The notes under the pieces: generated by a model
Seen by the model: the letters and a program-made list of their open reading frames with translations, nothing else
Told to the model about the DNA's origin: nothing
Databases searched by the model: none
Part shown: positions 1-64,000 of the stretch, piece by piece
Layout: every line of letters starts with the position of its first letter
Numbering within the stretch: position 1 is the stretch's first letter
Source of the DNA: Lentisphaerota bacterium
GTDB taxonomy: Bacteria > Verrucomicrobiota > Lentisphaeria > Victivallales > UBA1829
Assembly (NCBI GenBank): GCA_015061915.1
Contig: SUVR01000008.1
Span: 1 to 64,000 of the forward strand
Direction of reading: 5' to 3'
Length of the DNA stretch: 64,000 nt
Translations under genes and position numbers: made by a program

Positions 1-1
1 G

Positions 2-3000
2 TATCCTGTGACGAAAGTTTACGATGGCAATACAACAGCGACGTCTGCAGGCGGTGTGCTCTCCGGTATGGTCGGCTCTGAACAGCTGACCTTCACAGCG
101 ACGGACGGCGTCTACAACAGCAAGAATGTGCTTGAAGCCACAACAGCCTCGTTCCTTGTCACCCTCGGCGACGGAGCGAACGGCGGTCTTGCCTCGAACT
201 ACTATGTGGAAAATGTGAACGCCTCCAACAAGGTTGAAGTTGCCGGAACGATTACGGTCGCCTCCGTTGTGATCGATACCGGCGCTCTGACCAGGGAATA
301 CGATGGCACGACGACCTATCAGGATATTACCTCCACGGTCAACGGTGTGAACGGCGAAGTTCTGGGCTACACGCTGAGTGGCGGTCACTTCTACGCTGCG
401 GACGGCGTGACCAAGACTGCCAACGTGCTGGAAGCCAAGACGGTCCGCTTTGACAATGCAGTTCTGAACGACAACAACGGCGCACTCGCCAGCAACTATA
501 AGATCACCGGCGTGCTGGATGCTCAGAACCGTGTGATGTCCAGCGGTACGATTACTGCGAAAGCGATCGAAATCAGCGCAAATGATGTCAGCGGAATTAT
601 TTACGGCAACAGTTATACGCTGACTCATACGGACCCGACGGGCGATCTGATCAGCGGCGATCAGTTCAGCGGTCTGGAACTGTTTGTTGACTCCACCGAC
701 CGGAACTCCACGAACACGGCGTTCAATGTCGGCAAGCACACGATCAGCTTCAAGGATGGCTGGAAGATCATCGACAGCGCAGATGGCAATGCAGATGTGA
801 CTGGCAACTATATTGTTACGCTGAATGATGCGACCCTTGAGATCATCAAGGCGACGATCACGATCAACAGTGTTGTTGTGGATGACAAGATTTACGATGG
901 CAATGCCAACGCCAATGTCTCGGATTATCAGTGGTCTGCCAATACAGCGCCGCTGAAAGCCGGAACGGACGACACCCTGAGCGTTGATGTCCAGAGTGCG
1001 CTGTTCTCCGACAAGAACGCAGCCGATGACAAAGATGTTACAGTCACCTTCAAGCTGACCGGTGCCGATGCTGAAAACTATCAGTTTGATACAACCAATC
1101 CCTGGACCACCACCGCCACGATCGAGAAGAAAGTGCTGACCGTGACTGCGCTCCAGCCGGATGCACAGGTCTTCGGAAAAGTGACGGAAAGCAATCTTGC
1201 CGGATTCCTGAAGTACAATGTGACCGGCTTCGTGACCGGGGAGGAAGCGATTGCTGCAGTCAGCGGCGATCTTTCCATCACGAACGGCGAATACTGGGAT
1301 AACGGCGGCGTCAAGTATCTGAATGCCGGAAGCTATGCTGTGACAGCAGCCAACGGCGCATTGACCAGCAAGTCGGCGAACTATACGATCGACTTCCAGC
1401 CCAACAATGCTGTTCTGACCGTGACGAAAGCCGGTGTTGCGGTGATCGTGGATGCCGAAAAGATCTATGATGCCTCGAAGATTTACGATCCTGCCAGCGG
1501 TAATCACAACTTTACGCTGGTCAGCGATGCTTCCGGAACACTCGGCGCTGTTCTGGCTCCCACCTCTCACTTTACGCTGGACAGCTTCACCTTCAGTTCG
1601 GATCAGGTAGGCAATTATTCCAGCACAAAGGATGCCACCACCGGCAGCGTTTCCTTCAATGCACCTTATCTGGCAAAGAACTATGACCTTTCTGTTGTCT
1701 ACAACGGTGAAATCACTCCCCGCGCTCTGACTGTGAATGCAGGTAACTATGCCACGGTTTACAATGGTGCGGATCAGACATTCACGACTGCCGAATCCAC
1801 CAATGATCTCGGTCAAAAAGTGAGTGTGACGAAGTCGGTCACCGGCAAACACGCAGGGACCTACCTCTATGATCTTTCCGAGGCGGATATCCAGATCCGC
1901 GACGTCAACGGAAATCTGGTCGACCTCAAGAACTTCGACCTTACGATCAATGACGGACAACTGGTCATCGACAAAGCAGATGTTGTGATCACCGGTGTTG
2001 ACCAGACGATGATCTATGGTAACACGCAGCCTGCATTGACTTACACCTTCACGATCGAAGGGAAGGCGGAAACAGCGCTTTATGACGCTGCAAATGAAAG
2101 TTTTGTCGGTGAACTGGCGCTGGTGAATCCGCAGTTCAGCACATCCGGCAATCTGAAAGCGGGTGTCTGGCAGATCGGTCAGGGTACGCTGTATTCCATC
2201 AAAGACCTGAACGCAGCCAACGGCGGCAACTACCGTGTTTCGTACACGCCCGGTGCAACACTTACGGTCGAACAGCGGGAGATCACACTTGATTCCGTGG
2301 ATGCCGTTGACCGGATCTATGACGGCACGGATTCTGCTGAACTTGGTGCATATACACTCGGCAATACCGTGGACCGGGATCTTCTTCAGATCACGGCAGG
2401 AAACGGAGCGTTCAACAGCAAACACGCCACGGCAAACGGCGGTGCGACCTCAGCGGTCTTCAGCGGGATCGTTCTCGGCGGAGCCGATGCGGAAAATTAT
2501 CTGCTTGTGGACTCGAATGGAAATGCGGTCACAGCTGCGACCGAATACACCGATTCCAATGCACAGATCAGCCGCAGAGACATCAAGGTCTGGATCGATG
2601 ATGCCGAAAAGATCTACGGTTCTGCGGATCCCGTGTTCCAGTGGGTTGCCGATGGCCTTTGCACGGCGGTCAATGAAACGGTTACAGACATTACCCGCCA
2701 GCCCGGTGAAAATGCCGGAGATTATGCGATCGACCAGTTCCTGATCCGGGATGCAGCCAATGCAGATGTGACTGGAAACTATAATGTTGTGCAGTTCCGC
2801 CCCGGTACTCTCACGATCCGTCCGGCAGAGATCCCGGTCACATCCTTTACCGTTTCCGGTCTGGAAAAGATCTATGATGGTGATGCCTTTGTGGAAGATA
2901 CAGCCACTCTTACGTTCACCTTCGATAACACCCTGACCGGTAAGACGGAAAGCGTTGTTGTCAACTGGACGCAAGGGATGTTTGACAGCAAGAATGTCGG

Positions 3001-4222
3001 AGAGGAAACCAGTGTCACCTTTACCGGCTTGAGCAGTCCGGATGGCAATTTTGTTCTTTCCGATACGGAAGTTACCTTCCAGGTGACGGATATGATCTCG
3101 CCGCTGATGCTGACGCATAATGTTACCGCTTCAGTCGAAAAGGTGTACGACGGTACCGTGAGCGTTGCGGTCTCCGGCGGCTTGACCAATGTGATCGGCT
3201 CCGATGATGTGACATTGAACGTTGAATATGTGTACAACAGTGCCAATGTGGCAGAAGCGGACAAGATCATCAATACGCAGTGGTCGATCAGTGGAACCGA
3301 TGCAAAGAATTATATTCTGCCGGTGCCCGCTCCCATGGATGGCGCAGCTGCCGTGATCACTGCAAAGCCGGTGGCGACCGAGTGGCAGACCGATCCGGTC
3401 TACTACTATCGGAACGAAGACCAGAGCGATACAGTTTCTGCCTGGTACACCGATATTTACGGCAACCGTGTGGAACTGGTGATCAACTGGCACGGGAAGG
3501 TGTTTGATCTGCCCGGCGAGTACGCCGTTACAGCGGAAAACAGCGATCCGAACTACAAATTGACCGGGAATGAAAAAGTCCTGGTGATGAACACAGTGGG
3601 TGTTTCCAATGTTACGAACTACAACGAAGGACTGAACCCCAACTTCTCCGTTGTGGTATCCGATATGCTGAACAGTTATCTGGCAAGCGGAAAAAATACG
3701 TATGCCGACGATGGCTGCTACTCCTGCATGGGATACACCTGCATGATCTCCCGCCTCTTCCTCTTCCGGGAAACGCTCCGCATTGAAACGGAACCGGTAA
3801 CGCTGGACCCGCTGGAATTCAAACCCTTTACCAGCGATGATGTTACCCGTGAGATGGCTCCCGGCGTGGCTGCCGGTGCGCATCGTCCGGAAGGTCTGTA
3901 CCTCGGCGAAGAGCTGTTCCTGCGCGATTCCAACCTGAACCGCAGCTGCAACGATACGCTGATCAATATTCAGCCGGAGATGGATACGGATGCCAACCGT
4001 CTGTATATTGAATCTGACCTGGTGAACAGTGATCTTACCGTGAAGAAAGTGTCGCTGGTATGCCCGGAAAGCGTGTTTGAAGAAGACGCGGTCGAGGCGT
4101 TGGATGATGTGCCGGAAGTGCAGCTGGTTTGCCCTGTTGCAGATACGGCGCCGGTCTGTAAAGAAGAATATGAAGATCTGCTGGATGAATTCCTGAATTC
4201 CCCACTCCTTCAGTTTTCCTGA
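2..4222 (+). CDS. YDG/MBG repeat surface protein, C-terminal part (5' end outside window)
   Basis: The reading frame is open from the first base, so only the last 1406 residues are visible. The protein is a chain of beta-rich repeats. YDG-type motifs (KVYDG, EYDG, KIYDG, RIYDG) recur near bases 14, 298, 889, 1460, 2312, 2870 and 3142, and they alternate with MBG-type units marked by IYGN or IYGS near 596, 2010 and 2611. Such repeats form the stalks of large secreted or surface-bound adhesin-like proteins in bacteria. The last 200 residues differ: they hold several Cys (near 3716-3745), are acidic, and end without a membrane anchor, sorting motif or beta-barrel that I can see. The secretion route and ligand cannot be read from this part. 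Confidence 0.85.
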   Translation, partial: YPVTKVYDGNTTATSAGGVLSGMVGSEQLTFTATDGVYNSKNVLEATTASFLVTLGDGANGGLASNYYVENVNASNKVEVAGTITVASVVIDTGALTREYDGTTTYQDITSTVNGVNGEVLGYTLSGGHFYAADGVTKTANVLEAKTVRFDNAVLNDNNGALASNYKITGVLDAQNRVMSSGTITAKAIEISANDVSGIIYGNSYTLTHTDPTGDLISGDQFSGLELFVDSTDRNSTNTAFNVGKHTISFKDGWKIIDSADGNADVTGNYIVTLNDATLEIIKATITINSVVVDDKIYDGNANANVSDYQWSANTAPLKAGTDDTLSVDVQSALFSDKNAADDKDVTVTFKLTGADAENYQFDTTNPWTTTATIEKKVLTVTALQPDAQVFGKVTESNLAGFLKYNVTGFVTGEEAIAAVSGDLSITNGEYWDNGGVKYLNAGSYAVTAANGALTSKSANYTIDFQPNNAVLTVTKAGVAVIVDAEKIYDASKIYDPASGNHNFTLVSDASGTLGAVLAPTSHFTLDSFTFSSDQVGNYSSTKDATTGSVSFNAPYLAKNYDLSVVYNGEITPRALTVNAGNYATVYNGADQTFTTAESTNDLGQKVSVTKSVTGKHAGTYLYDLSEADIQIRDVNGNLVDLKNFDLTINDGQLVIDKADVVITGVDQTMIYGNTQPALTYTFTIEGKAETALYDAANESFVGELALVNPQFSTSGNLKAGVWQIGQGTLYSIKDLNAANGGNYRVSYTPGATLTVEQREITLDSVDAVDRIYDGTDSAELGAYTLGNTVDRDLLQITAGNGAFNSKHATANGGATSAVFSGIVLGGADAENYLLVDSNGNAVTAATEYTDSNAQISRRDIKVWIDDAEKIYGSADPVFQWVADGLCTAVNETVTDITRQPGENAGDYAIDQFLIRDAANADVTGNYNVVQFRPGTLTIRPAEIPVTSFTVSGLEKIYDGDAFVEDTATLTFTFDNTLTGKTESVVVNWTQGMFDSKNVGEETSVTFTGLSSPDGNFVLSDTEVTFQVTDMISPLMLTHNVTASVEKVYDGTVSVAVSGGLTNVIGSDDVTLNVEYVYNSANVAEADKIINTQWSISGTDAKNYILPVPAPMDGAAAVITAKPVATEWQTDPVYYYRNEDQSDTVSAWYTDIYGNRVELVINWHGKVFDLPGEYAVTAENSDPNYKLTGNEKVLVMNTVGVSNVTNYNEGLNPNFSVVVSDMLNSYLASGKNTYADDGCYSCMGYTCMISRLFLFRETLRIETEPVTLDPLEFKPFTSDDVTREMAPGVAAGAHRPEGLYLGEELFLRDSNLNRSCNDTLINIQPEMDTDANRLYIESDLVNSDLTVKKVSLVCPESVFEEDAVEALDDVPEVQLVCPVADTAPVCKEEYEDLLDEFLNSPLLQFS

Positions 4223-4230
4223 AAAGAACA

Positions 4231-4255
4231 GGGATCCGGGAAATTCCCGGATCCC
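4231..4255. repeat. Perfect palindrome after the repeat-protein gene
   Basis: GGGATCCGGGA and its exact complement are separated by three bases, starting eight bases after the stop codon. The hairpin could protect or end the mRNA, but no T-run follows on either side, so an intrinsic terminator is not supported. Confidence 0.55.
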
Positions 4256-4516
4256 GGATCATGCTGTATCACAACGTCTGACAGCACAAAATAACCGGGA
4301 CTGTTGCAAAACCTCAAAAAGGTCGGCAGCGGTCCCGGTTCTTGTTTTGGAAACGCTTTGTTCTCAATAAGGAGAGATGGCGAAGACGCTGAAAAGAACA
4401 ATCCCCAAAAGGTGCCCTGTTCCTTGCACTCTGAGGCGCACGGGAACCGTTAGACATTTACACCGCCTCCTGTACGCCTTCAGCGTGCATCCGGAAGAGA
4501 CTCAGGGAGAAATATA

Positions 4517-4567
4517 AAAAAATTCCGGGCGGCATAAGGCTGTACGCGCCAGCCCGTTCGCCCGGAA
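4517..4567 (-). terminator. Intrinsic terminator of the purB-phosphoesterase operon
   Basis: Read on the minus strand, a 9-bp stem (TTCCGGGCG with CGCCCGGAA) is followed at once by seven T residues. It lies just beyond the stop codon of the phosphoesterase gene. Confidence 0.75.
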
Positions 4568-4585
4568 AAATATTGATCCGTGCAC

Positions 4586-5140
4586 TCAGCGGAATGAAAG
4601 CTGCATTTCCCGGTAGATGGATCCGTCTTTCAATGTCCGCACAGAGAGTATCCCGTTATCCCAGATCCCGTATGTGGGCAGATTTTCCTGCTTGGGGATG
4701 GCGATGGAGCCGGGGTTGAAGATGATCAATCCGTTCTTCTGCTCCAGTACGGGAATATGGGTGTGTCCGTGAGCAAGGATCGTTCCATCCGTTACCGGCG
4801 GCACATTCCCCCCGTTCCAGATATGACCGTGCGTCAGGAAGAAACGCTGACCGTCCGCCCAGACGGTCGAGTAGTCACTCATGATGGGATATTCCAGCAT
4901 CATCTGATCCACTTCGCTGTCGCAGTTGCCCCGGACAGCAATGATCTTTTTCTTGTAGATATTCAGCATTTCTGCTGCTTTTTTGGCATCATACATTCCG
5001 GGCAGGGCGTTCCGGGGACCGTGATACAGGGCATCGCCGAGCATCACGATCAGATCCGGTTTTTCGGCGGCGATCCGCAGCGTCAGGTTGCCGAGCGCCT
5101 CCGTGGAACCATGTGAATCGGAGAAGAACAGGATCTTCAT
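4586..5140 (-). CDS. YfcE/MJ0936-family phosphodiesterase
   Basis: A 184-residue metallophosphoesterase. The metal-binding blocks are all present in order: SDSHG near the N-terminus, LGD near residue 36, RGNCD near 70, THGH near 105 and GHTHIP near 126, followed by NPGS. Family members hydrolyse phosphodiesters with a Mn2+-type dinuclear centre; the natural substrate is mostly unknown. The start codon overlaps the purB stop by four bases (ATGA), so the two genes are translationally coupled. Full length for the family. Confidence 0.88.
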
Positions 5141-6576
5141 ACGCTGATCGCTTCGGTTTCTGCGGCGGTTTTATCTTTCAGCCGTTCGAGGGCGGGGCGG
5201 ACAACATCCGTCAGGTAGTCCGTCACCTGTCCGGACGCTCTGCCGGTGAAGGATTCGGGCTTGAGGATCTCATCCAGTTTACCAGCCACGGAGGCGAAGA
5301 GCGGATCGGTCTTGAGCCGTTCGATCAGGTCATTTCTGCCGCCTTCCGCCTTGACCACGCGGGCTGCAGCCTGGGAGTGGACGCGGATCGCTTCGTGGAT
5401 GTCCTGACGGTCGCCACCGGCTTTGACCGCTTCCATAATGATATTTTCCGTCGCCATGAAGGGCAGTTCGGACATGATCCGGGCGTGGATGACTTTCGGG
5501 TAAACCTGCATCCCGTCCGTGATGTTCGCCAGCAGGGAGAGGATCACGTCTGCTGCCAGGAACGCTTCCGGCAGGGTGATGCGGCGGTTTGCGGAGTCGT
5601 CAAGAGTCCGTTCAAACCACTGGACTGCGTGGGTCTGTGCGCAGTTCTGGGGCAGGTTCATGAGGTAACGGGCGAGGGAGCAGACCCGTTCCGAGCGCAT
5701 GGGGTTCCGTTTGTACGCCATGGCGCTGGAGCCGACCTGGGATTTTTCAAACGGTTCTTCCACTTCCTTCAGGTTGGCGAGGAGGCGGATGTCGTTTGCC
5801 ATTTTGTATGCACTCTGTGCAATGCCGGAGAGAACGGTCAGCACATAGTAGTCCACTTTGCGGCTGTAAGTCTGACCGCTCAGATAGACCGGATTGGTGA
5901 AGCCCATCTTGGCGCTGACCACTTTATCCAGCGTACGGACTTTTTCCGTATCGCCGTTGAAAAGTTCCATGAAGCTCGCCTGCGTGCCGGTGGTACCTTT
6001 GACGCCGCGGAAGGGGATATTTTCGATTTCGGCTTCCACCCGTGCAAGGTCAAACATGAAGTCCTGCAGGTAGAGCCCGAAACGCTTGCCGACCGTCGTC
6101 AGCTGTGCGGGCTGATAATGAGTGAAGCCCAGCGTGGGCATATCTTTGTATTCATCGCAGAAATTTGCGAGGATGCTGATGACCTTGAGCAGTTTGGAAA
6201 GGATGATCTTGAGACCATCCCGCATCTGGATCAGTTCGGTGTTATCCGTCACGAAACAGCTGGTGGCACCCAGATGGATGATCGGTTTTGCTGCGGGACA
6301 TTGTGCGCCGAACACATGGATGTGGCTCATCACATCGTGACGCAGTTTTGCTTCTTCCGCCTTGGCTGCTTCAAAGTCAATATCGTCCAGATGAGCCTTC
6401 ATTTCTGCGATCTGTTCATCGGTGATGGCAAGCCCCAATTCCTTTTCGGATTCCGCCAGAGCGACCCAGAGTCTGCGCCAGGTGGAGTGTTTTTTCTGGG
6501 GAGACCAGTTGTAGCTCATTTCCTTGCTGGCATAACGCCCTGTCAGCGGGTTTTGATACGAATTGTGATCGCTCAT
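5137..6576 (-). CDS. purB: Adenylosuccinate lyase
   Basis: This 479-residue enzyme splits adenylosuccinate and SAICAR, releasing fumarate in purine synthesis. The fumarase/aspartase-superfamily signature reads [10 protein letters not shown] around residue 282 and contains the catalytic serine. From memory, this and the flanking segments ([26 protein letters not shown]) resemble the animal-type ADSL much more than the E. coli or B. subtilis enzymes. The usual proline of the signature is alanine. An open frame extends 14 codons upstream, but the ATG at 6576 has a good GGAAAGGA site and is preferred. A promoter lies at 6627-6655. Confidence 0.95.
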
Positions 6577-6626
6577 GATCGTTCCTTTCCGTTTGATTGT
6601 TTGTTGCTGAAAATTCACATCCCCTT

Positions 6627-6655
6627 AATATACACCCGCAAGTGCGTGCGTGCAA
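6627..6655 (-). promoter_or_regulatory. purB promoter
   Basis: On the minus strand TTGCAC (6650-6655) and TATATT (6627-6632) are separated by 17 bp, about 50 bases ahead of the purB start. Confidence 0.65.
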
Positions 6656-6682
6656 GCGGGGATGAGCAGAGAATGGCAAAAA

Positions 6683-7138
6683 TCAGTCTGTTTGAGCTGT
6701 TGTATAATTTTTTTCACCATCCGGCGGACCTTCAAAACCCGGCAGAAGCGGTTGCTCATTACCCGGAGTGTGATCACCGTCTTTCCTGCTGTTGCGCACC
6801 GATCCGCCCTCGCTGACGATTTTTGCAAGATTGACAAGTGCCCGGATGCGGTCGCTGTCTTTCAGAGCGTTTGTCGCAATTTCCACCAACAGTTCCTTGA
6901 TCCAGGATTCATCGGCGATCGAGCGTTCTGACCTGCAGGAACGGAGGTAGACGATCCGCGCACGGACCTCCGGATCATCGAACAGCATTCCGGCAAAGTT
7001 GACTGCTTTTTCGCCTTTCAGCAGAAATCCGGCAGCCCGTAACGCCCCAATGGGATCACCCCAGAATTCTTCCGCATATTTCCGGCAGAATTTTTCTTTC
7101 CGCCTGTTTTTCAGCGGACGGGAAGTGTTATTATCCAT
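6683..7138 (-). CDS. Terminase small-subunit-like protein, orphan
   Basis: This 151-residue protein resembles the phage terminase small-subunit family in its N-terminal half. A KNRRKEKFCRKYAEEF block is followed by an AAxxAGF-type helix (ALRAAGFLLKGEKA) and then LFDDPEVRARI, which matches the family pattern of a helix-turn-helix DNA-binding unit followed by a segment on sites spaced along the DNA. The C-terminal 60 residues have a second helical part and a polar tail. In a phage this subunit picks the packaging site. No large terminase, portal or other phage gene is near, so it may be a domesticated relic or a DNA-binding protein with another job. It lies directly upstream of the purB promoter and in the same direction. 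Confidence 0.55.
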   Translation of the reverse strand: MDNNTSRPLKNRRKEKFCRKYAEEFWGDPIGALRAAGFLLKGEKAVNFAGMLFDDPEVRARIVYLRSCRSERSIADESWIKELLVEIATNALKDSDRIRALVNLAKIVSEGGSVRNSRKDGDHTPGNEQPLLPGFEGPPDGEKNYTTAQTD

Positions 7139-7254
7139 AAAGTATTCATCTTTCTTCTTAAAAATTGATCACAAAAACAGGATTTGTTTCTGCACATATT
7201 GTGGCTTGCGTCAAAAAATAGAAAGGAAAACGAAGAAAATAAGTATTTTTATAC

Positions 7255-7282
7255 TTTACTTTTTGCTTTTCGGTGGTATATT
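7255..7282 (+). promoter_or_regulatory. Promoter of the NYN/cold-shock gene
   Basis: TTTACT (7255-7260) and TATATT (7277-7282) are separated by 16 bp, about 70 bases before the start codon. Confidence 0.5.
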
Positions 7283-7357
7283 AAGAAACAGAGAATGAAA
7301 ATGCAGGTCTATTGAAAAAATTATAAGTTCATCAATATCAAGTTCAGGAGTATGAGT

Positions 7358-8308
7358 ATGGATCAGGGAAATCGTTTGTTGAGAATCGGGATTTTTTACG
7401 ATGGTAACTATTTTTACCATGTGAGCAACTATTATTGTTATGCTCACCCCCGCCGCGCCAGATTAAGTATCCCCGGATTGCACGATTTTGTCAAGAAAAT
7501 GATTTCTGAAAAAGAAGGGATCCCTGAAAAACTCTGTCAGATCGTGGATTGCCATTATTTCCGCGGCAGACTCCCCGCAATGGAGGCGAATGCACGGCAG
7601 ATCCTTCTCAATGAGCGTATCTTTGACGATATTCTTATGCGGGAAGGCGTGGTGACCCATTATCTGCCTATCACCAGAAATACCGAAAAAGGTGTGGATG
7701 TTTCCCTCGCATTGGAAACATTGGAATTGACGATTTTCAAAAAATTCAATATCGTGGTCCTCATCGCCAGCGATGGAGATTATGTGCCGCTGGTCCGGAA
7801 ACTCAATGCTCTCGGAACTCGGGTTATGGTGCTCGGATGGGATTTTGAATATGTGGACGATAACGGAAATACCCGTAATACTATCACCAGTACCCGCCTG
7901 ATGAATGAAGTGTCTTATCCTTTGCAGATGCACAAGATCATCAACGGCGAAGTTATCCCGCGCGACCGGAACTTTCAGGTGGATTCCCTCTTTGTGCAGT
8001 CCAATACCTTCGCTTTCAACCAACAGGAAAAAGAAGGTGTCATGGATTATTTTGAACCGGTTGAGGATGCGCCGGGAAATACAGAAGTCACTCAGATGAC
8101 CGGCAGAATCGTTCACCTGAAAAATGGATACGGCTTCATCGCTCCCGATGATGGTACCGACAGCATCTTCTTCTTCTGGCAGGATGTGCAGGATTGCGAT
8201 TTCAATGAACTGAATATCAATGACGCCGTAACCTACGAGCCCGGCAGAAATGAACGGGGTCCTTGCGCAAAAAATGTGGCGCGGATCGGAGTCGACGGAA
8301 ACCGGTGA
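7358..8308 (+). CDS. NYN-domain putative nuclease with C-terminal cold-shock domain
   Basis: A 316-residue two-domain protein. The N-terminal part is a NYN/PIN-like domain: FYDGN near residue 14 and the block VLIASDGDYVPLVRKL near 140 give the acidic residues of this metal-dependent RNase fold. The last 65 residues form a cold-shock OB fold with the RNA-binding motifs GYGFI and SIFFFW. The pairing suggests an enzyme that binds and cuts or processes RNA in the cytoplasm; this is inference. The ATG at 7358 has GGAG at a good distance, while the in-frame ATG at 7352 is one base from it and is unlikely. It ends at a strong bidirectional terminator element. Confidence 0.85.
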   Translation: MDQGNRLLRIGIFYDGNYFYHVSNYYCYAHPRRARLSIPGLHDFVKKMISEKEGIPEKLCQIVDCHYFRGRLPAMEANARQILLNERIFDDILMREGVVTHYLPITRNTEKGVDVSLALETLELTIFKKFNIVVLIASDGDYVPLVRKLNALGTRVMVLGWDFEYVDDNGNTRNTITSTRLMNEVSYPLQMHKIINGEVIPRDRNFQVDSLFVQSNTFAFNQQEKEGVMDYFEPVEDAPGNTEVTQMTGRIVHLKNGYGFIAPDDGTDSIFFFWQDVQDCDFNELNINDAVTYEPGRNERGPCAKNVARIGVDGNR

Positions 8309-8318
8309 CCCGTTCGAT

Positions 8319-8476
8319 ACGCCCGCACAGATAAGGCGGCATGGCACCGCGCCCGATCCGGGCGCGGTGCTTTTTTTGCAGCGCACCGCACTTTATGTGC
8401 GCTGCAAAAAAAGCGTGCGCGGCAGACCGCTTTTTGCGGTCAACCGCGCGCCATGCCGCCTTATCTGTGCGGGCGT
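8319..8476. repeat. Cloverleaf double-terminator element, copy 1
   Basis: A perfect 27-bp closing stem (8319-8345 with 8450-8476) surrounds three hairpins. Hairpin 1 (8344-8370, 12-bp stem) is followed by seven T: a terminator for the plus-strand gene. Hairpin 2 (8371-8412) is a perfect 16-bp stem that starts with those seven T and ends with seven A. Hairpin 3 (8417-8449), read on the minus strand, is followed by the complementary T-run: a terminator for the minus-strand genes. It fills the gap between two converging genes. Three other copies of the same design are in the window. Confidence 0.9.
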
Positions 8477-8482
8477 GAAATG

Positions 8483-9319
8483 TCAGACCCGGAAGAGTGT
8501 TCCCGGAGCCTGTTCTGCTTTGAGGGCGGCTTCCCGGATCGCAGCGACTTCGATGGTCTGTTCTGCGGGGATGGGAGAGACGCCGGTCTTGTAGAATTCG
8601 AGGATATGTTCCAGCAGGTGATCAAACATACGGGTCCCTTCCAGCGGGAAGGCGTTGCAGCCTTTTCCGGCGAGGATGGCGGAGAAGCCGAAAGCACCGT
8701 AAGTCATAGTTGCGCTGCGATCGTCCGGATAGCGCACGATATAATGGGGCGTTTCGCTGTTCATGACCCGTTCCACGCTGACTGCGCCGGTTCCCAGAGT
8801 CGCCACGATCATTTCGATCTGATGGATACTGTATTCATCAAACGTCCTGCCGCCGCCGAAGGTGGAGACATAATTGAATTCATGTTCTGCCAGTGCGGTC
8901 GTCAGTTCTTCGCCGTAGCGGAGGGCGGAGCTGCTCATCAGAGGCGTGCCGTGTTCAGCGGCGATGGCGAAGAATTTTTCAGCCGTTGCCTTATCCGGCG
9001 CGAAGGTTTTATCGATATACAGCGGTTTCCCGGAGCGCAGGGCGAGATCTGCCAGCCGTTCGTGTGCTTCCGGATTGGAAGGCGCAAGCACGCACAGTAC
9101 ATCGGATTTTTCGATGACTTCTTCAATGCTTGCAGCGGGTGTCATCCCGTTTTCGGCGCACCACGCTTTCAAGTCTTTTCCGTCCGGCTTCGGATATTCT
9201 TCCCAGGCGTACCCCAGTTCAAAGCCTTCAAAATTTTTGCAGGCGCAGAACCAGCCGGTATAATTATTGGCGTGCCATTCGTCGATATACAGATCAATGA
9301 AACCGATTTTCTTTGTCAT
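8483..9319 (-). CDS. Gfo/Idh/MocA-family oxidoreductase
   Basis: A 278-residue protein with an N-terminal Rossmann-like part and the conserved segment KPLYIDKTFAP, where the lysine matches the catalytic EKP lysine of this NAD(P)-dependent sugar and inositol dehydrogenase family. It is shorter than usual (330-400) and its first strand lacks a clean GxGxxG, so cofactor use is uncertain. The ATG at 9319 has AAAGGA eight bases upstream; the TTG two codons earlier is unlikely. It follows an epimerase-type gene in the same direction with a 24-base gap, and together they look like a small carbohydrate catabolic unit. Confidence 0.75.
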   Translation of the reverse strand: MTKKIGFIDLYIDEWHANNYTGWFCACKNFEGFELGYAWEEYPKPDGKDLKAWCAENGMTPAASIEEVIEKSDVLCVLAPSNPEAHERLADLALRSGKPLYIDKTFAPDKATAEKFFAIAAEHGTPLMSSSALRYGEELTTALAEHEFNYVSTFGGGRTFDEYSIHQIEMIVATLGTGAVSVERVMNSETPHYIVRYPDDRSATMTYGAFGFSAILAGKGCNAFPLEGTRMFDHLLEHILEFYKTGVSPIPAEQTIEVAAIREAALKAEQAPGTLFRV

Positions 9320-9343
9320 GATCAAAGTCCTTTCAAGTTGATT

Positions 9344-10198
9344 TCAACCGATTTTGCTTTTGAGGAAGCTGACTGCCGTTGCGATATCGGCTGCCGGGTT
9401 TGCGCCCACTTCCCGTTCGATCGTCAGGTAGCCGTCGAAGGGGATCGCTTTCAATGCTGCCAGATATTCATCCCACGGAACCTGACCTTCGCCCAGCGGA
9501 ACTTCGGCAAAGAGTTCACCGGTTTCTGCCACGAGTTGAGCAAAACCGCCTTCTGCGAACGCGTTATAAACGAGGAACGGATCGCACTTGCGGTAGTGGA
9601 CGCCATCCTTTGCGTGGGTATGGACGATGTGGGGACCGAGGATTCTGGTTGCATTGGGGATGTCTTCATCCAGCACCATTTTCAGGTTGGCGGGGTCAAG
9701 GTTCACGCCAAGACCTTTGCTGCCCACGGCGTCGATAAAGCGTTTCAGGGTCACTGCCGTTTCCGGACCGGTTTCCACTGCCAGCGTCACGCCGATGCTT
9801 TCGCCGTACTGCGCCACGCCGATGAGCTGATCTTTCATCACCTGGAACCGTTCATGTGCCGGATCTTCCGGAACGGTGCCGATGTGGCAGGTAACCACTT
9901 TGGAACCAAGATATTTTGCAATGTCCATGATCCGCTTCGTGACTGCCACCCGATCCGATGCCGGATCCTGAAACGCGTGTCCGCCCAGGTCGCCGCAGAC
10001 GGCGGAAACTTCCAGACCGTTCTTTTCCAGTTCGGCTTTCAGCGCTGCAAGCTGTTCTTCTGTGAAGTCCAGCAGATTCCAGCGGCCGTTTTCATTTTTT
10101 GCATAGATCTGAACGCCCTCTGCGCCCAGTTCCTTTGCTTCTTTCAGCGCGGCAAAAAGTTCTTTCTTCAGACTGTCTGCAATAATTCCGATTTTCAT
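9344..10198 (-). CDS. Sugar phosphate isomerase/epimerase (TIM barrel)
   Basis: A 284-residue xylose-isomerase-like/AP-endonuclease-2-fold protein. Visible strand-end motifs that carry metal ligands in this family are AVETGPE, GVNLDPAN, HTHAKD and TIERE, in this order. Members interconvert keto sugars, inosose or hydroxypyruvate; the substrate cannot be told here. The ATG at 10198 follows AAGGAG and is preferred over an open frame that starts 15 codons earlier. Its partner downstream is a Gfo/Idh/MocA oxidoreductase, a pairing common in sugar-acid and inositol catabolism. Confidence 0.85.
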   Translation of the reverse strand: MKIGIIADSLKKELFAALKEAKELGAEGVQIYAKNENGRWNLLDFTEEQLAALKAELEKNGLEVSAVCGDLGGHAFQDPASDRVAVTKRIMDIAKYLGSKVVTCHIGTVPEDPAHERFQVMKDQLIGVAQYGESIGVTLAVETGPETAVTLKRFIDAVGSKGLGVNLDPANLKMVLDEDIPNATRILGPHIVHTHAKDGVHYRKCDPFLVYNAFAEGGFAQLVAETGELFAEVPLGEGQVPWDEYLAALKAIPFDGYLTIEREVGANPAADIATAVSFLKSKIG

Positions 10199-10231
10199 AT
10201 TTTTTCTCCTTGATGTAAGTTCGTTTTGGAA

Positions 10232-10259
10232 AATTTGCCACACTTTTGCGTTTTGTCAA
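10232..10259 (-). promoter_or_regulatory. Promoter of the epimerase-oxidoreductase pair
   Basis: On the minus strand TTGACA (10254-10259), 16 bp and CAAATT (10232-10237). The -35 is consensus, the -10 is weak. Confidence 0.45.
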
Positions 10260-10278
10260 GTTTTTTTACGCCTTTTAC

Positions 10279-10306
10279 TTGATTTTTGAGCGTTTTTTGC
10301 TATCTT
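10279..10306 (+). promoter_or_regulatory. Promoter of rlmI-mutY
   Basis: TTGATT (10279-10284), 16 bp, TATCTT (10301-10306) preceded by TGC. It lies 31 bases before the chosen start codon and excludes the longer open frame from 10286. Confidence 0.6.
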
Positions 10307-10336
10307 ATGCTGATTGTTCAAAGAGAAAGGCAACCT

Positions 10337-11581
10337 ATGACAAACCGATTCCCCCAACTGGAACACCGCACCGAAGCTCCCCGGATCGCCGTCTACGTCC
10401 GGCGCAAAGCCATTCCTGCGGTCACATCCGGACACCCCTGGCTGTTTGATGACAGCATCGAAAAAGTCGGGTCGGCGGGAAAGACCGGCGATATTGCCGT
10501 CCTCTTTGACAACAACCGCAACTTTCTGGCGGCGGGGCTTTACGATCCTGCGTCGCCGGTCCGGGTCAAGATCTTTTCTCACAGCAAAAAACTGCCCCCG
10601 GTCGGACCGGAGCTTTTCCGGCATTTGGCGCAACAGGCAGCCGAACGCCGCGCGGGGAAGATCTCTGCCGATACCAACGCGTGGCGCGTGATCCACGGCG
10701 ATTCCGATTCTTTTCCCGGTCTGGTGGTGGATAAGTACGCCAACGCTCTTGTCTGCAAGATCTATTCTGCTGCGCTGCTGCCCTGGGCGGGGACGATGGC
10801 GGAGGCAGTGGCTGAGACCGTGCCGGGGATCGATTCTCTGGTGATCCGGCTTTCACGGGAACTGCAGAAACTGCCGGACTCCGAACGCTTCGGGATCAGT
10901 GATGGTATGATGATCTCCCCCGATCCCAACTGGAACGCAATCAAACAGTTCTGCGAAAACGGGATCGTTTTTGAAGCCGACTTGAAGCGGGGGCAGAAGA
11001 CCGGATTTTTTCTGGATCAGCGGGACAACCGCAAGCGGGTTTCCAATCTCAGCAAAAACTGTGATGTTCTGAATGTTTTTTCCTATTCCGGCGGCTTTTC
11101 CCTCTATGCCGCAAAGGGCGGCGCACGATCTGTCACCAGCGTGGACCTTGATCCCCACGCCATTGCCATGTGTGACCGGAATTTTGAGTTGAATCCGGAC
11201 ATCGTTTCCGTACCTCATACCGGGCTGGCGGGGGATGCTTTCGAGATTTTTGCCCGTCTCCGCAACGAGAAAAAGTTGTTCGATCTGGTGATCGTGGATC
11301 CGCCTTCTTTTGCCAAGTCGGCGGCGGAAGTGCCGGGTGCGCTGAACAGTTACGCCCGCCTCGCCAAAGCCGCCGTCAAAGTCCTGCGCAAAGGCGGGAC
11401 CCTCGTGTTTGCCTCCTGTTCCAGCCGGGTGGATGCAGAGACGCTCTTCCAGACTGTGACCAATGCCGCCGCCGGAGCAGGGCGTCCGCTGCAGGTCTTC
11501 GATCGCACGTTCCATGCGGCGGATCATCCTGCAATATTCAATGAATCCCATTACCTCAAGTGTCTCTATGCCAAAGCGTAA
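10337..11581 (+). CDS. rlmI: Class I rRNA methyltransferase, RlmI-like
   Basis: A 414-residue protein with an N-terminal PUA-type RNA-binding domain (SGHPWLFD near residue 36) and a C-terminal Rossmann methyltransferase. The SAM-binding motif is VFSYSGGFSLYAAKGG, followed by SVDLD, then DPPSFAKS and the ASCSS motif that holds the catalytic cysteine of m5C methyltransferases. RlmI methylates a cytosine of 23S rRNA in E. coli; the same target is likely but not certain. The start was set by the promoter at 10279-10306. It overlaps mutY by 14 bases. Confidence 0.85.
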   Translation: MTNRFPQLEHRTEAPRIAVYVRRKAIPAVTSGHPWLFDDSIEKVGSAGKTGDIAVLFDNNRNFLAAGLYDPASPVRVKIFSHSKKLPPVGPELFRHLAQQAAERRAGKISADTNAWRVIHGDSDSFPGLVVDKYANALVCKIYSAALLPWAGTMAEAVAETVPGIDSLVIRLSRELQKLPDSERFGISDGMMISPDPNWNAIKQFCENGIVFEADLKRGQKTGFFLDQRDNRKRVSNLSKNCDVLNVFSYSGGFSLYAAKGGARSVTSVDLDPHAIAMCDRNFELNPDIVSVPHTGLAGDAFEIFARLRNEKKLFDLVIVDPPSFAKSAAEVPGALNSYARLAKAAVKVLRKGGTLVFASCSSRVDAETLFQTVTNAAAGAGRPLQVFDRTFHAADHPAIFNESHYLKCLYAKA

Positions 11582-12605
11582 TGCCGAAAATAAGTTGTCG
11601 CTTCTGCCGGATCTTCTGCTGACGTGGTACGATTCCGCAAAACGGGATCTGCCGTGGCGTCATGCCCCCGGTCCCTACGAAGTCTGGGTGTCGGAGATCA
11701 TGCTCCAGCAGACCCGGGTGGAGACGGTAAAGGATTACTACAAACGCTTTCTTGCCGCGCTGCCGACTGTTGCCGATCTTGCCGCCGCAGATGAAGAACT
11801 GCTCATGAAGTTGTGGCAGGGACTGGGCTATTACAGCCGGGTGCGGAATATGGCGAAAGCCGCCCGGACGATCATGGAGGAACACGGCGGGCGCTTCCCC
11901 GATACCTTTGAGCCGCTCCGCGCCCTTTCCGGGATCGGGGACTACACGGCTGGCGCGGTCCTTTCCATTGCGTTCGGCAAGCCTGAACCGGCGGTGGACG
12001 GCAACGTGGTGCGGGTCCTTGCCCGGATCACGGGGCAGGGCAGCGATGATCCCGTCTGCCGTGCCGACTTCAAAACCCGTTTGAAAGCGATCTATCCGGC
12101 GGAACGGTGCGGCGATTTCACCCAGAGCCTGATGGAACTTGGCGCCACGGTCTGCCTGCCAAACGGCGCACCCCTGTGCGAACGGTGTCCGGTTGCGGCG
12201 ATTTGTACGGCATTGCGGGAAGGGCGGATCGCAGAACTGCCCGAGAAAAAAGCGAAAGCCGCCCGGAAGATCGTGGAAATGACTGTGCTGATCTTGGAAG
12301 ATGGTTCCGGCAGGATCGCATTGAAGAAGCGTCCGGCGGGCGGATTGCTTGCCGGTTTGTGGGAGCTGCCCCATATCGACAGCACCAAAACGGCAGCGGA
12401 ACTGAAGACGGAACTGGCGGCGTATGCTCCGGAGTCCATCAGAAAAGAGCGGGCGCAGAAACATATCTTCAGTCATATCGAGTGGCACATGCAGCCCTAT
12501 CGGATCCGTTTCAACGCCACCCCCGCCCCGGACTGGCAGATGGTCACCGCCGATGACCTTATCAACGCCTACCCGCTCCCCGTGGCGTTCAGCAAACTGC
12601 TCTGA
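11568..12605 (+). CDS. mutY: A/G-specific adenine DNA glycosylase
   Basis: A 345-residue DNA-repair enzyme that removes adenine mispaired with 8-oxoguanine. The catalytic glutamate sits in SEIMLQQTRV, the helix-hairpin-helix in LSGIGDYTAGAV, and the catalytic aspartate in VDGNVVRV. The iron-sulphur ligands follow as C-x7-C-x2-C-x5-C, the spacing seen in NGAP-type MutY proteins. The C-terminal part (from about residue 235) is the NUDIX-like domain that reads 8-oxoguanine. The start is the ATG inside the end of rlmI; earlier in-frame ATGs are further into rlmI. A 9-bp tandem repeat begins at its stop codon. Confidence 0.92.
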   Translation: MPKRNAENKLSLLPDLLLTWYDSAKRDLPWRHAPGPYEVWVSEIMLQQTRVETVKDYYKRFLAALPTVADLAAADEELLMKLWQGLGYYSRVRNMAKAARTIMEEHGGRFPDTFEPLRALSGIGDYTAGAVLSIAFGKPEPAVDGNVVRVLARITGQGSDDPVCRADFKTRLKAIYPAERCGDFTQSLMELGATVCLPNGAPLCERCPVAAICTALREGRIAELPEKKAKAARKIVEMTVLILEDGSGRIALKKRPAGGLLAGLWELPHIDSTKTAAELKTELAAYAPESIRKERAQKHIFSHIEWHMQPYRIRFNATPAPDWQMVTADDLINAYPLPVAFSKLL

Positions 12606-12656
12606 CAATTCGGACAATTCTGACAGTTCGGGTTATTTGGACAATTCGGACCCGTC
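12603..12656. repeat. Six degenerate 9-bp tandem repeats at the mutY stop
   Basis: Units such as TGACAATTC and GGACAATTC follow each other from the mutY stop codon. One unit (12630-12638) is strongly altered. In the +1 frame they encode Ser-Asp-Asn repeats, in the opposite direction they overlap the end of the next gene. Confidence 0.6.
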
Positions 12657-13199
12657 AGTTACCTGAATCAGAACTTTTGTTATAATGTTCTGCTGAACTT
12701 CAGCAACTGTAAAGCGAACAGCCAGTTTTTGGGTAGAATAAACTTTTTGCTGCAAGGTTGCAATTTCTCTGTTTAAGAAGGCTTTTTCATTGGCAGGGAA
12801 ACAACAGCATAAATATTCTTTCATACCCGGAGTAAGATTTAATTTATTGAAGTTTTGCAAAAAATCTGCAAGAAAAAGATTGATATTTCCCCGTTCTGCA
12901 AATGTCATCCGGGGCGAATGACTTTTCTTTTTGATGACTGGAGGCGTTTTGCGTGAGGGGGGAGCCTGCTGCTTTTTCTTGAGTTGTTTCTCCTTTTTTT
13001 CCTCCTTTGTGGTATTTTTTTTCACTTTTGGCTTTTTTTTCAAAAATGGTTGCAAGGGTTGTTTGACGGTTGGAATAGAAAAAATACTGGTGGAAACCCC
13101 ATAGTCAGAAGGGTATTTATCGATGGCGCTATCCGCAGCCATTTGGGCGCCTATGATTTTTTTTGAGCCCCTGAATTTTGTTTGGCGTGTGACTGTCAT
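12633..13199 (-). CDS. Hypothetical lysine-rich protein
   Basis: I do not recognise this 188-residue protein. Residues 45-100 form a highly basic low-complexity segment (runs of K, E, Q and P). The C-terminal 85 residues look like a folded helical domain. There is no signal peptide, membrane segment or zinc ribbon. No clear ribosome site precedes the start at 13199. It is the last gene after three zinc-ribbon membrane proteins in the same direction and may belong with them, for instance as a cytoplasmic or nucleic-acid-binding partner; that is only context. Confidence 0.5.
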   Translation of the reverse strand: MTVTRQTKFRGSKKIIGAQMAADSAIDKYPSDYGVSTSIFSIPTVKQPLQPFLKKKPKVKKNTTKEEKKEKQLKKKQQAPPSRKTPPVIKKKSHSPRMTFAERGNINLFLADFLQNFNKLNLTPGMKEYLCCCFPANEKAFLNREIATLQQKVYSTQKLAVRFTVAEVQQNIITKVLIQVTDGSELSK

Positions 13200-13276
13200 T
13201 TGTTTTTTTGAAAAGATTTATTTTTTGCTGTTTTTTGAATTTGATCTAACCCCCTCCGCCTCCTGATCCCGGGATA

Positions 13277-13735
13277 TTATTCTTCCAACTTATTTTCGAT
13301 TTTAGCAAGTAATGTTATCTGCCTTTTCTGTAACTCATTGGATAGGTAGACTTGTTGTGCAAACCATCCCCCCATGAAGGTAAAAATGGATGAAAACATA
13401 ACACTACCTCCAATAATTGCAAAGATTAAGCTATGACCTACTGCTGCGAGTAGCAATATGATGATACCGCTAATCAATTCCAGAGTTGCTGAAAAATATA
13501 AAAATTCTGCCCAACCACAATTTTCAGGTTCATATGCTGAAGTATTTGATTCAATATTTTTGGGGGCAGTAGATTGCACAGATATTTTTGGAGCAAAACA
13601 TGAGTCCGGATTTGTTTGAAGTTCAATCCGCAACTTTTTTCCACAAGCAGGACACAATGCTTGTTTGCCAATGTCTGACTCCTCCGTTTCGAGTTTTATT
13701 CCACAGTGTTGGCATCTGAATTGAATCATACTCAT
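13277..13735 (-). CDS. Zinc-ribbon protein with two membrane segments
   Basis: A 152-residue protein. Residues 7-34 hold a C-x2-C ... C-x2-C ribbon (FRCQHCG and CPACGKKL) with the IGKQ segment seen in its neighbours. Two hydrophobic helices follow near residues 82-104 and 106-125, then a short charged tail. The ribbon should face the cytoplasm. It follows the next zinc-ribbon gene after 14 bases and seems to be in one operon with it. Function unknown. Confidence 0.65.
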   Translation of the reverse strand: MSMIQFRCQHCGIKLETEESDIGKQALCPACGKKLRIELQTNPDSCFAPKISVQSTAPKNIESNTSAYEPENCGWAEFLYFSATLELISGIIILLLAAVGHSLIFAIIGGSVMFSSIFTFMGGWFAQQVYLSNELQKRQITLLAKIENKLEE

Positions 13736-13749
13736 TTTTTTACCTTTGG

Positions 13750-14151
13750 TTAATAGTAATACGAGTCGGTATCATAGTCCAGTTCCCGCAGTTTTTGCTG
13801 CAGGTCTCGCATTTCTCTTTTGTGTTGATAAATTTCTCTGTTGTACTGATAGTCGATTCTCCGCATTGCCCGTTTATATTCTTGATCCAGCAAGCGTTCT
13901 TCCTCTTCCGCCTTCTTTTGGATTATAATCCCACCGATGCCGCCCAATATGCAAAAAACAAAGATGATAATGCCTATGATGATCAGTAATTTTTTATGAC
14001 TCTGCTTCTCTGCGGCTGAGTGAGAAAACTGCTCCACAGGTGTCAGGTGTATCTCTTGTTTGCAGACGGGACACACAGCATTTCTGTTCAGAAATTTATC
14101 TTCTTCGACTTCCAGAATGGAATAACAGTATTTACATTTACAGGAAAACAT
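13750..14151 (-). CDS. Zinc-ribbon protein with one membrane segment and coiled tail
   Basis: A 133-residue protein. The N-terminal ribbon has CKYC and CPVC pairs (residues 6-30), followed by one membrane helix near residues 54-76 and a strongly charged helical C-terminus ending in a Tyr-rich DSYYY. The layout ribbon, membrane helix, coiled coil suggests a bitopic protein that may pair with partners outside the membrane. It is three bases from the preceding TM2-domain gene, so it is certainly co-transcribed. Function unknown. Confidence 0.65.
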   Translation of the reverse strand: MFSCKCKYCYSILEVEEDKFLNRNAVCPVCKQEIHLTPVEQFSHSAAEKQSHKKLLIIIGIIIFVFCILGGIGGIIIQKKAEEEERLLDQEYKRAMRRIDYQYNREIYQHKREMRDLQQKLRELDYDTDSYYY

Positions 14152-14154
14152 TTT

Positions 14155-14844
14155 TTACACCATTTCTACGCCGTTCGCGTCACAATTTTTACTGATCAAA
14201 TCGATAATTACCCAGACGAAAATTACAAGCTCTACCAATAAATGAATAATTAAACCGATGAAAAAACCAAAGAGAAGATATAAAACAAGCGGCGACAACA
14301 AGGAAATAAGCAATTGTTTCATGCCGTCAGATTTGTAACCGGCGTAGAAATTATGAATGCCAAGTCCACCGAAAAAAATTCCAAGCAAAATGAATGCAAC
14401 AATACTTTTACGGGGACGGTATATCATCGTATGATCATAGCCGCCGTTTTCTTGCCGCCTGACAACACGGATCGTCGGTTCGCTTTCTGTATTATCTTCC
14501 GGCTGGGGAGAACCATTCTTAAGAGCTGCAAGAATCGCTTTCTGGCGTTCAACTGCTGACATATCACCTGTTTGCCGGGCTTTTTCAAGTTTAAATTCAG
14601 CCTGATGGCGCAGGATTCTAACAGATTCTGTTTTTTCATCTTCCGATTGTTTTTGCAGGTTTTGTCTCTGTTCGCTTGCGTGCTGCAGACTTTCTGTAAA
14701 TCCGGTATGGAGCAAGGGAGTAGCGGGCTTTTCACCCAGTTGGAGCATAGTACCGCAAGTGGGGCAGGCGATTTCTTTCCCCAACAGTGAATCATTGCAG
14801 GTGAGAGGTTGTCCGCAGGGGCAGACAAAACGGTGTTCACTCAT
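14155..14844 (-). CDS. Zinc-ribbon protein with C-terminal TM2 domain
   Basis: A 229-residue protein in three parts. First comes a ribbon (CPCG at the start, CPTCG near residue 29, with LLGKEI between), then a charged helical linker (about 45-120), then a TM2 domain with two or three hydrophobic helices and the hallmark GGLGIHNFYAGY near residue 160. TM2 proteins are small membrane proteins of mostly unknown role. The ATG at 14844 is preceded by AAAGGA at a good distance and is chosen over an in-frame ATG ten codons earlier. It is the first of four genes behind the kinase. Confidence 0.72.
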   Translation of the reverse strand: MSEHRFVCPCGQPLTCNDSLLGKEIACPTCGTMLQLGEKPATPLLHTGFTESLQHASEQRQNLQKQSEDEKTESVRILRHQAEFKLEKARQTGDMSAVERQKAILAALKNGSPQPEDNTESEPTIRVVRRQENGGYDHTMIYRPRKSIVAFILLGIFFGGLGIHNFYAGYKSDGMKQLLISLLSPLVLYLLFGFFIGLIIHLLVELVIFVWVIIDLISKNCDANGVEMV

Positions 14845-14923
14845 TTTTTTATCCTTTCGCTGGTAGTTTTTCAACTATGCGTTGGGATAGGCGCGAATCT
14901 TGCAGAGGAATGTTCTTTTTTTG

Positions 14924-14947
14924 AAAAAATCGGGCGGGACTGCCCCG
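14924..14947 (-). terminator. Weak terminator after the kinase gene
   Basis: Read on the minus strand, a short GC stem (CGGGGC with GCCCG, one bulge) is followed by GATTTTTTC. It would separate the sigma-ZAS-kinase genes from the zinc-ribbon genes, perhaps partly. Confidence 0.4.
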
Positions 14948-14957
14948 TTGCTATTTC

Positions 14958-17690
14958 TTATTTTGCTTTTTTTCGCTGATCAGGGAGAACGTATGCTTCT
15001 TCCGGAGGACATTCCGGATCGGGCGTAATATCATAGATTTCCCAATTATCCGCAGTTGGAATAAAGGAAGTGGAACCTATGTTATCCATTTCAAAAATGG
15101 AAGCCTCTGCAATATTTTCATTTTTTACATTCAATACGAGTTGATCATTTACATAAAGGATAATGTTGTCCCTCATTTTGATCAACTCAAAAGGAATTCC
15201 CGTTTCACTGGTTGGTTGATCTTGTTCCTGCAATTTGTGGAGATAGGTTTCATTCGCATTGGTAAAATGATTATACAAGTGTGTGGTCTGGGTTCCGTTC
15301 TGATCTTTTGCCTGAAATGAGAGCAGTGTTCCTTTTGTTGCGCTCAACCACATGCCATAGTAAAAGCGGAAAAAACCACCAAAAATGAGTTCGGCACTGC
15401 CAAAATCGTAAAAACTGAATCTTAGATCATGCCAGTTCAAGTATCTTTGATTTTCTCGATCCTTGAAGAAAATATATCCTTTTATTACATAGTTTGGCGG
15501 CAGATTGCGGATTTCTGTTTTGTTGTTTTTAGAAAAAAGTTTGGTCATGCGCCGCGGAATCTTGCCCAGATCCGGAGCAGGAATCGTTTTTCCTGTGAGA
15601 CCGGTGTGTTCTATGATGGTTTTATTGCCATACTTTTCTTTGAGTTCATCAGCCCTTTTGATCTGTTTTATAAACTCTTTTGCTCTATCATTATAATTTT
15701 GATTTTCGATCAGGGACTGTTCTTTGTCTTTCCAGCGCCTTAATTCCAGTTTGAGCTGATTGCTCTCCGCTTCGGAAATGGTCTTTTTCGGGGGCGGCGG
15801 AGGAGTTTGTTCCGCCTGTTTTTCAGGAGGAGCCTTCGGTTTCCAGGCAGGATGCCCGGGGAGAACGTATGCTTCTTCCGAAGGACATTCCGGGTCAGGC
15901 GTAATATCGTAGAGCTCAATTTCGCTTAATACATTGGTTTTATTCAGGTCCTGCGTGATGAATACATTTTTGAAAACCTGATTTTTCAGCGGATATGTCG
16001 CGACCAGAATCTTATCAATGTAGTATGAGCAGGAAGTTTTTGTTTTCACAATTTCCAATACGAAAGATTTTCGATCAATAAGTTCTTTGTATGATTTTCT
16101 TGAAGCGGGCGTAAGTTGCTCGTCAGAAAAACGACAGCGTGTGAGTGCAGTTTCTAATTCCATACGCCCTATAAGGCTTGAAAAATAATTGTATAACAAA
16201 ACTTTAGGAAAAAGAGAATTTTTGTTTGGATCTTTGTTGTCCAACAGGATGATCGAACCGCGTGTAGTTGTTACAAAAAATGCCAGATCAGCAGTGAAAA
16301 TGTTTTTTTCATTCTGTTTCTGTGCGAAGTGAAAAGTATAATTCCAGAAGGAACCATAATTCGGAGTCAATTTTGCCCGCAGTGCAAATTCATCCGGCAG
16401 GGCATGGGAGAACAATTTCTGGTCTTTTGTTTCAACAAACGGAGGAAGCGTTTTTCCGGAGGTTGAAACGATGCCGTTTTCAGCAGTCTGCTCCTGTTGT
16501 GTTGTCGGAAAGAGCTTTTTCATCCGCCGGGGAACAGATCCCATATCGGGATGCTTCAATGCTGTTTTCAATGCCGGTTGGTGGTGGAGTACCGGATTGT
16601 GCTGGTTGGTCGCTTTCAGATTGACCGCCTTTGAGTTTGCGTGCTCTTCCAATTCTTTTACGAGAGCAGGAACCGATTGCTTTTTTGCGGCTTCCTGTTG
16701 TTTTGGGGGCTGTTGTTCTGCAGCTTTTTCGGGTTTCTTTTCGGGAGAGTTTTTCTGCTCCAGCAGGAGTTGCTGAATGGCTGTCAGTTGATCTGCAATC
16801 TGCTGCTGGTCCGTCCCGGAATGTGTAAAGATCAGTTTCGCAACAACGAGCAGAAGGAGGATCAGAAGAACGGCGGAAACTGCGGGGAAAATGTATTTTT
16901 TGTACGGCAGTTCTCTTTTCACCGTTTGTTCCGTGCCGTTTTGAAGTTGGGAAAGGAAATCGCCGGTATTCTTGAAGCGGTCATCTTCGTTGCCGCAGGC
17001 TTTGAGGATGATCTGGTTCAGGTGACAGCACAGGGTGTTGTTGATCATCTCCGGCGGGACGGAAGGGAATTTTTCGACCGCATTCCCCGTGAGGGCGCAG
17101 TAAAGGACTTTTCCCAGTGCATAAAGATCATCCGAAGCGTTGTATGCGGCGGAGTTGCCGGGCTTGAGCCGTTCCGGCGGGATGAACCCCAGCGTTCCGC
17201 CGAGGGAGACAGTCTGTTCCGAGGATCGCACCAGCCCCACATCGGAAAGTTTCGGCGTGTCGTTGACATAAAGGATATTCTCCGGCTTCAGATCCCGGTG
17301 TACCATACCCGCTTCGTGCAGCGTCCCGAGAGCGCTCAACATAGCTGCGGCAAGGTCCATAACTTCCGTGACCGGTAGGCGCTTGGAGCGTTTCAGCCGT
17401 TCCGCCAGCGTTTCCGGCACGTAACTGCCCTGACTGTAAAGACCGTCCGCCAGTTCCATAGTGTAGAAGAAGCCGTCCTCCAGCTTCCCCAGATGCAGGA
17501 TCCGGATCAGGTGGGGAGATTCCGGCAGCTGGGAGTAGTTGATCAGCCCTTCAAATTCCCGATCACCCGCCTGCGAGTTTGCCACATATTTGAGTGCAAC
17601 AAGTTTATTTGTCTGGGATTGCGCCAGCCAGACCTGACCGTATGCGCCTTTACCGCAGCTTTGCAGGAGGGTGTAATCGGGAATGTTCAT
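14958..17690 (-). CDS. Transmembrane Ser/Thr protein kinase with duplicated outer module
   Basis: A 910-residue kinase. The cytoplasmic domain has the Gly loop GKGAYGQVW (13-22), K34, HRDLKPEN (131-138), SDVG in place of DFG (149-152) and a GTLGFIPPE activation-loop end. A single membrane helix spans about 266-288. The outer part begins with a helical and Pro/Gln-rich stalk, then carries two related modules. Each module starts with GKT-P and PRRM(T/K)KLF and ends with YDITPDPECP, and the second one ends the protein. The fold of the modules may be laminin/concanavalin-like, which is a guess. Its start overlaps the ZAS-like gene by four bases (ATGA), so the kinase, the anti-sigma candidate and the sigma factor are made together. 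Confidence 0.88.
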   Translation of the reverse strand: MNIPDYTLLQSCGKGAYGQVWLAQSQTNKLVALKYVANSQAGDREFEGLINYSQLPESPHLIRILHLGKLEDGFFYTMELADGLYSQGSYVPETLAERLKRSKRLPVTEVMDLAAAMLSALGTLHEAGMVHRDLKPENILYVNDTPKLSDVGLVRSSEQTVSLGGTLGFIPPERLKPGNSAAYNASDDLYALGKVLYCALTGNAVEKFPSVPPEMINNTLCCHLNQIILKACGNEDDRFKNTGDFLSQLQNGTEQTVKRELPYKKYIFPAVSAVLLILLLLVVAKLIFTHSGTDQQQIADQLTAIQQLLLEQKNSPEKKPEKAAEQQPPKQQEAAKKQSVPALVKELEEHANSKAVNLKATNQHNPVLHHQPALKTALKHPDMGSVPRRMKKLFPTTQQEQTAENGIVSTSGKTLPPFVETKDQKLFSHALPDEFALRAKLTPNYGSFWNYTFHFAQKQNEKNIFTADLAFFVTTTRGSIILLDNKDPNKNSLFPKVLLYNYFSSLIGRMELETALTRCRFSDEQLTPASRKSYKELIDRKSFVLEIVKTKTSCSYYIDKILVATYPLKNQVFKNVFITQDLNKTNVLSEIELYDITPDPECPSEEAYVLPGHPAWKPKAPPEKQAEQTPPPPPKKTISEAESNQLKLELRRWKDKEQSLIENQNYNDRAKEFIKQIKRADELKEKYGNKTIIEHTGLTGKTIPAPDLGKIPRRMTKLFSKNNKTEIRNLPPNYVIKGYIFFKDRENQRYLNWHDLRFSFYDFGSAELIFGGFFRFYYGMWLSATKGTLLSFQAKDQNGTQTTHLYNHFTNANETYLHKLQEQDQPTSETGIPFELIKMRDNIILYVNDQLVLNVKNENIAEASIFEMDNIGSTSFIPTADNWEIYDITPDPECPPEEAYVLPDQRKKAK

Positions 17691-17938
17691 ATTGTGGATC
17701 CTTTTACTGTGCTGAAGTGGTCACAGAGCGTATTGTATGTATTGTCGTTCGGATTTTCGTTTGCATCCGTCATACTTCTGCGCAGGTCTGTGAGGATGAG
17801 TTCATCTTCATCCAGCGCGTTGAGTTTTCCGGTACACTCTGCACAATGCCAGAGGTGGATTTTGCAGAGTTGCCGGTAAAAAAAGTTCATTTTTCCTGCG
17901 CGGAATTTTTCCAGTTCATGTTCCGAGTAGTGATGCAT
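17687..17938 (-). CDS. Small ZAS-like putative anti-sigma factor
   Basis: An 83-residue protein between the sigma and kinase genes. The motif HLWHCAEC near residue 28 fits the H-x3-C-x2-C pattern of zinc-dependent anti-sigma factors (zf-HC2/ZAS type). There is no membrane helix, so it would act as a soluble or partner-tethered regulator. An SD site (GGAGG) lies inside the end of the sigma gene. The start shares one base with the sigma stop (TAATG), and its stop overlaps the kinase start. This placement is typical of sigma/anti-sigma pairs. Binding to the sigma factor is inferred. Confidence 0.65.
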   Translation of the reverse strand: MHHYSEHELEKFRAGKMNFFYRQLCKIHLWHCAECTGKLNALDEDELILTDLRRSMTDANENPNDNTYNTLCDHFSTVKGSTI

Positions 17939-18504
17939 TATTCTTCCTCCTTGAGCTTGCGGATAATGGGTTTGAGTTTCTGCATGGCCCGACTCTTTGC
18001 CACGTACACCATATTGACTTTGATGTTCAGGAAAGCCGCCACCTGTTCCGCCGGTTGATTTTTCAGTGCGTAAAGCTCGAACGCCTGATAAGTGACCAGT
18101 TCGATCTGAGTCCGCAGGACCGCCAACGCCTGATTGAGAATGTGCAAATGCCATTCTGCATCCCAGTTCTGGGAGCGGGTGTCCGGATCGGGCAGTTCGG
18201 TGCTTTCATCCAGCGGATCGGTCTGCTTCCGTTTCCGGAGAATATCAATGGCATTGCGTGAGATCACGCGGCGCAGATAATCCCGGAAACGCCCTTTGGT
18301 GGAATCGTACTTGAACTTGGCGCCCATCTTGAAAAAGTCAATGACCACGGTCTGGCAGAGATCTTCCAGTTCGCTGCCGGTCAGGTGGAAATCCCGTCCG
18401 CGCAGAATGATAAGAGTCCGGTAGGTTTCGTAAAACTCCGCCCACGAGACTTCATCTCCGCGCTGGATCGCCTCAAGAAGTGATTTTTTTGTTGTGTACC
18501 CCAT
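17938..18504 (-). CDS. ECF-type RNA polymerase sigma factor
   Basis: A 188-residue sigma-70 family protein with regions 2 and 4 only. Region 2 covers about residues 28-95 (ELEDLCQTVVIDFF, then the GRFRDYLRRVISRNAIDILRKR segment in two parts). Region 4 covers about 125-180, with the helix-turn-helix around QPAEQVAAFLNIK and KSRAMQKLK. Sigma genes next to Ser/Thr kinases are a hallmark of Planctomycetes and relatives. It heads an operon with a ZAS-like protein and a transmembrane kinase. Its own promoter is of the housekeeping type, and I see no second copy that would indicate autoregulation. Confidence 0.85.
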   Translation of the reverse strand: MGYTTKKSLLEAIQRGDEVSWAEFYETYRTLIILRGRDFHLTGSELEDLCQTVVIDFFKMGAKFKYDSTKGRFRDYLRRVISRNAIDILRKRKQTDPLDESTELPDPDTRSQNWDAEWHLHILNQALAVLRTQIELVTYQAFELYALKNQPAEQVAAFLNIKVNMVYVAKSRAMQKLKPIIRKLKEEE

Positions 18505-18513
18505 AATACAAAT

Positions 18514-18541
18514 AATATATAGCCTTTCCCGCTGTTTTCAA
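18514..18541 (-). promoter_or_regulatory. Promoter of the sigma-ZAS-kinase operon
   Basis: On the minus strand TTGAAA (18536-18541), 16 bp, TATATT (18514-18519), just ahead of the sigma start codon. The transcript would have a very short leader. Confidence 0.65.
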
Positions 18542-18619
18542 TTGTTTTTTATGACAATGCGGGAAAAAGCGTTAAATCTTGCAGGGGTTCGGAAAAAAAG
18601 AAGGAATTTTCGTTATGCT

Positions 18620-18733
18620 TTATTTCAGCTTTCTGCTGATCCGGGCGGTCAGTTTTTCTGCGGATAAGCCGATCCGGGGATTGCCCTGTGTGTAGAGGTC
18701 CATGGCGAACTGCAGTTCATCCGCTGTGGGCAT
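18620..18733 (-). pseudogene. Remnant of the C-terminus of a kinase-fold gene
   Basis: The 37 codons from the ATG at 18733 read as a tail with LYTQGNPRIGLSAEKL, which matches the last 35 residues of the kinase-fold protein ending at 20053 (LYVQGNPRIGLTAEIL). The DNA shares a 23-base identical block in the same orientation. No kinase domain precedes it; the zinc-ribbon gene ends eight bases upstream. I read it as a broken second copy rather than a working gene. Confidence 0.65.
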
Positions 18734-18740
18734 ATTGCTG

Positions 18741-19676
18741 TTAACTGCTTTTCCATGCAGAAATAAACGCATAAATGAAGTAAAAAATGACAAGAAGGAA
18801 CAGACATCCGATGCACCCTTGTATAGGATCCGGTTTGTTATTTTTTTGTTCGGTAGAGTCATTCTGCAACTTTTTTACTTTGTAGGGTACGATTTTTCTG
18901 TTTTCTATATCGTTGTGTAAATTGTTGTGCTTTATAATATTAAGAAAAGAAGAGAGCTTTTCAAACTCAGGGAGATCAAGATCGTTAAGCGAAAGTGTTG
19001 GATATGTCATATCATTGAGCGAGATATTTAAATGATACTTGTACTTAAAGTTACTTTGCGATGTCAGGTTTACTTTCCGTTTCCCAGCCATTCCTATATT
19101 GGATCCCGTCTGACCTGCGAGAAGCCCTCCGAGCATCGTTTCAGATCCTTTCCCTTCGAGATTCCCTTTCAGGGTCGTAGTAGAACTTGTTTGCTCCTGT
19201 GTAACATCCCAGTTTATAACAAATTCATAAGGTATGAGAAGCAGTGTGCCGGATGACTTCTGATGCATCGCAATCTGTCTGTTTTTGTTATCAATATACA
19301 ACTCATTGCGAAAAACATAGCTTTTGATAAAACCGAGTTCTTTCAATAGCTTATCTTTTGTTTGGATCTTACCCTGACAGATAATTATTTGCTGGCACTT
19401 TGAACATTTGATCTTCTTACCCAGTAATGCTTTTTTGGCAACAAACTCATATTTGCAGTAATAACATTGACATTGAATTTTTGATGTGTTTTTTTCACTT
19501 GTTGCGATTGGAACGGTGAAGTTTTCTGCTGTTTTATCCGTGTTCAAAGGATATTTTTCTTTTTCGTTCAAAAACAACGGTTTGCCGCAGGATGGGCATA
19601 TTGCTTCTTCTCCAAGCCCGGTATCGATTATAAGTTTCTGCTGACAATGTGGGCAATGGCAATGTTTTTTTCTCAT
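18741..19676 (-). CDS. Double zinc-ribbon membrane protein
   Basis: A 311-residue protein with two N-terminal ribbons. The first has CPHC and CPSCG pairs (residues 8-32). The second has CYYC and CSKC (about 71-97), with ALLGKKI between them as in the other ribbon proteins. A middle domain of about 150 residues has a GGLLAG glycine-rich stretch, and a single membrane helix lies near the C-terminus (about 288-307). Base composition is more AT-rich than the neighbours, which may mark acquired DNA. AAAGGA precedes the ATG at 19676. Function unknown; a membrane-tethered partner in the signalling island is possible. Confidence 0.65.
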   Translation of the reverse strand: MRKKHCHCPHCQQKLIIDTGLGEEAICPSCGKPLFLNEKEKYPLNTDKTAENFTVPIATSEKNTSKIQCQCYYCKYEFVAKKALLGKKIKCSKCQQIIICQGKIQTKDKLLKELGFIKSYVFRNELYIDNKNRQIAMHQKSSGTLLLIPYEFVINWDVTQEQTSSTTTLKGNLEGKGSETMLGGLLAGQTGSNIGMAGKRKVNLTSQSNFKYKYHLNISLNDMTYPTLSLNDLDLPEFEKLSSFLNIIKHNNLHNDIENRKIVPYKVKKLQNDSTEQKNNKPDPIQGCIGCLFLLVIFYFIYAFISAWKSS

Positions 19677-19734
19677 TTTTGGTTTGTCCTTTTCTTTTTT
19701 TGCTTTGTTTTTGTGTGCCCCTCACCTGTAGATA

Positions 19735-19895
19735 AAGAAAAAAGGCACAATCCTGAATTGTGCCCTGCTCACGCTTACGACGGCGTACAAACGAATACAA
19801 ATCAAGATGTGCCATACGAAAAGTATGCAACACCTGATTATAAAATTCGTTTGTATTTCGTCTTGTTTCAGAGGTCGTAATTCGAGCAGGACGTT
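19735..19895 (-). ncRNA. Structured small RNA candidate (possibly 6S-like)
   Basis: The minus strand folds into a rod: CCTGCTC/GAGCAGG (19884-19890 with 19764-19770), then TTACGAC/GTCGTAA, a large lopsided bulge, ACAAACGAAT/ATTCGTTTGT, and a long imperfect tip closed by ATAC/GTAT. An 8-bp hairpin with six T follows directly (19738-19764), a good intrinsic terminator. A promoter lies at 19980-20007. The region has no credible coding frame. A terminal stem, a big internal bubble and an apical stem recall 6S RNA, but I cannot confirm the family. The 5' end may lie up to about 19973. Confidence 0.6.
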
Positions 19896-19979
19896 TACAA
19901 TCAATGAGAATTATTTATTTTCTATTTCGCTTTTTAATGTATGGATTTGGATTTCCTTTCTTTGTTCAAGATTGCGACT

Positions 19980-20007
19980 AATATATCACATTGCATAAAA
20001 AATACAA
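19980..20007 (-). promoter_or_regulatory. Promoter of the small RNA candidate
   Basis: On the minus strand TTGTAT (20002-20007), 16 bp, TATATT (19980-19985). It lies after the stop of the kinase-fold gene and before the RNA, so it makes the RNA an independent transcription unit. Confidence 0.65.
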
Positions 20008-20052
20008 ATAAAGTCGCACGTAAAAACAGCAGAACTAAAGAAAATTATTAAA

Positions 20053-20838
20053 TCAGATTTTCTGTCTGATTTTCTTTATCAGTATTTCGGCGGTCAAGCC
20101 GATCCGGGGATTGCCCTGAACATAGAGATCCGCAGCAAGCTGCAGTTCCTCCGGTGTAGGGGCAAAGCATTGGAAGAATTTGATCAGATCATTCAGAAAC
20201 AAATGCCGGAGAAAGATCGTCGGGAGGAAATAAAAATAACAGGATGCAAGATCCAGCCAGAGACAGTCCAGAGAGCCGTCTGCCTGCCGTTTCATCAGAA
20301 TATTGTACGGACGGAATGCCCGGTGATAACAGCCTGCTTTGTGAAGTTTTGCGATCAAAGGCATATTGAACGCCAGAAAATCTTTTCGAGTCTGCGAGTC
20401 TGCGGTCGTAAGGGCGCTTCCATCCACATAATCTTCTGCAAAACGGGTTATGATCCATGTGGTCCGTTTGGTCAACCCGTTTTTGATTTCACCGCCGGCA
20501 AGAAGTTGGACCAAAGGAATGTTGAAAGCGTTACGGAAGATCCGGAAGTTGACCATTTCCCGCAGTCCGGGAGTGTGAAAAAACAGATAACGGAACTTGC
20601 TTCTTGTTCTGCCGGTCTTATACGCCACCATCCTGCCATCCGGCAACTGCAGCCGGTAGACTTTTTTTCGTCTGGTGGACCAGATGACTTCACCGAATTT
20701 TTCCGGATCGCTCCGGAGTTCATCCAGGATTTTCAGCATGGAGGGATCGGACCACGCCCAGGAGCGGAATTTTTTGTGGCTGAACTCGCATTTTGTATCG
20801 ACCACAGCCTTGATGACTTCCAGCATAGAATGCCTCAT
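20053..20838 (-). CDS. LPS-kinase-fold protein, probable pseudokinase
   Basis: A 261-residue protein of the Kdo/WaaP (InaA) kinase superfamily. The N-lobe has VAYKTGR with K74. The catalytic loop reads YHRAFRPYNIL, so the usual Asp after HR or HG is Ala174, while the metal-binding Asp survives as D196 in LWLDLAS. This argues for lost or changed phosphotransfer. The family phosphorylates heptose or Kdo in lipid A cores, but members also have other targets. Its start overlaps the panE stop by four bases. The C-terminal 35 residues recur as the broken copy at 18620-18733. Confidence 0.68.
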   Translation of the reverse strand: MRHSMLEVIKAVVDTKCEFSHKKFRSWAWSDPSMLKILDELRSDPEKFGEVIWSTRRKKVYRLQLPDGRMVAYKTGRTRSKFRYLFFHTPGLREMVNFRIFRNAFNIPLVQLLAGGEIKNGLTKRTTWIITRFAEDYVDGSALTTADSQTRKDFLAFNMPLIAKLHKAGCYHRAFRPYNILMKRQADGSLDCLWLDLASCYFYFLPTIFLRHLFLNDLIKFFQCFAPTPEELQLAADLYVQGNPRIGLTAEILIKKIRQKI

Positions 20839-21767
20839 TTCTTCCGGGTGATCAGTTTCATCAGTGCGTAGACAGTCTCCAGCATCGGGGCAGGGACGCC
20901 GTTTTTTCGGGCGATCTTCACGGGAGAGCCCACGATTGATTCCACTTCCAGCGGACGTTTTGCGTTAAAATCCTGCAGCATACTTGGTTTGTACGCAGCG
21001 AAAGCCCGTGTGTATTCGATCATATCCGTTACTGCCTGTTCCGGCAGATGGATACCCTCGGATTCCGCAATGGCACAAAGTTCCAGCATCAGTCTGCGGA
21101 TCAGATTTTCTGCATTATCCGTGGAGAGCATCACTGCCGAGTCTGCATCGCCGCCCAGCACGGAAACTGGATTGAAGGAAGCATTCCAGAGCAGTTTGCG
21201 CCAGCGCTCCTCCTGCACATTTGACACGATTTTTGTAGGAATGTTTGCCGCATTGAAGGCATCTGCCAGCCATTGCAGTTTTTCTGTCTGCGGGACAGAG
21301 GCAGGATACTCGCCGAAGAAAAGTTTGCCTCCATCGGTATGGAGGACCGTCCCCGGCTCCGGGCGGGATGCGCCCAGATAGGCAGCTGTGCTGATGATCT
21401 CATTTTCCGGAAATGCCGCACGGAACGGTTCTTCGTTGCCAAGTCCGTTCTGGATGATGACGATCGTTGTGTTTTTGCCGACCGCATCAGCGCAGAGAGC
21501 AGGTTGGTCCAGCCCGTCTGTTACTTTGAGGCAGACAAAAAGGTAATCTGGCTCAAAGTCCGGCTTCACGCCCGCTTTGAGGATGCGGGGACGGAAAAAA
21601 AAGTCGCCAAGCTGTTTGGAACGGAGCTGATAGCCGCCGCGGGCTTTTGCTGTTTCGTAGTCCGAGCGTGCAGCGACAGCGATCTCTGCTTTATCTGCGA
21701 GTCGTGAGGTGTAGAACAGTCCCAGTGCGCCGGGTCCGATCAACAGGATTTTCGGGCGATCTGTCAT
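20835..21767 (-). CDS. panE: 2-dehydropantoate 2-reductase
   Basis: A 310-residue ketopantoate reductase, which makes pantoate for coenzyme A with NADPH. The N-terminal GPGALGLFYTSRL is the dinucleotide loop, LFVCLKVTD and IIQNGLGNEE follow in the usual order, and the C-terminal domain holds the lysine of ERWRKLLWNASFNPV (normally the catalytic Lys) and the SMLQDFNAKRPLEVE motif. The ATG at 21767 follows GGGAG; an in-frame ATG 18 codons earlier overlaps yggS and is less likely. It is the fifth gene of a six-gene operon. Confidence 0.88.
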   Translation of the reverse strand: MTDRPKILLIGPGALGLFYTSRLADKAEIAVAARSDYETAKARGGYQLRSKQLGDFFFRPRILKAGVKPDFEPDYLFVCLKVTDGLDQPALCADAVGKNTTIVIIQNGLGNEEPFRAAFPENEIISTAAYLGASRPEPGTVLHTDGGKLFFGEYPASVPQTEKLQWLADAFNAANIPTKIVSNVQEERWRKLLWNASFNPVSVLGGDADSAVMLSTDNAENLIRRLMLELCAIAESEGIHLPEQAVTDMIEYTRAFAAYKPSMLQDFNAKRPLEVESIVGSPVKIARKNGVPAPMLETVYALMKLITRKK

Positions 21768-21783
21768 CGTGCTGCGCTCCCGT

Positions 21784-22467
21784 TCAGCGTCTTCCGAAAA
21801 TGGCAGTGCCGATCCGGACAATGGTGGCGCCTTCCAGGATCGCTTCCCGGAAATCGCCGCTCATCCCCATCGAAAGTTCCGGCAGAGCCAACCCCAGTTC
21901 CCGCTCCATGCGGTTCCGCAGTTCCCGGACACCGGAGAAGGTCTCCCGGAGGCGTGCTTCCGTTGCATCGAATTCCGCCATTGTCATGAGCCCGTTCAAC
22001 TGCAGATTTTTGCAGCTTGCCGCTTTTTCCGCCAGACGCAGTGCTTCATCCGTTCCCCGGATCCCGGACTTGCTTTCTTCTCCGGTCCAGTTGACTTCCA
22101 GAAGAATTTTGAGCGTGCGGTTTCCCGCTTCCGCACCGGTCTGCAATTTGTTCAGCAGTTTTTCCGAATCTACGGAGTGGACCCAATGCGCCAACTCCGC
22201 CGCCTTTGCCGCCTTGTTGCTTTGCAGATGTCCGATAATATGCCACTGGATGTCATCTGGCAGCACCGGCGCTTTTTCTGCCAGTTCCTGCACCCGGTTT
22301 TCACCGAACATGAACTGTTGTGCCGTTTCCCGTGCCTCTGCAATGTCAGCGGCGGGAAATGTCTTGGAAACAGCGAGCAGACGGACCGCATCGGCAGGGC
22401 GTCCGCTTGCGAGGGAATATTCCGCGATCATTGCGCGGATCTGTGCGATATTTTCTGCGATACTCAT
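21784..22467 (-). CDS. yggS: PLP homeostasis protein YggS
   Basis: A 227-residue alanine-racemase-like barrel without the second domain. AVSKTFP carries the pyridoxal-phosphate lysine. FGENRVQE, WHIIGHLQSNK and LMTMAEF are the standard blocks, and the phosphate-binding end reads MSGDF and VRIGTAIFG. The protein buffers free PLP and affects amino-acid balance rather than catalysing a reaction. It starts four bases after cysE, itself a gene of PLP-related amino-acid metabolism. Confidence 0.93.
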   Translation of the reverse strand: MSIAENIAQIRAMIAEYSLASGRPADAVRLLAVSKTFPAADIAEARETAQQFMFGENRVQELAEKAPVLPDDIQWHIIGHLQSNKAAKAAELAHWVHSVDSEKLLNKLQTGAEAGNRTLKILLEVNWTGEESKSGIRGTDEALRLAEKAASCKNLQLNGLMTMAEFDATEARLRETFSGVRELRNRMERELGLALPELSMGMSGDFREAILEGATIVRIGTAIFGRR

Positions 22468-22471
22468 AAGA

Positions 22472-23422
22472 TCAGACCGGATTTTTACGGGATTTGTTGA
22501 TCGTCAGTTCGGGTGAGGCAATGGTGATCTTGGTGCCGGGTTCTGTGCCTTCCGTCAGCCACACATTCCCGCCGATAACGGAATTTTTGCCAATGGTGAT
22601 CGCACCGAGGATCGTTGCGCCGGCATAGATCGTAACACCGTCTTCGATGGTGGGGTGGCGTTTTGCACCCTTGATGATCATACCGCAGGCATCCTTCGGG
22701 AAGGAAAGGGCGCCCAGCGTGACACCCTGATAGATCTTGACATCGTTGCCCAGTTCGGCAGTTTCCCCGATTACAACGCCGGTACCGTGGTCAATGAAGA
22801 CGCCTTTGCCCAGTTTTGCGCCGGGATGAATGTCAATTCCCGTGATCCGGTGAGCGTATTCGGTCATCATCCGGGGGATCATCGGAACTTTGAGCTGGTA
22901 GAGTTTGTGGGCGATCCGCTGGATCGTGATCGCTTTGACACCGGGATAGCTGAGAACGATCTCATCCAGCGAGCGTGCCGCAGGGTCACCGGCGTATGCT
23001 GCCTGAATGTCCAGCTTCATGGATTCCCGGAGAGAGGGGATCGCTTCCAGCAGTTCCCGTGCGGCGGTGGCTGCTTCTGCATGGCAGTCGCAATCTTTTT
23101 TACCGCTGTTTTTGCAGTTGAAAAGAAACGCCCGGAGAAAGAGGCTGTTCAGCGTCATGTTGAGGCTGGTCACGATCTCGCCTACCGCATAACGGAGTGT
23201 TGCCGGTGAATGGGCTTCCCGTTCTGCATAGCCGGGGAAGATCAGTTCCAGCAGCCCGTTGAGCGCCTTGAGGATCTCGGATTCCCTGGGCAGGTTGCTG
23301 CGGTCGTTCCGGTTGACCGCAATATCGTCGGCATAGCTTTCAAAAATCCTGCTGATCAGGGGCTCGATAAAGGAATCGTTTTCCATATTGTGATGTTTTT
23401 TGCAATCTTGGCAATGGGACAT
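22472..23422 (-). CDS. cysE: Serine O-acetyltransferase with added cysteine clusters
   Basis: A 316-residue enzyme that makes O-acetylserine for cysteine synthesis. The left-handed beta-helix part is clear: GIDIHPGAKLGKGVFIDHGTG, then VIGETAELG, then GAKRHPTIEDGV and AGATILG. An alpha-helical N-terminal domain precedes it. Unusual are CQDC at residues 4-7 and a second cluster in the middle of the helical domain (CKNSGKKDCDCH), which could bind a metal or sense redox state. The ATG at 23422 is preceded by GGAGG and is chosen over an open frame eight codons longer. Confidence 0.88.
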   Translation of the reverse strand: MSHCQDCKKHHNMENDSFIEPLISRIFESYADDIAVNRNDRSNLPRESEILKALNGLLELIFPGYAEREAHSPATLRYAVGEIVTSLNMTLNSLFLRAFLFNCKNSGKKDCDCHAEAATAARELLEAIPSLRESMKLDIQAAYAGDPAARSLDEIVLSYPGVKAITIQRIAHKLYQLKVPMIPRMMTEYAHRITGIDIHPGAKLGKGVFIDHGTGVVIGETAELGNDVKIYQGVTLGALSFPKDACGMIIKGAKRHPTIEDGVTIYAGATILGAITIGKNSVIGGNVWLTEGTEPGTKITIASPELTINKSRKNPV

Positions 23423-23442
23423 ATTGTTTCCTCCGTGTGGGA

Positions 23443-24345
23443 TCATTCAATGTTCTGGACCTGTTCGCGGATTTTTTCCAGCTCGGTCTTCATAATGACA
23501 ATAAGAGGTGAGATCTCGGCGCAGGCGGCTTTGTTGCCCAGCGTATTGATCTCGCGGAAGGTTTCCTGTACCATAAAATCCAATTGCCGCCCCACGGCTT
23601 CCTGTTTGCCGGAAGTAAGTGCTTTATCCCAGTTCAGGAAATGACTGTGGAGCCGTGTGATTTCTTCGGTGACATCCAGTTTATCGGCATAAAGGACCAG
23701 TTCCCGCAGAAGCCGGTCATCATCCGCAGCGACAGCGGCATTGGCGGGGAGATCCAGTTCTTTGAGACGCACCAGCAGTTTTTCGTATTGTTTCTGCGGC
23801 AATGCAGATGCCAGCGGAATGATCTTTCCCAGCGTTTCCTTCAGAATCGAAAGACGCAGAGAAATATCCTTTGCCAGTTCGCCGCCTTCCGTTTCTCTGG
23901 AACGGACAAGATTGCAGACTGCTTCTTCTGTGATCTTTGCGAGGAGGCTGGCGGTACTTTCTTCGTCAAATGCTGCCGGATCTGCCTGAACCACACCGGG
24001 CAGAGCAAGGATGTCTGCCATATTGATCTTCTGTTCGGTCAAGCCACATTCATCCGCCAGTTGGCGTGCGGCAAGGACCAGTTTTTTCGCCAGTTCCGAA
24101 TTGACCGTGCAATTTGCTTTCGGTGCAAGCCCTTCCAGAGATGCCACCCGAACCAGTACAGAGCCGCGACTGACTTTTTCCCCGATGATCCGGCGCAGTT
24201 CCGTCTCCATGAAAGCAACATCATGGGGCAGGGAGAGTTTCAGTTCAAATTGTTTGCGGTTGATGGACGAGATCTCAACGGAAAAACCGATCCCCTTTGC
24301 GGGATCGGCGCCCTGAGCTCTCCCGAATCCTGTCATGCTTCTCAT
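23443..24345 (-). CDS. yicC: YicC-family endoribonuclease
   Basis: A 300-residue protein with the YicC N-terminal start MRSMTGFGRAQ and the DUF1732 C-terminal domain (ITRLHSHFLNW, GRQLDFMVQETFREINTLGNKA). YicC proteins are RNases that act on small RNAs and mRNA in E. coli. Full length. It follows the lipoprotein gene by 27 bases and precedes cysE by 20 bases in the same operon. In many bacteria yicC sits next to gmk, which is not the case here. Confidence 0.93.
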   Translation of the reverse strand: MRSMTGFGRAQGADPAKGIGFSVEISSINRKQFELKLSLPHDVAFMETELRRIIGEKVSRGSVLVRVASLEGLAPKANCTVNSELAKKLVLAARQLADECGLTEQKINMADILALPGVVQADPAAFDEESTASLLAKITEEAVCNLVRSRETEGGELAKDISLRLSILKETLGKIIPLASALPQKQYEKLLVRLKELDLPANAAVAADDDRLLRELVLYADKLDVTEEITRLHSHFLNWDKALTSGKQEAVGRQLDFMVQETFREINTLGNKAACAEISPLIVIMKTELEKIREQVQNIE

Positions 24346-24372
24346 TGGAGAGTATTTCCTTTTGCGTTACGT

Positions 24373-25287
24373 TCAGAATGCGAGATCGCCGCCGAAAATG
24401 GAACCGGTTTCTTTTCCGGAGTTACCGCGTTCCACTTTCCGTTCCCGGGGATGGACCAGACGGGCGGGATCTGCGCTGAATGTTTTTTCGATAGCGGCAA
24501 TGTCCTGCTCATTGAGCGTGTTTTTCTTCAGATCGTCAGCAGAGATATACTGCACGGTGTGGGGCTGCCATTTATTCAGAGAGCCGAATCTTGAGAAACC
24601 GGAGACCACGATCACGGAGCCTGCGTCATCTGCCTTCCACACCAGCGAGAGCTGGGTCAGGATGATTTCCTCTTCGGATTTTGCTTTTTCGTCTGCCAGA
24701 TATGCTTCCAGCGGAGTCAGATCCTCTTTTTCTGCGGCAAACTGCATTTCCACGGGAATCTTTGTGTAAAACACTTCCGGCTCGGAGAAGCGGACCCGGT
24801 TGATCTCGGTCCGGGTGATCTGAGGCAGCGTTGTGACGGCAAATGAAACTGCCGCACTTTTTGCTGTGTTGTAATCCACATCTGCCGGGATGAAGTTCTT
24901 GAGAATCACCCGGAAGGGAGACCAGAAACGGAGACCGCGTTCGCCATCGCCCACCACCACGACTTTCGCATCAAGTCCGGGCGGCGCCCATACGAAACAA
25001 TGGTGCATGATGTCCAGATCAGGATTGATCGGAAAATGAGAGGGCTTGACAAACTTTACGTGATCCATGTCGGTCTGCGGCACAACATTCCGTTCAAAGA
25101 TCAGGTCGCTGTAAAGTTCCGGCTGGGTAAAGCGGATGAAATGCCGCTGGTTTTCATCCAGCCCTTTGAGGTGTTCCAGCGCATATTCTCTTGCCTTGTC
25201 AACAGCCAGCCCGGTGTAGTCCGGAGTATGGCATCCGGCAAATGTGAGAGCCAGAGTCATGGCAACGATCAGAAACATATATCGCAT
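24373..25287 (-). CDS. Hypothetical lipoprotein
   Basis: A 304-residue protein with a short signal peptide and the lipobox LTFAGC (Cys19), so it should be lipid-anchored. The mature part is mostly soluble, with a central segment rich in beta structure and a disordered C-terminal tail. I do not recognise a family. AAAGGT precedes the ATG at 25287. It is the first gene of the six-gene operon with yicC, cysE, yggS and panE, so its promoter drives them all. Confidence 0.7.
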   Translation of the reverse strand: MRYMFLIVAMTLALTFAGCHTPDYTGLAVDKAREYALEHLKGLDENQRHFIRFTQPELYSDLIFERNVVPQTDMDHVKFVKPSHFPINPDLDIMHHCFVWAPPGLDAKVVVVGDGERGLRFWSPFRVILKNFIPADVDYNTAKSAAVSFAVTTLPQITRTEINRVRFSEPEVFYTKIPVEMQFAAEKEDLTPLEAYLADEKAKSEEEIILTQLSLVWKADDAGSVIVVSGFSRFGSLNKWQPHTVQYISADDLKKNTLNEQDIAAIEKTFSADPARLVHPRERKVERGNSGKETGSIFGGDLAF

Positions 25288-25340
25288 AAAGCGTGACCTT
25301 TCTTTCGTAAATTCGTAAAGTTCTCGTTTAATATCGGGAT

Positions 25341-25369
25341 AATATAATACGGTGTGCGCCGGAGTGCAA
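25341..25369 (-). promoter_or_regulatory. Promoter of the lipoprotein-yicC-cysE-yggS-panE operon
   Basis: On the minus strand TTGCAC (25364-25369), 17 bp, TATATT (25341-25346). The boxes and spacing are identical to those of the purB promoter. Confidence 0.65.
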
Positions 25370-25402
25370 GGGAAAAGCGCAATTTTTTATGGAAAAAAGT
25401 AT

Positions 25403-27703
25403 TTATTCCTGCATCTGCCGGAGTTCTTCCAGAAGTGCAAGAACTTCTTTCCGGCAGCGTTGAGGCATCCAGGAATATTTTGTCAGGTATCGTTTTACCG
25501 GGAAACCGCTGTATTGCGCAACGAGAAAGAGCGTAACCAGCGTATCGCTGTCAAAGTTCTGTAACTGCCGTGCGTTCTGGTAAAGCAGGTCTTCCAGTGC
25601 GATGAGCTGATTTTCCTCGATCCATGTGGCGTGAAGCTTCTGTCCCACGGAAAGCATACCGTTTTTCTCAATGAAATGCAAGGTGCTTTCGTCGGCACTC
25701 CGGAAGGTATATGTGGGGTAATGGGTGGGAAAGATGATCTGACCTTTCAGGTGTTTCTGGTTCAGCCGGATCAACTCATGAAGGGAGGTTTTTGCGCGTG
25801 TCCGGATCATCTCCAGACGGGTGAGCTGTTCCGAACGCTGATCGAAGTCGGGGAGGGAAGCATATTTCTGACGGTAGACGCTGATCATTTTCTGAAAATC
25901 CCGTGACCGCGCAGATATTATTTCACGCCGGATTTTCTTCAGATCGGTATCGGCAGCCGCCGTCAGGTCCTGAAGCTGCTGTTGTTCGTTCATTTTGCGG
26001 CGCAGTTCTTCCCGCTGTTGTTTGAGAGCGGTGACTTTTTCCTGTTTCTTCTTCAGTTCTTCTGTTTTTGCTCTGATCTCTTCAATATCTTCCAGCGTAA
26101 AAACTTCTGCTGCCCAGAGCGGTGCAGATTCGATTGCTTTTTCCAACGCCAGACAGGTCTTCAGAGTAACATCTTTCCGGTTGCATTGTGTGTGGAGCCG
26201 TTTCAGATTGTCAAGGTGGGCTGTTTTTTCCGTTTTCTCAATGGAGCGCAACATCTTGCGGGCTTCTTTCGGTGCGTAAAGATTGTCTTCCAGATACTCT
26301 TTGAGTGCTTCCCAACGGCTGTAGGAATCGTCCGGCAGGACCGGCTTGATCTCCTTTTTCCAGTGTTTCAGTTCATCCGGGTCATCTTCCAGATCTTCAA
26401 AGGGATCTTTTTCCGGATGCGGCGGAGTGTAAACGGCTGTCTCCGGAGCGGGCGCAGGCGGTTTGACCGGAACGACAGCCTGTGCCGGTTGCGGTGCAGG
26501 AGGTGCAGGAGGTGCAGGGACAGGTGTCAGTACCGGAGCTGTTTTTGCGACCGGTTCGGGATTTTTCTGTGATTGAACCTGTGTGGTGCCTGAAGATTTT
26601 TTCTGTGGTTCCGGCAACAGGAAAAAGAGTGTCAGTTCCGCAAAAAACAGGATCGCCAGAAAAACTGCCGCTCCGAACAGAATTTTCTGCCTGCTGTTGA
26701 CCTCGTCCTTTTGCGGGATCGCTTTTTCGGAATTTTTCTGATGTGCCACGTGCCACGCATAGGTGATTTCGTTCAGTGTATGCAGTACAACACTCCAGGA
26801 GGCAGGGCGTTTTCCGGGATCCTTTTCCATCAGTTTGTCTACCAGAATGGAGATTTCCGGTGGAAGATCGGGATTGACTGCGATCAGTGGCGGCGGCTGA
26901 TTTTCCTGCTGCATTTCGCAGACAACCATCGGGTCGTCATGAACAAACGGTGCGTGACCGGCAAAGAGCTGATAAAGCGTTGCGCCGAAGGAGTACATAT
27001 CCGATTTGAAGCCGGGAACATCTTTTTCTCCCCGTATGATTTCCGGCGGTGCATAAGCGGGCGTAGCCATCAGGTTTTCATCCTGATTACCGGCACCTTC
27101 CCGGCAGTCTTTGACCAATCCCAGGTCTGCCAGCTTGAATTCGGAATTGTTCTTCATAATAATATTTTCGGGCTTGATGTCCCGGTGTGCCAGTTTTTTG
27201 CAGTCCCAGGCGTATGTCAGGGCATCTGCAATACTGGTGGCGCATTTGAGGGCGAGATGAGTCGGCAAAGCCCCTTTCTGTGCAGTATAAACTTCCAGGT
27301 TTTCGCCTTCGATCAACTCCATAACGAAGAAATGAATGTCGCCGTAAGTTCCTGCATCGATCGCCTGAACGATGTTCGGATGATTCAGTGCGGCAGCCCC
27401 TTTTGCTTCACGGAAGAAGGCATCAATGAAAGCCGTATCGCTTGCCATTTCATCCGAGAGGACTTTGAAGGCAACATCGCGGTCAAGATCCAGCTGTTTT
27501 GCCAGATAAACGATCCCCATACCGCCGCGCCCGATTTCTCTTTCGATCCGGAACATACCGATTTCTGTCCCCGCTGCCAACAGACGGTGCGGAGAGAGCA
27601 TACTGCCGCAATGCGGGCAGGACGCAATGAAGTCGGCTCGCGGTTGATCCAATGGGACCGCATCGACTTTTTTATCGCATTGTTTACAGTAGAGACGCAG
27701 CAT
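25403..27703 (-). CDS. Zinc-ribbon Ser/Thr protein kinase, transmembrane
   Basis: A 766-residue kinase. A zinc ribbon comes first (C6, C9, C29, C32). The kinase domain follows: GRGGMG loop (58-63), K80 in VAFK, HRDIKPEN (173-180), DLG (193-195) and YAPPE activation-loop end. A membrane helix lies at about 341-363. After it come a Pro/Ala-rich stretch (to about 440), long charged helices that should form coiled coils (about 480-620) and a C-terminal domain of 130 residues. The ribbon at the kinase N-terminus is like those on the small membrane proteins of the 13-20 kb island, hinting at a shared cytoplasmic contact. Substrates unknown. Confidence 0.88.
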   Translation of the reverse strand: MLRLYCKQCDKKVDAVPLDQPRADFIASCPHCGSMLSPHRLLAAGTEIGMFRIEREIGRGGMGIVYLAKQLDLDRDVAFKVLSDEMASDTAFIDAFFREAKGAAALNHPNIVQAIDAGTYGDIHFFVMELIEGENLEVYTAQKGALPTHLALKCATSIADALTYAWDCKKLAHRDIKPENIIMKNNSEFKLADLGLVKDCREGAGNQDENLMATPAYAPPEIIRGEKDVPGFKSDMYSFGATLYQLFAGHAPFVHDDPMVVCEMQQENQPPPLIAVNPDLPPEISILVDKLMEKDPGKRPASWSVVLHTLNEITYAWHVAHQKNSEKAIPQKDEVNSRQKILFGAAVFLAILFFAELTLFFLLPEPQKKSSGTTQVQSQKNPEPVAKTAPVLTPVPAPPAPPAPQPAQAVVPVKPPAPAPETAVYTPPHPEKDPFEDLEDDPDELKHWKKEIKPVLPDDSYSRWEALKEYLEDNLYAPKEARKMLRSIEKTEKTAHLDNLKRLHTQCNRKDVTLKTCLALEKAIESAPLWAAEVFTLEDIEEIRAKTEELKKKQEKVTALKQQREELRRKMNEQQQLQDLTAAADTDLKKIRREIISARSRDFQKMISVYRQKYASLPDFDQRSEQLTRLEMIRTRAKTSLHELIRLNQKHLKGQIIFPTHYPTYTFRSADESTLHFIEKNGMLSVGQKLHATWIEENQLIALEDLLYQNARQLQNFDSDTLVTLFLVAQYSGFPVKRYLTKYSWMPQRCRKEVLALLEELRQMQE

Positions 27704-27746
27704 TTTTCCGGGTGTTACCTGTTTGAAGTTTTGTGTCAGATCAGAT

Positions 27747-27774
27747 AATATAATCTGTCCCGGTTAAAAAACAA
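27747..27774 (-). promoter_or_regulatory. Promoter of the zinc-ribbon kinase
   Basis: On the minus strand TTGTTT (27769-27774), 16 bp, TATATT (27747-27752), 44 bases before the start codon. Confidence 0.6.
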
Positions 27775-27838
27775 ATGCTTTCTGATTTAAAAAAAGGACT
27801 ATTTTTTGTAAAAAGATGTAAGAAACCGGCAGTTAGAC

Positions 27839-27866
27839 TTGTATTTAGGGGGAAAGCGTGCTATTT
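27839..27866 (+). promoter_or_regulatory. tyrS promoter
   Basis: TTGTAT (27839-27844), 16 bp, TATTTT (27861-27866), preceded by TGC. It is divergent from the kinase promoter. No T-box leader is seen in the 50 bases before the gene. Confidence 0.6.
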
Positions 27867-27916
27867 TATTCTTTCAACTATGAAGAAAACAACTCAAAAC
27901 GATATGGAGAAAAACG

Positions 27917-29200
27917 ATGTCCGCAAACACCCCGTTTGATGATCTCAAGGAGCGCGGTTTTATTTACCAGTGCACCAACGAAGACGCATTGAAAGATCTT
28001 TTGCAGAAGGAAAAGATCTACTTCTATGTGGGCTTTGACCCGACGGGGAACAGTCTCCATGTGGGGCATTTGCTGCCGGTGATGGCAATGCGCCGTATGC
28101 AGATGGCAGGACATCATCCGCTGGTGCTTGTCGGTGGAGCAACCGGTCTGGTGGGGGATCCCTCCGGCAAGTCGGAAGCCCGCCCGATTCTCTCCCGTGA
28201 AAAAGTTGCCGAAAATGTGAAGTGTCTTCAGGCGCAGCTTGCCCGCTTCATTTCTCTTGACAATGCCACTTTTGTGAACAACATTGACTGGTTCGGTGAG
28301 ATGAAGTATCTGGATTTTCTGCGTGACATCGGCTCCAAGTTCAGTGTGAACAAGATGCTGACTGCGGAATCCGTGAAGATGCGCATGGAAACCGGGATCT
28401 CCTTCCTGGAATTCAATTACATGATCCTGCAGGCATACGACTTCCTCGTCCTGAAGGAAAAGTACGGCTGCCGTCTGGAAATGGGCGGTCAGGACCAGTG
28501 GGGCAATATCACTTGCGGAACCGATCTGGTCCGCCGGATCCACCACGAGGAAGTATTCGGTCTGACGATGCCGCTTCTGATGAACAGCAACGGTCAGAAG
28601 TTCGGCAAAAGCGCCGGCAATGCTGTCTGGCTGGATAAAAACCGGACCAGCGTGTTTGATTACTACCAGTTCTGGCGGAATACGGACGATGCCGATGTGC
28701 AGAAACTGCTCCTTTATTTCACCAGTCTGCCGAAAGATGAGATCCTCACCCTTACGGCGGAAGGTGCCAATATCAACCGTGCGAAAGAGATTCTTGCATA
28801 CGAAGCAACAGCCCTGGCTCACGGCGATGAAGAAGCAGCCAAAGCGTTTGCTGCCGCCGGCTCCAAGTTCGGCTTTGCCGATCCGGAACGCAAGGTCTTT
28901 ACTTCCAGCAATATCATCAAGGTCGATACTGCCGCAGCAATGGCGAGTGCCGCAAGCGATTTGCCCACTTACGAACTGAATATGCCGGCGGAAGGGATCT
29001 GGATCGTTCAGCTTCTTTCCGATGCCGGGCTGTGCAAGTCCAACGGTGAAGCACGCCGTCTCATTCAGGCAGGTGGAGCGTACTTCAACGATGAACGGAT
29101 CACGGATATGAACCGGATCGTGACTGCGGCTGACTTTACGGACGGTGCAGCAATGGCGAAGACCGGGAAAAAGAATGTGAAGCGTATCGTTCTCAAGTAA
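27917..29200 (+). CDS. tyrS: Tyrosyl-tRNA synthetase
   Basis: A 427-residue class I synthetase. The HIGH signature is HVGH (residues 48-51) after YVGFDPTGNSLHVGH, and KMSKS is KFGKS. The tyrosine pocket block YMILQAYDFLVL and GGQDQWGNI are present. The C-terminal S4-like RNA-binding domain begins near residue 355 (CKSNGEARRLIQAGGAYFN). GGAG precedes the ATG at a good distance. It stands alone between its promoter and a strong terminator. Confidence 0.97.
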   Translation: MSANTPFDDLKERGFIYQCTNEDALKDLLQKEKIYFYVGFDPTGNSLHVGHLLPVMAMRRMQMAGHHPLVLVGGATGLVGDPSGKSEARPILSREKVAENVKCLQAQLARFISLDNATFVNNIDWFGEMKYLDFLRDIGSKFSVNKMLTAESVKMRMETGISFLEFNYMILQAYDFLVLKEKYGCRLEMGGQDQWGNITCGTDLVRRIHHEEVFGLTMPLLMNSNGQKFGKSAGNAVWLDKNRTSVFDYYQFWRNTDDADVQKLLLYFTSLPKDEILTLTAEGANINRAKEILAYEATALAHGDEEAAKAFAAAGSKFGFADPERKVFTSSNIIKVDTAAAMASAASDLPTYELNMPAEGIWIVQLLSDAGLCKSNGEARRLIQAGGAYFNDERITDMNRIVTAADFTDGAAMAKTGKKNVKRIVLK

Positions 29201-29229
29201 CCGTCAGTCAGAAAAATACAGCAATTCCG

Positions 29230-29258
29230 GGAGCAGAGGTCGTCTCTGCTCCTTTTTT
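29230..29258 (+). terminator. tyrS terminator
   Basis: A perfect 9-bp stem (GGAGCAGAG with CTCTGCTCC) with a 5-base loop, followed by six T. Confidence 0.9.
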
Positions 29259-29370
29259 ATGAAAAAATTACGGTTTTTTCTGTTTTCTGACTGGTATTTT
29301 TTCAAAACTGGGTTACAGTTCGGAATGAGACTATAAATTAAGTAAAATTGTTGCAGAGGTGTGAAGAAAT

Positions 29371-30636
29371 ATGGGAAGTGCTATGCGTACGCCGGTGACG
29401 GTGATCGAGTTCGGAACGGATAAGATCCGTGTGCTGCACGGCAATGGAGATGGCGAAGGCGGTGTGCTGGTAACAGCGTTCGCCGAAGCTCCTTCGGACG
29501 GTTCCGTGATCAAAGGTGCCATCCATGATCCGGCAAAAGCGGGAAAGATTTTGGGCGAAGTGCTGGACCGCACGGAAAATGCAGTGTCGGTCAATGATGA
29601 CCGCAGAATGATCCTTTTTCTGTTGAACGGCGGTGTGGTCAATTCCTGTCGCGGAGAAGGAACTGTGATGCTGCATGACGGCGGAAAAGTGGAGACAAGA
29701 CACGTGGAAGATGTCCTTGCCAAAGCGCACGGGATCACCTTGCCGCCGGGCATGGTCAGTTTTAACTCCTTTGATGGATTTTTTGTACTGGACCGGCGCT
29801 CCCGTGTAAAATATCCGGTTGGGCAGAACGCCAGCCAGCTGGATGCTTATCTGCATATTCTGACAACGGAACAGCGTGTGTTGGATCAGATCCACAATAT
29901 GATGTTCAATCTTGGATTTGAGCGGAAAGGGGAACCACTGTTCAACGGTGTTGCATCGGCATACGGAGTGTTGCGTAAAGATGAGCGTGAACAGGGCGCT
30001 CTGCTGATCGATTTCGGACACGGCGCCTGCGATTATGTGCTTGTCTGTACCGAAGGTGTTTACCTTTCCGGCGTGCTGCCGGTGGGGGTGGCTCATGTGG
30101 CAAACGATCTTGCCATCGGGCTGGATCTGCCTTATGATTTCTGCCTGAAATTCCTGCGTGAGGGCAGGCTGAAGAAAATGCGTGCTGCCGATACATCCTT
30201 CCTGGAATATGTCGTTTCCGTGACCGGTAAAAAGCGGCGGATCCCGCTGGATTCCTTTGAACGGATCATCGAATTCCGTCTCCGGGAGATCTACAATGTG
30301 ATCCAGGCGAAAGTCCGTGAGAAAAATCTGGCTTCCTGTATGACCGCCGGAGTGGTGTTGTGCGGGGGCGGAGCAATGATCGAAGGCTCGCTGGAAATGG
30401 CAAAAGATGTTTTTTCTGATTCCGCTGTCCGGATCGGTGAACCTTTTGGCGTAGCGGGAGTGATGAACGGTTTTGAAATGCCGCCTCCCTGTTATGCGGC
30501 GATCCTCGGTGCGTTGAAGTACGCGGTGGAAGAAGTTTCCCTGCAGGAGGAAAGCAGTATGGATGTGGTCCGCAATGCGTTGTCTCGCGTTGGTGAAAAT
30601 GTGTTGTCGAACGTGAGAAAGGTGTTTGGAAGATGA
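29371..30636 (+). CDS. ftsA: Cell division protein FtsA
   Basis: A 421-residue actin-fold protein that tethers FtsZ to the membrane. The N-terminal phosphate loop is VIEFGTDKIRVL, the second is LLIDFGHGACDYVLV, and the adenosine motif is VVLCGGGAMIEG. The C-terminal 20 residues (LSRVGENVLSNVRKVFGR) form the expected amphipathic membrane-targeting helix. Either ATG 29371 or the one four codons later (29383) could be the start; neither has a perfect ribosome site. Its stop overlaps the ftsZ start by four bases. Confidence 0.9.
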   Translation: MGSAMRTPVTVIEFGTDKIRVLHGNGDGEGGVLVTAFAEAPSDGSVIKGAIHDPAKAGKILGEVLDRTENAVSVNDDRRMILFLLNGGVVNSCRGEGTVMLHDGGKVETRHVEDVLAKAHGITLPPGMVSFNSFDGFFVLDRRSRVKYPVGQNASQLDAYLHILTTEQRVLDQIHNMMFNLGFERKGEPLFNGVASAYGVLRKDEREQGALLIDFGHGACDYVLVCTEGVYLSGVLPVGVAHVANDLAIGLDLPYDFCLKFLREGRLKKMRAADTSFLEYVVSVTGKKRRIPLDSFERIIEFRLREIYNVIQAKVREKNLASCMTAGVVLCGGGAMIEGSLEMAKDVFSDSAVRIGEPFGVAGVMNGFEMPPPCYAAILGALKYAVEEVSLQEESSMDVVRNALSRVGENVLSNVRKVFGR

Positions 30637-31811
30637 CGAAGAAACCGATGATCCTTGGTATTGGCGGCAGTGGCGCCGCTATGATCGAACAACTTGCTCT
30701 GCTGCCCGGAATCGGGGAGTATCACCTCGCATTGGTCGATACGGACCGGACTGCGATCGAACATTCTTCTGCCGGGTTCCGGCTCAGTGCCGCCGCTGAC
30801 TGGGGAATTGCCAGCGGTTGCGGTTGCGGAGGTGATGTGATCCGTGGCGAACGGGCGCTGGCTGCTGAACGGCAATCCGTCCAGAAAATGCTGGCGGAAG
30901 CGTCCTGTCTGACCGTATGCGGCGGTCTGGGTGGCGGAACTGCGACCGGCGGGGTCCGGACGATTTCCAGTGTGGCGCGGGCTATGAATATTCCCGCTGC
31001 CTTCCTCCTGACGACTCCGTTCTCTTTCGAGGCTTATTCCCGCAAACACAATGCGGATGAATGTATCCGGGAGCTGCTGCCGGTGGTGGATATTCTTCTG
31101 ACGATCCCCAACGATCTGCTCTTTTCCAAGCTGCCGCCGGATCTGCCCGCAGCACAGGCGTTTGAAAAATCTGCTTTGGAAATGGCATATACCGTGTTCG
31201 GGGTGTCGGAACTGATGCGCTGCAGAAATCTGCTGGGGGCGGACTATGCTGCATTTATGCGTCCGGTGAAGGGGTTGCGTTGCGATTGTTCCCTCGGAAT
31301 CGGAGTGGCGGATTCCAGCGACGGTCTGGATCGCTCTGCCATCGCATTGGAGCGCCTGCTTGCCTCGCCCTTCCTGGGTGGACCGGAATTTCTGAAGAAA
31401 GCGGAGACTCTGTTCCTGGTCCTCAGCGGCGGGACAGATCTGCAGCTGGCAGAATTGAAACGGACGCTGGAGATGGCATCGGATGTCTTCCCGAAAAAGA
31501 TCGAAGTCTTTTCCGGTGCGGCGATCTCGGAAAATATGGATGGCAGGATCCAGTTGACTGCCATCGCTGTCAAATACGAAAAAACGCCGCTTTCACGGAA
31601 AAAGCCGGTTGCCGGACATCATGAGTTGCGTCAGCCGGAAGATGCCGGGACCGGTAACGGAGAGCTGATGCAGGAGGAATTTTCGCTGACCAGTTACTCC
31701 AGAGGGATTTTTGAAAATCTGCCTCCGACAAAATACCGGGATGAAGATTTGGATATTCCCACATTTCAGCGGCGGAACATTTCGATCGACCGCGGAAAAA
31801 CAGGAGCATAA
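30633..31811 (+). CDS. ftsZ: Divergent cell division protein FtsZ
   Basis: A 392-residue tubulin-fold protein. The nucleotide-binding signature is GGLGGGTATGG (97-107; usually GGGTGTG), and an N-terminal glycine-rich loop is IGGSGAA (10-16). The C-terminal peptide DLDIPTFQRR (372-381) that binds FtsA is well kept. The T7 synergy loop, in which E. coli has N207, D209 and D212, reads G202, D204, A207 in my alignment, so two of the three residues needed for GTP hydrolysis are changed. The synteny with ftsA and the tail leave no doubt about identity. GTPase activity may be low or use other residues. Confidence 0.88.
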   Translation: MTKKPMILGIGGSGAAMIEQLALLPGIGEYHLALVDTDRTAIEHSSAGFRLSAAADWGIASGCGCGGDVIRGERALAAERQSVQKMLAEASCLTVCGGLGGGTATGGVRTISSVARAMNIPAAFLLTTPFSFEAYSRKHNADECIRELLPVVDILLTIPNDLLFSKLPPDLPAAQAFEKSALEMAYTVFGVSELMRCRNLLGADYAAFMRPVKGLRCDCSLGIGVADSSDGLDRSAIALERLLASPFLGGPEFLKKAETLFLVLSGGTDLQLAELKRTLEMASDVFPKKIEVFSGAAISENMDGRIQLTAIAVKYEKTPLSRKKPVAGHHELRQPEDAGTGNGELMQEEFSLTSYSRGIFENLPPTKYRDEDLDIPTFQRRNISIDRGKTGA

Positions 31812-31813
31812 AA

Positions 31814-32734
31814 ATGCAGCTCCGTTCCACGATTCTGACATCCCTCATGTTATCTGCCGGTTTGTTTTGCTGTGCCTGCAGCAAAAATACGCCGGTCTGC
31901 GGTCCGGATACCGATCCGGCTTTCGCAATGAAAATGGCAGAGGAACACGTGGCGCTCGGCCCCCGTACTGCCGGCACAGAAGGTGCCGCAAAAGCTGCCG
32001 CCTGGATCATGGAAAAAATGTCTGCGATGAAGAAAAAATTTGTCGTTACACAGGATGTCTGGCAGGAAAACGGTAAGACATTCCGGAATGTGCAGGCTGT
32101 TTACAGGGGGCAGGGCGATCGTGGAAAATTTGTGATCGCAGCCGCTCATTACGATACGAAAAAACTTTCACTTGTCCCTGATTTTCAGGGCGCCAATGAT
32201 GGTGCTTCCGGTGTGGCTGCGCTGCTTGCAATGGCAAACGCTCTGCCGGAACATTCACCCCTGCCGTTTGATATCCATTTTGTTTTCTTTGACGGGGAAG
32301 AAGCGGTATTGGAGTACAACGATTACGACGGTTTGCACGGAAGTAAACGCTGCGCCCGGCAGTTGAAAGAAACGGGACGTGCCGGAAACTGTGTTGCCAT
32401 GATCCTGCTGGATATGGTTGGAGATAAAAATCTGGACGTCCGTTTCCCCGCTGATACGAACCGGAAACTGCTTGATCTTGCGGCCGGAGTTTCGGAAACA
32501 AACGGGACTCTTGCCCAGTTCAACCGGGGCGGGTCCGTGATGCTGGATGATCATATTCCCTTTCAGGAGATCGGGATCCCGGCGATTGATATTATCGACT
32601 TCAACTACGGTCCGGGAAACAGTTACTGGCATACCCGGTATGACACCCTTGATAAGATCAGTGGAAAGTCCATTGCCGCAGCGGCAGATTTTGCGTTGGA
32701 TCTGATTTGGGCTTTGGCGGAGAAACAAAAATGA
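31814..32734 (+). CDS. M28-family zinc peptidase or glutaminyl cyclase-like enzyme, exported
   Basis: A 306-residue protein. A hydrophobic N-terminus with Cys residues near 20-23 looks like a signal peptide, perhaps a lipoprotein. Metal ligands of the M28 fold appear in order: AHYDT, GANDGASG, FFDGEE, LLDMVGD and SYWHTRYDT. The family includes aminopeptidases and glutaminyl-peptide cyclotransferases; the NYGPGNSYWHT block recalls the latter. The substrate cannot be told. A ribosome site (GGAG) lies in the end of ftsZ two bases before the gene, so it is in the division operon. Confidence 0.8.
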   Translation: MQLRSTILTSLMLSAGLFCCACSKNTPVCGPDTDPAFAMKMAEEHVALGPRTAGTEGAAKAAAWIMEKMSAMKKKFVVTQDVWQENGKTFRNVQAVYRGQGDRGKFVIAAAHYDTKKLSLVPDFQGANDGASGVAALLAMANALPEHSPLPFDIHFVFFDGEEAVLEYNDYDGLHGSKRCARQLKETGRAGNCVAMILLDMVGDKNLDVRFPADTNRKLLDLAAGVSETNGTLAQFNRGGSVMLDDHIPFQEIGIPAIDIIDFNYGPGNSYWHTRYDTLDKISGKSIAAAADFALDLIWALAEKQK

Positions 32735-33576
32735 AACGATTTGATTGGAAAACAACACGTTGGATCCGGTCTGCCGGGGCGCAAGTCGTGGCTTGTGGAA
32801 AGAATACGCATTTTGCTGTGCCGCAAAAATTCCTGACGGAGGAGCTTGTCCGGTTGCTGAAAAATTTTGATTCTGTTCTCGCCGGCGGAAAAATTTTGAA
32901 AGACAGCCCCACAACGACTGCCGCTCTGGCAGAATGTGGCGGGCAGATGCTTTTTTTGAAGCGGACAAACAACAAAAACTGGAAGTTTACCCTGCGTTAT
33001 CTGTTCCGGTCAGCACGACCCTTCCGTTCTGCGCGGGCGGCAGAAAAATTTTCGCAACTGGGAATCCCGACGCCGCCGGTCATTGCCGCCGGGGAATGTC
33101 GTTGCGGCTTGATCCTGAAGTGCGGTTATCTGATTACCGGAACTGAACCCGGGATTTGCGGAATGAATCAGGCGATCCGGGAGGCAGCGGATCCGGTTGG
33201 TGAGATGTCGGTTTTTCTGAAAAAAGCCGCTGTAATGATGGCAGCACTGCATCGGAATCGTGTGATCCACGGCGATTTGAAACTGTGTAATTTCTACCGG
33301 GGCGGTAATGGTGAACCGGGGATCTGGGATCTGGACAGCGTCAGGATCTACCGGAGCCGGGTTCCTTTGCGGGAAGTCGAAAAAGAACTGACCCGTCTGA
33401 TTGCCTCCTGTGTGGAACTGCTCCGGCGGATCCCCGGTGTCCCGGAGCCGGAGATCGACAGCATGACATCCCGATTCTGCCGGGAATATTGTGCATACAG
33501 TCCCCTTGTTCCCTCCGGGACAAAAGTTGCGGGGCTTGTCCGTGCGCTGCTGGAACGGTGGAGGAATAAGAAATGA
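32731..33576 (+). CDS. LPS core kinase-fold protein 1 (Kdo/WaaP family)
   Basis: A 281-residue protein of the lipopolysaccharide-kinase superfamily. The catalytic loop is VIHGDLKLCNFY (H180, D182) and the metal-binding Asp is in IWDLDSV. Both are intact, unlike in the homologue at 20053. It is probably a cytoplasmic enzyme that phosphorylates a sugar of the LPS core, by family. The in-frame ATG at 32731 overlaps the peptidase stop (ATGA) and is preferred to an open frame eight codons longer. It is followed by a second, sequence-diverged kinase of the same fold. Confidence 0.72.
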   Translation: MKRFDWKTTRWIRSAGAQVVACGKNTHFAVPQKFLTEELVRLLKNFDSVLAGGKILKDSPTTTAALAECGGQMLFLKRTNNKNWKFTLRYLFRSARPFRSARAAEKFSQLGIPTPPVIAAGECRCGLILKCGYLITGTEPGICGMNQAIREAADPVGEMSVFLKKAAVMMAALHRNRVIHGDLKLCNFYRGGNGEPGIWDLDSVRIYRSRVPLREVEKELTRLIASCVELLRRIPGVPEPEIDSMTSRFCREYCAYSPLVPSGTKVAGLVRALLERWRNKK

Positions 33577-34556
33577 AGATTGATTCGTGCGGCAACTGGA
33601 CCTGGCAGAAAGAAACGGATCCGGCGGTGCTTCAGCCCTGGTTTGCCGGTGGACAGGTCTGTAACGGGATCGAAGTCAAGCGGAATGCCTGCCGGGTGGT
33701 TTATCTCGTGACCGCCGGAGATGGTAAAAAATACTATGCCAAGCTGGAGCGGACCGGTTGTCTGTTGTTCCGGAATAAGGCAAAAATCGAATTTCAAGCC
33801 GGCAGAATGCTCCTTGAAGCAGGAATCCCCTGTGTCCGGTTTGTTGCTTGCGGAAGCCGGGGACTTCATGAAACGATTATTGTTTCCAGTGCAGAAGAAA
33901 ATGTGGTTGATGCCCGGGAATATTTTTTTGCTGTTGCTGCGGGAGATCCGGTGAAACGGCAGAAGTTTCTGACGGCACTTGCTGAACTTCAGCAGAAGAT
34001 GCGGGAAAAGGGGATCCGGCATCGTGATTTTCACGCGGGAAATATTCTTGTGCGGGAAGATCAGGATCAGAATTGCACTTTGCTGCTTGTCGATCCGGTC
34101 GCTGTTACCCGGACCGGTCATGCGGACGACTTTGAACTGGCACGGATCCTGAATGACTTTTGTCCGCTTCTGACGGATGCAGAAGCGCTTTTTCTTGCCG
34201 GGGAGCGTCCGGAACTTTTGTCACTCATTGCCGCTGACCGGAAAGAAAAATGTGAAAAAGAATGGAACAGGAGAAAAGCCCAGATCCTTTCCGGAAACTC
34301 CAAGTTTTCCCAGACGGTTATCCGGTCGGACGGGCGTGTTTTTGAGGTCGCCTCCACCCCCTGGTATAAACCCGGTACTTTGCCGGATGATCCGGATGCA
34401 CTTCCGGTTGAAACGCTTTCTGCAGAAGAAGCGGAGGCGCGCTGGCTTTCCATGTTCCGGGCAAGATTGGAAGGCAATCCGGCGGAGCGGGAATATCTGC
34501 TGCGAGAGAAATGCGGTTCGCAAACACGCCTTTACTACCGGAAAACGGGATTGTAA
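33573..34556 (+). CDS. LPS core kinase-fold protein 2 (Kdo/WaaP family)
   Basis: A 327-residue homologue of the preceding gene. KKYYAKLER carries the N-lobe lysine (about residue 57), RHRDFHAGNIL (H150, D152) is the catalytic loop, and LLLVDPVAV gives the metal-binding Asp. The last 120 residues are an extra helical part. The ATG overlaps the previous stop by four bases. Two tandem kinases of this fold at the end of the ftsA-ftsZ operon suggest a link between division and envelope assembly, which is inference. No terminator is visible before the next promoter. Confidence 0.74.
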   Translation: MKIDSCGNWTWQKETDPAVLQPWFAGGQVCNGIEVKRNACRVVYLVTAGDGKKYYAKLERTGCLLFRNKAKIEFQAGRMLLEAGIPCVRFVACGSRGLHETIIVSSAEENVVDAREYFFAVAAGDPVKRQKFLTALAELQQKMREKGIRHRDFHAGNILVREDQDQNCTLLLVDPVAVTRTGHADDFELARILNDFCPLLTDAEALFLAGERPELLSLIAADRKEKCEKEWNRRKAQILSGNSKFSQTVIRSDGRVFEVASTPWYKPGTLPDDPDALPVETLSAEEAEARWLSMFRARLEGNPAEREYLLREKCGSQTRLYYRKTGL

Positions 34557-34574
34557 GAAAATCCGGAAGACTGC

Positions 34575-34602
34575 TTGAAATCTGCTTTTTGCGTGCTATA
34601 TT
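34575..34602 (+). promoter_or_regulatory. Promoter of the 34662 gene
   Basis: TTGAAA (34575-34580), 16 bp, TATATT (34597-34602) preceded by TGC. Confidence 0.7.
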
Positions 34603-34661
34603 TTTCAAGATTAAAAGAACAATAATTTTACAGCTCAATAAGAAATCCGGAGGTTATGACT

Positions 34662-35648
34662 ATGTTGGAAAATCTTTCTGCGTTCCAGATCATTTTGGCA
34701 TTTATTTTTCTGCTTTTTGCAGGCGGATCCGCTTTTTATGGCGCCCGCAGCCGGAAAACGGTTCCGATCTACAGCGCTCTTGTTTTCCTCGGTTTCATTC
34801 TGATGACGCTCTTTCCCGGCTGGCTGTTTGCTCTCTGCATCCTGATGATCGTTGTGGGCGCCTGTATCCTGTTCCATGGTCAGAGTAAACAGATTTTCAA
34901 AAAAAAGGTCACCGGGTGGATTCTGCTCTTTGCCGGCTTGATTGCTTTTGCTATGATCCGGTATGTTATGGCGCCGGATGACAACGAAACTTTGCGTTTG
35001 AAGTTGAAGCAGTACAGTCTCGCGGAGTATGAAAAACTCGGTAGTTTTGCACAGGAACGGTATGCCGGTTTGAATGTGATTGCTGTTGTGCCGGAAAATA
35101 TGACCGATCGTCAGAAAGACTGTCTGAAAGCGTTTGAACAGGGGTATGGCGGAACGGTCGATACGGTGGAACAGAAAATGATCGATTTTGTTGCATTCCG
35201 GGAAGAAAATGCTCATTTGGAAAGTGCGGAATATAATGCGCTTCTCCAGAAGACGATAAACGATCACAGTTTGGAAAATCTTTTCCGTTCCGGCGAGATG
35301 AGCGGGGTTGATGTGGTTCTGTTGCTTACCTCTCTGCCCGGAAAACGGATCGAATGTCTTTCCACTTTGAACAGTCTGCGGGATTCCCGTAAGATTCTGC
35401 TTCTGCCGATGGATTGTGCCGGCAGAGTCAATGTACTCAGTACCTATATCCGCGATGGTCTGATCGGCGCATTGGTGATGATGAATGCGGATTCTTCCAT
35501 TAAAAACGATGTCCCGGAAAATATGGAAGAAGCATTTAATTCCCGCTTTGTGCTGGTGACTGCCGAAAATATTGATGCGATGCTGGAAGATCCCAAGTAT
35601 CGGGTCGTACTGTTTGACGATGAAGCGGAGCCCCGTGAAGAAGAATAA
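34662..35648 (+). CDS. Hypothetical membrane protein
   Basis: I do not recognise this 328-residue protein. It has hydrophobic helices near residues 8-25, 35-50 and 54-68 and another at about 80-100. The remaining 230 residues form a soluble domain of alternating beta and alpha segments (LNVIAVVPEN, VDVVLLLTSLP, KILLLPMD, GALVMMNAD), which looks like a Rossmann-like or periplasmic-binding-like fold. It ends with an acidic tail. GGAGG is eight bases before the ATG at 34662; the in-frame ATG at 34656 is too close. It has its own promoter and leads a group with clpC. Confidence 0.6.
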   Translation: MLENLSAFQIILAFIFLLFAGGSAFYGARSRKTVPIYSALVFLGFILMTLFPGWLFALCILMIVVGACILFHGQSKQIFKKKVTGWILLFAGLIAFAMIRYVMAPDDNETLRLKLKQYSLAEYEKLGSFAQERYAGLNVIAVVPENMTDRQKDCLKAFEQGYGGTVDTVEQKMIDFVAFREENAHLESAEYNALLQKTINDHSLENLFRSGEMSGVDVVLLLTSLPGKRIECLSTLNSLRDSRKILLLPMDCAGRVNVLSTYIRDGLIGALVMMNADSSIKNDVPENMEEAFNSRFVLVTAENIDAMLEDPKYRVVLFDDEAEPREEE

Positions 35649-35688
35649 AACGGACCGCTCTGCTGTTTCCATAGAAAGAGTTTGAATT

Positions 35689-38217
35689 ATGTCTCAGGAT
35701 TTTTTTGATGATCCGCTGAAGGATTGTCTGGAACATTTTACACCACGGGCATTGCGTGCCCTGCAGTTGGCAGCCAGAGAAGCTGCACGCTGGAATCATG
35801 ATCACCTCGGCTGCCGCCATATGCTGCTGGGAATCCTTGCTGTAAAGGATTCCATTGCGGTACAGGTTCTGGCAGATATCGGGATCCCGGTGGATGAACT
35901 CCGGCGCCGGGTCGAAGATACCTGTGTGGTAGGCAGTTCTCTTCTTCAGGCGGGCGATGTGCCCTTTACGGATACGCTCCGCTCGGTGATCCTTTCTGCC
36001 CGCAACGAAGCCAATGCCATGGAATACAATTATATCGGAACGGAACATCTGCTGCTTGCTCTGTTGCGGGTACAGGACAGCCGGAGCGCAACGATCCTCC
36101 GGAATATGGGGGCGAATGTGGAAAAGATCCGCCTTGCGGTCCTGGCTGCACTGGATCCGGGATATCTGCCCGGTGACCGGAAGGACTCCGCTGAAAATCC
36201 GGTTCCGGAGAACACGCCTGCAGGTGATCTTTCAGAAGAAAATCTTGCTCCGGAAAATCAGGAACTTGGCGCTCTGCGGGCATTCGGCAGAGATTTGACT
36301 GCCCTTGCAGAACGGGGTGGGCTGGATCCGGTGATCGGCAGAGAAAATGAAATCAGCCGTGTGATCCAGATCCTTTGCCGCAGAACGAAAAACAACCCGG
36401 TTCTCATCGGTGAAGCGGGCGTTGGAAAAACTGCCATCCTCGAAGGGCTTGCCCAGCGGATTGCTGCCGGTGATGTGCCGGAGATCCTTGCCGGAAAAAA
36501 AGTCTTTGCTCTTGACCTGCCGCTGATGGTGGCTGGTACAAAATACCGCGGTCAGTTTGAAGAACGGATCAAAGCTGTGATCGAAGAAGTACGTGCTTCC
36601 GGACAGGTGATCCTGTTCATCGACGAACTGCACACGATCGTTGGTGCGGGCGGTGCGGAAGGAACCATGGATGCCGCCAACATCATCAAACCGGCTTTGT
36701 CCCGCGGGGAATTGCAGTGTATCGGTGCCACTACGCTGGATGAGTACCGCAAAGGCATTGAGAAGGATGCCGCTCTGGAACGCCGTTTTCAGTCCGTTCT
36801 GGTGGAACCGCCCTCCGTTGATGATGCAATCAAGATCCTTCACGGGTTGAAAAAAGTTTACGAGAAACACCATGCGGTGAAATATACTGATCGTGCCATT
36901 GAGGCGGCGGTCCGTCTTTCCGATCGTTACATCAGCGGACGGCATCTGCCGGATAAAGCGATTGATGTGATGGATGAAGCCGGAGCGGCTGCCCGGATCC
37001 ACAGTATGCTCAAAGCTCCGGATCTTTCCTGTATGGAAGAAGAGTTGCGTGCGATTGCTGCTGAAAAGGAAAAAGCGATCATGGAGCAGCAGTTTGAACT
37101 TGCCGCAAAGCATCGCAACCGGGAACGGCAGCTCAAGGAGGAACTGGAAAATATCCGTCAGGACTGGCAGCGCCGCCGCGATGCAAACCGGCAGGAAATC
37201 ACGGAACAGGATATTGCTGCTGTTATGGCGAAACTTTCCGGTGTGCCGTTGAGCCGGATCGAATCCGGTGAATCGGAACGGCTGCTGAAAATGGAGCAGG
37301 AGATTGCCCGCGCTGTGGTCGGGCAGGATGAAGCTGTCAAGGCTGTTTCCCGTTTTCTTCGCCGTTCCCGGGCGGACCTGAAAGATCCTGCCCGTCCCAT
37401 CGGTTCTTTCGTCTTCCTCGGTCCTACCGGCGTTGGAAAAACTCTGCTTGCCAAGGCTGTGGCGGAATTTATGTTCGGTGATCCGGAGGCATTGATCCAG
37501 ATCGATATGTCTGAATATATGGAAAAACACAATGTCTCCCGTCTGGTCGGATCGCCTCCCGGTTATGTGGGGCATGGCGACGGTGGCGAACTGACGGAAC
37601 GGGTGCGCCGCAGACCGTACAGCGTGGTCCTCTTTGATGAAGTGGAAAAAGCCCATCCGGATGTGATGCATATGCTTCTGCAGATCCTGGAAGAAGGAAA
37701 ACTGACCGATACCCTCGGCAGACGCATCGACTTCCGTAATACCATTGTGATCATGACCAGTAATGTCGGTGCAGATCGGATCGGGCGTAACACCCCCCTC
37801 GGATTCAGTGCCGGTTCACAGTCTGCTGATATGGAAAAGCAGAACAATGTGTTGCTGGAAACGGCAAAACGGGCGTTCAAACCGGAGTTTATCAACCGGG
37901 TGGACGAGATCCTGATCTTCCGCAGTCTGGAAAAAGCGGATTTGGAAAAGATCGTGCGTCTGGAACTGGATAAACTGGTCAAACGTATGGCAAATCAGGG
38001 CAGAACGCTCAAGTATTCCGATGCGCTTGCCGCATTCCTGACCGAAAAAGGATATCAACCCGAATACGGTGCGCGTCCGCTCCGCCGTGCTGTGGAACGC
38101 TCCGTGGAGGATCCGCTGGCGGAAATGATCCTTTCCGGAAAACTTGACCATACGATTTTTGCCGATGTGAAAGACGGGGAAATCGTCTTTACCAAAACGA
38201 AACGGAAAGCAAAATGA
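35689..38217 (+). CDS. clpC: ClpC-type AAA+ protease ATPase
   Basis: An 842-residue Hsp100 unfoldase. The N-terminal double Clp-N repeat covers residues 1-150. AAA-1 has Walker A GEAGVGKT, Walker B FIDELHT and the arginine-finger region LERRFQ. A ClpC-type middle coiled domain with a UVR-like helix ([18 protein letters not shown]) follows, then AAA-2 with GPTGVGKT and LFDEVEKAH. The loop TPLGFSAG in AAA-2 sits where the VGF/IGF motif of ClpP-binding ATPases lies, so it probably feeds ClpP. In contrast to typical Gram-negative ClpA it has the middle domain. Its stop overlaps the NUDIX gene. Confidence 0.93.
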
Positions 38218-38732
38218 CCGACGAACTTTTTGAGATCATTGACGATGCCACCGGAGCGGTCATCGGAACCGCTCCACGCAAGCGTTGTCACGGCGATCCG
38301 TCTTTGATCCACCGGAGCGTTCATGTGGTCGTGTACGCCACAGATGGAAAATCGATTCTGCTCCAGAAACGAAAAATGACGAAAGACATTCAGCCCGGAA
38401 AGTGGGATACCGCTGTGGGCGGACATCTGATGGTCGGAGAGACCTATGAACAGGCTGCCGTACGGGAAATGGGGGAAGAACTGGGGATCAAGCCGGAGAC
38501 ACCGTTCCGTTTCCTTTTTGACTTCAAAGTGCGGAATGAGATCGAATCGGAAAATATCCGTGTTTTTGCTGTTGCTTATGATGGACCGTTCTTTCCACAG
38601 GAAAGTGAGCTGGACGGGGTTGAGTTTTTTGCGATCCCGGACTTGAAACAACGGTTGTGCAGTGGAAAAACAGACGATTTTACCCCGTTGCTCTGCCGTG
38701 AACTTGCTATGCTGCCGGAGATTGAACTTTGA
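38214..38732 (+). CDS. NUDIX hydrolase
   Basis: A 172-residue protein. The Nudix box is complete: GGHLMVGETYEQAAVREMGEELGI in pattern, given here by its parts GGHLMVGE, REMGEELG around residues 74-95. The N-terminal strand with VIGTAPRKRCHGD and HRSVHVVVY resembles the YfcD and isopentenyl-diphosphate-isomerase-like branch. The substrate is unknown. It starts in the clpC stop codon (ATGA) and ends in the start of the permease gene, so it is co-translated with both. Confidence 0.85.
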   Translation: MTDELFEIIDDATGAVIGTAPRKRCHGDPSLIHRSVHVVVYATDGKSILLQKRKMTKDIQPGKWDTAVGGHLMVGETYEQAAVREMGEELGIKPETPFRFLFDFKVRNEIESENIRVFAVAYDGPFFPQESELDGVEFFAIPDLKQRLCSGKTDDFTPLLCRELAMLPEIEL

Positions 38733-39922
38733 CCAGTGAACAGGTGACAGCCGCAGAAAGCGAAACTTTCTCTCCGGTCCAACAGGCTTGGAGGCGTTTC
38801 CTGCGGGACCGGTTTGCGGTTGCGGCGCTTGCCGTGATGCTGTTGCTTTTTCTCGCTGCAATGGCTGCTCCTCTCATTGCAAACTCCCTGCCGTTGCTGA
38901 TCATTACGGAGCAGGGCGAGTGGTTCAGCCCCGCATTGCGTGATTTTTTCGCTCCGAACGTGCAGGAAGTCTTTGTGGAAAAAATCTTCAATTATCTGCT
39001 CTTTGCTGCAATTCCTGTGAGCATCGCACTGGTTCTGTTACGGAAATATGTGCTGTGCCGCCGGATCGTGACCGGAGGATTGATCGTTCTGCTGGCTGTC
39101 CCGTTTTTTACTGTACAGCAAAAGAACGATATGCGGGATTACACAAAGGATTTTTCTCACGCAGAAATCATTTATGCGCCGGTTCCTTACGGACCTTTTC
39201 AGACGTCATCCGATGTGTTCGGTAAGCCGTCTGCGGAACATTGGTTCGGTACCGATCAGAACGGACGGGATGTTTTTGCCCGGATGTTATACGGCAGCCG
39301 GGTTTCGCTGGCGGTCGGGTTCCTTGCCGCCGGGATCTCGTTGATCCTCGGCACTTTGATCGGGTTGATCTCCGGATATCTCGGCGGAAAGATTGATTTG
39401 ATCATTCAGCGCTGCGTGGAGATCGTGATCTGTTTTCCCACATTCCTGCTCCTGCTGATCCTGATGGTTGTCCTGTTGGACAGCGGCTCCCGCCAATCGG
39501 TCCTGCTGGTGATCCTGGTTCTTGGCTGCACCGGATGGCCCGGTCTGGCGCGAATGGTGCGCGGGGAAGTGTTGAAACAGCGTCAGATGCAGTATGTTCA
39601 GGCAAGCGAATGTATGGGGGTCCCGTTCCGGCGGATCCTGACGGTACACCTGCTGCCCAATGTTTCCGGTCCCATCTTCGTGGCATTTGCATTTGACATC
39701 GCCGGTTGTATCCTTGCTGAAAATTCATTGAGCTTTCTCGGCTTCGGTGTTCAGATCCCCACCGCCAGCTGGGGCGAGCTGCTCCGGCAGGCTCTGGATG
39801 ATCCGCTGCTTCACTGGAATCTGATGCTTTGGCCCGGACTGGCGATCTTTGTTTGTGTTTGTTCGTTTCATTTTATTGCAGATGGTCTGCACCGCGCGAT
39901 TGATCCGAAATCTGCCGGATAA
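38729..39922 (+). CDS. ABC transporter permease, DppC/OppC family, with extra helices
   Basis: A 397-residue permease. After a first helix (about 26-52) there is an insertion of about 130 residues with two more hydrophobic helices (near 85-100 and 112-125) that ordinary OppC proteins (about 300 residues) lack. Then HWFGTDQNGRDVFARMLYG and the permease core follow, with the EAA-type loop (ASECMGVPFRRILTVHLLPN) and five helices. The start is TTG at 38729, overlapping the NUDIX stop, with GGAG seven bases upstream. No other subunit of the importer is in the window, so the partner genes must lie elsewhere or the operon has been broken. Confidence 0.82.
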   Translation: MTSEQVTAAESETFSPVQQAWRRFLRDRFAVAALAVMLLLFLAAMAAPLIANSLPLLIITEQGEWFSPALRDFFAPNVQEVFVEKIFNYLLFAAIPVSIALVLLRKYVLCRRIVTGGLIVLLAVPFFTVQQKNDMRDYTKDFSHAEIIYAPVPYGPFQTSSDVFGKPSAEHWFGTDQNGRDVFARMLYGSRVSLAVGFLAAGISLILGTLIGLISGYLGGKIDLIIQRCVEIVICFPTFLLLLILMVVLLDSGSRQSVLLVILVLGCTGWPGLARMVRGEVLKQRQMQYVQASECMGVPFRRILTVHLLPNVSGPIFVAFAFDIAGCILAENSLSFLGFGVQIPTASWGELLRQALDDPLLHWNLMLWPGLAIFVCVCSFHFIADGLHRAIDPKSAG

Positions 39923-39952
39923 TTTCATAAAAACTGAAGAAGGAGAATAAAA

Positions 39953-40393
39953 ATGGCTGTAACTGTACGTTTCCGTATGAGTGAGGATGCCGCTGACCTG
40001 AAACCCGCCAAGGCGCACCCTGATGACGCCGCATACGATCTGCGTTCCCGTACGGATTTGACCGTAATGCCCGGAAAAGTTGCCCTCGCACCGACCGGAT
40101 TGTTTCTGGAACTGCCTGTCGGGTACGAAGCACAGATCAGACCCCGCAGCGGCATGGCTCTCAAATTTTCTATGACTTTGCTTAATACGCCCGGTACCAT
40201 TGATGCCGGATACCGGGGCGAAGTCGGGTGCATTATGTTCAATGCCGGAGAACAGCCGTATGAGATCAAACGGGGTGACCGCATCGCCCAGATGGTCATT
40301 GCCGCCCTGCCGGATGTGCAGATGGTGGAATGTGGCGAACTGACTGAAACAGACCGCGGAGCTGGCGGGTTCGGCTCCACCGGAAAACAGTGA
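39953..40393 (+). CDS. dut: dUTP diphosphatase
   Basis: A 146-residue trimeric dUTPase, which removes dUTP and provides dUMP. All five motifs are there in order: DAAYDL(R), RPRSGMA, NTPGTIDAGYRGE, RGDRIAQMV and the C-terminal GGFGSTG loop. AAGGAG precedes the ATG. It is the last gene behind the permease, 30 bases away. Confidence 0.97.
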   Translation: MAVTVRFRMSEDAADLKPAKAHPDDAAYDLRSRTDLTVMPGKVALAPTGLFLELPVGYEAQIRPRSGMALKFSMTLLNTPGTIDAGYRGEVGCIMFNAGEQPYEIKRGDRIAQMVIAALPDVQMVECGELTETDRGAGGFGSTGKQ

Positions 40394-40449
40394 AAATGCC
40401 GGAAAGTTGGAAAAAAGTCAGTTTTATACAAAAAAATTGCAGTTGCAGC

Positions 40450-40477
40450 TTGAAAATTTAATTTTTTGTGGTAATTT
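40450..40477 (+). promoter_or_regulatory. Promoter of the EIIA gene
   Basis: TTGAAA (40450-40455), 16 bp, TAATTT (40472-40477) with TGG before it. A second TTGACA at 40482-40487 has no good -10. Confidence 0.6.
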
Positions 40478-40522
40478 GTTATTGACAGTAATAAAACGGA
40501 ATTTTTAACGAAGGGTATACCT

Positions 40523-40975
40523 ATGAAACCGGAATTTGCAAAGTATCTGCAGCAAGATTCGATCCTCCTGCTGGAGGGTGAAACCAAGAAGCAAGTTTTT
40601 GAAGACATCGTTCAGCACGCCGCCACACGCTGCACCATGGATGAAGATCAGATCCGTGATGCCGTCTGGAAACGGGAACGTATGATGACCACCGGCGTCG
40701 GCAAAGGTCTGGCTCTGCCCCACATCCGTGTCAATGGCTTCCCCTCTCCCCTGATCATTGTCGGTATCTGCAAAAACCCCGTTGCCGACTACAAAAGCCT
40801 GGATAACCAGCCGATCAATCTGGTGGTCTTCCTCGCCGCTGACGAACGGGATCAGGAAGCATACCTGAAACTGCTGGGCAGCATCTCTTCCAAGGTCAAG
40901 GAAGAAGGCGTGATCGCTGAGATCCTCACAGCCGGTGACGACCGGGCAAAGATCCAGGAGATCCTCTCCCGCTGA
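40523..40975 (+). CDS. PTS EIIA protein, PtsN/fructose type
   Basis: A 150-residue EIIA domain protein. The phosphorylated histidine is H67 in GLALPHIR. The fold matches the PTS_EIIA type 2 family throughout, including the TTGVGKG before the histidine and LLGSISS later. It may regulate or transfer phosphate like PtsN; no EIIB, EIIC or HPr gene is in the window. The gene is monocistronic, flanked by its promoter and a strong terminator. Confidence 0.85.
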   Translation: MKPEFAKYLQQDSILLLEGETKKQVFEDIVQHAATRCTMDEDQIRDAVWKRERMMTTGVGKGLALPHIRVNGFPSPLIIVGICKNPVADYKSLDNQPINLVVFLAADERDQEAYLKLLGSISSKVKEEGVIAEILTAGDDRAKIQEILSR

Positions 40976-41002
40976 CGTATCAAAACGTCTTTGAGAAGAT
41001 GC

Positions 41003-41033
41003 AAAGCCGTTCCGATTCCGGAACGGCTTTTTT
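41003..41033 (+). terminator. Terminator of the EIIA gene
   Basis: A perfect 12-bp stem (AAAGCCGTTCCG with its complement) with a 4-base loop, ending in six T. The T-run is also the left edge of the cloverleaf element. Confidence 0.92.
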
Positions 41034-41181
41034 CGTGCCCCGATGAGGCGGCGGTCACAGCGCGCCAACCAGCCGGATGGCTGGCGCGCAGCTTTTTTTA
41101 CGCAGCGCAGAGCTGCTGTGTAAAAAAAGTGCCGGAGCCGGCTGCTCCGGCGTGACCGCCGCCTCATCGGGGCACGAAAAA
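41029..41181. repeat. Cloverleaf double-terminator element, copy 2
   Basis: A perfect 30-bp closing stem (41029-41058 with 41152-41181) surrounds three hairpins. Hairpin 1 is at 41060-41089 followed by seven T (41093-41099). Hairpin 2 pairs those T with seven A (41093-41106 with 41115-41128, one G-T pair). Hairpin 3 (41131-41151, 8-bp stem) ends on the minus strand in that T-run. It shares the hairpin-3 stem GCCGGAGC and the T-run flank TTTTTTTACGCA with copy 3. It lies between two converging genes, nested between their own terminators. Confidence 0.9.
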
Positions 41182-41209
41182 GCCCTGCGGGAAAAATCCC
41201 GTCAGGGCT
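41177..41209 (-). terminator. Terminator of pal
   Basis: Read on the minus strand, AGCCCTG pairs with CAGGGCT around an inner GGGA/TCCC stem, followed by five T. It mirrors the EIIA terminator on the other side of the cloverleaf element. Confidence 0.8.
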
Positions 41210-41242
41210 GAGAATCTTTGGAATCCTGTAAAAAGGAATCGC

Positions 41243-41896
41243 TTACTTGTTCATCAGGACCGGAACAAAGTCGGCGCGACGGTTCCGCTGCCATGCGGTG
41301 TTGTTGCTGCCGGAGACTGCCGGTTTATCTTCGCCGTAGCTGAGGGTTCTGATCCGGGCTTCGCTGATGCCATTGGCGACCAGTTCATCTTTCACTGCGG
41401 AAGCTCTGCGTTCGCCCAGGGCGCGGTTATATTCCTGAGTACCCCGTTCATCGCAGTTCCCTTCGATCACAACGCCGGTGCCGGGGTTGGTCTTCAGGAA
41501 GGTGACGATTGCGCTGATCTTGGCGCTTTCGGTGGGAGCGACTGCAAAGGTATCGAAGGGGAAGTAGACCGGCATGAAATCGGGGGCGTTGGTGATCTTT
41601 CTGCCGAAACCGTCTACGTAATCCTGATCTTCCGGGTTGAATTCGCCGTAGCCGCCTGCCTGATTGTTTTCGCCTTCGCCATTGCCGAAGCCGTTATCGC
41701 CGCTTTCGAGACCGAAACCGTTGCCGCCGTTGCCGTTTTTGCCGTCGCCGGTGGTGAAGCCGTTATCGTTGCCGACGGGTTTTTCACCGATCCAGAACAT
41801 ACTGTCCGGGCGTTCGGTGTCTTCGGTACAAGCGGTGGAGAGACCGGCGATGCCGAGAGAAACGGCTGCGATCATAGCGAACTTTGTCATTTTCAT
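41243..41896 (-). CDS. pal: Peptidoglycan-associated lipoprotein (Pal/OmpA family)
   Basis: A 217-residue outer-membrane lipoprotein. Signal peptide with lipobox LSTAC (Cys23). Residues 38-85 are a Gly/Asn-rich flexible linker. The C-terminal OmpA-like domain has FPFDTFAVAP, EGNCDERGTQEYNRALGERRA and RNRRADF, the peptidoglycan-binding blocks of Pal. The rest of the Tol system is not in the window. AAAGGA precedes the start. A promoter lies at 41946-41973, back to back with that of ilvE. Confidence 0.92.
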   Translation of the reverse strand: MKMTKFAMIAAVSLGIAGLSTACTEDTERPDSMFWIGEKPVGNDNGFTTGDGKNGNGGNGFGLESGDNGFGNGEGENNQAGGYGEFNPEDQDYVDGFGRKITNAPDFMPVYFPFDTFAVAPTESAKISAIVTFLKTNPGTGVVIEGNCDERGTQEYNRALGERRASAVKDELVANGISEARIRTLSYGEDKPAVSGSNNTAWQRNRRADFVPVLMNK

Positions 41897-41945
41897 CGTT
41901 CTGATTCCTTTGATTTTTGTATTGTTTCTGGTTTATTACAATAAC

Positions 41946-41973
41946 AATTTACTCCATTTTTAGAAAAATTCAA
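41946..41973 (-). promoter_or_regulatory. pal promoter
   Basis: On the minus strand TTGAAT (41968-41973), 16 bp, TAAATT (41946-41951). Confidence 0.6.
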
Positions 41974-41992
41974 TAAAAAATTAAAATTTTTT

Positions 41993-42021
41993 TTGACTAT
42001 CTGCACAAATGATGTTATTTT
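41993..42021 (+). promoter_or_regulatory. ilvE promoter
   Basis: TTGACT (41993-41998), 17 bp, TATTTT (42016-42021), 45 bases before the ilvE start. This excludes the longer open frame from 42009. Confidence 0.6.
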
Positions 42022-42065
42022 ATAGGGCAAAACATATTAAATTTTACAAATCAGGAGAAAATATC

Positions 42066-43097
42066 ATGGCTTACGATCGCGAAATCAGAACGGACATCGA
42101 CTGGGACTCTCTCGGTTTCAGCTATATGCCCACCCGCTCCAACATCCGTTACAAATACAGAAACGGTGCCTGGGACAAAGGTGAACTGACCTCTGATCCC
42201 AATGTTTCCATGTCCATCGCCGCAACCTGTCTGCACTACGGACAGAATGCGTTTGAAGGGATCAAGGCTTTCCGTTGCAAAGACGGCAAAGTCCGCGTGT
42301 TCCGTCCCTGGGAAAATGCCAAGCGCATGAACCGCACCGCCCACCAGCTGCTCGGTCCGGAGATCCCGGAAGAAATGTTCCTGGAAGCCATCCACAGAGT
42401 TGTCCTTGATAACGTTGATTATGTTCCGCCCTACGGCTCCGGCGGTTCTCTTTACATCCGCCCCCTGTACATCGGTACCGGCCCCATGATCGGTGTCGCT
42501 CCCACCGATGAGTACGAATTCATCATTATGGTCATGCCTGTGGGCAAGTACTACAAAGAAGGTCTCAAGGGCGTTCCCACGCTCGTGATCGAAGATTATG
42601 ACCGTGCCGCACCCAAGGGTATGGGCCAGTACAAATGCTCCGGCAACTACGGTGCCAGCCTCATGCCGGCGAAACTGGCGAAGAAAGCAGGCTACCCGGT
42701 TCCCCTGTTCCTCGACCCGAAGGAACACAAATACATTGACGAATTCGGTACCAGCAACTTCCTTGCCATCACGGAAGACGGCAAGTATGTGACCAGCGAT
42801 TCACCCTCCATTCTGCCCAGCGTTACCAATATGTCCCTTATGGAAGTTGCCCGCGATCTGGGAATGACCGTGGAAAAACGCCCCATCGTGGCGGAAGAAG
42901 AACTGCCCACGTTCAAGGAAGTCTGTGCTTGCGGTACGGCTGTGGTCATTACGCCCATCAGCTCTGTCACGATCCATGGCAAGACCATTACCTACGGTAA
43001 CGAGTGCGGCCCCGTCTCCAAGAAACTGTACGACACCCTGACCGGGATCCAGTACGGTGAACTGGAAGACACCCACAACTGGATGTTTGAGATCTGA
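42066..43097 (+). CDS. ilvE: Branched-chain amino-acid aminotransferase
   Basis: A 343-residue fold-type IV PLP enzyme that transaminates Leu, Ile and Val. The PLP lysine is probably K190 in GQYKCSGNYGASL. GQNAFEGIKAFR, the TSNFLAI region and the C-terminal TGIQYGELEDTHNWM are typical of the longer BCAT branch. GGAG precedes the ATG at 42066. A Gfo/Idh/MocA gene starts two bases after its stop and is co-transcribed. Confidence 0.95.
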   Translation: MAYDREIRTDIDWDSLGFSYMPTRSNIRYKYRNGAWDKGELTSDPNVSMSIAATCLHYGQNAFEGIKAFRCKDGKVRVFRPWENAKRMNRTAHQLLGPEIPEEMFLEAIHRVVLDNVDYVPPYGSGGSLYIRPLYIGTGPMIGVAPTDEYEFIIMVMPVGKYYKEGLKGVPTLVIEDYDRAAPKGMGQYKCSGNYGASLMPAKLAKKAGYPVPLFLDPKEHKYIDEFGTSNFLAITEDGKYVTSDSPSILPSVTNMSLMEVARDLGMTVEKRPIVAEEELPTFKEVCACGTAVVITPISSVTIHGKTITYGNECGPVSKKLYDTLTGIQYGELEDTHNWMFEI

Positions 43098-43099
43098 CA

Positions 43100-44221
43100 A
43101 TGCCCAGCCGGACGCTCCGTGTCGGGCTGATCGGCTTCGGTGCCATCGGCAAAGTCCATGCCTGCTGTTACGCGAACCTGCCGTTTTATTACAAAATGGC
43201 GGGTTATCGCGTAAAGGTCACCCATATCTGCACCGCTCACCCGGAAACGGCGGAAGCGGCGGCGGAACTGCTGGACGCGACCCCCGTTACCGACTATAAA
43301 GCGATCACGGAAAATCCGGAGATCGACATTGTCGATATTGCCACGCCCAACGACTGCCACGCCGAAGTGCTGAAGTCGGCGATCCGGCACAACAAACATA
43401 TCTATTGCGAAAAACCTCTTGTTTCCTCTGCCGCCGAAGCGGAGGAAATCCAAGCGCTCCTCAAGGACTATATCGGCATCTCCCAGATGGTGCTGCAATA
43501 CCGTTTCTCCCCTGCAGTGATGCGGGCGAAACAGCTCATTGATGAGGGTCGCCTCGGCACGATCCTGGAGTTCCGCGGTCACTTCCTCCATGCGGGCAGC
43601 TCCCGTCCGGAGACCGTGATCAAACCGTGGAAACTTTCCGGCGGCGTGATTGCCGATCTGGGCAGCCATACGCTGGATGTGCTGCGGTTCCTGCTGGGAG
43701 ATTTTGAATCTCTTGCCGCCACTCGCCGCACAGCTTATCCCACCCGACCCGACGGCAAAGGCGGAACCGTTCCTGTCCCCACCGAGGACAACATGATGGT
43801 GCTGCTGCGTCTGAAAAACGGCGCGGACGGTATGGTCGGCTCCTCCAAGATCACCACCGGCGCAGAGGATGACCTCTGCTTTGAGATCAATGGCAGTGAC
43901 GGCGCGATCCGTTTCTCCGGTATGGATCCCCACCACCTTGATTTTTACGACAACACGATCCCCGACCGTCCTTACGGCGGCTTGAAGGGGTGGACAAAGA
44001 TCGACTGCGGTCAGCGCTTTGAAGCGCCCGCCAACGGCTTCCCTGCTGCGAAGTCCGCCATCGGCTGGCTCCGCAGTCACATCCACTGCTGCTGGAACTT
44101 TGTGGACCACGTGGCGCGTGGCGAAAAATCCTCTCCCGACCTGACGGACGGCATCTACCTTCAGCGTGTTCTGGATTCCGTGGTCCGCGCCGCCGATTCC
44201 GAAACCCGTGTAAAAATTTGA
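43100..44221 (+). CDS. Gfo/Idh/MocA-family oxidoreductase
   Basis: A 373-residue NAD(P)-dependent dehydrogenase. The dinucleotide loop is GLIGFGAIGKVHA (residues 9-21), the catalytic lysine lies in YCEKPLVSS (about residue 98), and GGVIADLGSHTLD carries the histidine of the C-terminal half. Length is normal for the family. The substrate, a sugar, sugar acid or inositol, cannot be deduced. It starts right after ilvE with no own promoter. Confidence 0.9.
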   Translation: MPSRTLRVGLIGFGAIGKVHACCYANLPFYYKMAGYRVKVTHICTAHPETAEAAAELLDATPVTDYKAITENPEIDIVDIATPNDCHAEVLKSAIRHNKHIYCEKPLVSSAAEAEEIQALLKDYIGISQMVLQYRFSPAVMRAKQLIDEGRLGTILEFRGHFLHAGSSRPETVIKPWKLSGGVIADLGSHTLDVLRFLLGDFESLAATRRTAYPTRPDGKGGTVPVPTEDNMMVLLRLKNGADGMVGSSKITTGAEDDLCFEINGSDGAIRFSGMDPHHLDFYDNTIPDRPYGGLKGWTKIDCGQRFEAPANGFPAAKSAIGWLRSHIHCCWNFVDHVARGEKSSPDLTDGIYLQRVLDSVVRAADSETRVKI

Positions 44222-44335
44222 TCATCCGGGCTGTGGTTTGGCGGTTTAAAAAACTCCATTATTTTTTTATTGTCTGCTGTAAAAATCGAAAAGTTGCGCT
44301 ATATTATATAAAATAATAATTTACAGGCGCGCGAA

Positions 44336-45439
44336 ATGATCGAATTCTTCAAAAATACAAAACTTTTTCAGGATGCCGCAGTGGGACTGTGCGCATTCTT
44401 TTTGACCGTATTCCTTGTGCCGCTGTGCAAACGGCTTGCGTACCGGCTGGATCTGGTGGATCGTCCCAAGTCCGAACAGCACAAACAACACGGCAGGGAA
44501 ACGCCTCTGCTGGGCGGGTTCGCTATGTTCGGCGGCTGGATCCTGACACTTGTCCTTGCGTTTGCATTGATCCGGTTCGTGCCGTGTTTCAGCGGATTCC
44601 TTGAAGGTCAAGCCGATTTTTCCGTTGGAGGCAGGGAGCTGCTGGCGGTGGTCGTGTGCGCGTTCTTCTCCCTGCTGCTGGGTTTTCTGGATGACCGGAA
44701 GCCCATGAAGGCGTCCATAAAGTTCGGCGGACAGTTCCTCATTGCGTTGGCGGTGGTGCTGGCTGGCGGCTTGCGGATCTCCCTCTTTGTTCCGTCCGAA
44801 CTGTTCTCCATCGCCGTGACGGTGCTGTGGATCATGTTCATCTTCAATGCTATCAACTTTTTCGATAACATGGATGGACTTGCTGTCGGTACGGCGGCGA
44901 TCGCTTTTGCCATGTTTCTTTGTGCCTCGCTGTTCAACGGACAGTTTTTTGTCTCTGCCCTGTGTGCCTGTTCTCTGGGCGCGGCGGCGGGGTTCTGGGT
45001 GTTCAACCGCCATCCTGCCCGGATGTTCATGGGGGATGCGGGGAGTCATTTTCTCGGCTTTCTGCTGGCGGTGGTGAGTATCAAGGTTTCCTATTACAAC
45101 CCTGAAATTGCGGGGAGCCGTTTTGCGGTATTGATCCCGTTGATCATTCTTGCGGTGCCGATTTTCGATGCGCTGGCGGTGGTATGGATCCGGATCCGTA
45201 ACGGTAAGCCGTTTTATGTGGGGGATAACAATCATATTTCCCACCGTTTTCTGCATATGGGGTTCAGCAGAGCGGTATCCGTTATGCTGGTACATCTTCT
45301 TGCCCTGACCATCGGGCTTGGAGCTCTTCCGATCCTGTGGGGAGACGGTATGACCTGTGCGCTGCTGCTGGCGCAGAGTGTGGTGTTTCTGACAATATTA
45401 AGTGTGGTGCAATGCGCCGGAAAACAGAAAGAGAATTGA
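44336..45439 (+). CDS. Undecaprenyl-phosphate sugar-1-phosphate transferase (WecA/TagO family)
   Basis: A 367-residue membrane enzyme with about ten helices, which links a UDP-sugar phosphate to the undecaprenyl carrier at the start of surface-polysaccharide synthesis. Family motifs: GFLDDR (about residue 118), NAINFFDNMDGL, RMFMGDAGSHFLG with the catalytic aspartates, and the cytoplasmic loop NNHISHRF that replaces the HIHH motif. GlcNAc is the usual substrate. TATATT (44300-44305) lies 30 bases upstream, but a matching -35 is not clear. It is followed by the EF-hand gene one base later. Confidence 0.9.
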   Translation: MIEFFKNTKLFQDAAVGLCAFFLTVFLVPLCKRLAYRLDLVDRPKSEQHKQHGRETPLLGGFAMFGGWILTLVLAFALIRFVPCFSGFLEGQADFSVGGRELLAVVVCAFFSLLLGFLDDRKPMKASIKFGGQFLIALAVVLAGGLRISLFVPSELFSIAVTVLWIMFIFNAINFFDNMDGLAVGTAAIAFAMFLCASLFNGQFFVSALCACSLGAAAGFWVFNRHPARMFMGDAGSHFLGFLLAVVSIKVSYYNPEIAGSRFAVLIPLIILAVPIFDALAVVWIRIRNGKPFYVGDNNHISHRFLHMGFSRAVSVMLVHLLALTIGLGALPILWGDGMTCALLLAQSVVFLTILSVVQCAGKQKEN

Positions 45440-45440
45440 T

Positions 45441-47828
45441 ATGAGTAAAGCAAAAAAACAGCGTGTACCGTTCCGTCTGATCGGCGGCTCCAGACAAATG
45501 CTGATCGCCAAAGGCGAAGATCTGCGCGTGATCGCCGATATGGATGTGGCGCATTGGGCAATGATCGGAACACAGACCGATTCCCTCGTCTGCAACAAAG
45601 ATTTTCTTGCCGCTATGGATACGGATAAGAACAACCGGATCCGCTGCGATGAAGTGAAAGCCGCACTGAAATGGATTCTTGCCCGTCAAAAAAATCTTTC
45701 CGGTTTTGAACGGAAAAGTGATGCGATCCGTCTTGATGATCTGAATCTGGAAACGGCGGAAGGCAAAACGATGTACGACGCGATCAAAGTTGCGCTTTCC
45801 AATCTCGGCTGCCCCGATGCAAAGGAGATTTCGTTCAGCCAGATCAGCGATCATGAAAAGATCGTTTCTGCAGCTCTGCAGAATGGCGACGGTGTGATCC
45901 CGCCCGGACCTGTGGAAAAAGATGATCCCCTTGCCGCCGATTGCATCCGTAATATCATGAAACTCTCCGGGAGCAAGAAAGATCTTTCGGGCGTGGATGG
46001 GATCGATAAAGATCTGCTGGATAACTTTGAAAAGCTGGCGACCGGCTATCTTGCCTGGACCGCGAAGTATGATGCCGCCCCGGAAAAAATGCTGCCGTAC
46101 GGCGAGAAGACCGGCAATCTCTTCTCTGCAATGAGTGCGATTGCGGAAAAGACCGATTCTTTCTTCCGCAGTGCCGCCACCCTCCGGTTCGGGAATGTTT
46201 CCCGCGGAGCAAGCGATACACTTGCATATGACCCGCTGGCACCGGAAACGGTCAGTACTTTTCTGGAAAAATCCCCTATCGCCAATCCGGCGGAGACTGC
46301 GGAGCTGATGCGCGGCTCTGATACATTGAATCCGTTGTGGCGGGATAAGGTCAATGCTTTCTTTGACGCTCTGGATGCCGCAGAAGGAAACGCAATCGCA
46401 AAACTGGATGTGGATTCCTGGAATGCGCTGAAAGCAAAACTCGCCCCCTATGGAGCGTGGTCCGCCGAAAAAAATACCGGTATATTTGACGGATTCGACC
46501 GTAATGTGCTGCGTTCTTATGCGGAAAAGAATGTTTATGCCACTGTGCGGAAACTGATTGAAAACGATGTGGCAGTCTGCTCCGACCTTGCCAACTGCAA
46601 GGAAGTCCGGAAACTGATCCTTTTCCAGGAATATATGCTGGATTTTCTGAACAACTTTGTGTGTCTGCACAATCTTTTTGATCCGAAGCTGCCTTCTATG
46701 ATCCAGGTTGGTAAACTGGTGATGGACGGGCGTATGTTCACCCTCTGCACGCTGGTTCCGAATCTGGCGGAACACAAGAAAATCGTAATGGAAAGCGATA
46801 TTTGTGTGATGTATGTGGATGTGACCCGCGGTGCAGGCGCAGATACAAAAACAATGAAACTGGCAGTTGCTGTGACATCCGGTCATGTCCGGAATATCTT
46901 TATCGGCAAGAGCGGCGTGTTTTTCTCGGAAGACGGTGCCGTTTGGGATGCAAAGGTCTTTGACTTTGTGAAACAGCCTGTTTCCATTCCCGAAGCGATC
47001 AAGGAACCATTCTACAAATTCTCCGAATTCCTGCAGCGTCAGGCGGATAAACTTTTTGCCACCCGCAGCAAGGCGTATGAAACCAATGTGGCAAACAGCA
47101 TACAGGCAACTGCGACTCCGGGCAAACCGGCACCCGCACCGGTTCCGATCGTTCCCGGCGCACCCGGCGCACCCGGTATGAGTGGTCCCATGATGCTGAT
47201 GAGCGGAGGGATCGGGATCGCGGCGATCGGCAGTGCTTTTGCGTTCATGGCGAAGAGCCTGCAGGGGATCTCCTTTACAACGGTTCTTTCCGTACTGCTG
47301 GGGATCATGCTGATCTTTGGCGGTCCGATCATTCTGATTTCGCTGATCAAACTTTTCAACCGGAATCTCTCCCGTTTCTTTGAGGCGAATGGAAACGCCA
47401 TCAATATGAAAATGCGCCTTTCTCTGAAAATGGGGCGGTTCTTTACTTTTGTGCCGAAAGTGCCGTTCTCTATGATGGTCATGCCGGAATATTTCTGCAA
47501 CACCTTCGCTGAAAAACAGCGTGGTATGAATTTCTGGCTGAAACTGACGATCTGGCTGCTGGTTCTTCTGCTGTTGACCGGCGGGATCATCTACTGGAAG
47601 TTCCCCGGACTGGTGGATAAGATCTTCGGCAATGAGGAGGAACCGGTTTGTGCGGAGAAGGTGGTCTGTAAGGAAGAGAAGGCAGCAGAAAAGAAACCAG
47701 CGCCTTGTGCAGAAAAAACGGATGCGAAACCGGCAGTCAAGCCTGCGGAAAAGCCTGCAGTCAAAACACCCGCACCGGTGTCAGCACCGGTACCGGAAAA
47801 GAAACCTGCTGTGCCTTCGCAAAAATGA
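45441..47828 (+). CDS. Large EF-hand membrane protein, unknown function
   Basis: I do not recognise this 795-residue protein. Residues 51-75 contain one canonical EF-hand loop (DTDKNNRIRCDE), which should bind Ca2+. A long soluble part follows, mostly helical. Then come a Pro/Gly hinge near residue 570, a pair of hydrophobic helices around 590-640, another near 705-725 and a Lys/Pro/Ala-rich tail with repeats of the type KPAVKPAEK. The start at 45441 is chosen over an open frame 13 codons longer; it follows the wecA-type gene after one base. Confidence 0.65.
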   Translation: MSKAKKQRVPFRLIGGSRQMLIAKGEDLRVIADMDVAHWAMIGTQTDSLVCNKDFLAAMDTDKNNRIRCDEVKAALKWILARQKNLSGFERKSDAIRLDDLNLETAEGKTMYDAIKVALSNLGCPDAKEISFSQISDHEKIVSAALQNGDGVIPPGPVEKDDPLAADCIRNIMKLSGSKKDLSGVDGIDKDLLDNFEKLATGYLAWTAKYDAAPEKMLPYGEKTGNLFSAMSAIAEKTDSFFRSAATLRFGNVSRGASDTLAYDPLAPETVSTFLEKSPIANPAETAELMRGSDTLNPLWRDKVNAFFDALDAAEGNAIAKLDVDSWNALKAKLAPYGAWSAEKNTGIFDGFDRNVLRSYAEKNVYATVRKLIENDVAVCSDLANCKEVRKLILFQEYMLDFLNNFVCLHNLFDPKLPSMIQVGKLVMDGRMFTLCTLVPNLAEHKKIVMESDICVMYVDVTRGAGADTKTMKLAVAVTSGHVRNIFIGKSGVFFSEDGAVWDAKVFDFVKQPVSIPEAIKEPFYKFSEFLQRQADKLFATRSKAYETNVANSIQATATPGKPAPAPVPIVPGAPGAPGMSGPMMLMSGGIGIAAIGSAFAFMAKSLQGISFTTVLSVLLGIMLIFGGPIILISLIKLFNRNLSRFFEANGNAINMKMRLSLKMGRFFTFVPKVPFSMMVMPEYFCNTFAEKQRGMNFWLKLTIWLLVLLLLTGGIIYWKFPGLVDKIFGNEEEPVCAEKVVCKEEKAAEKKPAPCAEKTDAKPAVKPAEKPAVKTPAPVSAPVPEKKPAVPSQK

Positions 47829-47856
47829 TTGAAAAAAGCAGATTTTGCGCTATATT
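47829..47856 (+). promoter_or_regulatory. lepA-lepB promoter
   Basis: TTGAAA (47829-47834), 16 bp, TATATT (47851-47856) preceded by GC. The boxes match the 34575 promoter exactly. Confidence 0.7.
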
Positions 47857-47903
47857 ACGCGGGAACAGAAACAAAACGCAACAAAAAGATTATGTGAAAG
47901 ACA

Positions 47904-49712
47904 ATGGCAGATATTAAACGTATCCGGAATTTTTCGATTATTGCTCATATTGACCACGGGAAGTCCACTCTTGCCGACCGTTTGATGGAGGAAACTCACA
48001 CCATCGAGAAACGGGATTTGGTCCATGACCAGCTGCTGGACGCAATGGATCTGGAGCAGGAGCGGGGGATCACGATCAAGTCCCACCCCGTCCGTATGGA
48101 GTATCAGGCGGATAATGGTGAAACATACGAACTGAACCTGATTGACACACCGGGTCACGTGGACTTTGCTTATGAAGTAAGCCGGTCCCTTGCCGCCTGT
48201 GACGGCGCCGTGCTGGTGATCGATGCCACACAAGGTATTCAGGCGCAGACTGTTGCCAACGTGAATATGGCAATGAAACACAATCTGGCGATCATCCCCA
48301 TCATCAATAAGATCGACCTGCCGGCAGCAGATGTGGATATGTGCTGCGAGCAATTGGAAGAAATCCTGGCGATCCCGAAGGAGGAGGCGCTTGCCGTTTC
48401 CGCCAAGACGGGGCAGGGGATCCATGCACTGTTGGAAGCGATTGTGAATGTGGTGCCGCCCCCGGTCAAAAAAGAGGGAAAAGGAACAGCGGCGCTGGTC
48501 TTTGACTCCATTTACGATGCCTACCGGGGCGTGGTGACGTATGTTCGTGTGTTCGAGGGCAGTCTGCGCCGTGGCGACCGTCTGCGCCTCTTCAGCACCG
48601 GTCTGGAAAGCGAAATCAAGGAAGTTGGCGTGTTCAAGCCGGATATGAAGGCAACGGATGTGCTGGAGGCTGGTCAGGTGGGCTATATCATTCCCAACAT
48701 CAAAAGCCCCTCCGATGCGAAAATGGGGGATACCATCACCACGGTGAAAGATCCCTGCAAAGAGCCGCTGCCCGGATTTCAGGAAATCAAACCCATGGTG
48801 TTCAGCGGGATCTATCCCATTGATACGGCGGACTATGAACAGCTCAAGTTCAGTATGGCAAAACTGCAGCTGAACGATGCTGCGTTCGTGTATCAGGCAG
48901 AGACCAGTGCCGCGCTTGGATTCGGGTTCCGCTGCGGATTCCTCGGTCTGCTCCACATGGAGATCATTCAGGAGCGTTTGCGCCGGGAATACAATATGGA
49001 CATCATTGCAACGTATCCCAGCGTGATTTACCACGTTTACTTGAAAGGCGGGGAGATGATCGAAGTGGACAACCCCGTATTTCTGCCCGATCCCAGCGAG
49101 ATCGACCGCATTGAAGAACCGATGATCTCCGCTAAGATCATGGCGCCCTCGGAATATATCGGAGACATCATGAACCTTGTGATGCAGAAGCGGGGACTTT
49201 GCACCAATACGGAAAGTATCGACGGCAAACACATTATGATCACGGCGCGTCTGCCCATGCACGAAATCCTCATCGACTTCCACGATAAACTCAAGTCCAT
49301 TACCCGCGGTTACGGCAGTATGGACTATGAACCGGACGGCTATCAGGCGGAAAAACTGGTGAAACTGGATATCCTTGTGAACGGGGACCCGGTGGATGCC
49401 TTTGCCAGTATCGTCCATACGGATTTTGCCTACAACCGGGGCAGAACGCTGGCGGAACGCCTTGCCGGAGTGATTCCGCAGCAGATGTTCCAGATTGCGA
49501 TCCAGGCTGCCGTCGGCGGGAAAGTCATTGCCCGTGAAACGGTACGCCAGTTGCGGAAAAACGTGCTTGCCAAGTGTTACGGCGGTGATATCACCCGTAA
49601 GCGGAAACTTCTGGAAAAACAGAAGGAAGGCAAGAAGCGGATGAAAGAGATCGGGCGTGTGAATATTCCGCAGGAAGCCTTTATTGAAGTGTTGAAATCC
49701 AACGAAAATTGA
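47904..49712 (+). CDS. lepA: Elongation factor 4 (LepA)
   Basis: A 602-residue translational GTPase that back-translocates stalled ribosomes. The G motifs are AHIDHGKSTL, the switch block RGITIKS, DTPGHVDF and NKIDLP. The LepA-specific C-terminal domain is present and ends with the usual GKKRMKEIGRVNIPQEAF. Full length, no insertions. It heads a unit with lepB, which starts five bases after it. Confidence 0.97.
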   Translation: MADIKRIRNFSIIAHIDHGKSTLADRLMEETHTIEKRDLVHDQLLDAMDLEQERGITIKSHPVRMEYQADNGETYELNLIDTPGHVDFAYEVSRSLAACDGAVLVIDATQGIQAQTVANVNMAMKHNLAIIPIINKIDLPAADVDMCCEQLEEILAIPKEEALAVSAKTGQGIHALLEAIVNVVPPPVKKEGKGTAALVFDSIYDAYRGVVTYVRVFEGSLRRGDRLRLFSTGLESEIKEVGVFKPDMKATDVLEAGQVGYIIPNIKSPSDAKMGDTITTVKDPCKEPLPGFQEIKPMVFSGIYPIDTADYEQLKFSMAKLQLNDAAFVYQAETSAALGFGFRCGFLGLLHMEIIQERLRREYNMDIIATYPSVIYHVYLKGGEMIEVDNPVFLPDPSEIDRIEEPMISAKIMAPSEYIGDIMNLVMQKRGLCTNTESIDGKHIMITARLPMHEILIDFHDKLKSITRGYGSMDYEPDGYQAEKLVKLDILVNGDPVDAFASIVHTDFAYNRGRTLAERLAGVIPQQMFQIAIQAAVGGKVIARETVRQLRKNVLAKCYGGDITRKRKLLEKQKEGKKRMKEIGRVNIPQEAFIEVLKSNEN

Positions 49713-49717
49713 GTTTT

Positions 49718-50782
49718 ATGAATCTGCTTCAATGGTATAAAACACGGAAGAAACGCAAAGCGCATAAAGAACTGGCGGAAACGATCCGCTCTGCCATCCA
49801 TTATGACCGGGACATTCTTGCGCCGGAGCAGGTTGAAAAGTTGGAAAGACTGGCGGAGCAGGCTGCCGATCCAAACGGGAATGTGGAGCAGATCGAGGCG
49901 AAATTTTCCTCTGTGATCGGACACGATAATACCGCACATACGATCTGTTCCGTGCTGGATGTGCTGATCGTTGCGTTGACCGTAGCATTCGGAGTCCGGG
50001 CGCTTTTCCTGCAGCCGTTTCAGATTCCCACCGGCAGTATGCAGCCCACACTGTTCGGGAACCACTATATCGACCGGAATGAGGCAGAGCCTCATCTCGG
50101 ACCGACTGCAAAGATGTATCTGGATGTGTTCGGGAGAGATGTAACGAATCCGAACGGTACGGAAGCGATCCGTTATCTGCGCCCCGGAGAGATCGTTTGC
50201 GATGGCTGGCTGACTTCCGGTGATCACCTTTTTGTGGACCGGGTGAGTCTCCACTTCAAGGACTTTGAGCGCGGTGAGATCTTTATTTTTACAACGGAAG
50301 GACTGAAGTACAAAGGCGCAGCTCTGGAAGGATTTTTCTACATCAAACGTATTGCCGGTATGCCCGGAGATACTCTCAAAATCGTGAACAATGTGCTGTA
50401 TGTCCGTCCTGCCGGAGAAACGCAGTTCAAACCGGTGTATGAAGTTGCACCGCGTATGAAAAAACTTTATTCCGGGAAGGGCGGATACCACGGTCATCTT
50501 CCGGTTGCGGCAGAAGATTGGGGGGTATTGAAAGAAGGTGTGGAATACAAGGTGCCGGAGGATCATTATTTTGCTTTGGGAGACAACTCCAACAACAGTC
50601 TGGACAGCCGTTACTGGGGACCTGTTCCCCGCCGGAATGTGATCGGGCGTGCGCTCAACGTGTTCTGGCCTGTTTCCCGCCGCTGGGGGCTGATCGATAC
50701 ACTGGATCCGCTGGATGTGCCTACCGGCAGCCCGCGAAGGGATCTTCCTGGCAGTCAAATGCCTTCCATGCGTCTGCAGTAA
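49718..50782 (+). CDS. lepB: Signal peptidase I
   Basis: A 354-residue membrane peptidase that removes signal peptides. One membrane helix lies near residues 85-105. The catalytic serine is S107 in PTGSMQPT, the general base is K210 in FYIKRIAGMPGD, and the GDNSNNSLDSRYWG box is complete. An N-terminal cytoplasmic stretch of 80 residues and a 40-residue segment after the serine box are longer than in minimal members. There is no clear ribosome site, so it may depend on lepA translation. The last 62 bases overlap the end of the convergent AraC gene. Confidence 0.92.
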   Translation: MNLLQWYKTRKKRKAHKELAETIRSAIHYDRDILAPEQVEKLERLAEQAADPNGNVEQIEAKFSSVIGHDNTAHTICSVLDVLIVALTVAFGVRALFLQPFQIPTGSMQPTLFGNHYIDRNEAEPHLGPTAKMYLDVFGRDVTNPNGTEAIRYLRPGEIVCDGWLTSGDHLFVDRVSLHFKDFERGEIFIFTTEGLKYKGAALEGFFYIKRIAGMPGDTLKIVNNVLYVRPAGETQFKPVYEVAPRMKKLYSGKGGYHGHLPVAAEDWGVLKEGVEYKVPEDHYFALGDNSNNSLDSRYWGPVPRRNVIGRALNVFWPVSRRWGLIDTLDPLDVPTGSPRRDLPGSQMPSMRLQ

Positions 50783-51614
50783 GTTTCGGAGCGTCGGAGG
50801 TTTGCTGCCGGAATTCTTTGCGCAGTTCGGAGGGGGTCTTGCCGTAATATTGCAGCAGCAGACTGTTTAAGTGTGTGGCGTTTTTCATCCCTACCGAGAA
50901 CGCGATTTCCTTCAGGGAAAGATCGGTCCGGGCAAAGAGGTCCTGGATCTTCTGCAGCCGTTTCCGGATCCGGTATTCTCCGGGCGCGATCCGGTAGCGT
51001 TCCATGAATTTATTGCGCAGGGTATCTCTGCCCACCCCGACGGCTTTGCAGTGGTCCAGAATGGAGATCGCCCAGTTTTCGTCCTGATCCAGACGCTTCT
51101 TCAGCTGTTCCACGGCGTCGTCTTCGCCCCGGGGCGCCTGAAGAAACTGGAGAAAGAGCGATTGCAGAATGATGGATGCTGCCAGTTGATTTGCAGGGAT
51201 CGCACTCAAATGATATTCCCGGATCGTACGGCATTGTGTGCGGAGCGATTCCACTTTCCCGTGTGTCAGTTCCAGATGAAGCGGCATTTCCAGAAGAACT
51301 CCGTCATAATCCAGCGTCAGACAGGATTTTTCCGGATCATAGTTCAGCGCGTCCCAGACGAAACTGATGACCCAGTTTTCCCGGTGGTCGCCGTAAATAT
51401 AATCCGAATGAAAGCCCGGAAAACCGATGCTGAGCGATGGCTTTGCCGGACCGTACATACCATCAAAGGAACTCAACAGTTTTCCGTTGGAATCGTAGTT
51501 GATGGACTTGACCAGACCGCTGATCGTGAGGTTGAGCCGTTTGTGCGGGCAGATACCGTGTCCGTGTTCCGGATGATGATATACCCCCGGGTAGATGATC
51601 TTCGGCAGTTTCAT
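50721..51614 (-). CDS. AraC-family transcriptional regulator
   Basis: A 297-residue regulator. The N-terminal 180 residues form a cupin-like sensing domain with HHPEHGHGI near the start. The C-terminal 100 residues hold the two helix-turn-helix units of AraC/XylS, with DLSLKEIAFSVGMKNATHLNSLLLQYYGKTPSELR in pieces (about residues 240-280). The start at 51614 has GAGGAG upstream and is chosen over a longer open frame. It is divergent from a Gfo/Idh/MocA and a DMT transporter gene and probably controls them. The last 62 bases overlap lepB on the opposite strand. Confidence 0.85.
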   Translation of the reverse strand: MKLPKIIYPGVYHHPEHGHGICPHKRLNLTISGLVKSINYDSNGKLLSSFDGMYGPAKPSLSIGFPGFHSDYIYGDHRENWVISFVWDALNYDPEKSCLTLDYDGVLLEMPLHLELTHGKVESLRTQCRTIREYHLSAIPANQLAASIILQSLFLQFLQAPRGEDDAVEQLKKRLDQDENWAISILDHCKAVGVGRDTLRNKFMERYRIAPGEYRIRKRLQKIQDLFARTDLSLKEIAFSVGMKNATHLNSLLLQYYGKTPSELRKEFRQQTSDAPKLTADAWKAFDCQEDPFAGCR

Positions 51615-51652
51615 TTTTTTGCTCCTCTGCAAAAATATAAGTTTCTCTGCAA

Positions 51653-51680
51653 AATATATAACAAAAACCATTATAATCAA
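51653..51680 (-). promoter_or_regulatory. AraC gene promoter
   Basis: On the minus strand TTGATT (51675-51680), 16 bp, TATATT (51653-51658), in the divergent region ahead of the sugar genes. Confidence 0.6.
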
Positions 51681-51759
51681 GATGCAAAATTGGAAAAGTC
51701 AAGCTAAATTATCTCCAGCGACCCGGAAAAAGTCAAAAAAATCACAAGGAGAAAATGAC

Positions 51760-52992
51760 ATGGGTATCAAAATCGGTCTCGTTGGTCTCGGCAGTTTCGG
51801 CAAGGCGTTCTCGCCGCTTTTTACAGCTCACCCGCTGGTCGATGCGGTGGCTCTCTGTGACGCGGAGGAGGACCGTGTGCAGGATCAGTATGAACGACTC
51901 AAAAGTTCCGGCAAGATCAGTGAAAAAGATCTGACTACCTCCTTCGATGAAATCTGCAAATCGGATTGCGATGCACTTGCCATCATCACCCAGCCGTGGC
52001 TTCACGCCCCCCAGTGTATTCAGGCGATGGAGAGCGGAAAAACGGTCTACTCTGCGGTTCCCGTGATCAGCCTGCCGGATTACGATGAGATTCTGGACTG
52101 GTGCGGAAAAATCATTGAAACTGTACAGAAGACCGGTAAGGAATACATGCTGGGCGAGACCACGTTCTACCGTCCCCAGACCATGTTCTGCAAACGGATG
52201 GCGCAGCAGAACCTCTTTGGTGATTTTGTTTATGCCGAAGCCGAATATGCCCACGACCTGGACAGCTGGTGCTCCCTGCGTGAAGTCAACAAGAGCCGTC
52301 AACAGGGCAAAGTCGGTCAGCAGGCAGCGGCATTTTTGAAAAAATATTATGATCGCGGCTGCAAGACCACGCCTTTCAGCTATCCCACCCACTCGGTTTC
52401 CGGCGTGACGGAAGTCATGCGCAGCAAGGCGAAAAAAGTCGCAGCTGTCGGTTACCGCAACCGGAACAACGACCCGTTCTTCGCCCACTCGGAATTTTCC
52501 AATGTGACCGCCTTCTTCCAGATGGAAAACGGCGCAGCGTTTCGTTGTGCCGAACTGCGGGAGATCTCTGCCAATATCGGACTCCATGACGAAGACTTCC
52601 GGATCTACGGTACCCGGGGCAGCTATGCGTACAACGACTGGCGCAACAACGGCAGAACGGAACCCACGCCCGAGATCAAGCCGAACGTCCAGACGAAAGT
52701 CACGGACGCCGAAATGCGTGATCCCCTGCCGCCGGAAGTGGCATTTGCGTTCAACCGGATGCTGAACGGCGATCAGGTGAAGGAAGGGGACGATTTTGTG
52801 CCTGCCGGTCACGGCGGTTCCCACCCGTACCTCGTTCACGAATTTGTGTCTTCCGTTGCGGAAAACCGCAGACCTGCCATCAGCGCCTGGGATGCCGCCA
52901 TGTATATGGCAATGGGCGCCGCCGCAGACCTCTCCGCTCGTAAAGACGGCGAATGGGTCGATGTGGTCGACTTCGGCAAAACCTGGGATTGA
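51760..52992 (+). CDS. Gfo/Idh/MocA-family oxidoreductase
   Basis: A 410-residue dehydrogenase. GLVGLGSFGKAF (residues 5-16) is the dinucleotide loop. The usual EKP lysine segment reads SGKTVYSAVPVIS, so the canonical EKP triplet is absent, and catalysis may differ. The C-terminal half has the FAFNRML and HGGSHPYLVHEF segments. AAGGAG precedes the ATG at 51760. With the divergent AraC gene and the following DMT transporter it forms a likely sugar-derivative uptake and oxidation cassette. A TAAATT box (51705-51710) may be its -10. Confidence 0.82.
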   Translation: MGIKIGLVGLGSFGKAFSPLFTAHPLVDAVALCDAEEDRVQDQYERLKSSGKISEKDLTTSFDEICKSDCDALAIITQPWLHAPQCIQAMESGKTVYSAVPVISLPDYDEILDWCGKIIETVQKTGKEYMLGETTFYRPQTMFCKRMAQQNLFGDFVYAEAEYAHDLDSWCSLREVNKSRQQGKVGQQAAAFLKKYYDRGCKTTPFSYPTHSVSGVTEVMRSKAKKVAAVGYRNRNNDPFFAHSEFSNVTAFFQMENGAAFRCAELREISANIGLHDEDFRIYGTRGSYAYNDWRNNGRTEPTPEIKPNVQTKVTDAEMRDPLPPEVAFAFNRMLNGDQVKEGDDFVPAGHGGSHPYLVHEFVSSVAENRRPAISAWDAAMYMAMGAAADLSARKDGEWVDVVDFGKTWD

Positions 52993-53009
52993 GAAAGGTC
53001 TGACGCAAC

Positions 53010-53903
53010 ATGGTAACCGGTATTCTGCTTACGCTGTTCATCGGCTTCCTCTGGTCGCTGGTGGGGATCGCATACAAGTTCATTGCAAAAGAAAATTTGA
53101 GCGTCTTTGACATTGCACTGGTCAATGCTTCTCTGACGATCGTGGTGCTTCTTGCGATCCTCGGCTGGAACATCCGTACCGACGGCGCAAGTATGCCGGA
53201 TACCGGTTTCTGCTGGCTCGTGATCGCCGGCGGCTGTATCAATGCTGCCGGCGGTTATGTGCTGCAATGGAGTATGAAATATTGCCGCAGTTCCGTGGCG
53301 TGGGCGATTGGTCAAAGTGCGTTGATCATCCCCTTTTTGAGCATTACGCTGATCTTCAACGAAGCGTGGCTCGCACTGAAAGTTATCGGTACGGTAGTGA
53401 TCATTGGCGGGATGCTGGTTTTGAGCTTCAGTCCGGCAAAGAAAACGCAGGAGATGCCCCGCCCCACCTACGGGATCGTGCTGGCGCTGATTTCCTTTCT
53501 TGTTCTCGGTATCGGGCAGGCGATGCTTTCCGCCACCAGTTATATGCCATTTGAAGACACTGCGGGGTACCGCCCTGTCCTTGCTGCGTTCGGCGGACTC
53601 GCGGCGGTCATCGGCGGTAAGATCGCTGTGAAGGAAAAGGGGTTCCGCATCACGAAAAAGGCACTGTGTGTGATCGTGTTTTATCTGGTGCAGGGGGTGA
53701 TCTCCCAGACCGTTCAGTATCACGCTATGGATGCCCTTAAAGTTGTCGGCATGAACGCCTGCTTTTTCCCCATTGCCATTGGTACCTGCATTGCCTTGTA
53801 CTCAGTCTGGTCCGTGACCGTGTTCAAAGAATCCACCAACCGGTATGTGATCGGCGGTACGGCTGCCATTGTTTGCGGGATCGCAGCTTACTGTTTCTGC
53901 TGA
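53010..53903 (+). CDS. DMT-superfamily transporter (EamA/RhaT-like)
   Basis: A 297-residue inner-membrane protein with ten predicted helices in two repeats, the arrangement of drug/metabolite and sugar transporters of the DMT superfamily. The first repeat begins with FIGFLWSLVGIAYKFIAKEN, and the conserved glycine-rich helix is WAIGQSALIIPFLSITLIFNE in part. It lies 17 bases after the oxidoreductase and most likely imports its substrate or exports the product. Confidence 0.8.
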   Translation: MVTGILLTLFIGFLWSLVGIAYKFIAKENLSVFDIALVNASLTIVVLLAILGWNIRTDGASMPDTGFCWLVIAGGCINAAGGYVLQWSMKYCRSSVAWAIGQSALIIPFLSITLIFNEAWLALKVIGTVVIIGGMLVLSFSPAKKTQEMPRPTYGIVLALISFLVLGIGQAMLSATSYMPFEDTAGYRPVLAAFGGLAAVIGGKIAVKEKGFRITKKALCVIVFYLVQGVISQTVQYHAMDALKVVGMNACFFPIAIGTCIALYSVWSVTVFKESTNRYVIGGTAAIVCGIAAYCFC

Positions 53904-54013
53904 CAGAATACGCTTTTTTGCATCTTTTTTCTTTTTATACTGGAAAAAATGCTGTTCTGTGCTAAAGTATTGTACCATTTTCCGGAAAAATGCTAACACA
54001 GGATCGGCAGAAT

Positions 54014-55036
54014 ATGAATCAACTTGCTATTACAGCCCCCGTTGAAGGGGAACTGGTGATCTCGAAAGAGACAATTCTCTCCGGCAGAACGCTTCCCGGG
54101 AGAACCGTTACACTGGATAACGGCACGCAAACTGTTGCGGCGGCGGATGGTACTTTCTCCTTCCCGGTTACGGTGGAGTCCGCTTTCAATTCGGTCACGG
54201 TCAGCGATGGCGTCAATACGGTTGTCCGCCGTTTCGTCTGCGATCCGGATCCCCGGAAACGCTACAATTTTTTCATTGACGACAATGTCTTCTTCCTGAC
54301 GGAACTTGTGCGTAAACAGCACAAATCCATCTTTGATTCCTTCCATCTGGCGAACCTGCGCAGACTGCATAAAGAATACGGTATGAAGGTCACACTCAAT
54401 ACCTTTTTCCACAATGCGCACGATCCCGCCGGATTCACCACTGCTGAACTGGATGAACGCTACAAAAGTGAGTTTGCAGACAATGCAGACTGGCTGCGGC
54501 TGGCTTTTCACGCGTACAGCGAGTTCCCGGATGCACCGTACAGTAAAGCCTATCCGGAAAAACTTCCGGAACATCACCGGCTTCTGAAGTCGGAGATCTG
54601 CCGTTATGCCGGAGAACAAACCTACATCGAACCGGTCCTGATGCACTTTTATCATATCAGCAGTGCGGAAAGCAGAAAATATATTGCGGATGCGGGTATG
54701 AACTGTTATACCCTCCCGACCCGTGAATGGGAGGAACGGTTTGCCGCTGCAGGCAGAAAATATCCCGCGCAGTACAATTATGAGTTCAATCAGTTGGAAC
54801 TGCAGCTGGTGACTATGGCGAACTTCTCTCACCCGGATGAACTGGAAAAGTGTATGAACGCTGCATACGCCGCCGATGAGCGCCGTTTTCTGTTGGTGGG
54901 CGATCACGAACAGTACGCCTATCCCTTCTACTCGAATTATCAGCCGGATCATCTCGAACGTATGGAGACGATGATCCGTTCCCTTGCGGAACACGGCTAT
55001 GAAAGCACATATTTTACAGAAACCTTATTGAAATAA
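54014..55036 (+). CDS. Polysaccharide-deacetylase-like protein with N-terminal beta domain
   Basis: A 340-residue protein. Residues 1-75 look like a small Ig- or carbohydrate-binding-like beta domain. From about residue 80 a barrel begins with YNFFIDDNVFF, then LRRLHKEYGMKVTLNTFF and LRLAFHAYSEFPDAPY, which has the order of the metal-binding DD and H-x3-H-like blocks of NodB-type deacetylases, though altered. A sugar or polysaccharide substrate is likely; the exact activity is not. No signal peptide. AGGA precedes the ATG, and the longer open frame from 53990 is not preferred. Confidence 0.6.
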   Translation: MNQLAITAPVEGELVISKETILSGRTLPGRTVTLDNGTQTVAAADGTFSFPVTVESAFNSVTVSDGVNTVVRRFVCDPDPRKRYNFFIDDNVFFLTELVRKQHKSIFDSFHLANLRRLHKEYGMKVTLNTFFHNAHDPAGFTTAELDERYKSEFADNADWLRLAFHAYSEFPDAPYSKAYPEKLPEHHRLLKSEICRYAGEQTYIEPVLMHFYHISSAESRKYIADAGMNCYTLPTREWEERFAAAGRKYPAQYNYEFNQLELQLVTMANFSHPDELEKCMNAAYAADERRFLLVGDHEQYAYPFYSNYQPDHLERMETMIRSLAEHGYESTYFTETLLK

Positions 55037-55054
55037 ACGAAAGAGCAAGACATC

Positions 55055-56800
55055 ATGAAAATGAGAATGTCCCAGATGGTCGGCAAGCGCCTGCGCGAAG
55101 ACCCCAAAGATGCAAAAACAGACAGTCACAAGATTCTGGTTCGCGGCGGTTATATCCGCCCCGTTTCTGCCGGGATCTACTCACTGCTTCCGGTGGCAAA
55201 ACGTATTATCCGCAAGATCGAAGAGATCATCCGGGAAGAGATGAACGCCATCGACGGTCAGGAAGTCCTGATGCCGGTGGTTCTGCCCGCAGAACTCTGG
55301 CAGGAATCCGGCCGCTATGAAAGCGTGGGCGAAGAACTGCTCCGTTTCAAAGACCGCAACGATAAGGCAATGCTCCTCGGTATGACGCACGAAGAAGCCG
55401 TGGTGCAGCTGGTCCGTACCGAAGTCAACAGCTACAAACAGCTGCCGATTATGGTCTATCAGATCCAGACCAAGTACCGTGACGAAGCCCGTCCCAGAGC
55501 CGGTCTGATCCGTGTCCGCGAGTTTACTATGAAGGACGCTTACAGCTTCCATACCAGTCAGGAATCCCTGGATGAATATTATGAACGCGCGCACGCCGCA
55601 TACGAAAAGATCTATCGTCGTGTCGGTCTGAAAAATGTGGTGTCCATCCTCTCCAACTCCGGTATGATGGGCGGCAGTATCTCCCACGAGTTTATGGCTC
55701 TGGCAGACTGCGGCGAAGACAGCATTTTCCTCTCCCCGGACGGCAAGAGCTACAAGGCGAACCGGGAAGTGGCAGTCTCCGGTCTCAAGTTTGAAAAGAA
55801 TGTCGCCGATGAACTGCCCATGGAAAAGGTGGCAACGCCCGGACAGAAGACCATTGAAGAAGTGGCAAACTTCCTCGGCGTGGAAGCATATCAGACCGGT
55901 AAGGCTGTGTTCTACTCCGATGCCGAAGGAAAGAAGCTGATCTTCGTGCTGATCCGCGGCGACTTTGAAGTGAATGAATGTAAACTGAAAAATCTGCTGG
56001 GATTGAACGAGATCAAGTTCGCAACGGATGAACAGATCCGTGCCGTCGGTTCCGTGCCGGGATACGCTTCCCCCATCGGATTGGATCAGAGCAAAATGAT
56101 CCTGGTGGTGGACCATTCCGCTGCCGGTACTGCCAACCTGGTCGTCGGAGCCAATGAAGCCGATCAGCACTACAAAAACTTCAACTACGGCAGAGATCTG
56201 GAAGGCGGGATCGTGGCTGACGTGGCGTGCGTCCGCGAAGGCGACCCGTGCCCCGTTACCGGTGAGCCGCTCCAGTTCCGTCACGGGATCGAAGTGGGTA
56301 ATATCTTCCAGCTGGGTACAAAGTATTCCAAACCGATGAACTGCACTTATTTGGATAAGGATGGCAAATCACAGGTCATGATCATGGGCTGTTACGGGAT
56401 CGGTGTCGGCAGAACGATGGCGACCGTGGTGGAAGAAAGTCATGACAACTACGGTCCGATCTGGCCTATGAGCATTGCGCCCTATCAGGTGCAGGTCTGC
56501 GCTTTGAATCCGGACAAAGACGGCGTGGGCGAAGCCGCTGAAAAACTCAGCGATGAACTGGATAAACTGGGCGTGGAAGTCCTCTTCGATGACCGGGGCG
56601 AAAAAGCCGGTTCCATGTTCAGCGATGCCGACCTTCTGGGTGTGCCGTTCCGCGTGATCGTCTCTCCCAAGAGCCTCGCCAACGGAATGGTGGAATTCCG
56701 TCTGCGCTCCAGCCGCGATACGGAACTCATCCCCGTGGCAGAAGCCGCAGCTATCCTCGCCGGTCGCGTGAAGGAAGAACTGGCAAAATATCAGGACTGA
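55055..56800 (+). CDS. proS: Prolyl-tRNA synthetase
   Basis: A 581-residue class II synthetase of the bacterial type. Motif 1 lies around LMPVVLPAELW, motif 2 around YRDEARPRAGLIRVREFTMKDAYSF, here given in parts, and motif 3 is GIGVGRTMATVVE. The YbaK-like editing domain is inserted between motifs 2 and 3 (about residues 235-385), and the anticodon-binding domain ends the protein. Ahead of it is the deacetylase-like gene, 18 bases away. It ends at the third cloverleaf element. Confidence 0.97.
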   Translation: MKMRMSQMVGKRLREDPKDAKTDSHKILVRGGYIRPVSAGIYSLLPVAKRIIRKIEEIIREEMNAIDGQEVLMPVVLPAELWQESGRYESVGEELLRFKDRNDKAMLLGMTHEEAVVQLVRTEVNSYKQLPIMVYQIQTKYRDEARPRAGLIRVREFTMKDAYSFHTSQESLDEYYERAHAAYEKIYRRVGLKNVVSILSNSGMMGGSISHEFMALADCGEDSIFLSPDGKSYKANREVAVSGLKFEKNVADELPMEKVATPGQKTIEEVANFLGVEAYQTGKAVFYSDAEGKKLIFVLIRGDFEVNECKLKNLLGLNEIKFATDEQIRAVGSVPGYASPIGLDQSKMILVVDHSAAGTANLVVGANEADQHYKNFNYGRDLEGGIVADVACVREGDPCPVTGEPLQFRHGIEVGNIFQLGTKYSKPMNCTYLDKDGKSQVMIMGCYGIGVGRTMATVVEESHDNYGPIWPMSIAPYQVQVCALNPDKDGVGEAAEKLSDELDKLGVEVLFDDRGEKAGSMFSDADLLGVPFRVIVSPKSLANGMVEFRLRSSRDTELIPVAEAAAILAGRVKEELAKYQD

Positions 56801-56835
56801 TTAAGCAGATAAAGACGCTATGCACCGGCGTATGT

Positions 56836-56970
56836 GCGGGGGCAGGGCGGTCCTTTGGCAGCGGACAGGCAAAAATGCCTGCCGCTGCCAACTGTTTTTT
56901 TTACGCACAAACTTGTGCGTAAAAAAACAGCGCCGGAGCGTGGCTCCGGCAGGACCGCCCTGCCGCCCGC
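56836..56970. repeat. Cloverleaf double-terminator element, copy 3
   Basis: Closing stem of 14 bp, one bulge and 5 bp (56836-56854 with 56951-56970). Hairpin 1 (56855-56891) ends in a run of eight T. Hairpin 2 (56892-56930) pairs CTG plus T-run and ACGCACAA with the complement, one T bulged. Hairpin 3 (56932-56950, stem GCCGGAGC) ends on the minus strand in the A-run complement. This copy lies between two genes in the same direction, unlike the other three, so only its plus-strand terminator has an obvious use. Confidence 0.88.
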
Positions 56971-57004
56971 CTCAAAAAAATCGCAATTTTTTTAGAAATC
57001 GCCC

Positions 57005-57033
57005 TTGACAAATCATCATCGCAGCGTTACATT
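57005..57033 (+). promoter_or_regulatory. Promoter of the XRE-synthetase gene
   Basis: TTGACA (57005-57010), 17 bp, TACATT (57028-57033), 20 bases beyond the cloverleaf element and 260 before the start codon. Confidence 0.55.
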
Positions 57034-57065
57034 AAAACCAAACGAAACTCAACTGAGGCTGAATT

Positions 57066-57179
57066 ATGACAATGAAGAGAACAGATTTTGCAAAGGTATC
57101 CGCTGAAGCAGTCGCGGATCATGTTTTCTTTTTTGCCTCGGTTATGAATTCCTTCCGAATTAGCAACATTATTATCTGA
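57066..57179 (+). CDS. Small upstream open frame, possible leader peptide
   Basis: A 37-codon frame starting MTMKRTDFAK with GAGG seven bases upstream, located in the leader of the XRE-synthetase mRNA. The peptide has a hydrophobic middle (VFFFASV) and an Ile-rich end (NIII). It is not a known attenuator peptide. It could be a regulatory leader or a chance frame. Confidence 0.35.
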   Translation: MTMKRTDFAKVSAEAVADHVFFFASVMNSFRISNIII

Positions 57180-57294
57180 GACCAACGCAACCAAAGTTGT
57201 GCGGCTTGCGGGTGGTCTGAAGATACAGTAATCTATCTGACAGATTTCCCTGTTTGCCCGTGCAGCAAGAACAATAAAACACAAAGGCAACAAG

Positions 57295-59580
57295 ATGGAA
57301 AATCTCAAACAAATCGGAATGCGGGTCCGTGAAGTTCGTGATCAGGCGAATTTGACGGAGGAACAGATGGCGTCAGCTCTCGGCGTCAGTACCAAAGAAT
57401 ACAAAGGCTACGAAGCCGGTACGGAAGAAGCTCCCTTCTCCTTTTACTACCGGGTGGCAGAACGTTTCGGTATTGATCTCTCCTCCATTATCAGCGGCAT
57501 TTCTTCCAACTTGAGCTTTTACACCATTACCCGCAACGGTGAAGGCTTCTCGCTGGCGCGTCGTCCCGGCTTCTCCTATCTGCATCAGGCGATCCACATG
57601 AAGGATCGTGAAGGGGAACCGTTCATCATCACCGCTCCCTACGGCGGCGAAAATCCGGAAATGAAATTTTCGACCCACTCCGGACAGGAATTCATCCTGG
57701 TCCTTGAAGGCTCTCTCCGGGTCATGCTCAAGGATAAACTGGAAACACTCAATGTTGGCGATACCATGTATTTTGACGGCCGTTATCCCCATGCCCTCGC
57801 GGCTGTTGGCGGCACTGCCTGTAAGTTCCTCTCCATTGTGATGCACAAGGATGTGGAAGATGTGGCGCCCGACCGTTTCGCAACGGATCTGCCCGAAGAA
57901 CAGGACGCGCCCGCCGTGGACAACACCAAACTGCTCTATCAGGAATATATGACGGAAACCTGGGCTGCCGATGGCTCCCTCACCAAGGTCGACTTCAATG
58001 TCCCGGAAAACTTCAACTTTGCGTTCGATGTCCTGGATCGTATCGCTGCCCGTGAACCGGAAAAACTGGCTATGCGCTGGGTCTCCAACGAAAAAGTCTG
58101 CCGGGACTTCACTTTCCGTGACATTTCGGAAAACTCCTCCCGTTCTGCCAATCTGTTCCATTCTCTTGGGATCCGGAAGGGCGACCGCGTCATGCTGATC
58201 GTCCGCCGTCACTACCAGTTCTGGTATCTGGTGAACGCTCTGCATAAACTGGGGGCAGTCGTCATTCCTGCACCGGTCCAGCTGCTTGGCCATGACATCG
58301 AATACCGTATCAACAAAGCCAAAGTCAAGTGCGTGGTCTGTACTGCCGGTGACGGCGTCTGCGATGCAGTCGATTCTGTGGCAGACAAAACGCCCTCTCT
58401 CCAGTGGAAACTTACGGTCAACGGCGAACGGGACGGCTGGATGAATTATGATGCCATGTACGGCAACTTCTCCCCGGTCTTTGCCCGCCCGGAAAATCTG
58501 AAGAGTACAGACCCCATGCTGATCTTCTTCAGCTCCGGTACTTCCGGCTATCCCAAGATGGTGGAACATGATTATTCCTACCCGCTGGGACACGTTATGA
58601 CCGCCCGCCATTGGCACAAAGTCGATCCCAAGGGTATCCACTTCACGGTGGCGGATACCGGCTGGGGCAAGGCTGTCTGGGGCAAACTCTACGGTCAGTG
58701 GCTCTGCGAAGCTGCGGTCTTCACTTATGACTTCGACCGCTTCCATGCGGCGGATATGCTGCCGATGTTCAAGCAGTACGGGATCACTACCTTCTGTGCG
58801 CCTCCGACCATCTTCCGTTTCCTGGTGAAAGAAGATCTTTCCCAGTACGACTTCTCCACCCTTCAGCACGTGACGACTGCCGGGGAAGCCATGCCGCCGG
58901 AAGTCAGCGAGTCCTTCGCCCGTGTTTCCGGTCTTGTCCCTCACGAAGGGTTCGGTCAGACAGAAACTGCCATGTCCATCGGTACTTTTGCCAACATTAA
59001 GCCGAAGTCCGGCAGTATGGGCAAGCCCAACCCCCAGTACGAAGTCGTGCTGCTGGATCCGGACGGAAAACCGGTTGCCATGGGCGATACCGGGGAAATC
59101 TGCATCAAAGCGGAACAGAAGGGGCATCCTGCCGGTCTGTTTACCCAGTATGTGGACAATCTGGAAGACACCCTCAAGACCTGGCATGACGGCTACTACC
59201 ACACCGGCGACCAGGCGTGGATGGATGAAGACGGCTACTTCTGGTATGTGGGGCGCGCAGACGACATCATCAAGACGTCCGGTTACCGCGTCGGTCCCTT
59301 TGAAGTGGAAAGCGTGATCATGGAACTGCCGTATGTTCTGGAATGTGCGGTTACCGGCGTGCCGGATCCTGTCCGCGGCAAAGTTGTCAAGGCAAGCATT
59401 GTTCTGGTCAAGGGCAAGGAAGGCTCGGAAGAACTCAAGAAGGAGATCCAGGACTACGTCAAGACTCATACCGCTCCGTACAAATACCCCCGTATTGTGG
59501 AATTCATGAAGGAACTGCCGAAGACCGTCAACGGCAAGATCCGCAGAGTTGCTCTGCGTGAAGCGGACAGCAAAAAGTAA
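57295..59580 (+). CDS. XRE-cupin regulator fused to an AMP-forming acyl-CoA synthetase
   Basis: A 761-residue three-part protein. Residues 1-65 are an XRE/lambda-type helix-turn-helix (LTEEQMASALGVSTKEYKG). Residues 110-185 are a cupin (HSGQEFILVLEGSLRV, then VGDTMYFDGRYPHAL). From about 215 on it is an acyl-adenylate enzyme with SSGTSGYPKM (about 411), FGQTETA, YHTGD (about 634), GRADDIIKTSGYRVGP and the C-terminal NGKIRR lysine (about 747). It is closest in look to acetyl- and medium-chain acyl-CoA synthetases. The two halves occur elsewhere as separate neighbouring genes; here one frame joins them without a stop. AAAGG precedes the ATG. Confidence 0.9.
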   Translation: MENLKQIGMRVREVRDQANLTEEQMASALGVSTKEYKGYEAGTEEAPFSFYYRVAERFGIDLSSIISGISSNLSFYTITRNGEGFSLARRPGFSYLHQAIHMKDREGEPFIITAPYGGENPEMKFSTHSGQEFILVLEGSLRVMLKDKLETLNVGDTMYFDGRYPHALAAVGGTACKFLSIVMHKDVEDVAPDRFATDLPEEQDAPAVDNTKLLYQEYMTETWAADGSLTKVDFNVPENFNFAFDVLDRIAAREPEKLAMRWVSNEKVCRDFTFRDISENSSRSANLFHSLGIRKGDRVMLIVRRHYQFWYLVNALHKLGAVVIPAPVQLLGHDIEYRINKAKVKCVVCTAGDGVCDAVDSVADKTPSLQWKLTVNGERDGWMNYDAMYGNFSPVFARPENLKSTDPMLIFFSSGTSGYPKMVEHDYSYPLGHVMTARHWHKVDPKGIHFTVADTGWGKAVWGKLYGQWLCEAAVFTYDFDRFHAADMLPMFKQYGITTFCAPPTIFRFLVKEDLSQYDFSTLQHVTTAGEAMPPEVSESFARVSGLVPHEGFGQTETAMSIGTFANIKPKSGSMGKPNPQYEVVLLDPDGKPVAMGDTGEICIKAEQKGHPAGLFTQYVDNLEDTLKTWHDGYYHTGDQAWMDEDGYFWYVGRADDIIKTSGYRVGPFEVESVIMELPYVLECAVTGVPDPVRGKVVKASIVLVKGKEGSEELKKEIQDYVKTHTAPYKYPRIVEFMKELPKTVNGKIRRVALREADSKK

Positions 59581-59591
59581 TCCAAACACAA

Positions 59592-59627
59592 ATGGCGGTA
59601 AGTAAAATTACCGCCATTTTTCTTTTC
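59592..59627 (+). terminator. Terminator of the XRE-synthetase gene
   Basis: A perfect 10-bp stem (ATGGCGGTAA with its complement), loop of six, then TTTTTCTTTT. Confidence 0.9.
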
Positions 59628-59646
59628 TTATATCAAGGATAAATCA

Positions 59647-61059
59647 ATGAATCTTTCCAAACTGATCCCGGCTCTCCTGCTGGTGCTTCTGCTGTTGCCG
59701 CTTTCCGGCAAAGAACGCACGATCCGCCTGATCCAGGATGATGCTCAAGTACGGTTCGCAAGTAAGCTTTACGAACTCAAATATGTGAAAGCTACGGATA
59801 TCCGCCCCTATGTGGAAGGTGCTCTCAAGCGTTACAGTAAAAATTCCGTGATCGAGCGGGTGAACAATCCGTTCGAGAAAAAAAATTACATTGTCGTTTC
59901 CACCGGCGAGGATTTTCTCCCCTATGTGGATGAACTGGTTGCCGCCATTGACAAGCCCTGCAAGCCCGGACCGGATGGATCCAGTATCGCCGGAACCGGT
60001 GTCACGCAGATTGCATACGCTCCCCGGTACCGTACCGGTCAGGATCTGGTGGATGCTATCAACACCTGCCTCCGTTCCAATATGGGGCAGGCGTACTGGA
60101 ACGAAGAAAACAACATGGTCTACTGGAAAGATGCCAGAGGTGCTGCCCTTTCCATTCTGGCATGGGTGAAATATCTGGATCGTCCTCTGCCGCAGGCACA
60201 GATCCGTCTTTCCTGTTACGAAGTACGGGAAAGCTCTCTGCGGGATCTGGGGTTGGATTATCTGGCGTGGAAGAATGGTCCCGGTATGGAGCTTTTCTCG
60301 GTTGCCTGGAACAATGGAAAAGTCGTGTCGGATGAGGTTCTGCTTCGGCTGCTCGGTGGGGCAGCTCAACTGCTGGATGTGGCAAAAGATTTCTCTTCTT
60401 CATGGGATTGCGGCGGTTTTTTCACCGCTCCCCAGTTTGACCTGAGTTTTATCCGTCTGCTCCAGCAGTCCGGAAACGCCAAACTCCTGTCTCACGCAGA
60501 CCTGACTTTCCTCAATACACTCGTCTACGAACTTCCCGCAAAGAATCAGGACCGGATCTATACACTGTTCCTTACGCCGGACTACCAGAACATCAGCAAA
60601 GATGGGAATGACCGGACTTTCGTTTCAGCGGGGCAGGGCAGCACATACTCCCTGACCGTGAAAAATCCCGTGATCTGCTTTGATGGCGTTTCTTCCAACA
60701 AGGAAGGACATCTTCCCGTAACGCAGGAGTTTTACAAGAATAACAAAGGCGCTGTTCTGTTCGATTACAGTCTGGTGAACCGTGATATTGTGGAACGGAG
60801 CAACCGGGGAGAGGAGTTGGGCAACTGTTCCACCCTTACCGGTTCTATGACATTGGGAACGGGAACTGAAAAACTGCTGGCAACTTATGTGCGGGAAAAT
60901 GATGTGGAACAGACGGTCGGGATTCCCTTCCTGATCAAGATTCCTGTGCTGAAATATCTTTTCGGTACGACAACCACCCTGAAAGAACGGACATACATCA
61001 TCATCACGGCGGAAGCCGCTCTGGTGCATCCGGATGTTGTCGTAAAGAAAGGAGAATAA
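59647..61059 (+). CDS. Secretin-like protein 1
   Basis: A 470-residue exported protein with a signal peptide (residues 1-21). The N-terminal half resembles the N-domains of secretins (FASKLYELKYVKATDIRPYVE in part, IVVSTGEDFLPYVDELVAAID). The C-terminal end has GIPFLIKIPVLKYLFG followed by TYIIITAEAALVHP, the secretin signature region. A central beta region between them is shorter than in a full GspD or PilQ. It may form or support an outer-membrane gate or be a pseudo-secretin. It is followed by a paralogous gene after three bases. Confidence 0.7.
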   Translation: MNLSKLIPALLLVLLLLPLSGKERTIRLIQDDAQVRFASKLYELKYVKATDIRPYVEGALKRYSKNSVIERVNNPFEKKNYIVVSTGEDFLPYVDELVAAIDKPCKPGPDGSSIAGTGVTQIAYAPRYRTGQDLVDAINTCLRSNMGQAYWNEENNMVYWKDARGAALSILAWVKYLDRPLPQAQIRLSCYEVRESSLRDLGLDYLAWKNGPGMELFSVAWNNGKVVSDEVLLRLLGGAAQLLDVAKDFSSSWDCGGFFTAPQFDLSFIRLLQQSGNAKLLSHADLTFLNTLVYELPAKNQDRIYTLFLTPDYQNISKDGNDRTFVSAGQGSTYSLTVKNPVICFDGVSSNKEGHLPVTQEFYKNNKGAVLFDYSLVNRDIVERSNRGEELGNCSTLTGSMTLGTGTEKLLATYVRENDVEQTVGIPFLIKIPVLKYLFGTTTTLKERTYIIITAEAALVHPDVVVKKGE

Positions 61060-61062
61060 ACA

Positions 61063-62652
61063 ATGAAAAAATATACTCTTCTGGCAGCAATTCTTCTTGC
61101 TTCCGCTCTTTCTGCAGAAGAAATGGTTGTTTCACCTGCACCTGCCACCCCGCGTGTCAACAATAACACGGAAGGCAGTGCTTACGGTGCCAGTGAAGTT
61201 CAAACACACCTGCGGGTGGATGTGAAAGACGATACCAATGCTGTCCGGTTCATCCGGGACAATAATGCCCCCTTCGTGGTGACCAAAGCATTTCCGCTGA
61301 AGCACGCTGATGCGTACGAGATCCGTGGCTATATTGTGGCAGCAATTTCCGGAAAACAGTTCAGTTCCAGCCCGGTCACGGTGGATGCCATCAAGTTTTA
61401 TGACGGATCCAGTATGCTGATCGTATCTGCTGAAGCGTATCGCTTTGAAGAAAACGGAAAAGGCGAAAGTATCGGCAGCATCATCAGCCGTCTGGACAAA
61501 AAAGGCTTCCCGTACAGCAGCGGCAAGCCGAAGTTCATCTATTATCCCAAAGCCAATACCGCCGCCAACCTGAAAAAAATGCTTCTGAATGTGGGCGCAG
61601 CAAAAGGCAGCAGCGTTGACTTCAGCAACGGGATCGATGCCATTGTGGTGGATGGTCAGCTCAATGCGCTTGTCTTTGCTTTGCCGTACTGGTCCTGGAA
61701 CAGCGTGAAAACCATGCTCGGTGAGTATGACAAACCATTGCCGGAAGTACGGGTGAGCTACAAGTTGGTGGAAGTCGACCGGGAAAATGATGATAAGTTC
61801 GGAATCGACTTCCAGAACTGGAAGAACAACGATGGTGTGGATCTGCTGTCCGTCGGCGGAAGATACCGGAATAACTGGGCATCCACTTTCGGTGCCGCCG
61901 GTCCCGCTCACACCGGCAGCAACAAGACCGAATATTTTAATGTGAACCCCAAATGGAATACAAAATATCTGGATTTTTTGACCAGTACCGGCAGAGCAAA
62001 GGTCCTGACTCACGGTACGCTGCTCGCCAGAAACCGGAAACAGTCAACCGTCAATGTGGCATCCGGCTTGTTCTATGACAATGTTTCGGAGAATGCAGCA
62101 GGAACCACGATCAATGCCCGGATCGTCCCCGGCGATGAAACAGCTCCTGTGGATATGATGGTCCAGCGGGGAAAGAAACAGGAAACCGCCGCCGCAGACG
62201 GTTTTGAATTCAATCTGATACTTGATCCGGTCGTTACCGGTGCCGGTGCCACTCTGGCGCTGGATCTGAGCAGCAGCAGTCTCATCGGCTGGAACAGCGA
62301 TGGCTCCCCGCGCCTGAACCGGAGCAGCTTTAAGACGGATGTACAGGTCGGCTATAATGGCGGCGAATTTGTAGTGGGCGGTATCCGGAAAGTCAGCGTG
62401 GTGCGCGGAGTCGCCGGTTTGCCGTTCCTGAAAGACCTGCCGTTCCTCGGCTGGCTTTTCAGTACGGAAAGTGAATCCACAAAGACCACAGATCTTGTGC
62501 TGATCCTGCAGACCGAATATGTGAACCCCGTCGACGCCGTTCCGGAACAGATCCGGCACGATGTGGGAAAGATCGTGGAAGATGTGCAGCATGGCATCAA
62601 CAGTCCGGTAAACAATCTGGGCTTTGAGCAGATCGGTCTCGACCGGAAGTAA
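61063..62652 (+). CDS. Secretin-like protein 2
   Basis: A 529-residue exported protein with a signal peptide (about 1-18). Residues 65-130 look like an N-domain (AFPLKHADAYEIRGYIVAA). The C-terminal half carries the secretin core, with GGEFVVGGIRK, then GLPFLKDLPFLGWLF and LVLILQTEYVNP. This second copy keeps the signature better than the first. AAGGAG in the end of the first gene gives its ribosome site. No other type II, III or IV pilus genes are nearby, so the system partner is unknown. It ends at cloverleaf copy 4. Confidence 0.75.
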   Translation: MKKYTLLAAILLASALSAEEMVVSPAPATPRVNNNTEGSAYGASEVQTHLRVDVKDDTNAVRFIRDNNAPFVVTKAFPLKHADAYEIRGYIVAAISGKQFSSSPVTVDAIKFYDGSSMLIVSAEAYRFEENGKGESIGSIISRLDKKGFPYSSGKPKFIYYPKANTAANLKKMLLNVGAAKGSSVDFSNGIDAIVVDGQLNALVFALPYWSWNSVKTMLGEYDKPLPEVRVSYKLVEVDRENDDKFGIDFQNWKNNDGVDLLSVGGRYRNNWASTFGAAGPAHTGSNKTEYFNVNPKWNTKYLDFLTSTGRAKVLTHGTLLARNRKQSTVNVASGLFYDNVSENAAGTTINARIVPGDETAPVDMMVQRGKKQETAAADGFEFNLILDPVVTGAGATLALDLSSSSLIGWNSDGSPRLNRSSFKTDVQVGYNGGEFVVGGIRKVSVVRGVAGLPFLKDLPFLGWLFSTESESTKTTDLVLILQTEYVNPVDAVPEQIRHDVGKIVEDVQHGINSPVNNLGFEQIGLDRK

Positions 62653-62661
62653 CAACCGGCA

Positions 62662-62830
62662 TACAACACGCACGGAAAGGCGCAGTCCCGCCCGGAACGG
62701 CAGCAAGCCGTTCCGGGCGCATTTTTTTTCTGCGGTGTGTCAGCGTTCCGCTGCACCGCAGAAAAAAGTGCAAGCCCCACAGCCATACGGCAGTGGGGCT
62801 TGGGGACTGCGCCTTTCCGTGCGTGTTGTA
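62662..62830. repeat. Cloverleaf double-terminator element, copy 4
   Basis: A perfect 28-bp closing stem (62662-62689 with 62803-62830). Hairpin 1 (62690-62718, 11-bp stem) leads into eight T (62722-62729). Hairpin 2 pairs TTTTTTCTGCGGTG (62724-62737) with its complement (62754-62767), with an inner CAGCG/CGCTG stem. Hairpin 3 (62771-62802, 10-bp stem) ends on the minus strand in the T-run. It fills the gap between the second secretin-like gene and the convergent HD gene. Confidence 0.9.
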
Positions 62831-62837
62831 CGAACGC

Positions 62838-63482
62838 TCAGAGACCGGCTTCGTTATTCAGGCGAGTGAAGAATTCGTCCATAAACGCTGCCCGTTCCTT
62901 TGCCAGTTCTCTACCGGAAACGGTAAGCATTTTTTCGGGGAGATGCCGCAATTTTACCAGATATTCCCGGTATGCGGAATCATTTTTACCGTATGCGCTG
63001 GAGTTGACGGCTTCCTCGGCGGTGTTATGGAGGCACGCACCGATCCGTCCGGCGAAATGGAATGCCCGTGCGATGCCGAATGCGCCGGTGGAATCCAGTT
63101 TATCGGCATCATAAACGATCTTCGCTTCCAGACTTTCCGGCACGAGTTTGCCCCGGTAGCGATGTGTCCGGATGCAGGATGTCACATGATCCACGAAATC
63201 CGGCTCACAATTCAGCTGTTCCAGTTCGATCCGGACCAGATCTGCGCCCAGTTGTGCATGATCATCTTTTCCGTTGCTTGCCAGTTCTTCGGGACGGGCA
63301 AAATCGTGAAAGAGAGCGGCTGTCCGGACAACAAAAGAATCTGCTCCCGTTTCGGTTTGCAGGAGCAGTTCAGCGTTGTGAAGGACCCGCAGGGTATGGG
63401 CATAGTCATGACATCCGGGGGCATTGGCGAGTTTTGCTTTTACAATACCCTCGAATGTCTGCCAGAGATCCTGTTCGCTCAT
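62838..63482 (-). CDS. HD-domain phosphohydrolase
   Basis: A 214-residue metal-dependent hydrolase. CHDYAHTLRV (first His near residue 24), ALFHDFAR (HD near 58), a third histidine in DDHAQLGAD, and YDADKLDS (Asp near 129) give the HD-fold metal ligands in order. Substrates are typically nucleotides or phosphate esters; this one is unknown. The start codon overlaps the glgC stop by four bases, so it is translated with glgC and may serve sugar-nucleotide turnover. It ends at a cloverleaf element. Confidence 0.86.
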   Translation of the reverse strand: MSEQDLWQTFEGIVKAKLANAPGCHDYAHTLRVLHNAELLLQTETGADSFVVRTAALFHDFARPEELASNGKDDHAQLGADLVRIELEQLNCEPDFVDHVTSCIRTHRYRGKLVPESLEAKIVYDADKLDSTGAFGIARAFHFAGRIGACLHNTAEEAVNSSAYGKNDSAYREYLVKLRHLPEKMLTVSGRELAKERAAFMDEFFTRLNNEAGL

Positions 63483-64000
63483 CCCTTATGCGTTTCCAGA
63501 CTTTTCGGCAGTTCCAGTTTCTGGTAGTGACGATCCTTGGGGATGACTGTGAGCCACTGGGGATTGCCGTGTGAATCCGGATCAAGATCGATCACATAAT
63601 AGCGCTTGGCATCTTCTTCCCGGTCGTAGCCGATGATGGTGCCTTTGGGGATCCGGTTGTGCTTGTCAATGATGGCGTTCCGGATCCGGCAGTGTTCGGC
63701 GATATCCACATCATTCAGCAGAATACAGTTGTGAACGGTGGCGTAACTGTGGACGAACACCTGATTGAAAAGAACGGAGTTTGTCACCACGCTGCCGGAA
63801 ACGATACAGCCGTCGCACACAATGGAATTGATGGCTTTTCCGATCCGGGGCAGACCGTGCTTATCCACTTCCTCATTGTGAACGAATTTTGCCGGCGGCA
63901 GACTGAAGTGGTAGTTGTAGATGGGCCATTTTGTGTTGTAAAGGTCCAACTGCGGCTTGGTGGCGCGCAGGTCCATATTGGCTTCAAAGAACGCCTTGAG
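63479..64000 (-). CDS. glgC: Glucose-1-phosphate adenylyltransferase, C-terminal part (5' end outside window)
   Basis: The frame is open to the window edge; 173 residues are visible. PQLDLYNTKWPIYNYHFSLP (in part), PPAKFVHNE, then the left-handed beta-helix repeats (SIVCDGCIVSGS, NSVLFNQVFVHS, NCILLNDVDIAEHCRIRNAI) are typical of the ADP-glucose pyrophosphorylase C-terminal allosteric domain. The enzyme supplies ADP-glucose for glycogen. The ending runs further than E. coli GlgC, with a polar tail, and shares four bases with the HD gene start. Confidence 0.92.
   Translation of the reverse strand, partial: LKAFFEANMDLRATKPQLDLYNTKWPIYNYHFSLPPAKFVHNEEVDKHGLPRIGKAINSIVCDGCIVSGSVVTNSVLFNQVFVHSYATVHNCILLNDVDIAEHCRIRNAIIDKHNRIPKGTIIGYDREEDAKRYYVIDLDPDSHGNPQWLTVIPKDRHYQKLELPKSLETHKG

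Follow-up and report, generated by a model that had tools for sequence, protein, structure and literature searches.

Cloverleaf elements at gene 3' ends in a gut bacterium of the Lentisphaeria and in its congener

MITEs such as Correia, ERIC/RU-1 and RUP are non-coding elements of 100-200 bp, which occur in dozens of intergenic copies and carry inverted-repeat ends and strong secondary structure (PMC10969869). REP sequences and PU-BIMEs are dispersed extragenic palindromes, for which roles in termination and DNA binding have been proposed (PMC3733652, PMC2817692). According to the sections of its descriptions used here, SPRITE of Streptococcus pneumoniae is a dispersed repeat with a sequence resembling a Rho-independent terminator (PMC10969869, PMC3049150). 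Bidirectional intrinsic terminators combine a hairpin with T/A tracts at convergent sites and undergo compensatory evolution (PMC5381666), and template switching can make or repair the perfect stem of a hairpin in one event (PMC8794818). Here we describe elements from a gut bacterium of the Lentisphaeria that resemble each of these systems in part; among open-licence papers we found no description of a cloverleaf repeat of such kind.

Fold and neighbors of the four window elements

A first-pass annotation of the window (the whole stretch of 64,000 nucleotides analyzed) had described four intergenic elements, each with a closing stem and three hairpins. All four were found with these parts, and each of them folded into three hairpins and a closing stem. 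The folding energies ranged from -110 to -122 kcal/mol and those of shuffled sequences from -54 to -62 (z -13.7 to -15.4), and none of 200 shuffles was as stable. In element 1, the left closing arm (8319-8345) pairs perfectly over 27 bp with the right arm (8450-8476). The arms enclose hairpin 1 (8346-8368), a middle hairpin (8369-8414), in which T7 (8371-8377) pairs with A7 (8406-8412), and hairpin 3 (8417-8449). The element is flanked by two converging genes. The plus-strand gene (7352-8308) stops 10 nt before it and encodes a protein in which an NYN nuclease-like domain is fused to a C-terminal cold-shock domain. The minus-strand gene for a GFO/IDH/MocA-type oxidoreductase (8483-9325) stops 6 nt after it. 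The closing arms of element 2 (41029-41058 and 41152-41181) pair over 30 bp around hairpin 1 (41060-41089), a middle hairpin with T7/A7 (41091-41130) and hairpin 3 (41131-41151). A PTS EIIA gene (40523-40975, plus strand) lies upstream and an OmpA family gene (41243-41896, minus strand) converges on the element. We also observed facing terminator-like hairpins on either side of element 2 (41010-41034, 41176-41215), one for each converging gene, and thus termination at this site may not depend on the T-tracts of the element alone.

Element 3 has the shortest closing arms (56841-56854 and 56951-56964), which pair over 14 bp, or over 19 bp and back to 56836 if gaps are allowed. Its hairpin 1 (56855-56891), middle hairpin with T8/A7 (56892-56930) and hairpin 3 (56932-56950) follow 40 nt behind a plus-strand gene for a class II tRNA synthetase with editing domain (tRNA-synt_2b, 55055-56800). 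Element 4 is closed by a perfectly paired stem of 28 bp (62662-62689 and 62803-62830) and involves hairpin 1 (62690-62718), a middle hairpin with T8/A6 (62719-62771) and hairpin 3 (62772-62801). It is located between a gene for a secretin domain protein (61063-62652, plus strand), which stops 9 nt before it, and a convergent gene for an HD domain protein (62838-63482, minus strand), which stops 7 nt after it. The nearest named relative of the HD domain protein (93% identity) originates from a Lentisphaeria bin of water-deer cecum, and remoter relatives are found across the Lentisphaeria/Victivallales. As had been noted before, elements 2 and 3 share the hairpin-3 stem (GCCGGAGC/GCTCCGGC). Pairs of T6...A6 were found 19 times in the window, when 0.6 were expected. 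As a genome-wide marker, the plain T6...A6 pattern was rejected, since its hits equaled those of the control. A scan of the window against Rfam gave no match above the gathering score.

Copy number, range and gene context

The host genome is a 2.49 Mb assembly of 31 contigs and one congener (G001) was available for comparison. Since MAFFT was unable to align the copies, a custom structure descriptor (outer inverted repeat, fold, branch count) was used for the scan instead of a covariance model. For this purpose, 1.264 Mb of the host genome (about half) were taken as stretches. Here, we found 34 cloverleaf copies, 33 of them by the descriptor scan, which misses copies with large loops, and one (L252:1756) solely through its orthologue. 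No copies were detected when Markov-resampled or shuffled sequence was subjected to the same scan. Five additional copies were located in unsampled contigs by motif and similarity searches, and we estimate by extrapolation that the genome holds 65-70 copies in total. Thus, the proposal that the elements form a family was borne out. At least 34 copies are present in half of the genome, so that the four described initially were an undercount, and the closing stem is not missing from homologous loci. All 34 copies fold into exactly three hairpins, whereas only 92 of 340 controls with a shuffled interior under the same closing stem adopted a three-branch fold. The elements of the sample measure 117-189 nt (roughly 140), with median lengths of 20.5 bp for the closing stem and of 10.5, 19 and 10.5 bp for the hairpin stems, and 23 of the 34 junctions have at most 2 unpaired bases.

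Outside the host genome, the elements were found, among the sequences searched, only in its congener. Not a single copy was detected in 1.236 Mb of other Lentisphaeria, about 0.6 Mb of which belong to the same family. At equal density, such an outcome would have a chance of about 4e-15 over all of these sequences, and of 1e-7 if the same family is considered by itself. When 137 genomes of the order were searched for a 19-nt motif of the elements, it was present in 2, which both belong to this genus. An exact motif had one match in the viral contigs searched, in GC-rich sequence without an element.

When gene positions were called with a custom finder, 18 of the 34 copies were located between converging genes, an arrangement seen for 117 of 973 gene pairs overall (p 9e-9). 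Nearly all non-convergent copies lie 3' of a gene, and the element edges are usually 3-30 nt away from a stop codon. The finder placed two copies inside genes (L037:7138 and L249:7769), which may reflect errors of start site or gene call; these copies could be located in divergent gaps.

The cloverleaf part of the architecture proposed in the first-pass annotation is thus universal in the sample; the pairing of T-runs with A-runs is not. In about 14 of the 34 copies, a T-run follows hairpin 1 on one strand or on both, and only these fit the description of an element built from two face-to-face terminators. Nine copies have the other polarity (A-run, stem, T-run), which is that of an ordinary bidirectional terminator hairpin, and about ten copies retain the full cloverleaf without a usable T-tract. 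T/A tracts were found in 24 of the 34 copies, that is, in 17 of 18 convergent copies and in 7 of 16 copies elsewhere (Fisher p 0.002). This dependence on convergent context suggests that the family is not defined by bidirectional termination, a role that it has probably acquired. The same dependence is also the best evidence in these sequences that termination may matter where two transcripts meet, and the convergent copies probably act as bidirectional intrinsic terminators.

Stem evolution and kinship between copies

The congener bin is fragmented and its contigs often end at elements, which reduced the number of comparisons. At all nine sites that are spanned by congener contigs the element was present, and three more sites, which are partly visible, were likewise occupied. 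The congener copies found retain the closing stem. Loops and even entire hairpins differ between orthologues. In the congener, the core of element 1 has the opposite orientation with respect to its flanks, which is what recombination between the closing arms would produce. For the nine orthologous pairs, aligned with custom scripts, we counted 21 two-sided pair changes, 33 internal matched pair-indels and 12 one-sided changes. For comparison, 14 ordinary terminators with orthologues in both genomes, also listed with custom scripts, gave counts of 6, 1 and 10 in the same order. The proportion of matched to one-sided changes differs between cloverleafs and ordinary terminators with p 0.0016, where the counts refer to positions and not to independent events. 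Two-sided substitutions alone (21:12 vs. 6:10) were not significantly different (p 0.13). The compensatory changes in orthologous copies predicted for selection or arm correction were thus found, and they are matched in both arms.

Of the pairs in the cloverleaf hairpins, 1.6% were G-T, as against 9.4% of those in 120 ordinary terminators found in the host genome (p 7e-21). For the closing stems the G-T share was 0.4%, a value that is biased by the scan. In Bacillus cereus terminators, G-U accounts for about 5% of the pairs (PMC5381666). We also considered whether palindromes are perfected throughout the genome and rejected this idea, since 13 of the 15 perfect hairpins with a stem of at least 15 bp were located inside cloverleafs. 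Shorter perfect hairpins outside the cloverleafs were about as frequent as in relatives. Taken together, the matched changes, the scarcity of G-T pairs and the lack of a general hairpin excess speak for pairing at the DNA level rather than for selection on an RNA fold. The pairing may be kept by arm copying, which has been proposed for RNA stems (PMC8794818), or by selection for a DNA structure.

The first-pass annotation had stated that the closing stems differ in sequence and stay perfectly paired. The pairing was confirmed; the sequences are not wholly unrelated, since the inner 11 bp or so of the closing stem follow a degenerate consensus near GGCGGCGGTCC and, beside the junction, the left arms have in common a motif that is poor in T (near RGGGCGSMGGTCC). 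Conservation of the motif peaks at about 1.3 bits per position and is confined to the inner closing stem; no loop or junction sequence is conserved among the copies. Two copies, L265 and L267, are 87% identical and located 3.5 kb apart in different convergent gaps with unrelated flanks (iPGM/weak Melibiase_C-like match and AraC regulator/metallophosphatase). Their similarity stops at the inner closing stem (GGCGGCGGTCC...GGACCGCC). This near-identity of the cores with unrelated flanks indicates that the elements disperse and that the inner closing stem marks their ends. It is the one close paralogous pair, and weaker partial similarity ties several further copies. In many copies, pairing continues into the outer closing stem, an effect that either insertion into existing hairpins or later extension of the arms would have. 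Empty sites were not seen at the nine spanned congener sites, nor was a target duplication. When we searched the genome for a mobilizing enzyme with Y1_Tnp only, a single truncated Y1 fragment and no intact one was obtained.

Three observations were made alongside. A congener cloverleaf (L214:4046-4230, G001 contig C258) is located at a synteny breakpoint. Its flanks match about 4604-5276 of the window and L254 5609-6261, which are on different contigs in the host genome, and no element was seen there at either counterpart. Congener contigs C156, C104, C193, C319 and C308/C34 end at, inside or near cloverleafs, which suggests that short-read assemblies break at the elements and that metagenome bins under-represent them. 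Finally, a small gene at L035:9900-10483 (G000 contig C25) lies between inverted arrays of short GGAATGCG-type repeats, and such arrays recur in the congener (C166, C95, C83, C30, C255, C26, C109). Its protein presumably resembles the four-helix-bundle/rRNA-intervening-sequence type.

Possible explanations and comparison with known systems

The explanation we consider reasonably probable is a genus-specific, MITE- or REP-like dispersed cloverleaf repeat, whose stems are kept perfect by arm correction together with selection and which often serves as bidirectional terminator. The sequences themselves show the family, its architecture, range and position, the matched changes, the Watson-Crick bias and the one paralogous pair, and transposition as such, template switching and termination are inferred. 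The conserved property would be a DNA four-way junction of three hairpins closed by a stem. Copies would spread by copying or transposition into gene 3' ends, chiefly between converging genes, the inner 11 bp or so of the closing stem being the putative ends of the element and the outer stem being site-specific. The arms would stay complementary through processes that act on the DNA, most likely arm-from-arm copying in replication (template switching at palindromes), and selection against broken copies would act alongside. With both processes, the sequence would drift and the fold would remain perfect. T/A tracts of either polarity would be retained or gained in convergent copies. A bolder variant, which we regard as rather doubtful, is mobile DNA recognized and propagated by its shape and not by its sequence. 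Here, a structure-specific enzyme would move the four-way-junction cloverleaf into gene 3' ends, each arm would be recopied from the other time and again, and topology alone would be inherited.

The elements might instead be pure bidirectional terminators, in which a pair of facing intrinsic terminators is selected for as RNA and read-through transcripts form the closing stem. Their location at gene ends and between converging genes, the tracts in nearly all convergent copies and the arrival of two tract designs at the same end agree with this idea. We consider it unlikely, since the tract-less copies keep the full cloverleaf, G-T pairs are far rarer than in the real terminators of the host, and transcripts that terminate at hairpin 1 would be released before the closing stem has been made. 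Moreover, the 120 host terminators counted lack a closing stem and the element was not found in the scanned sequence of other genera. Precise three-hairpin junctions with few unpaired bases and stems of nearly pure Watson-Crick pairs would also suit a cruciform or junction-binding site, which would be extruded in supercoiled DNA between converging genes and recognized by a structure-specific protein such as a nucleoid protein, gyrase or resolvase, comparable to E. coli BIMEs. Positive supercoils build up between converging genes, which fits as well. However, the binding protein is hypothetical and tandem and T-less copies require the same explanation, so that this reading, too, appears improbable to us.

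Extreme RNA folding scores are what a structured non-coding RNA family, with a cloverleaf RNA processed from 3' UTRs, would exhibit. However, the element is symmetric, so that both strands fold alike, loops and whole hairpins vary between orthologues, and neither an Rfam match nor conserved loop or junction sequences nor more than a few G-T pairs were found. Such a family is therefore highly improbable. That the inverted repeats are false products of metagenome assembly deserves mention, since the sequences are metagenome-derived and several congener contigs end at or inside elements. This possibility is largely refuted and nearly negligible, since independent bins of two species have elements at the same nine sites, with differing yet internally matched sequence.

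These genomes offer a natural example of inherited structure, with fast sequence turnover and indels that are matched in both arms. With strain genomes, the means by which long stems remain perfect (selection through intermediates vs. template switching) become directly testable. In a phylum that has received little study, the data also suggest a route by which a dispersed repeat can become a bidirectional terminator, through either of two tract designs.

When compared with the systems introduced above, the cloverleafs share with REP/PU-BIME their dispersal as extragenic palindromes and the proposed roles. In contrast, REPs are 20-40 bp long with conserved sequence and tagged ends (PMC3733652, PMC2817692), and no intact Y1 transposase was found in the cloverleaf genome; a conserved palindrome of that length with a GTAG/CGTC-type tag and a RAYT gene does not describe the elements found here. 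SPRITE, compared by its description, is similar as a dispersed repeat with terminator-like sequence. It belongs to another phylum, and those sections of the sources mention no cloverleaf that carries converging terminators on both strands. Bidirectional intrinsic terminators resemble the convergent copies in site, tracts and compensatory evolution. However, they change mostly one-sidedly through G-U intermediates (PMC5381666), whereas cloverleaf changes are mostly matched, G-T pairs are rare and there is an additional closing stem. Hairpins made by template switching have similarly perfect stems and are known for RNA genes, not as upkeep of dispersed repeats (PMC8794818). MITE copies share sequence, whereas cloverleaf copies mostly share the fold, which is a three-hairpin cloverleaf and not a simple hairpin, and for the cloverleafs neither target duplication nor a parent transposon was found (transposase search with Y1_Tnp only). 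Nevertheless, the cloverleafs match MITEs in length, intergenic copy number, inverted-repeat ends and structure, and the inversion of the element 1 core has its counterpart in the inversion reported for Correia (PMC10969869). Like MITEs, they are short, non-coding and dispersed as multiple copies within one genome.

Follow-up and report, generated by a model that had tools for sequence, protein, structure and literature searches.

The closest described systems are two-way terminators and small palindromic repeats. In Bacillus cereus, shared bidirectional terminators are more conserved than one-way ones (PMC5381666). REP sequences and BIMEs are dispersed extragenic palindromes that lie mostly between unidirectional and convergent genes, and NEMIS, YPAL/ERIC and EFAR are small bacterial MITEs (PMC3733652, where the latter are listed). 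In E. coli, inverted repeats with cruciform potential are enriched just downstream of stop codons, at gene ends (PMC6060812). Here we describe a compound palindrome in a 64,000-nucleotide stretch of Lentisphaerota DNA (the window). The host genome is a 2.49 Mb draft in 31 contigs, and the named relatives found via the PTS-type protein encoded beside the locus are Lentisphaeria of the rumen and gut. Rfam gave no match above the gathering score anywhere in the window.

The locus at 41003-41209 consists of two ordinary terminators on either side of a 30-bp inverted repeat that encloses three hairpins (H1 to H3; Table 1). It is predicted to fold as RNA with a minimum free energy of -172 kcal/mol (z = -16.0) and also folds strongly as DNA (z = -16.9), and none of 200 shuffles did as well in either case. 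The flanking genes, 40523-40975 (+) and 41243-41896 (-), converge on it; judging from their translations, the left one resembles a PTS IIA-type protein and the right one a Pal-like lipoprotein. The left outer hairpin has 12 bp with no mismatch, an ATTC loop and a T6 tract at 41028-41033. Both outer terminators had been anticipated in the original prediction, as had a closing stem that begins in the outer T-run, and the T5/A5 base of this stem, its first five bases, is indeed formed by the two outer U-tracts. A simple terminator scan listed the inner terminators alone; the outer pair was read from sequence and fold. Inside the closing stem, H1 is followed by T7 on the plus strand and H3 by T7 on the minus strand, the hallmark of a bidirectional terminator, and these two inner U-tracts face each other around the GC-rich core of H2. 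The two arms are complementary at 30 of 30 positions, so that, as also predicted, the same sequence (the "tag") precedes the inner T-runs on both mRNAs; it is the symmetry of the inverted repeat that forces this identity.

Table 1. Features of the locus at 41003-41209, further copies in the window and orthologous copies in the sister species (G001)
Feature	Position	Strand	Description
Outer terminator of left-hand gene	41003..41033	+	Hairpin 41003-41014/41019-41030; from sequence and fold
Left arm of closing stem ("tag")	41029..41058	+	Family motif GAGGCGGCGGTCAC at inner end
Hairpin H1	41060..41089	+	Predicted inner terminator hairpin, rightward transcription
Hairpin H2	41091..41130	.	T7 41093-41099 paired with A7 41122-41128
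Hairpin H3	41131..41151	-	GCCGGAGC...GCTCCGGC module; predicted inner terminator hairpin, leftward transcription
Right arm of closing stem	41152..41181	-	Exact reverse complement of left arm
Outer terminator of right-hand gene	41177..41209	-	From sequence and fold; U-tract from A5 41177-41181
Second copy	8319..8476	.	In a convergent gap; gene ends at 8308 (+) and 8483 (-)
Third copy	62662..62830	.	In a convergent gap; gene ends at 62652 (+) and 62838 (-)
Fourth copy	56838..56967	.	37 nt downstream of gene ending at 56800; next gene in same direction
Ortholog of 8319-8476	L170 134-271		In G001
Ortholog of 62662-62830	L130 3548-3709		In G001
Ortholog of L070 7046	L137		In G001
Ortholog of C25:145453	L192		In G001
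Ortholog of C21:34708	L196		In G001

The locus belongs to a family. We surveyed 41 stretches of the host genome (832 kb, about a third of it), 14 of which had been fetched around T-run/A-run hairpin candidates and the others regardless of elements. A mechanical finder, which asked for perfect or near-perfect arms 40-260 nt apart and did not require three hairpins, returned 24 elements, and these have three terminal loops in 22 cases and four in 2. A stricter parser also returned 24, gaining L071 9842 and losing L076 9757; all have exactly three junction branches and a closing stem of 13-33 bp, and each junction segment leaves 0-3 nt unpaired, mostly 0-1. The elements are about 120-185 bp long. 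First-order Markov sequence of matching size contained none. The 7 elements in the 389 kb fetched regardless of elements correspond to roughly 45 per genome by rough extrapolation, and a covariance model built from nine trimmed elements recovered five more copies in the host genome. The copies share their fold more than their sequence, and thus a DNA similarity search with an element finds little besides itself. The bare T-run/A-run pattern was discarded as a family marker, as it is unspecific (84 matches versus 118 in the reversed control).

From either flanking gene inward, the order is arm, terminator hairpin, U-tract. Within a copy, the sequences of H1 and H3 are unlike, which makes the element a cross and not one long hairpin. 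In about 15 of the 24 elements, H1 and H3 are each followed within a few nucleotides by T5-T8 on their own strand, and in about 15 the base of H2 is formed by pairing between the U-tracts after H1 and H3. In L070 9855, L071 3492, L083 and L098 one hairpin has the usual two-way terminator form, its 5' side carrying an A-run and its 3' side a T-run. A minority of copies, for instance L091 and L100, lack a clear U-tract after H1 or H3. The original prediction had extended the arrangement at 41003-41209 to every such element. This stood for the cloverleaf and the same tag on both sides, which every convergent copy has, and failed for the additional outer terminators, which are the exception: of the four longest gaps, folded and inspected by eye, 41003-41209 and L080 8365-8528 have them on both sides and L075 has one on one side. 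The copies at 8319-8476 and 62662-62830 are without them.

Placement relative to genes is strongly biased. For this analysis we used a catalogue of 28 copies, comprising the 24 of the parser together with L076 9757, L072 about 9684, L073 about 9781 and L108 6406. Across the 832 kb, 17 of the 28 lie in convergent gaps (67 such gaps in all), 11 in tandem gaps (406) and none in divergent gaps (77; Fisher p = 3e-10). These counts are approximate, as genes were called with a simple, purpose-written hexamer-based caller. The bias persists when gaps of at least 120 nt alone are counted (17/32 convergent, 11/93 tandem, 0/74 divergent), and in the stretches not fetched around candidates (8/46, 5/285 and 0/54, respectively; p = 2e-5). 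The arm of an element often starts 6-40 nt past the stop codon. A different palindromic repeat, built around GTGCCGC..GCGGCACAA units in tandem, fills two other convergent gaps of the host genome (L093 about 1700-1960 and L099 about 330-620).

The copies share descent. When elements were compared with the 832 kb by BLAST, all 19 of 19 non-self matches fell in other elements. The hairpin GCCGGAGC...GCTCCGGC occurs 8 times in the 832 kb, always within elements, two of the occurrences being imperfect copies. Two copies 3.5 kb apart, L108 2935-3103 and 6406-6576, each in a convergent gap, are 87% identical; their similarity ends at the element edges, with none detected in the flanks, which we read as recent copying or gene conversion. 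The arms of different copies carry a polarised consensus, about GGCGGCGGTCC, at the junction. Their mean local score is 7.30 when compared sense to sense, versus 6.03 +/- 0.10 for shuffled arms and 6.14 for sense against antisense, and their information content anchored at the junction is 3.27 versus 1.08 +/- 0.22.

The only other genome of the genus (the sister species G001), which is 82-92% identical over the larger stretches compared, keeps at least five orthologous copies. In four ortholog pairs the stems are 86-92% identical and the arms 90.5%, versus 42-50% for the hairpin loops and 85% for coding sequence; arm identity is 93-98% in three of the four fully aligned pairs. The closing stem of 62662-62830 differs from that of its ortholog by double compensatory changes. 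Both arms of 8319-8476 are shortened alike in its ortholog, from 27 to 17 bp, and remain perfectly complementary. The ortholog of 41003-41209 is incomplete, as its contig (L034, from a public MAG) stops precisely with the final base of the left arm, equivalent to 41058 in the window, presumably because an inverted repeat longer than the k-mer breaks short-read assembly. What is present of it keeps the hairpin and U-tract of the left outer terminator, with changes in and beside the loop, and differs at about 6 of 25 positions in the left arm. G001 also has a full element (L170 4046-4230) beside the ortholog of the window gene 4586-5140. At the corresponding place in the window (4222-4586), unlike in G001, the element is absent and the neighbouring gene is a different one.

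Outside the genus, no elements turned up in 842 kb of sequence from other genera in the family and order. A covariance model (R1) was run against 61 relatives and against 388 genomes of the phylum, with part of the candidates scored, and gave full-size matches in this genus alone. The matches in G060 and other genomes of genera g30 and g37 span about 50-67 nt only. Two of the matches were followed up and set aside as family members: L193 (G060) folds as the simple hairpin of another, unrelated repeat, and L194, the single match in G049, as ordinary separate terminators. G060, a relative from another family (f4), carries dozens of copies of the repeat at L193 (G060:C64:22800-22853), each an approximately 54-nt near-perfect hairpin in which a T-run faces an A-run, and five more genomes of the same genus as G060 have matches of similar size.

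We consider it probable that 41003-41209 holds a member of a genus-specific family of dispersed palindromic repeats whose role is to stop transcription in both directions; that it terminates transcription we infer from its anatomy and placement. RNA polymerase arriving from the left would make H1 and be released in the T-run that follows; arriving from the right, it would make H3 and be released in the T-run after H3 on the opposite strand. The facing T-runs are set apart by the H2 core, so the converging mRNAs would end without overlap and could not form antisense duplexes with each other. Pairing of the arms would be confined to RNA made by read-through and to DNA that is extruded or single-stranded, where it would close a compact four-way junction. 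The duplex of 13-33 bp would be a natural RNase III target, and thus the added role of the closing stem may most likely be that of a second barrier against read-through, which is a guess. Three observations count against this explanation. The closing stem and the palindromic H2 core are conserved though termination needs neither, a further terminator is redundant where outer ones exist, as at 41003-41209, and the minority of copies named above lacks a clear U-tract after H1 or H3.

With somewhat less than an even chance in our estimate, the elements are mainly non-autonomous mobile repeats, similar to MITEs or REPs, of which the arms are the terminal inverted repeats. The bias towards convergent gaps would then reflect purging, an insertion surviving only downstream of genes. 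The polarised arm consensus fits this reading, as do the two L108 copies, 87% identical, whose homology is limited to the element. At 41003-41209 and L080 the element lies between two complete, pre-existing terminators, which suggests that copies arrived in gaps already holding terminators and favours a mobile origin. The copy at L170 4046-4230 likewise occupies a locus that has no element in the host genome, although the neighbouring gene there differs too. Against mobility, no target-site duplication was seen by eye in the 10-nt flanks of 24 copies, and most copies are far too diverged in sequence for recent spread. No partner transposase was identified either: the single Y1 match is to a short fragment, and none of these repeats lies close to it. 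As origin and function are separate questions, mobility and two-way termination are not exclusive.

In a further reading, selection acts on the complete, fully paired four-way junction, either as a DNA cruciform or in read-through RNA. In that case the element would be an insulator between converging genes, made of two facing terminators and a shape-specific signal that is recognised and kept while the sequence drifts; we regard this as rather unlikely. A role at the DNA level, in which the unit copes with positive supercoils accumulating between converging polymerases, either by extruding as a cruciform or by attracting gyrase or a nucleoid protein, seems to us improbable. It would account for the convergent placement, the strong DNA fold and the conservation of the whole four-way structure, including the closing stem and H2 core that terminated RNAs lack, and E. 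coli BIMEs are a precedent as gyrase sites. However, positive supercoiling disfavours cruciforms, and the fixed place of the U-tracts indicates termination at the RNA level. We hold it to be similarly doubtful that the perfect arms are a mutational by-product, replication template switching having copied arm onto arm in a closing stem under no selection. The joint change in arm length at 8319-8476, with complementarity kept perfect, is what such switching would produce, but arm sequences are conserved in most of the fully aligned pairs, every copy has the three hairpins and the tight junction, and placement is strongly biased.

That the identical arms are 3' tags through which a single RNA-binding protein or small RNA controls the two mRNAs of a pair, as originally proposed, is very unlikely: the arms are identical in sense within each convergent copy, share a polarised motif across copies and are in several cases conserved between the species, but an inverted repeat necessarily makes the arms of a copy identical, the arm at 41003-41209 varies between the two species as given above and is shielded by outer terminators, and common descent appears to explain the shared motif as well as a binding factor would, with nothing favouring the factor. 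The outer terminators precede the tag on both sides at 41003-41209 and probably stop most transcripts before it, so there the tag may rarely be transcribed; in copies such as 8319-8476 and 62662-62830 it would sit in the main transcripts.

Converging genes need their transcripts stopped without overlap, and one genus appears to use a recurring compound architecture at such gaps. Since its copies differ in sequence and keep the fold, they offer an experimental handle on why structure beyond two terminators is conserved, with read-through clean-up, DNA topology and mobility as candidate reasons. The family is likely under-counted in public genomes, because arms that exceed the assembler k-mer can break metagenome assemblies there. 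A literature search found no description of a four-way terminator family, which is weak evidence of novelty, as subscription papers were mostly outside its reach.

Compared with the known systems, the family resembles bidirectional intrinsic (Rho-independent) terminators in having a hairpin and U-tract readable on both strands at the ends of converging genes. It differs from them in that two separate facing hairpins are enclosed, together with a third one, by a closing stem of 13-33 bp, in a unit that recurs in related copies. Like REP sequences and BIMEs, the copies are dispersed extragenic palindromes between unidirectional and convergent genes. REPs, however, are 20-40 bp long with a GTAG or CGTC foot, whereas the family consists of 120-185 bp four-way units with three hairpins, and no common foot is visible in the flanks of its copies. 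A link to REP-type transposases was rejected, as the one match, in a short degenerate ORF with no such repeats within 1.5 kb, spans 59 of the 121 PF01797 positions, and no intact REP-associated transposase gene was seen. With NEMIS, YPAL/ERIC and EFAR the family has in common a size of 100-200 bp, strong transcribed structures beside genes and terminal inverted repeats, here arms of 13-33 bp with a polarised consensus across copies. EFAR has reportedly been described as a two-way terminator, and NEMIS stems are said to be RNase III targets. Unlike these MITEs, the family shows no target duplication, shares its architecture more than its sequence, and has a fixed four-way junction with facing U-tracts. 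The cruciform-capable repeats of E. coli likewise sit downstream of genes, but the ones studied are mostly single terminators, with short spacers, whereas the elements here are compound. The family is thus genus-specific and previously uncatalogued, a variation on two-way terminators and small palindromic repeats.
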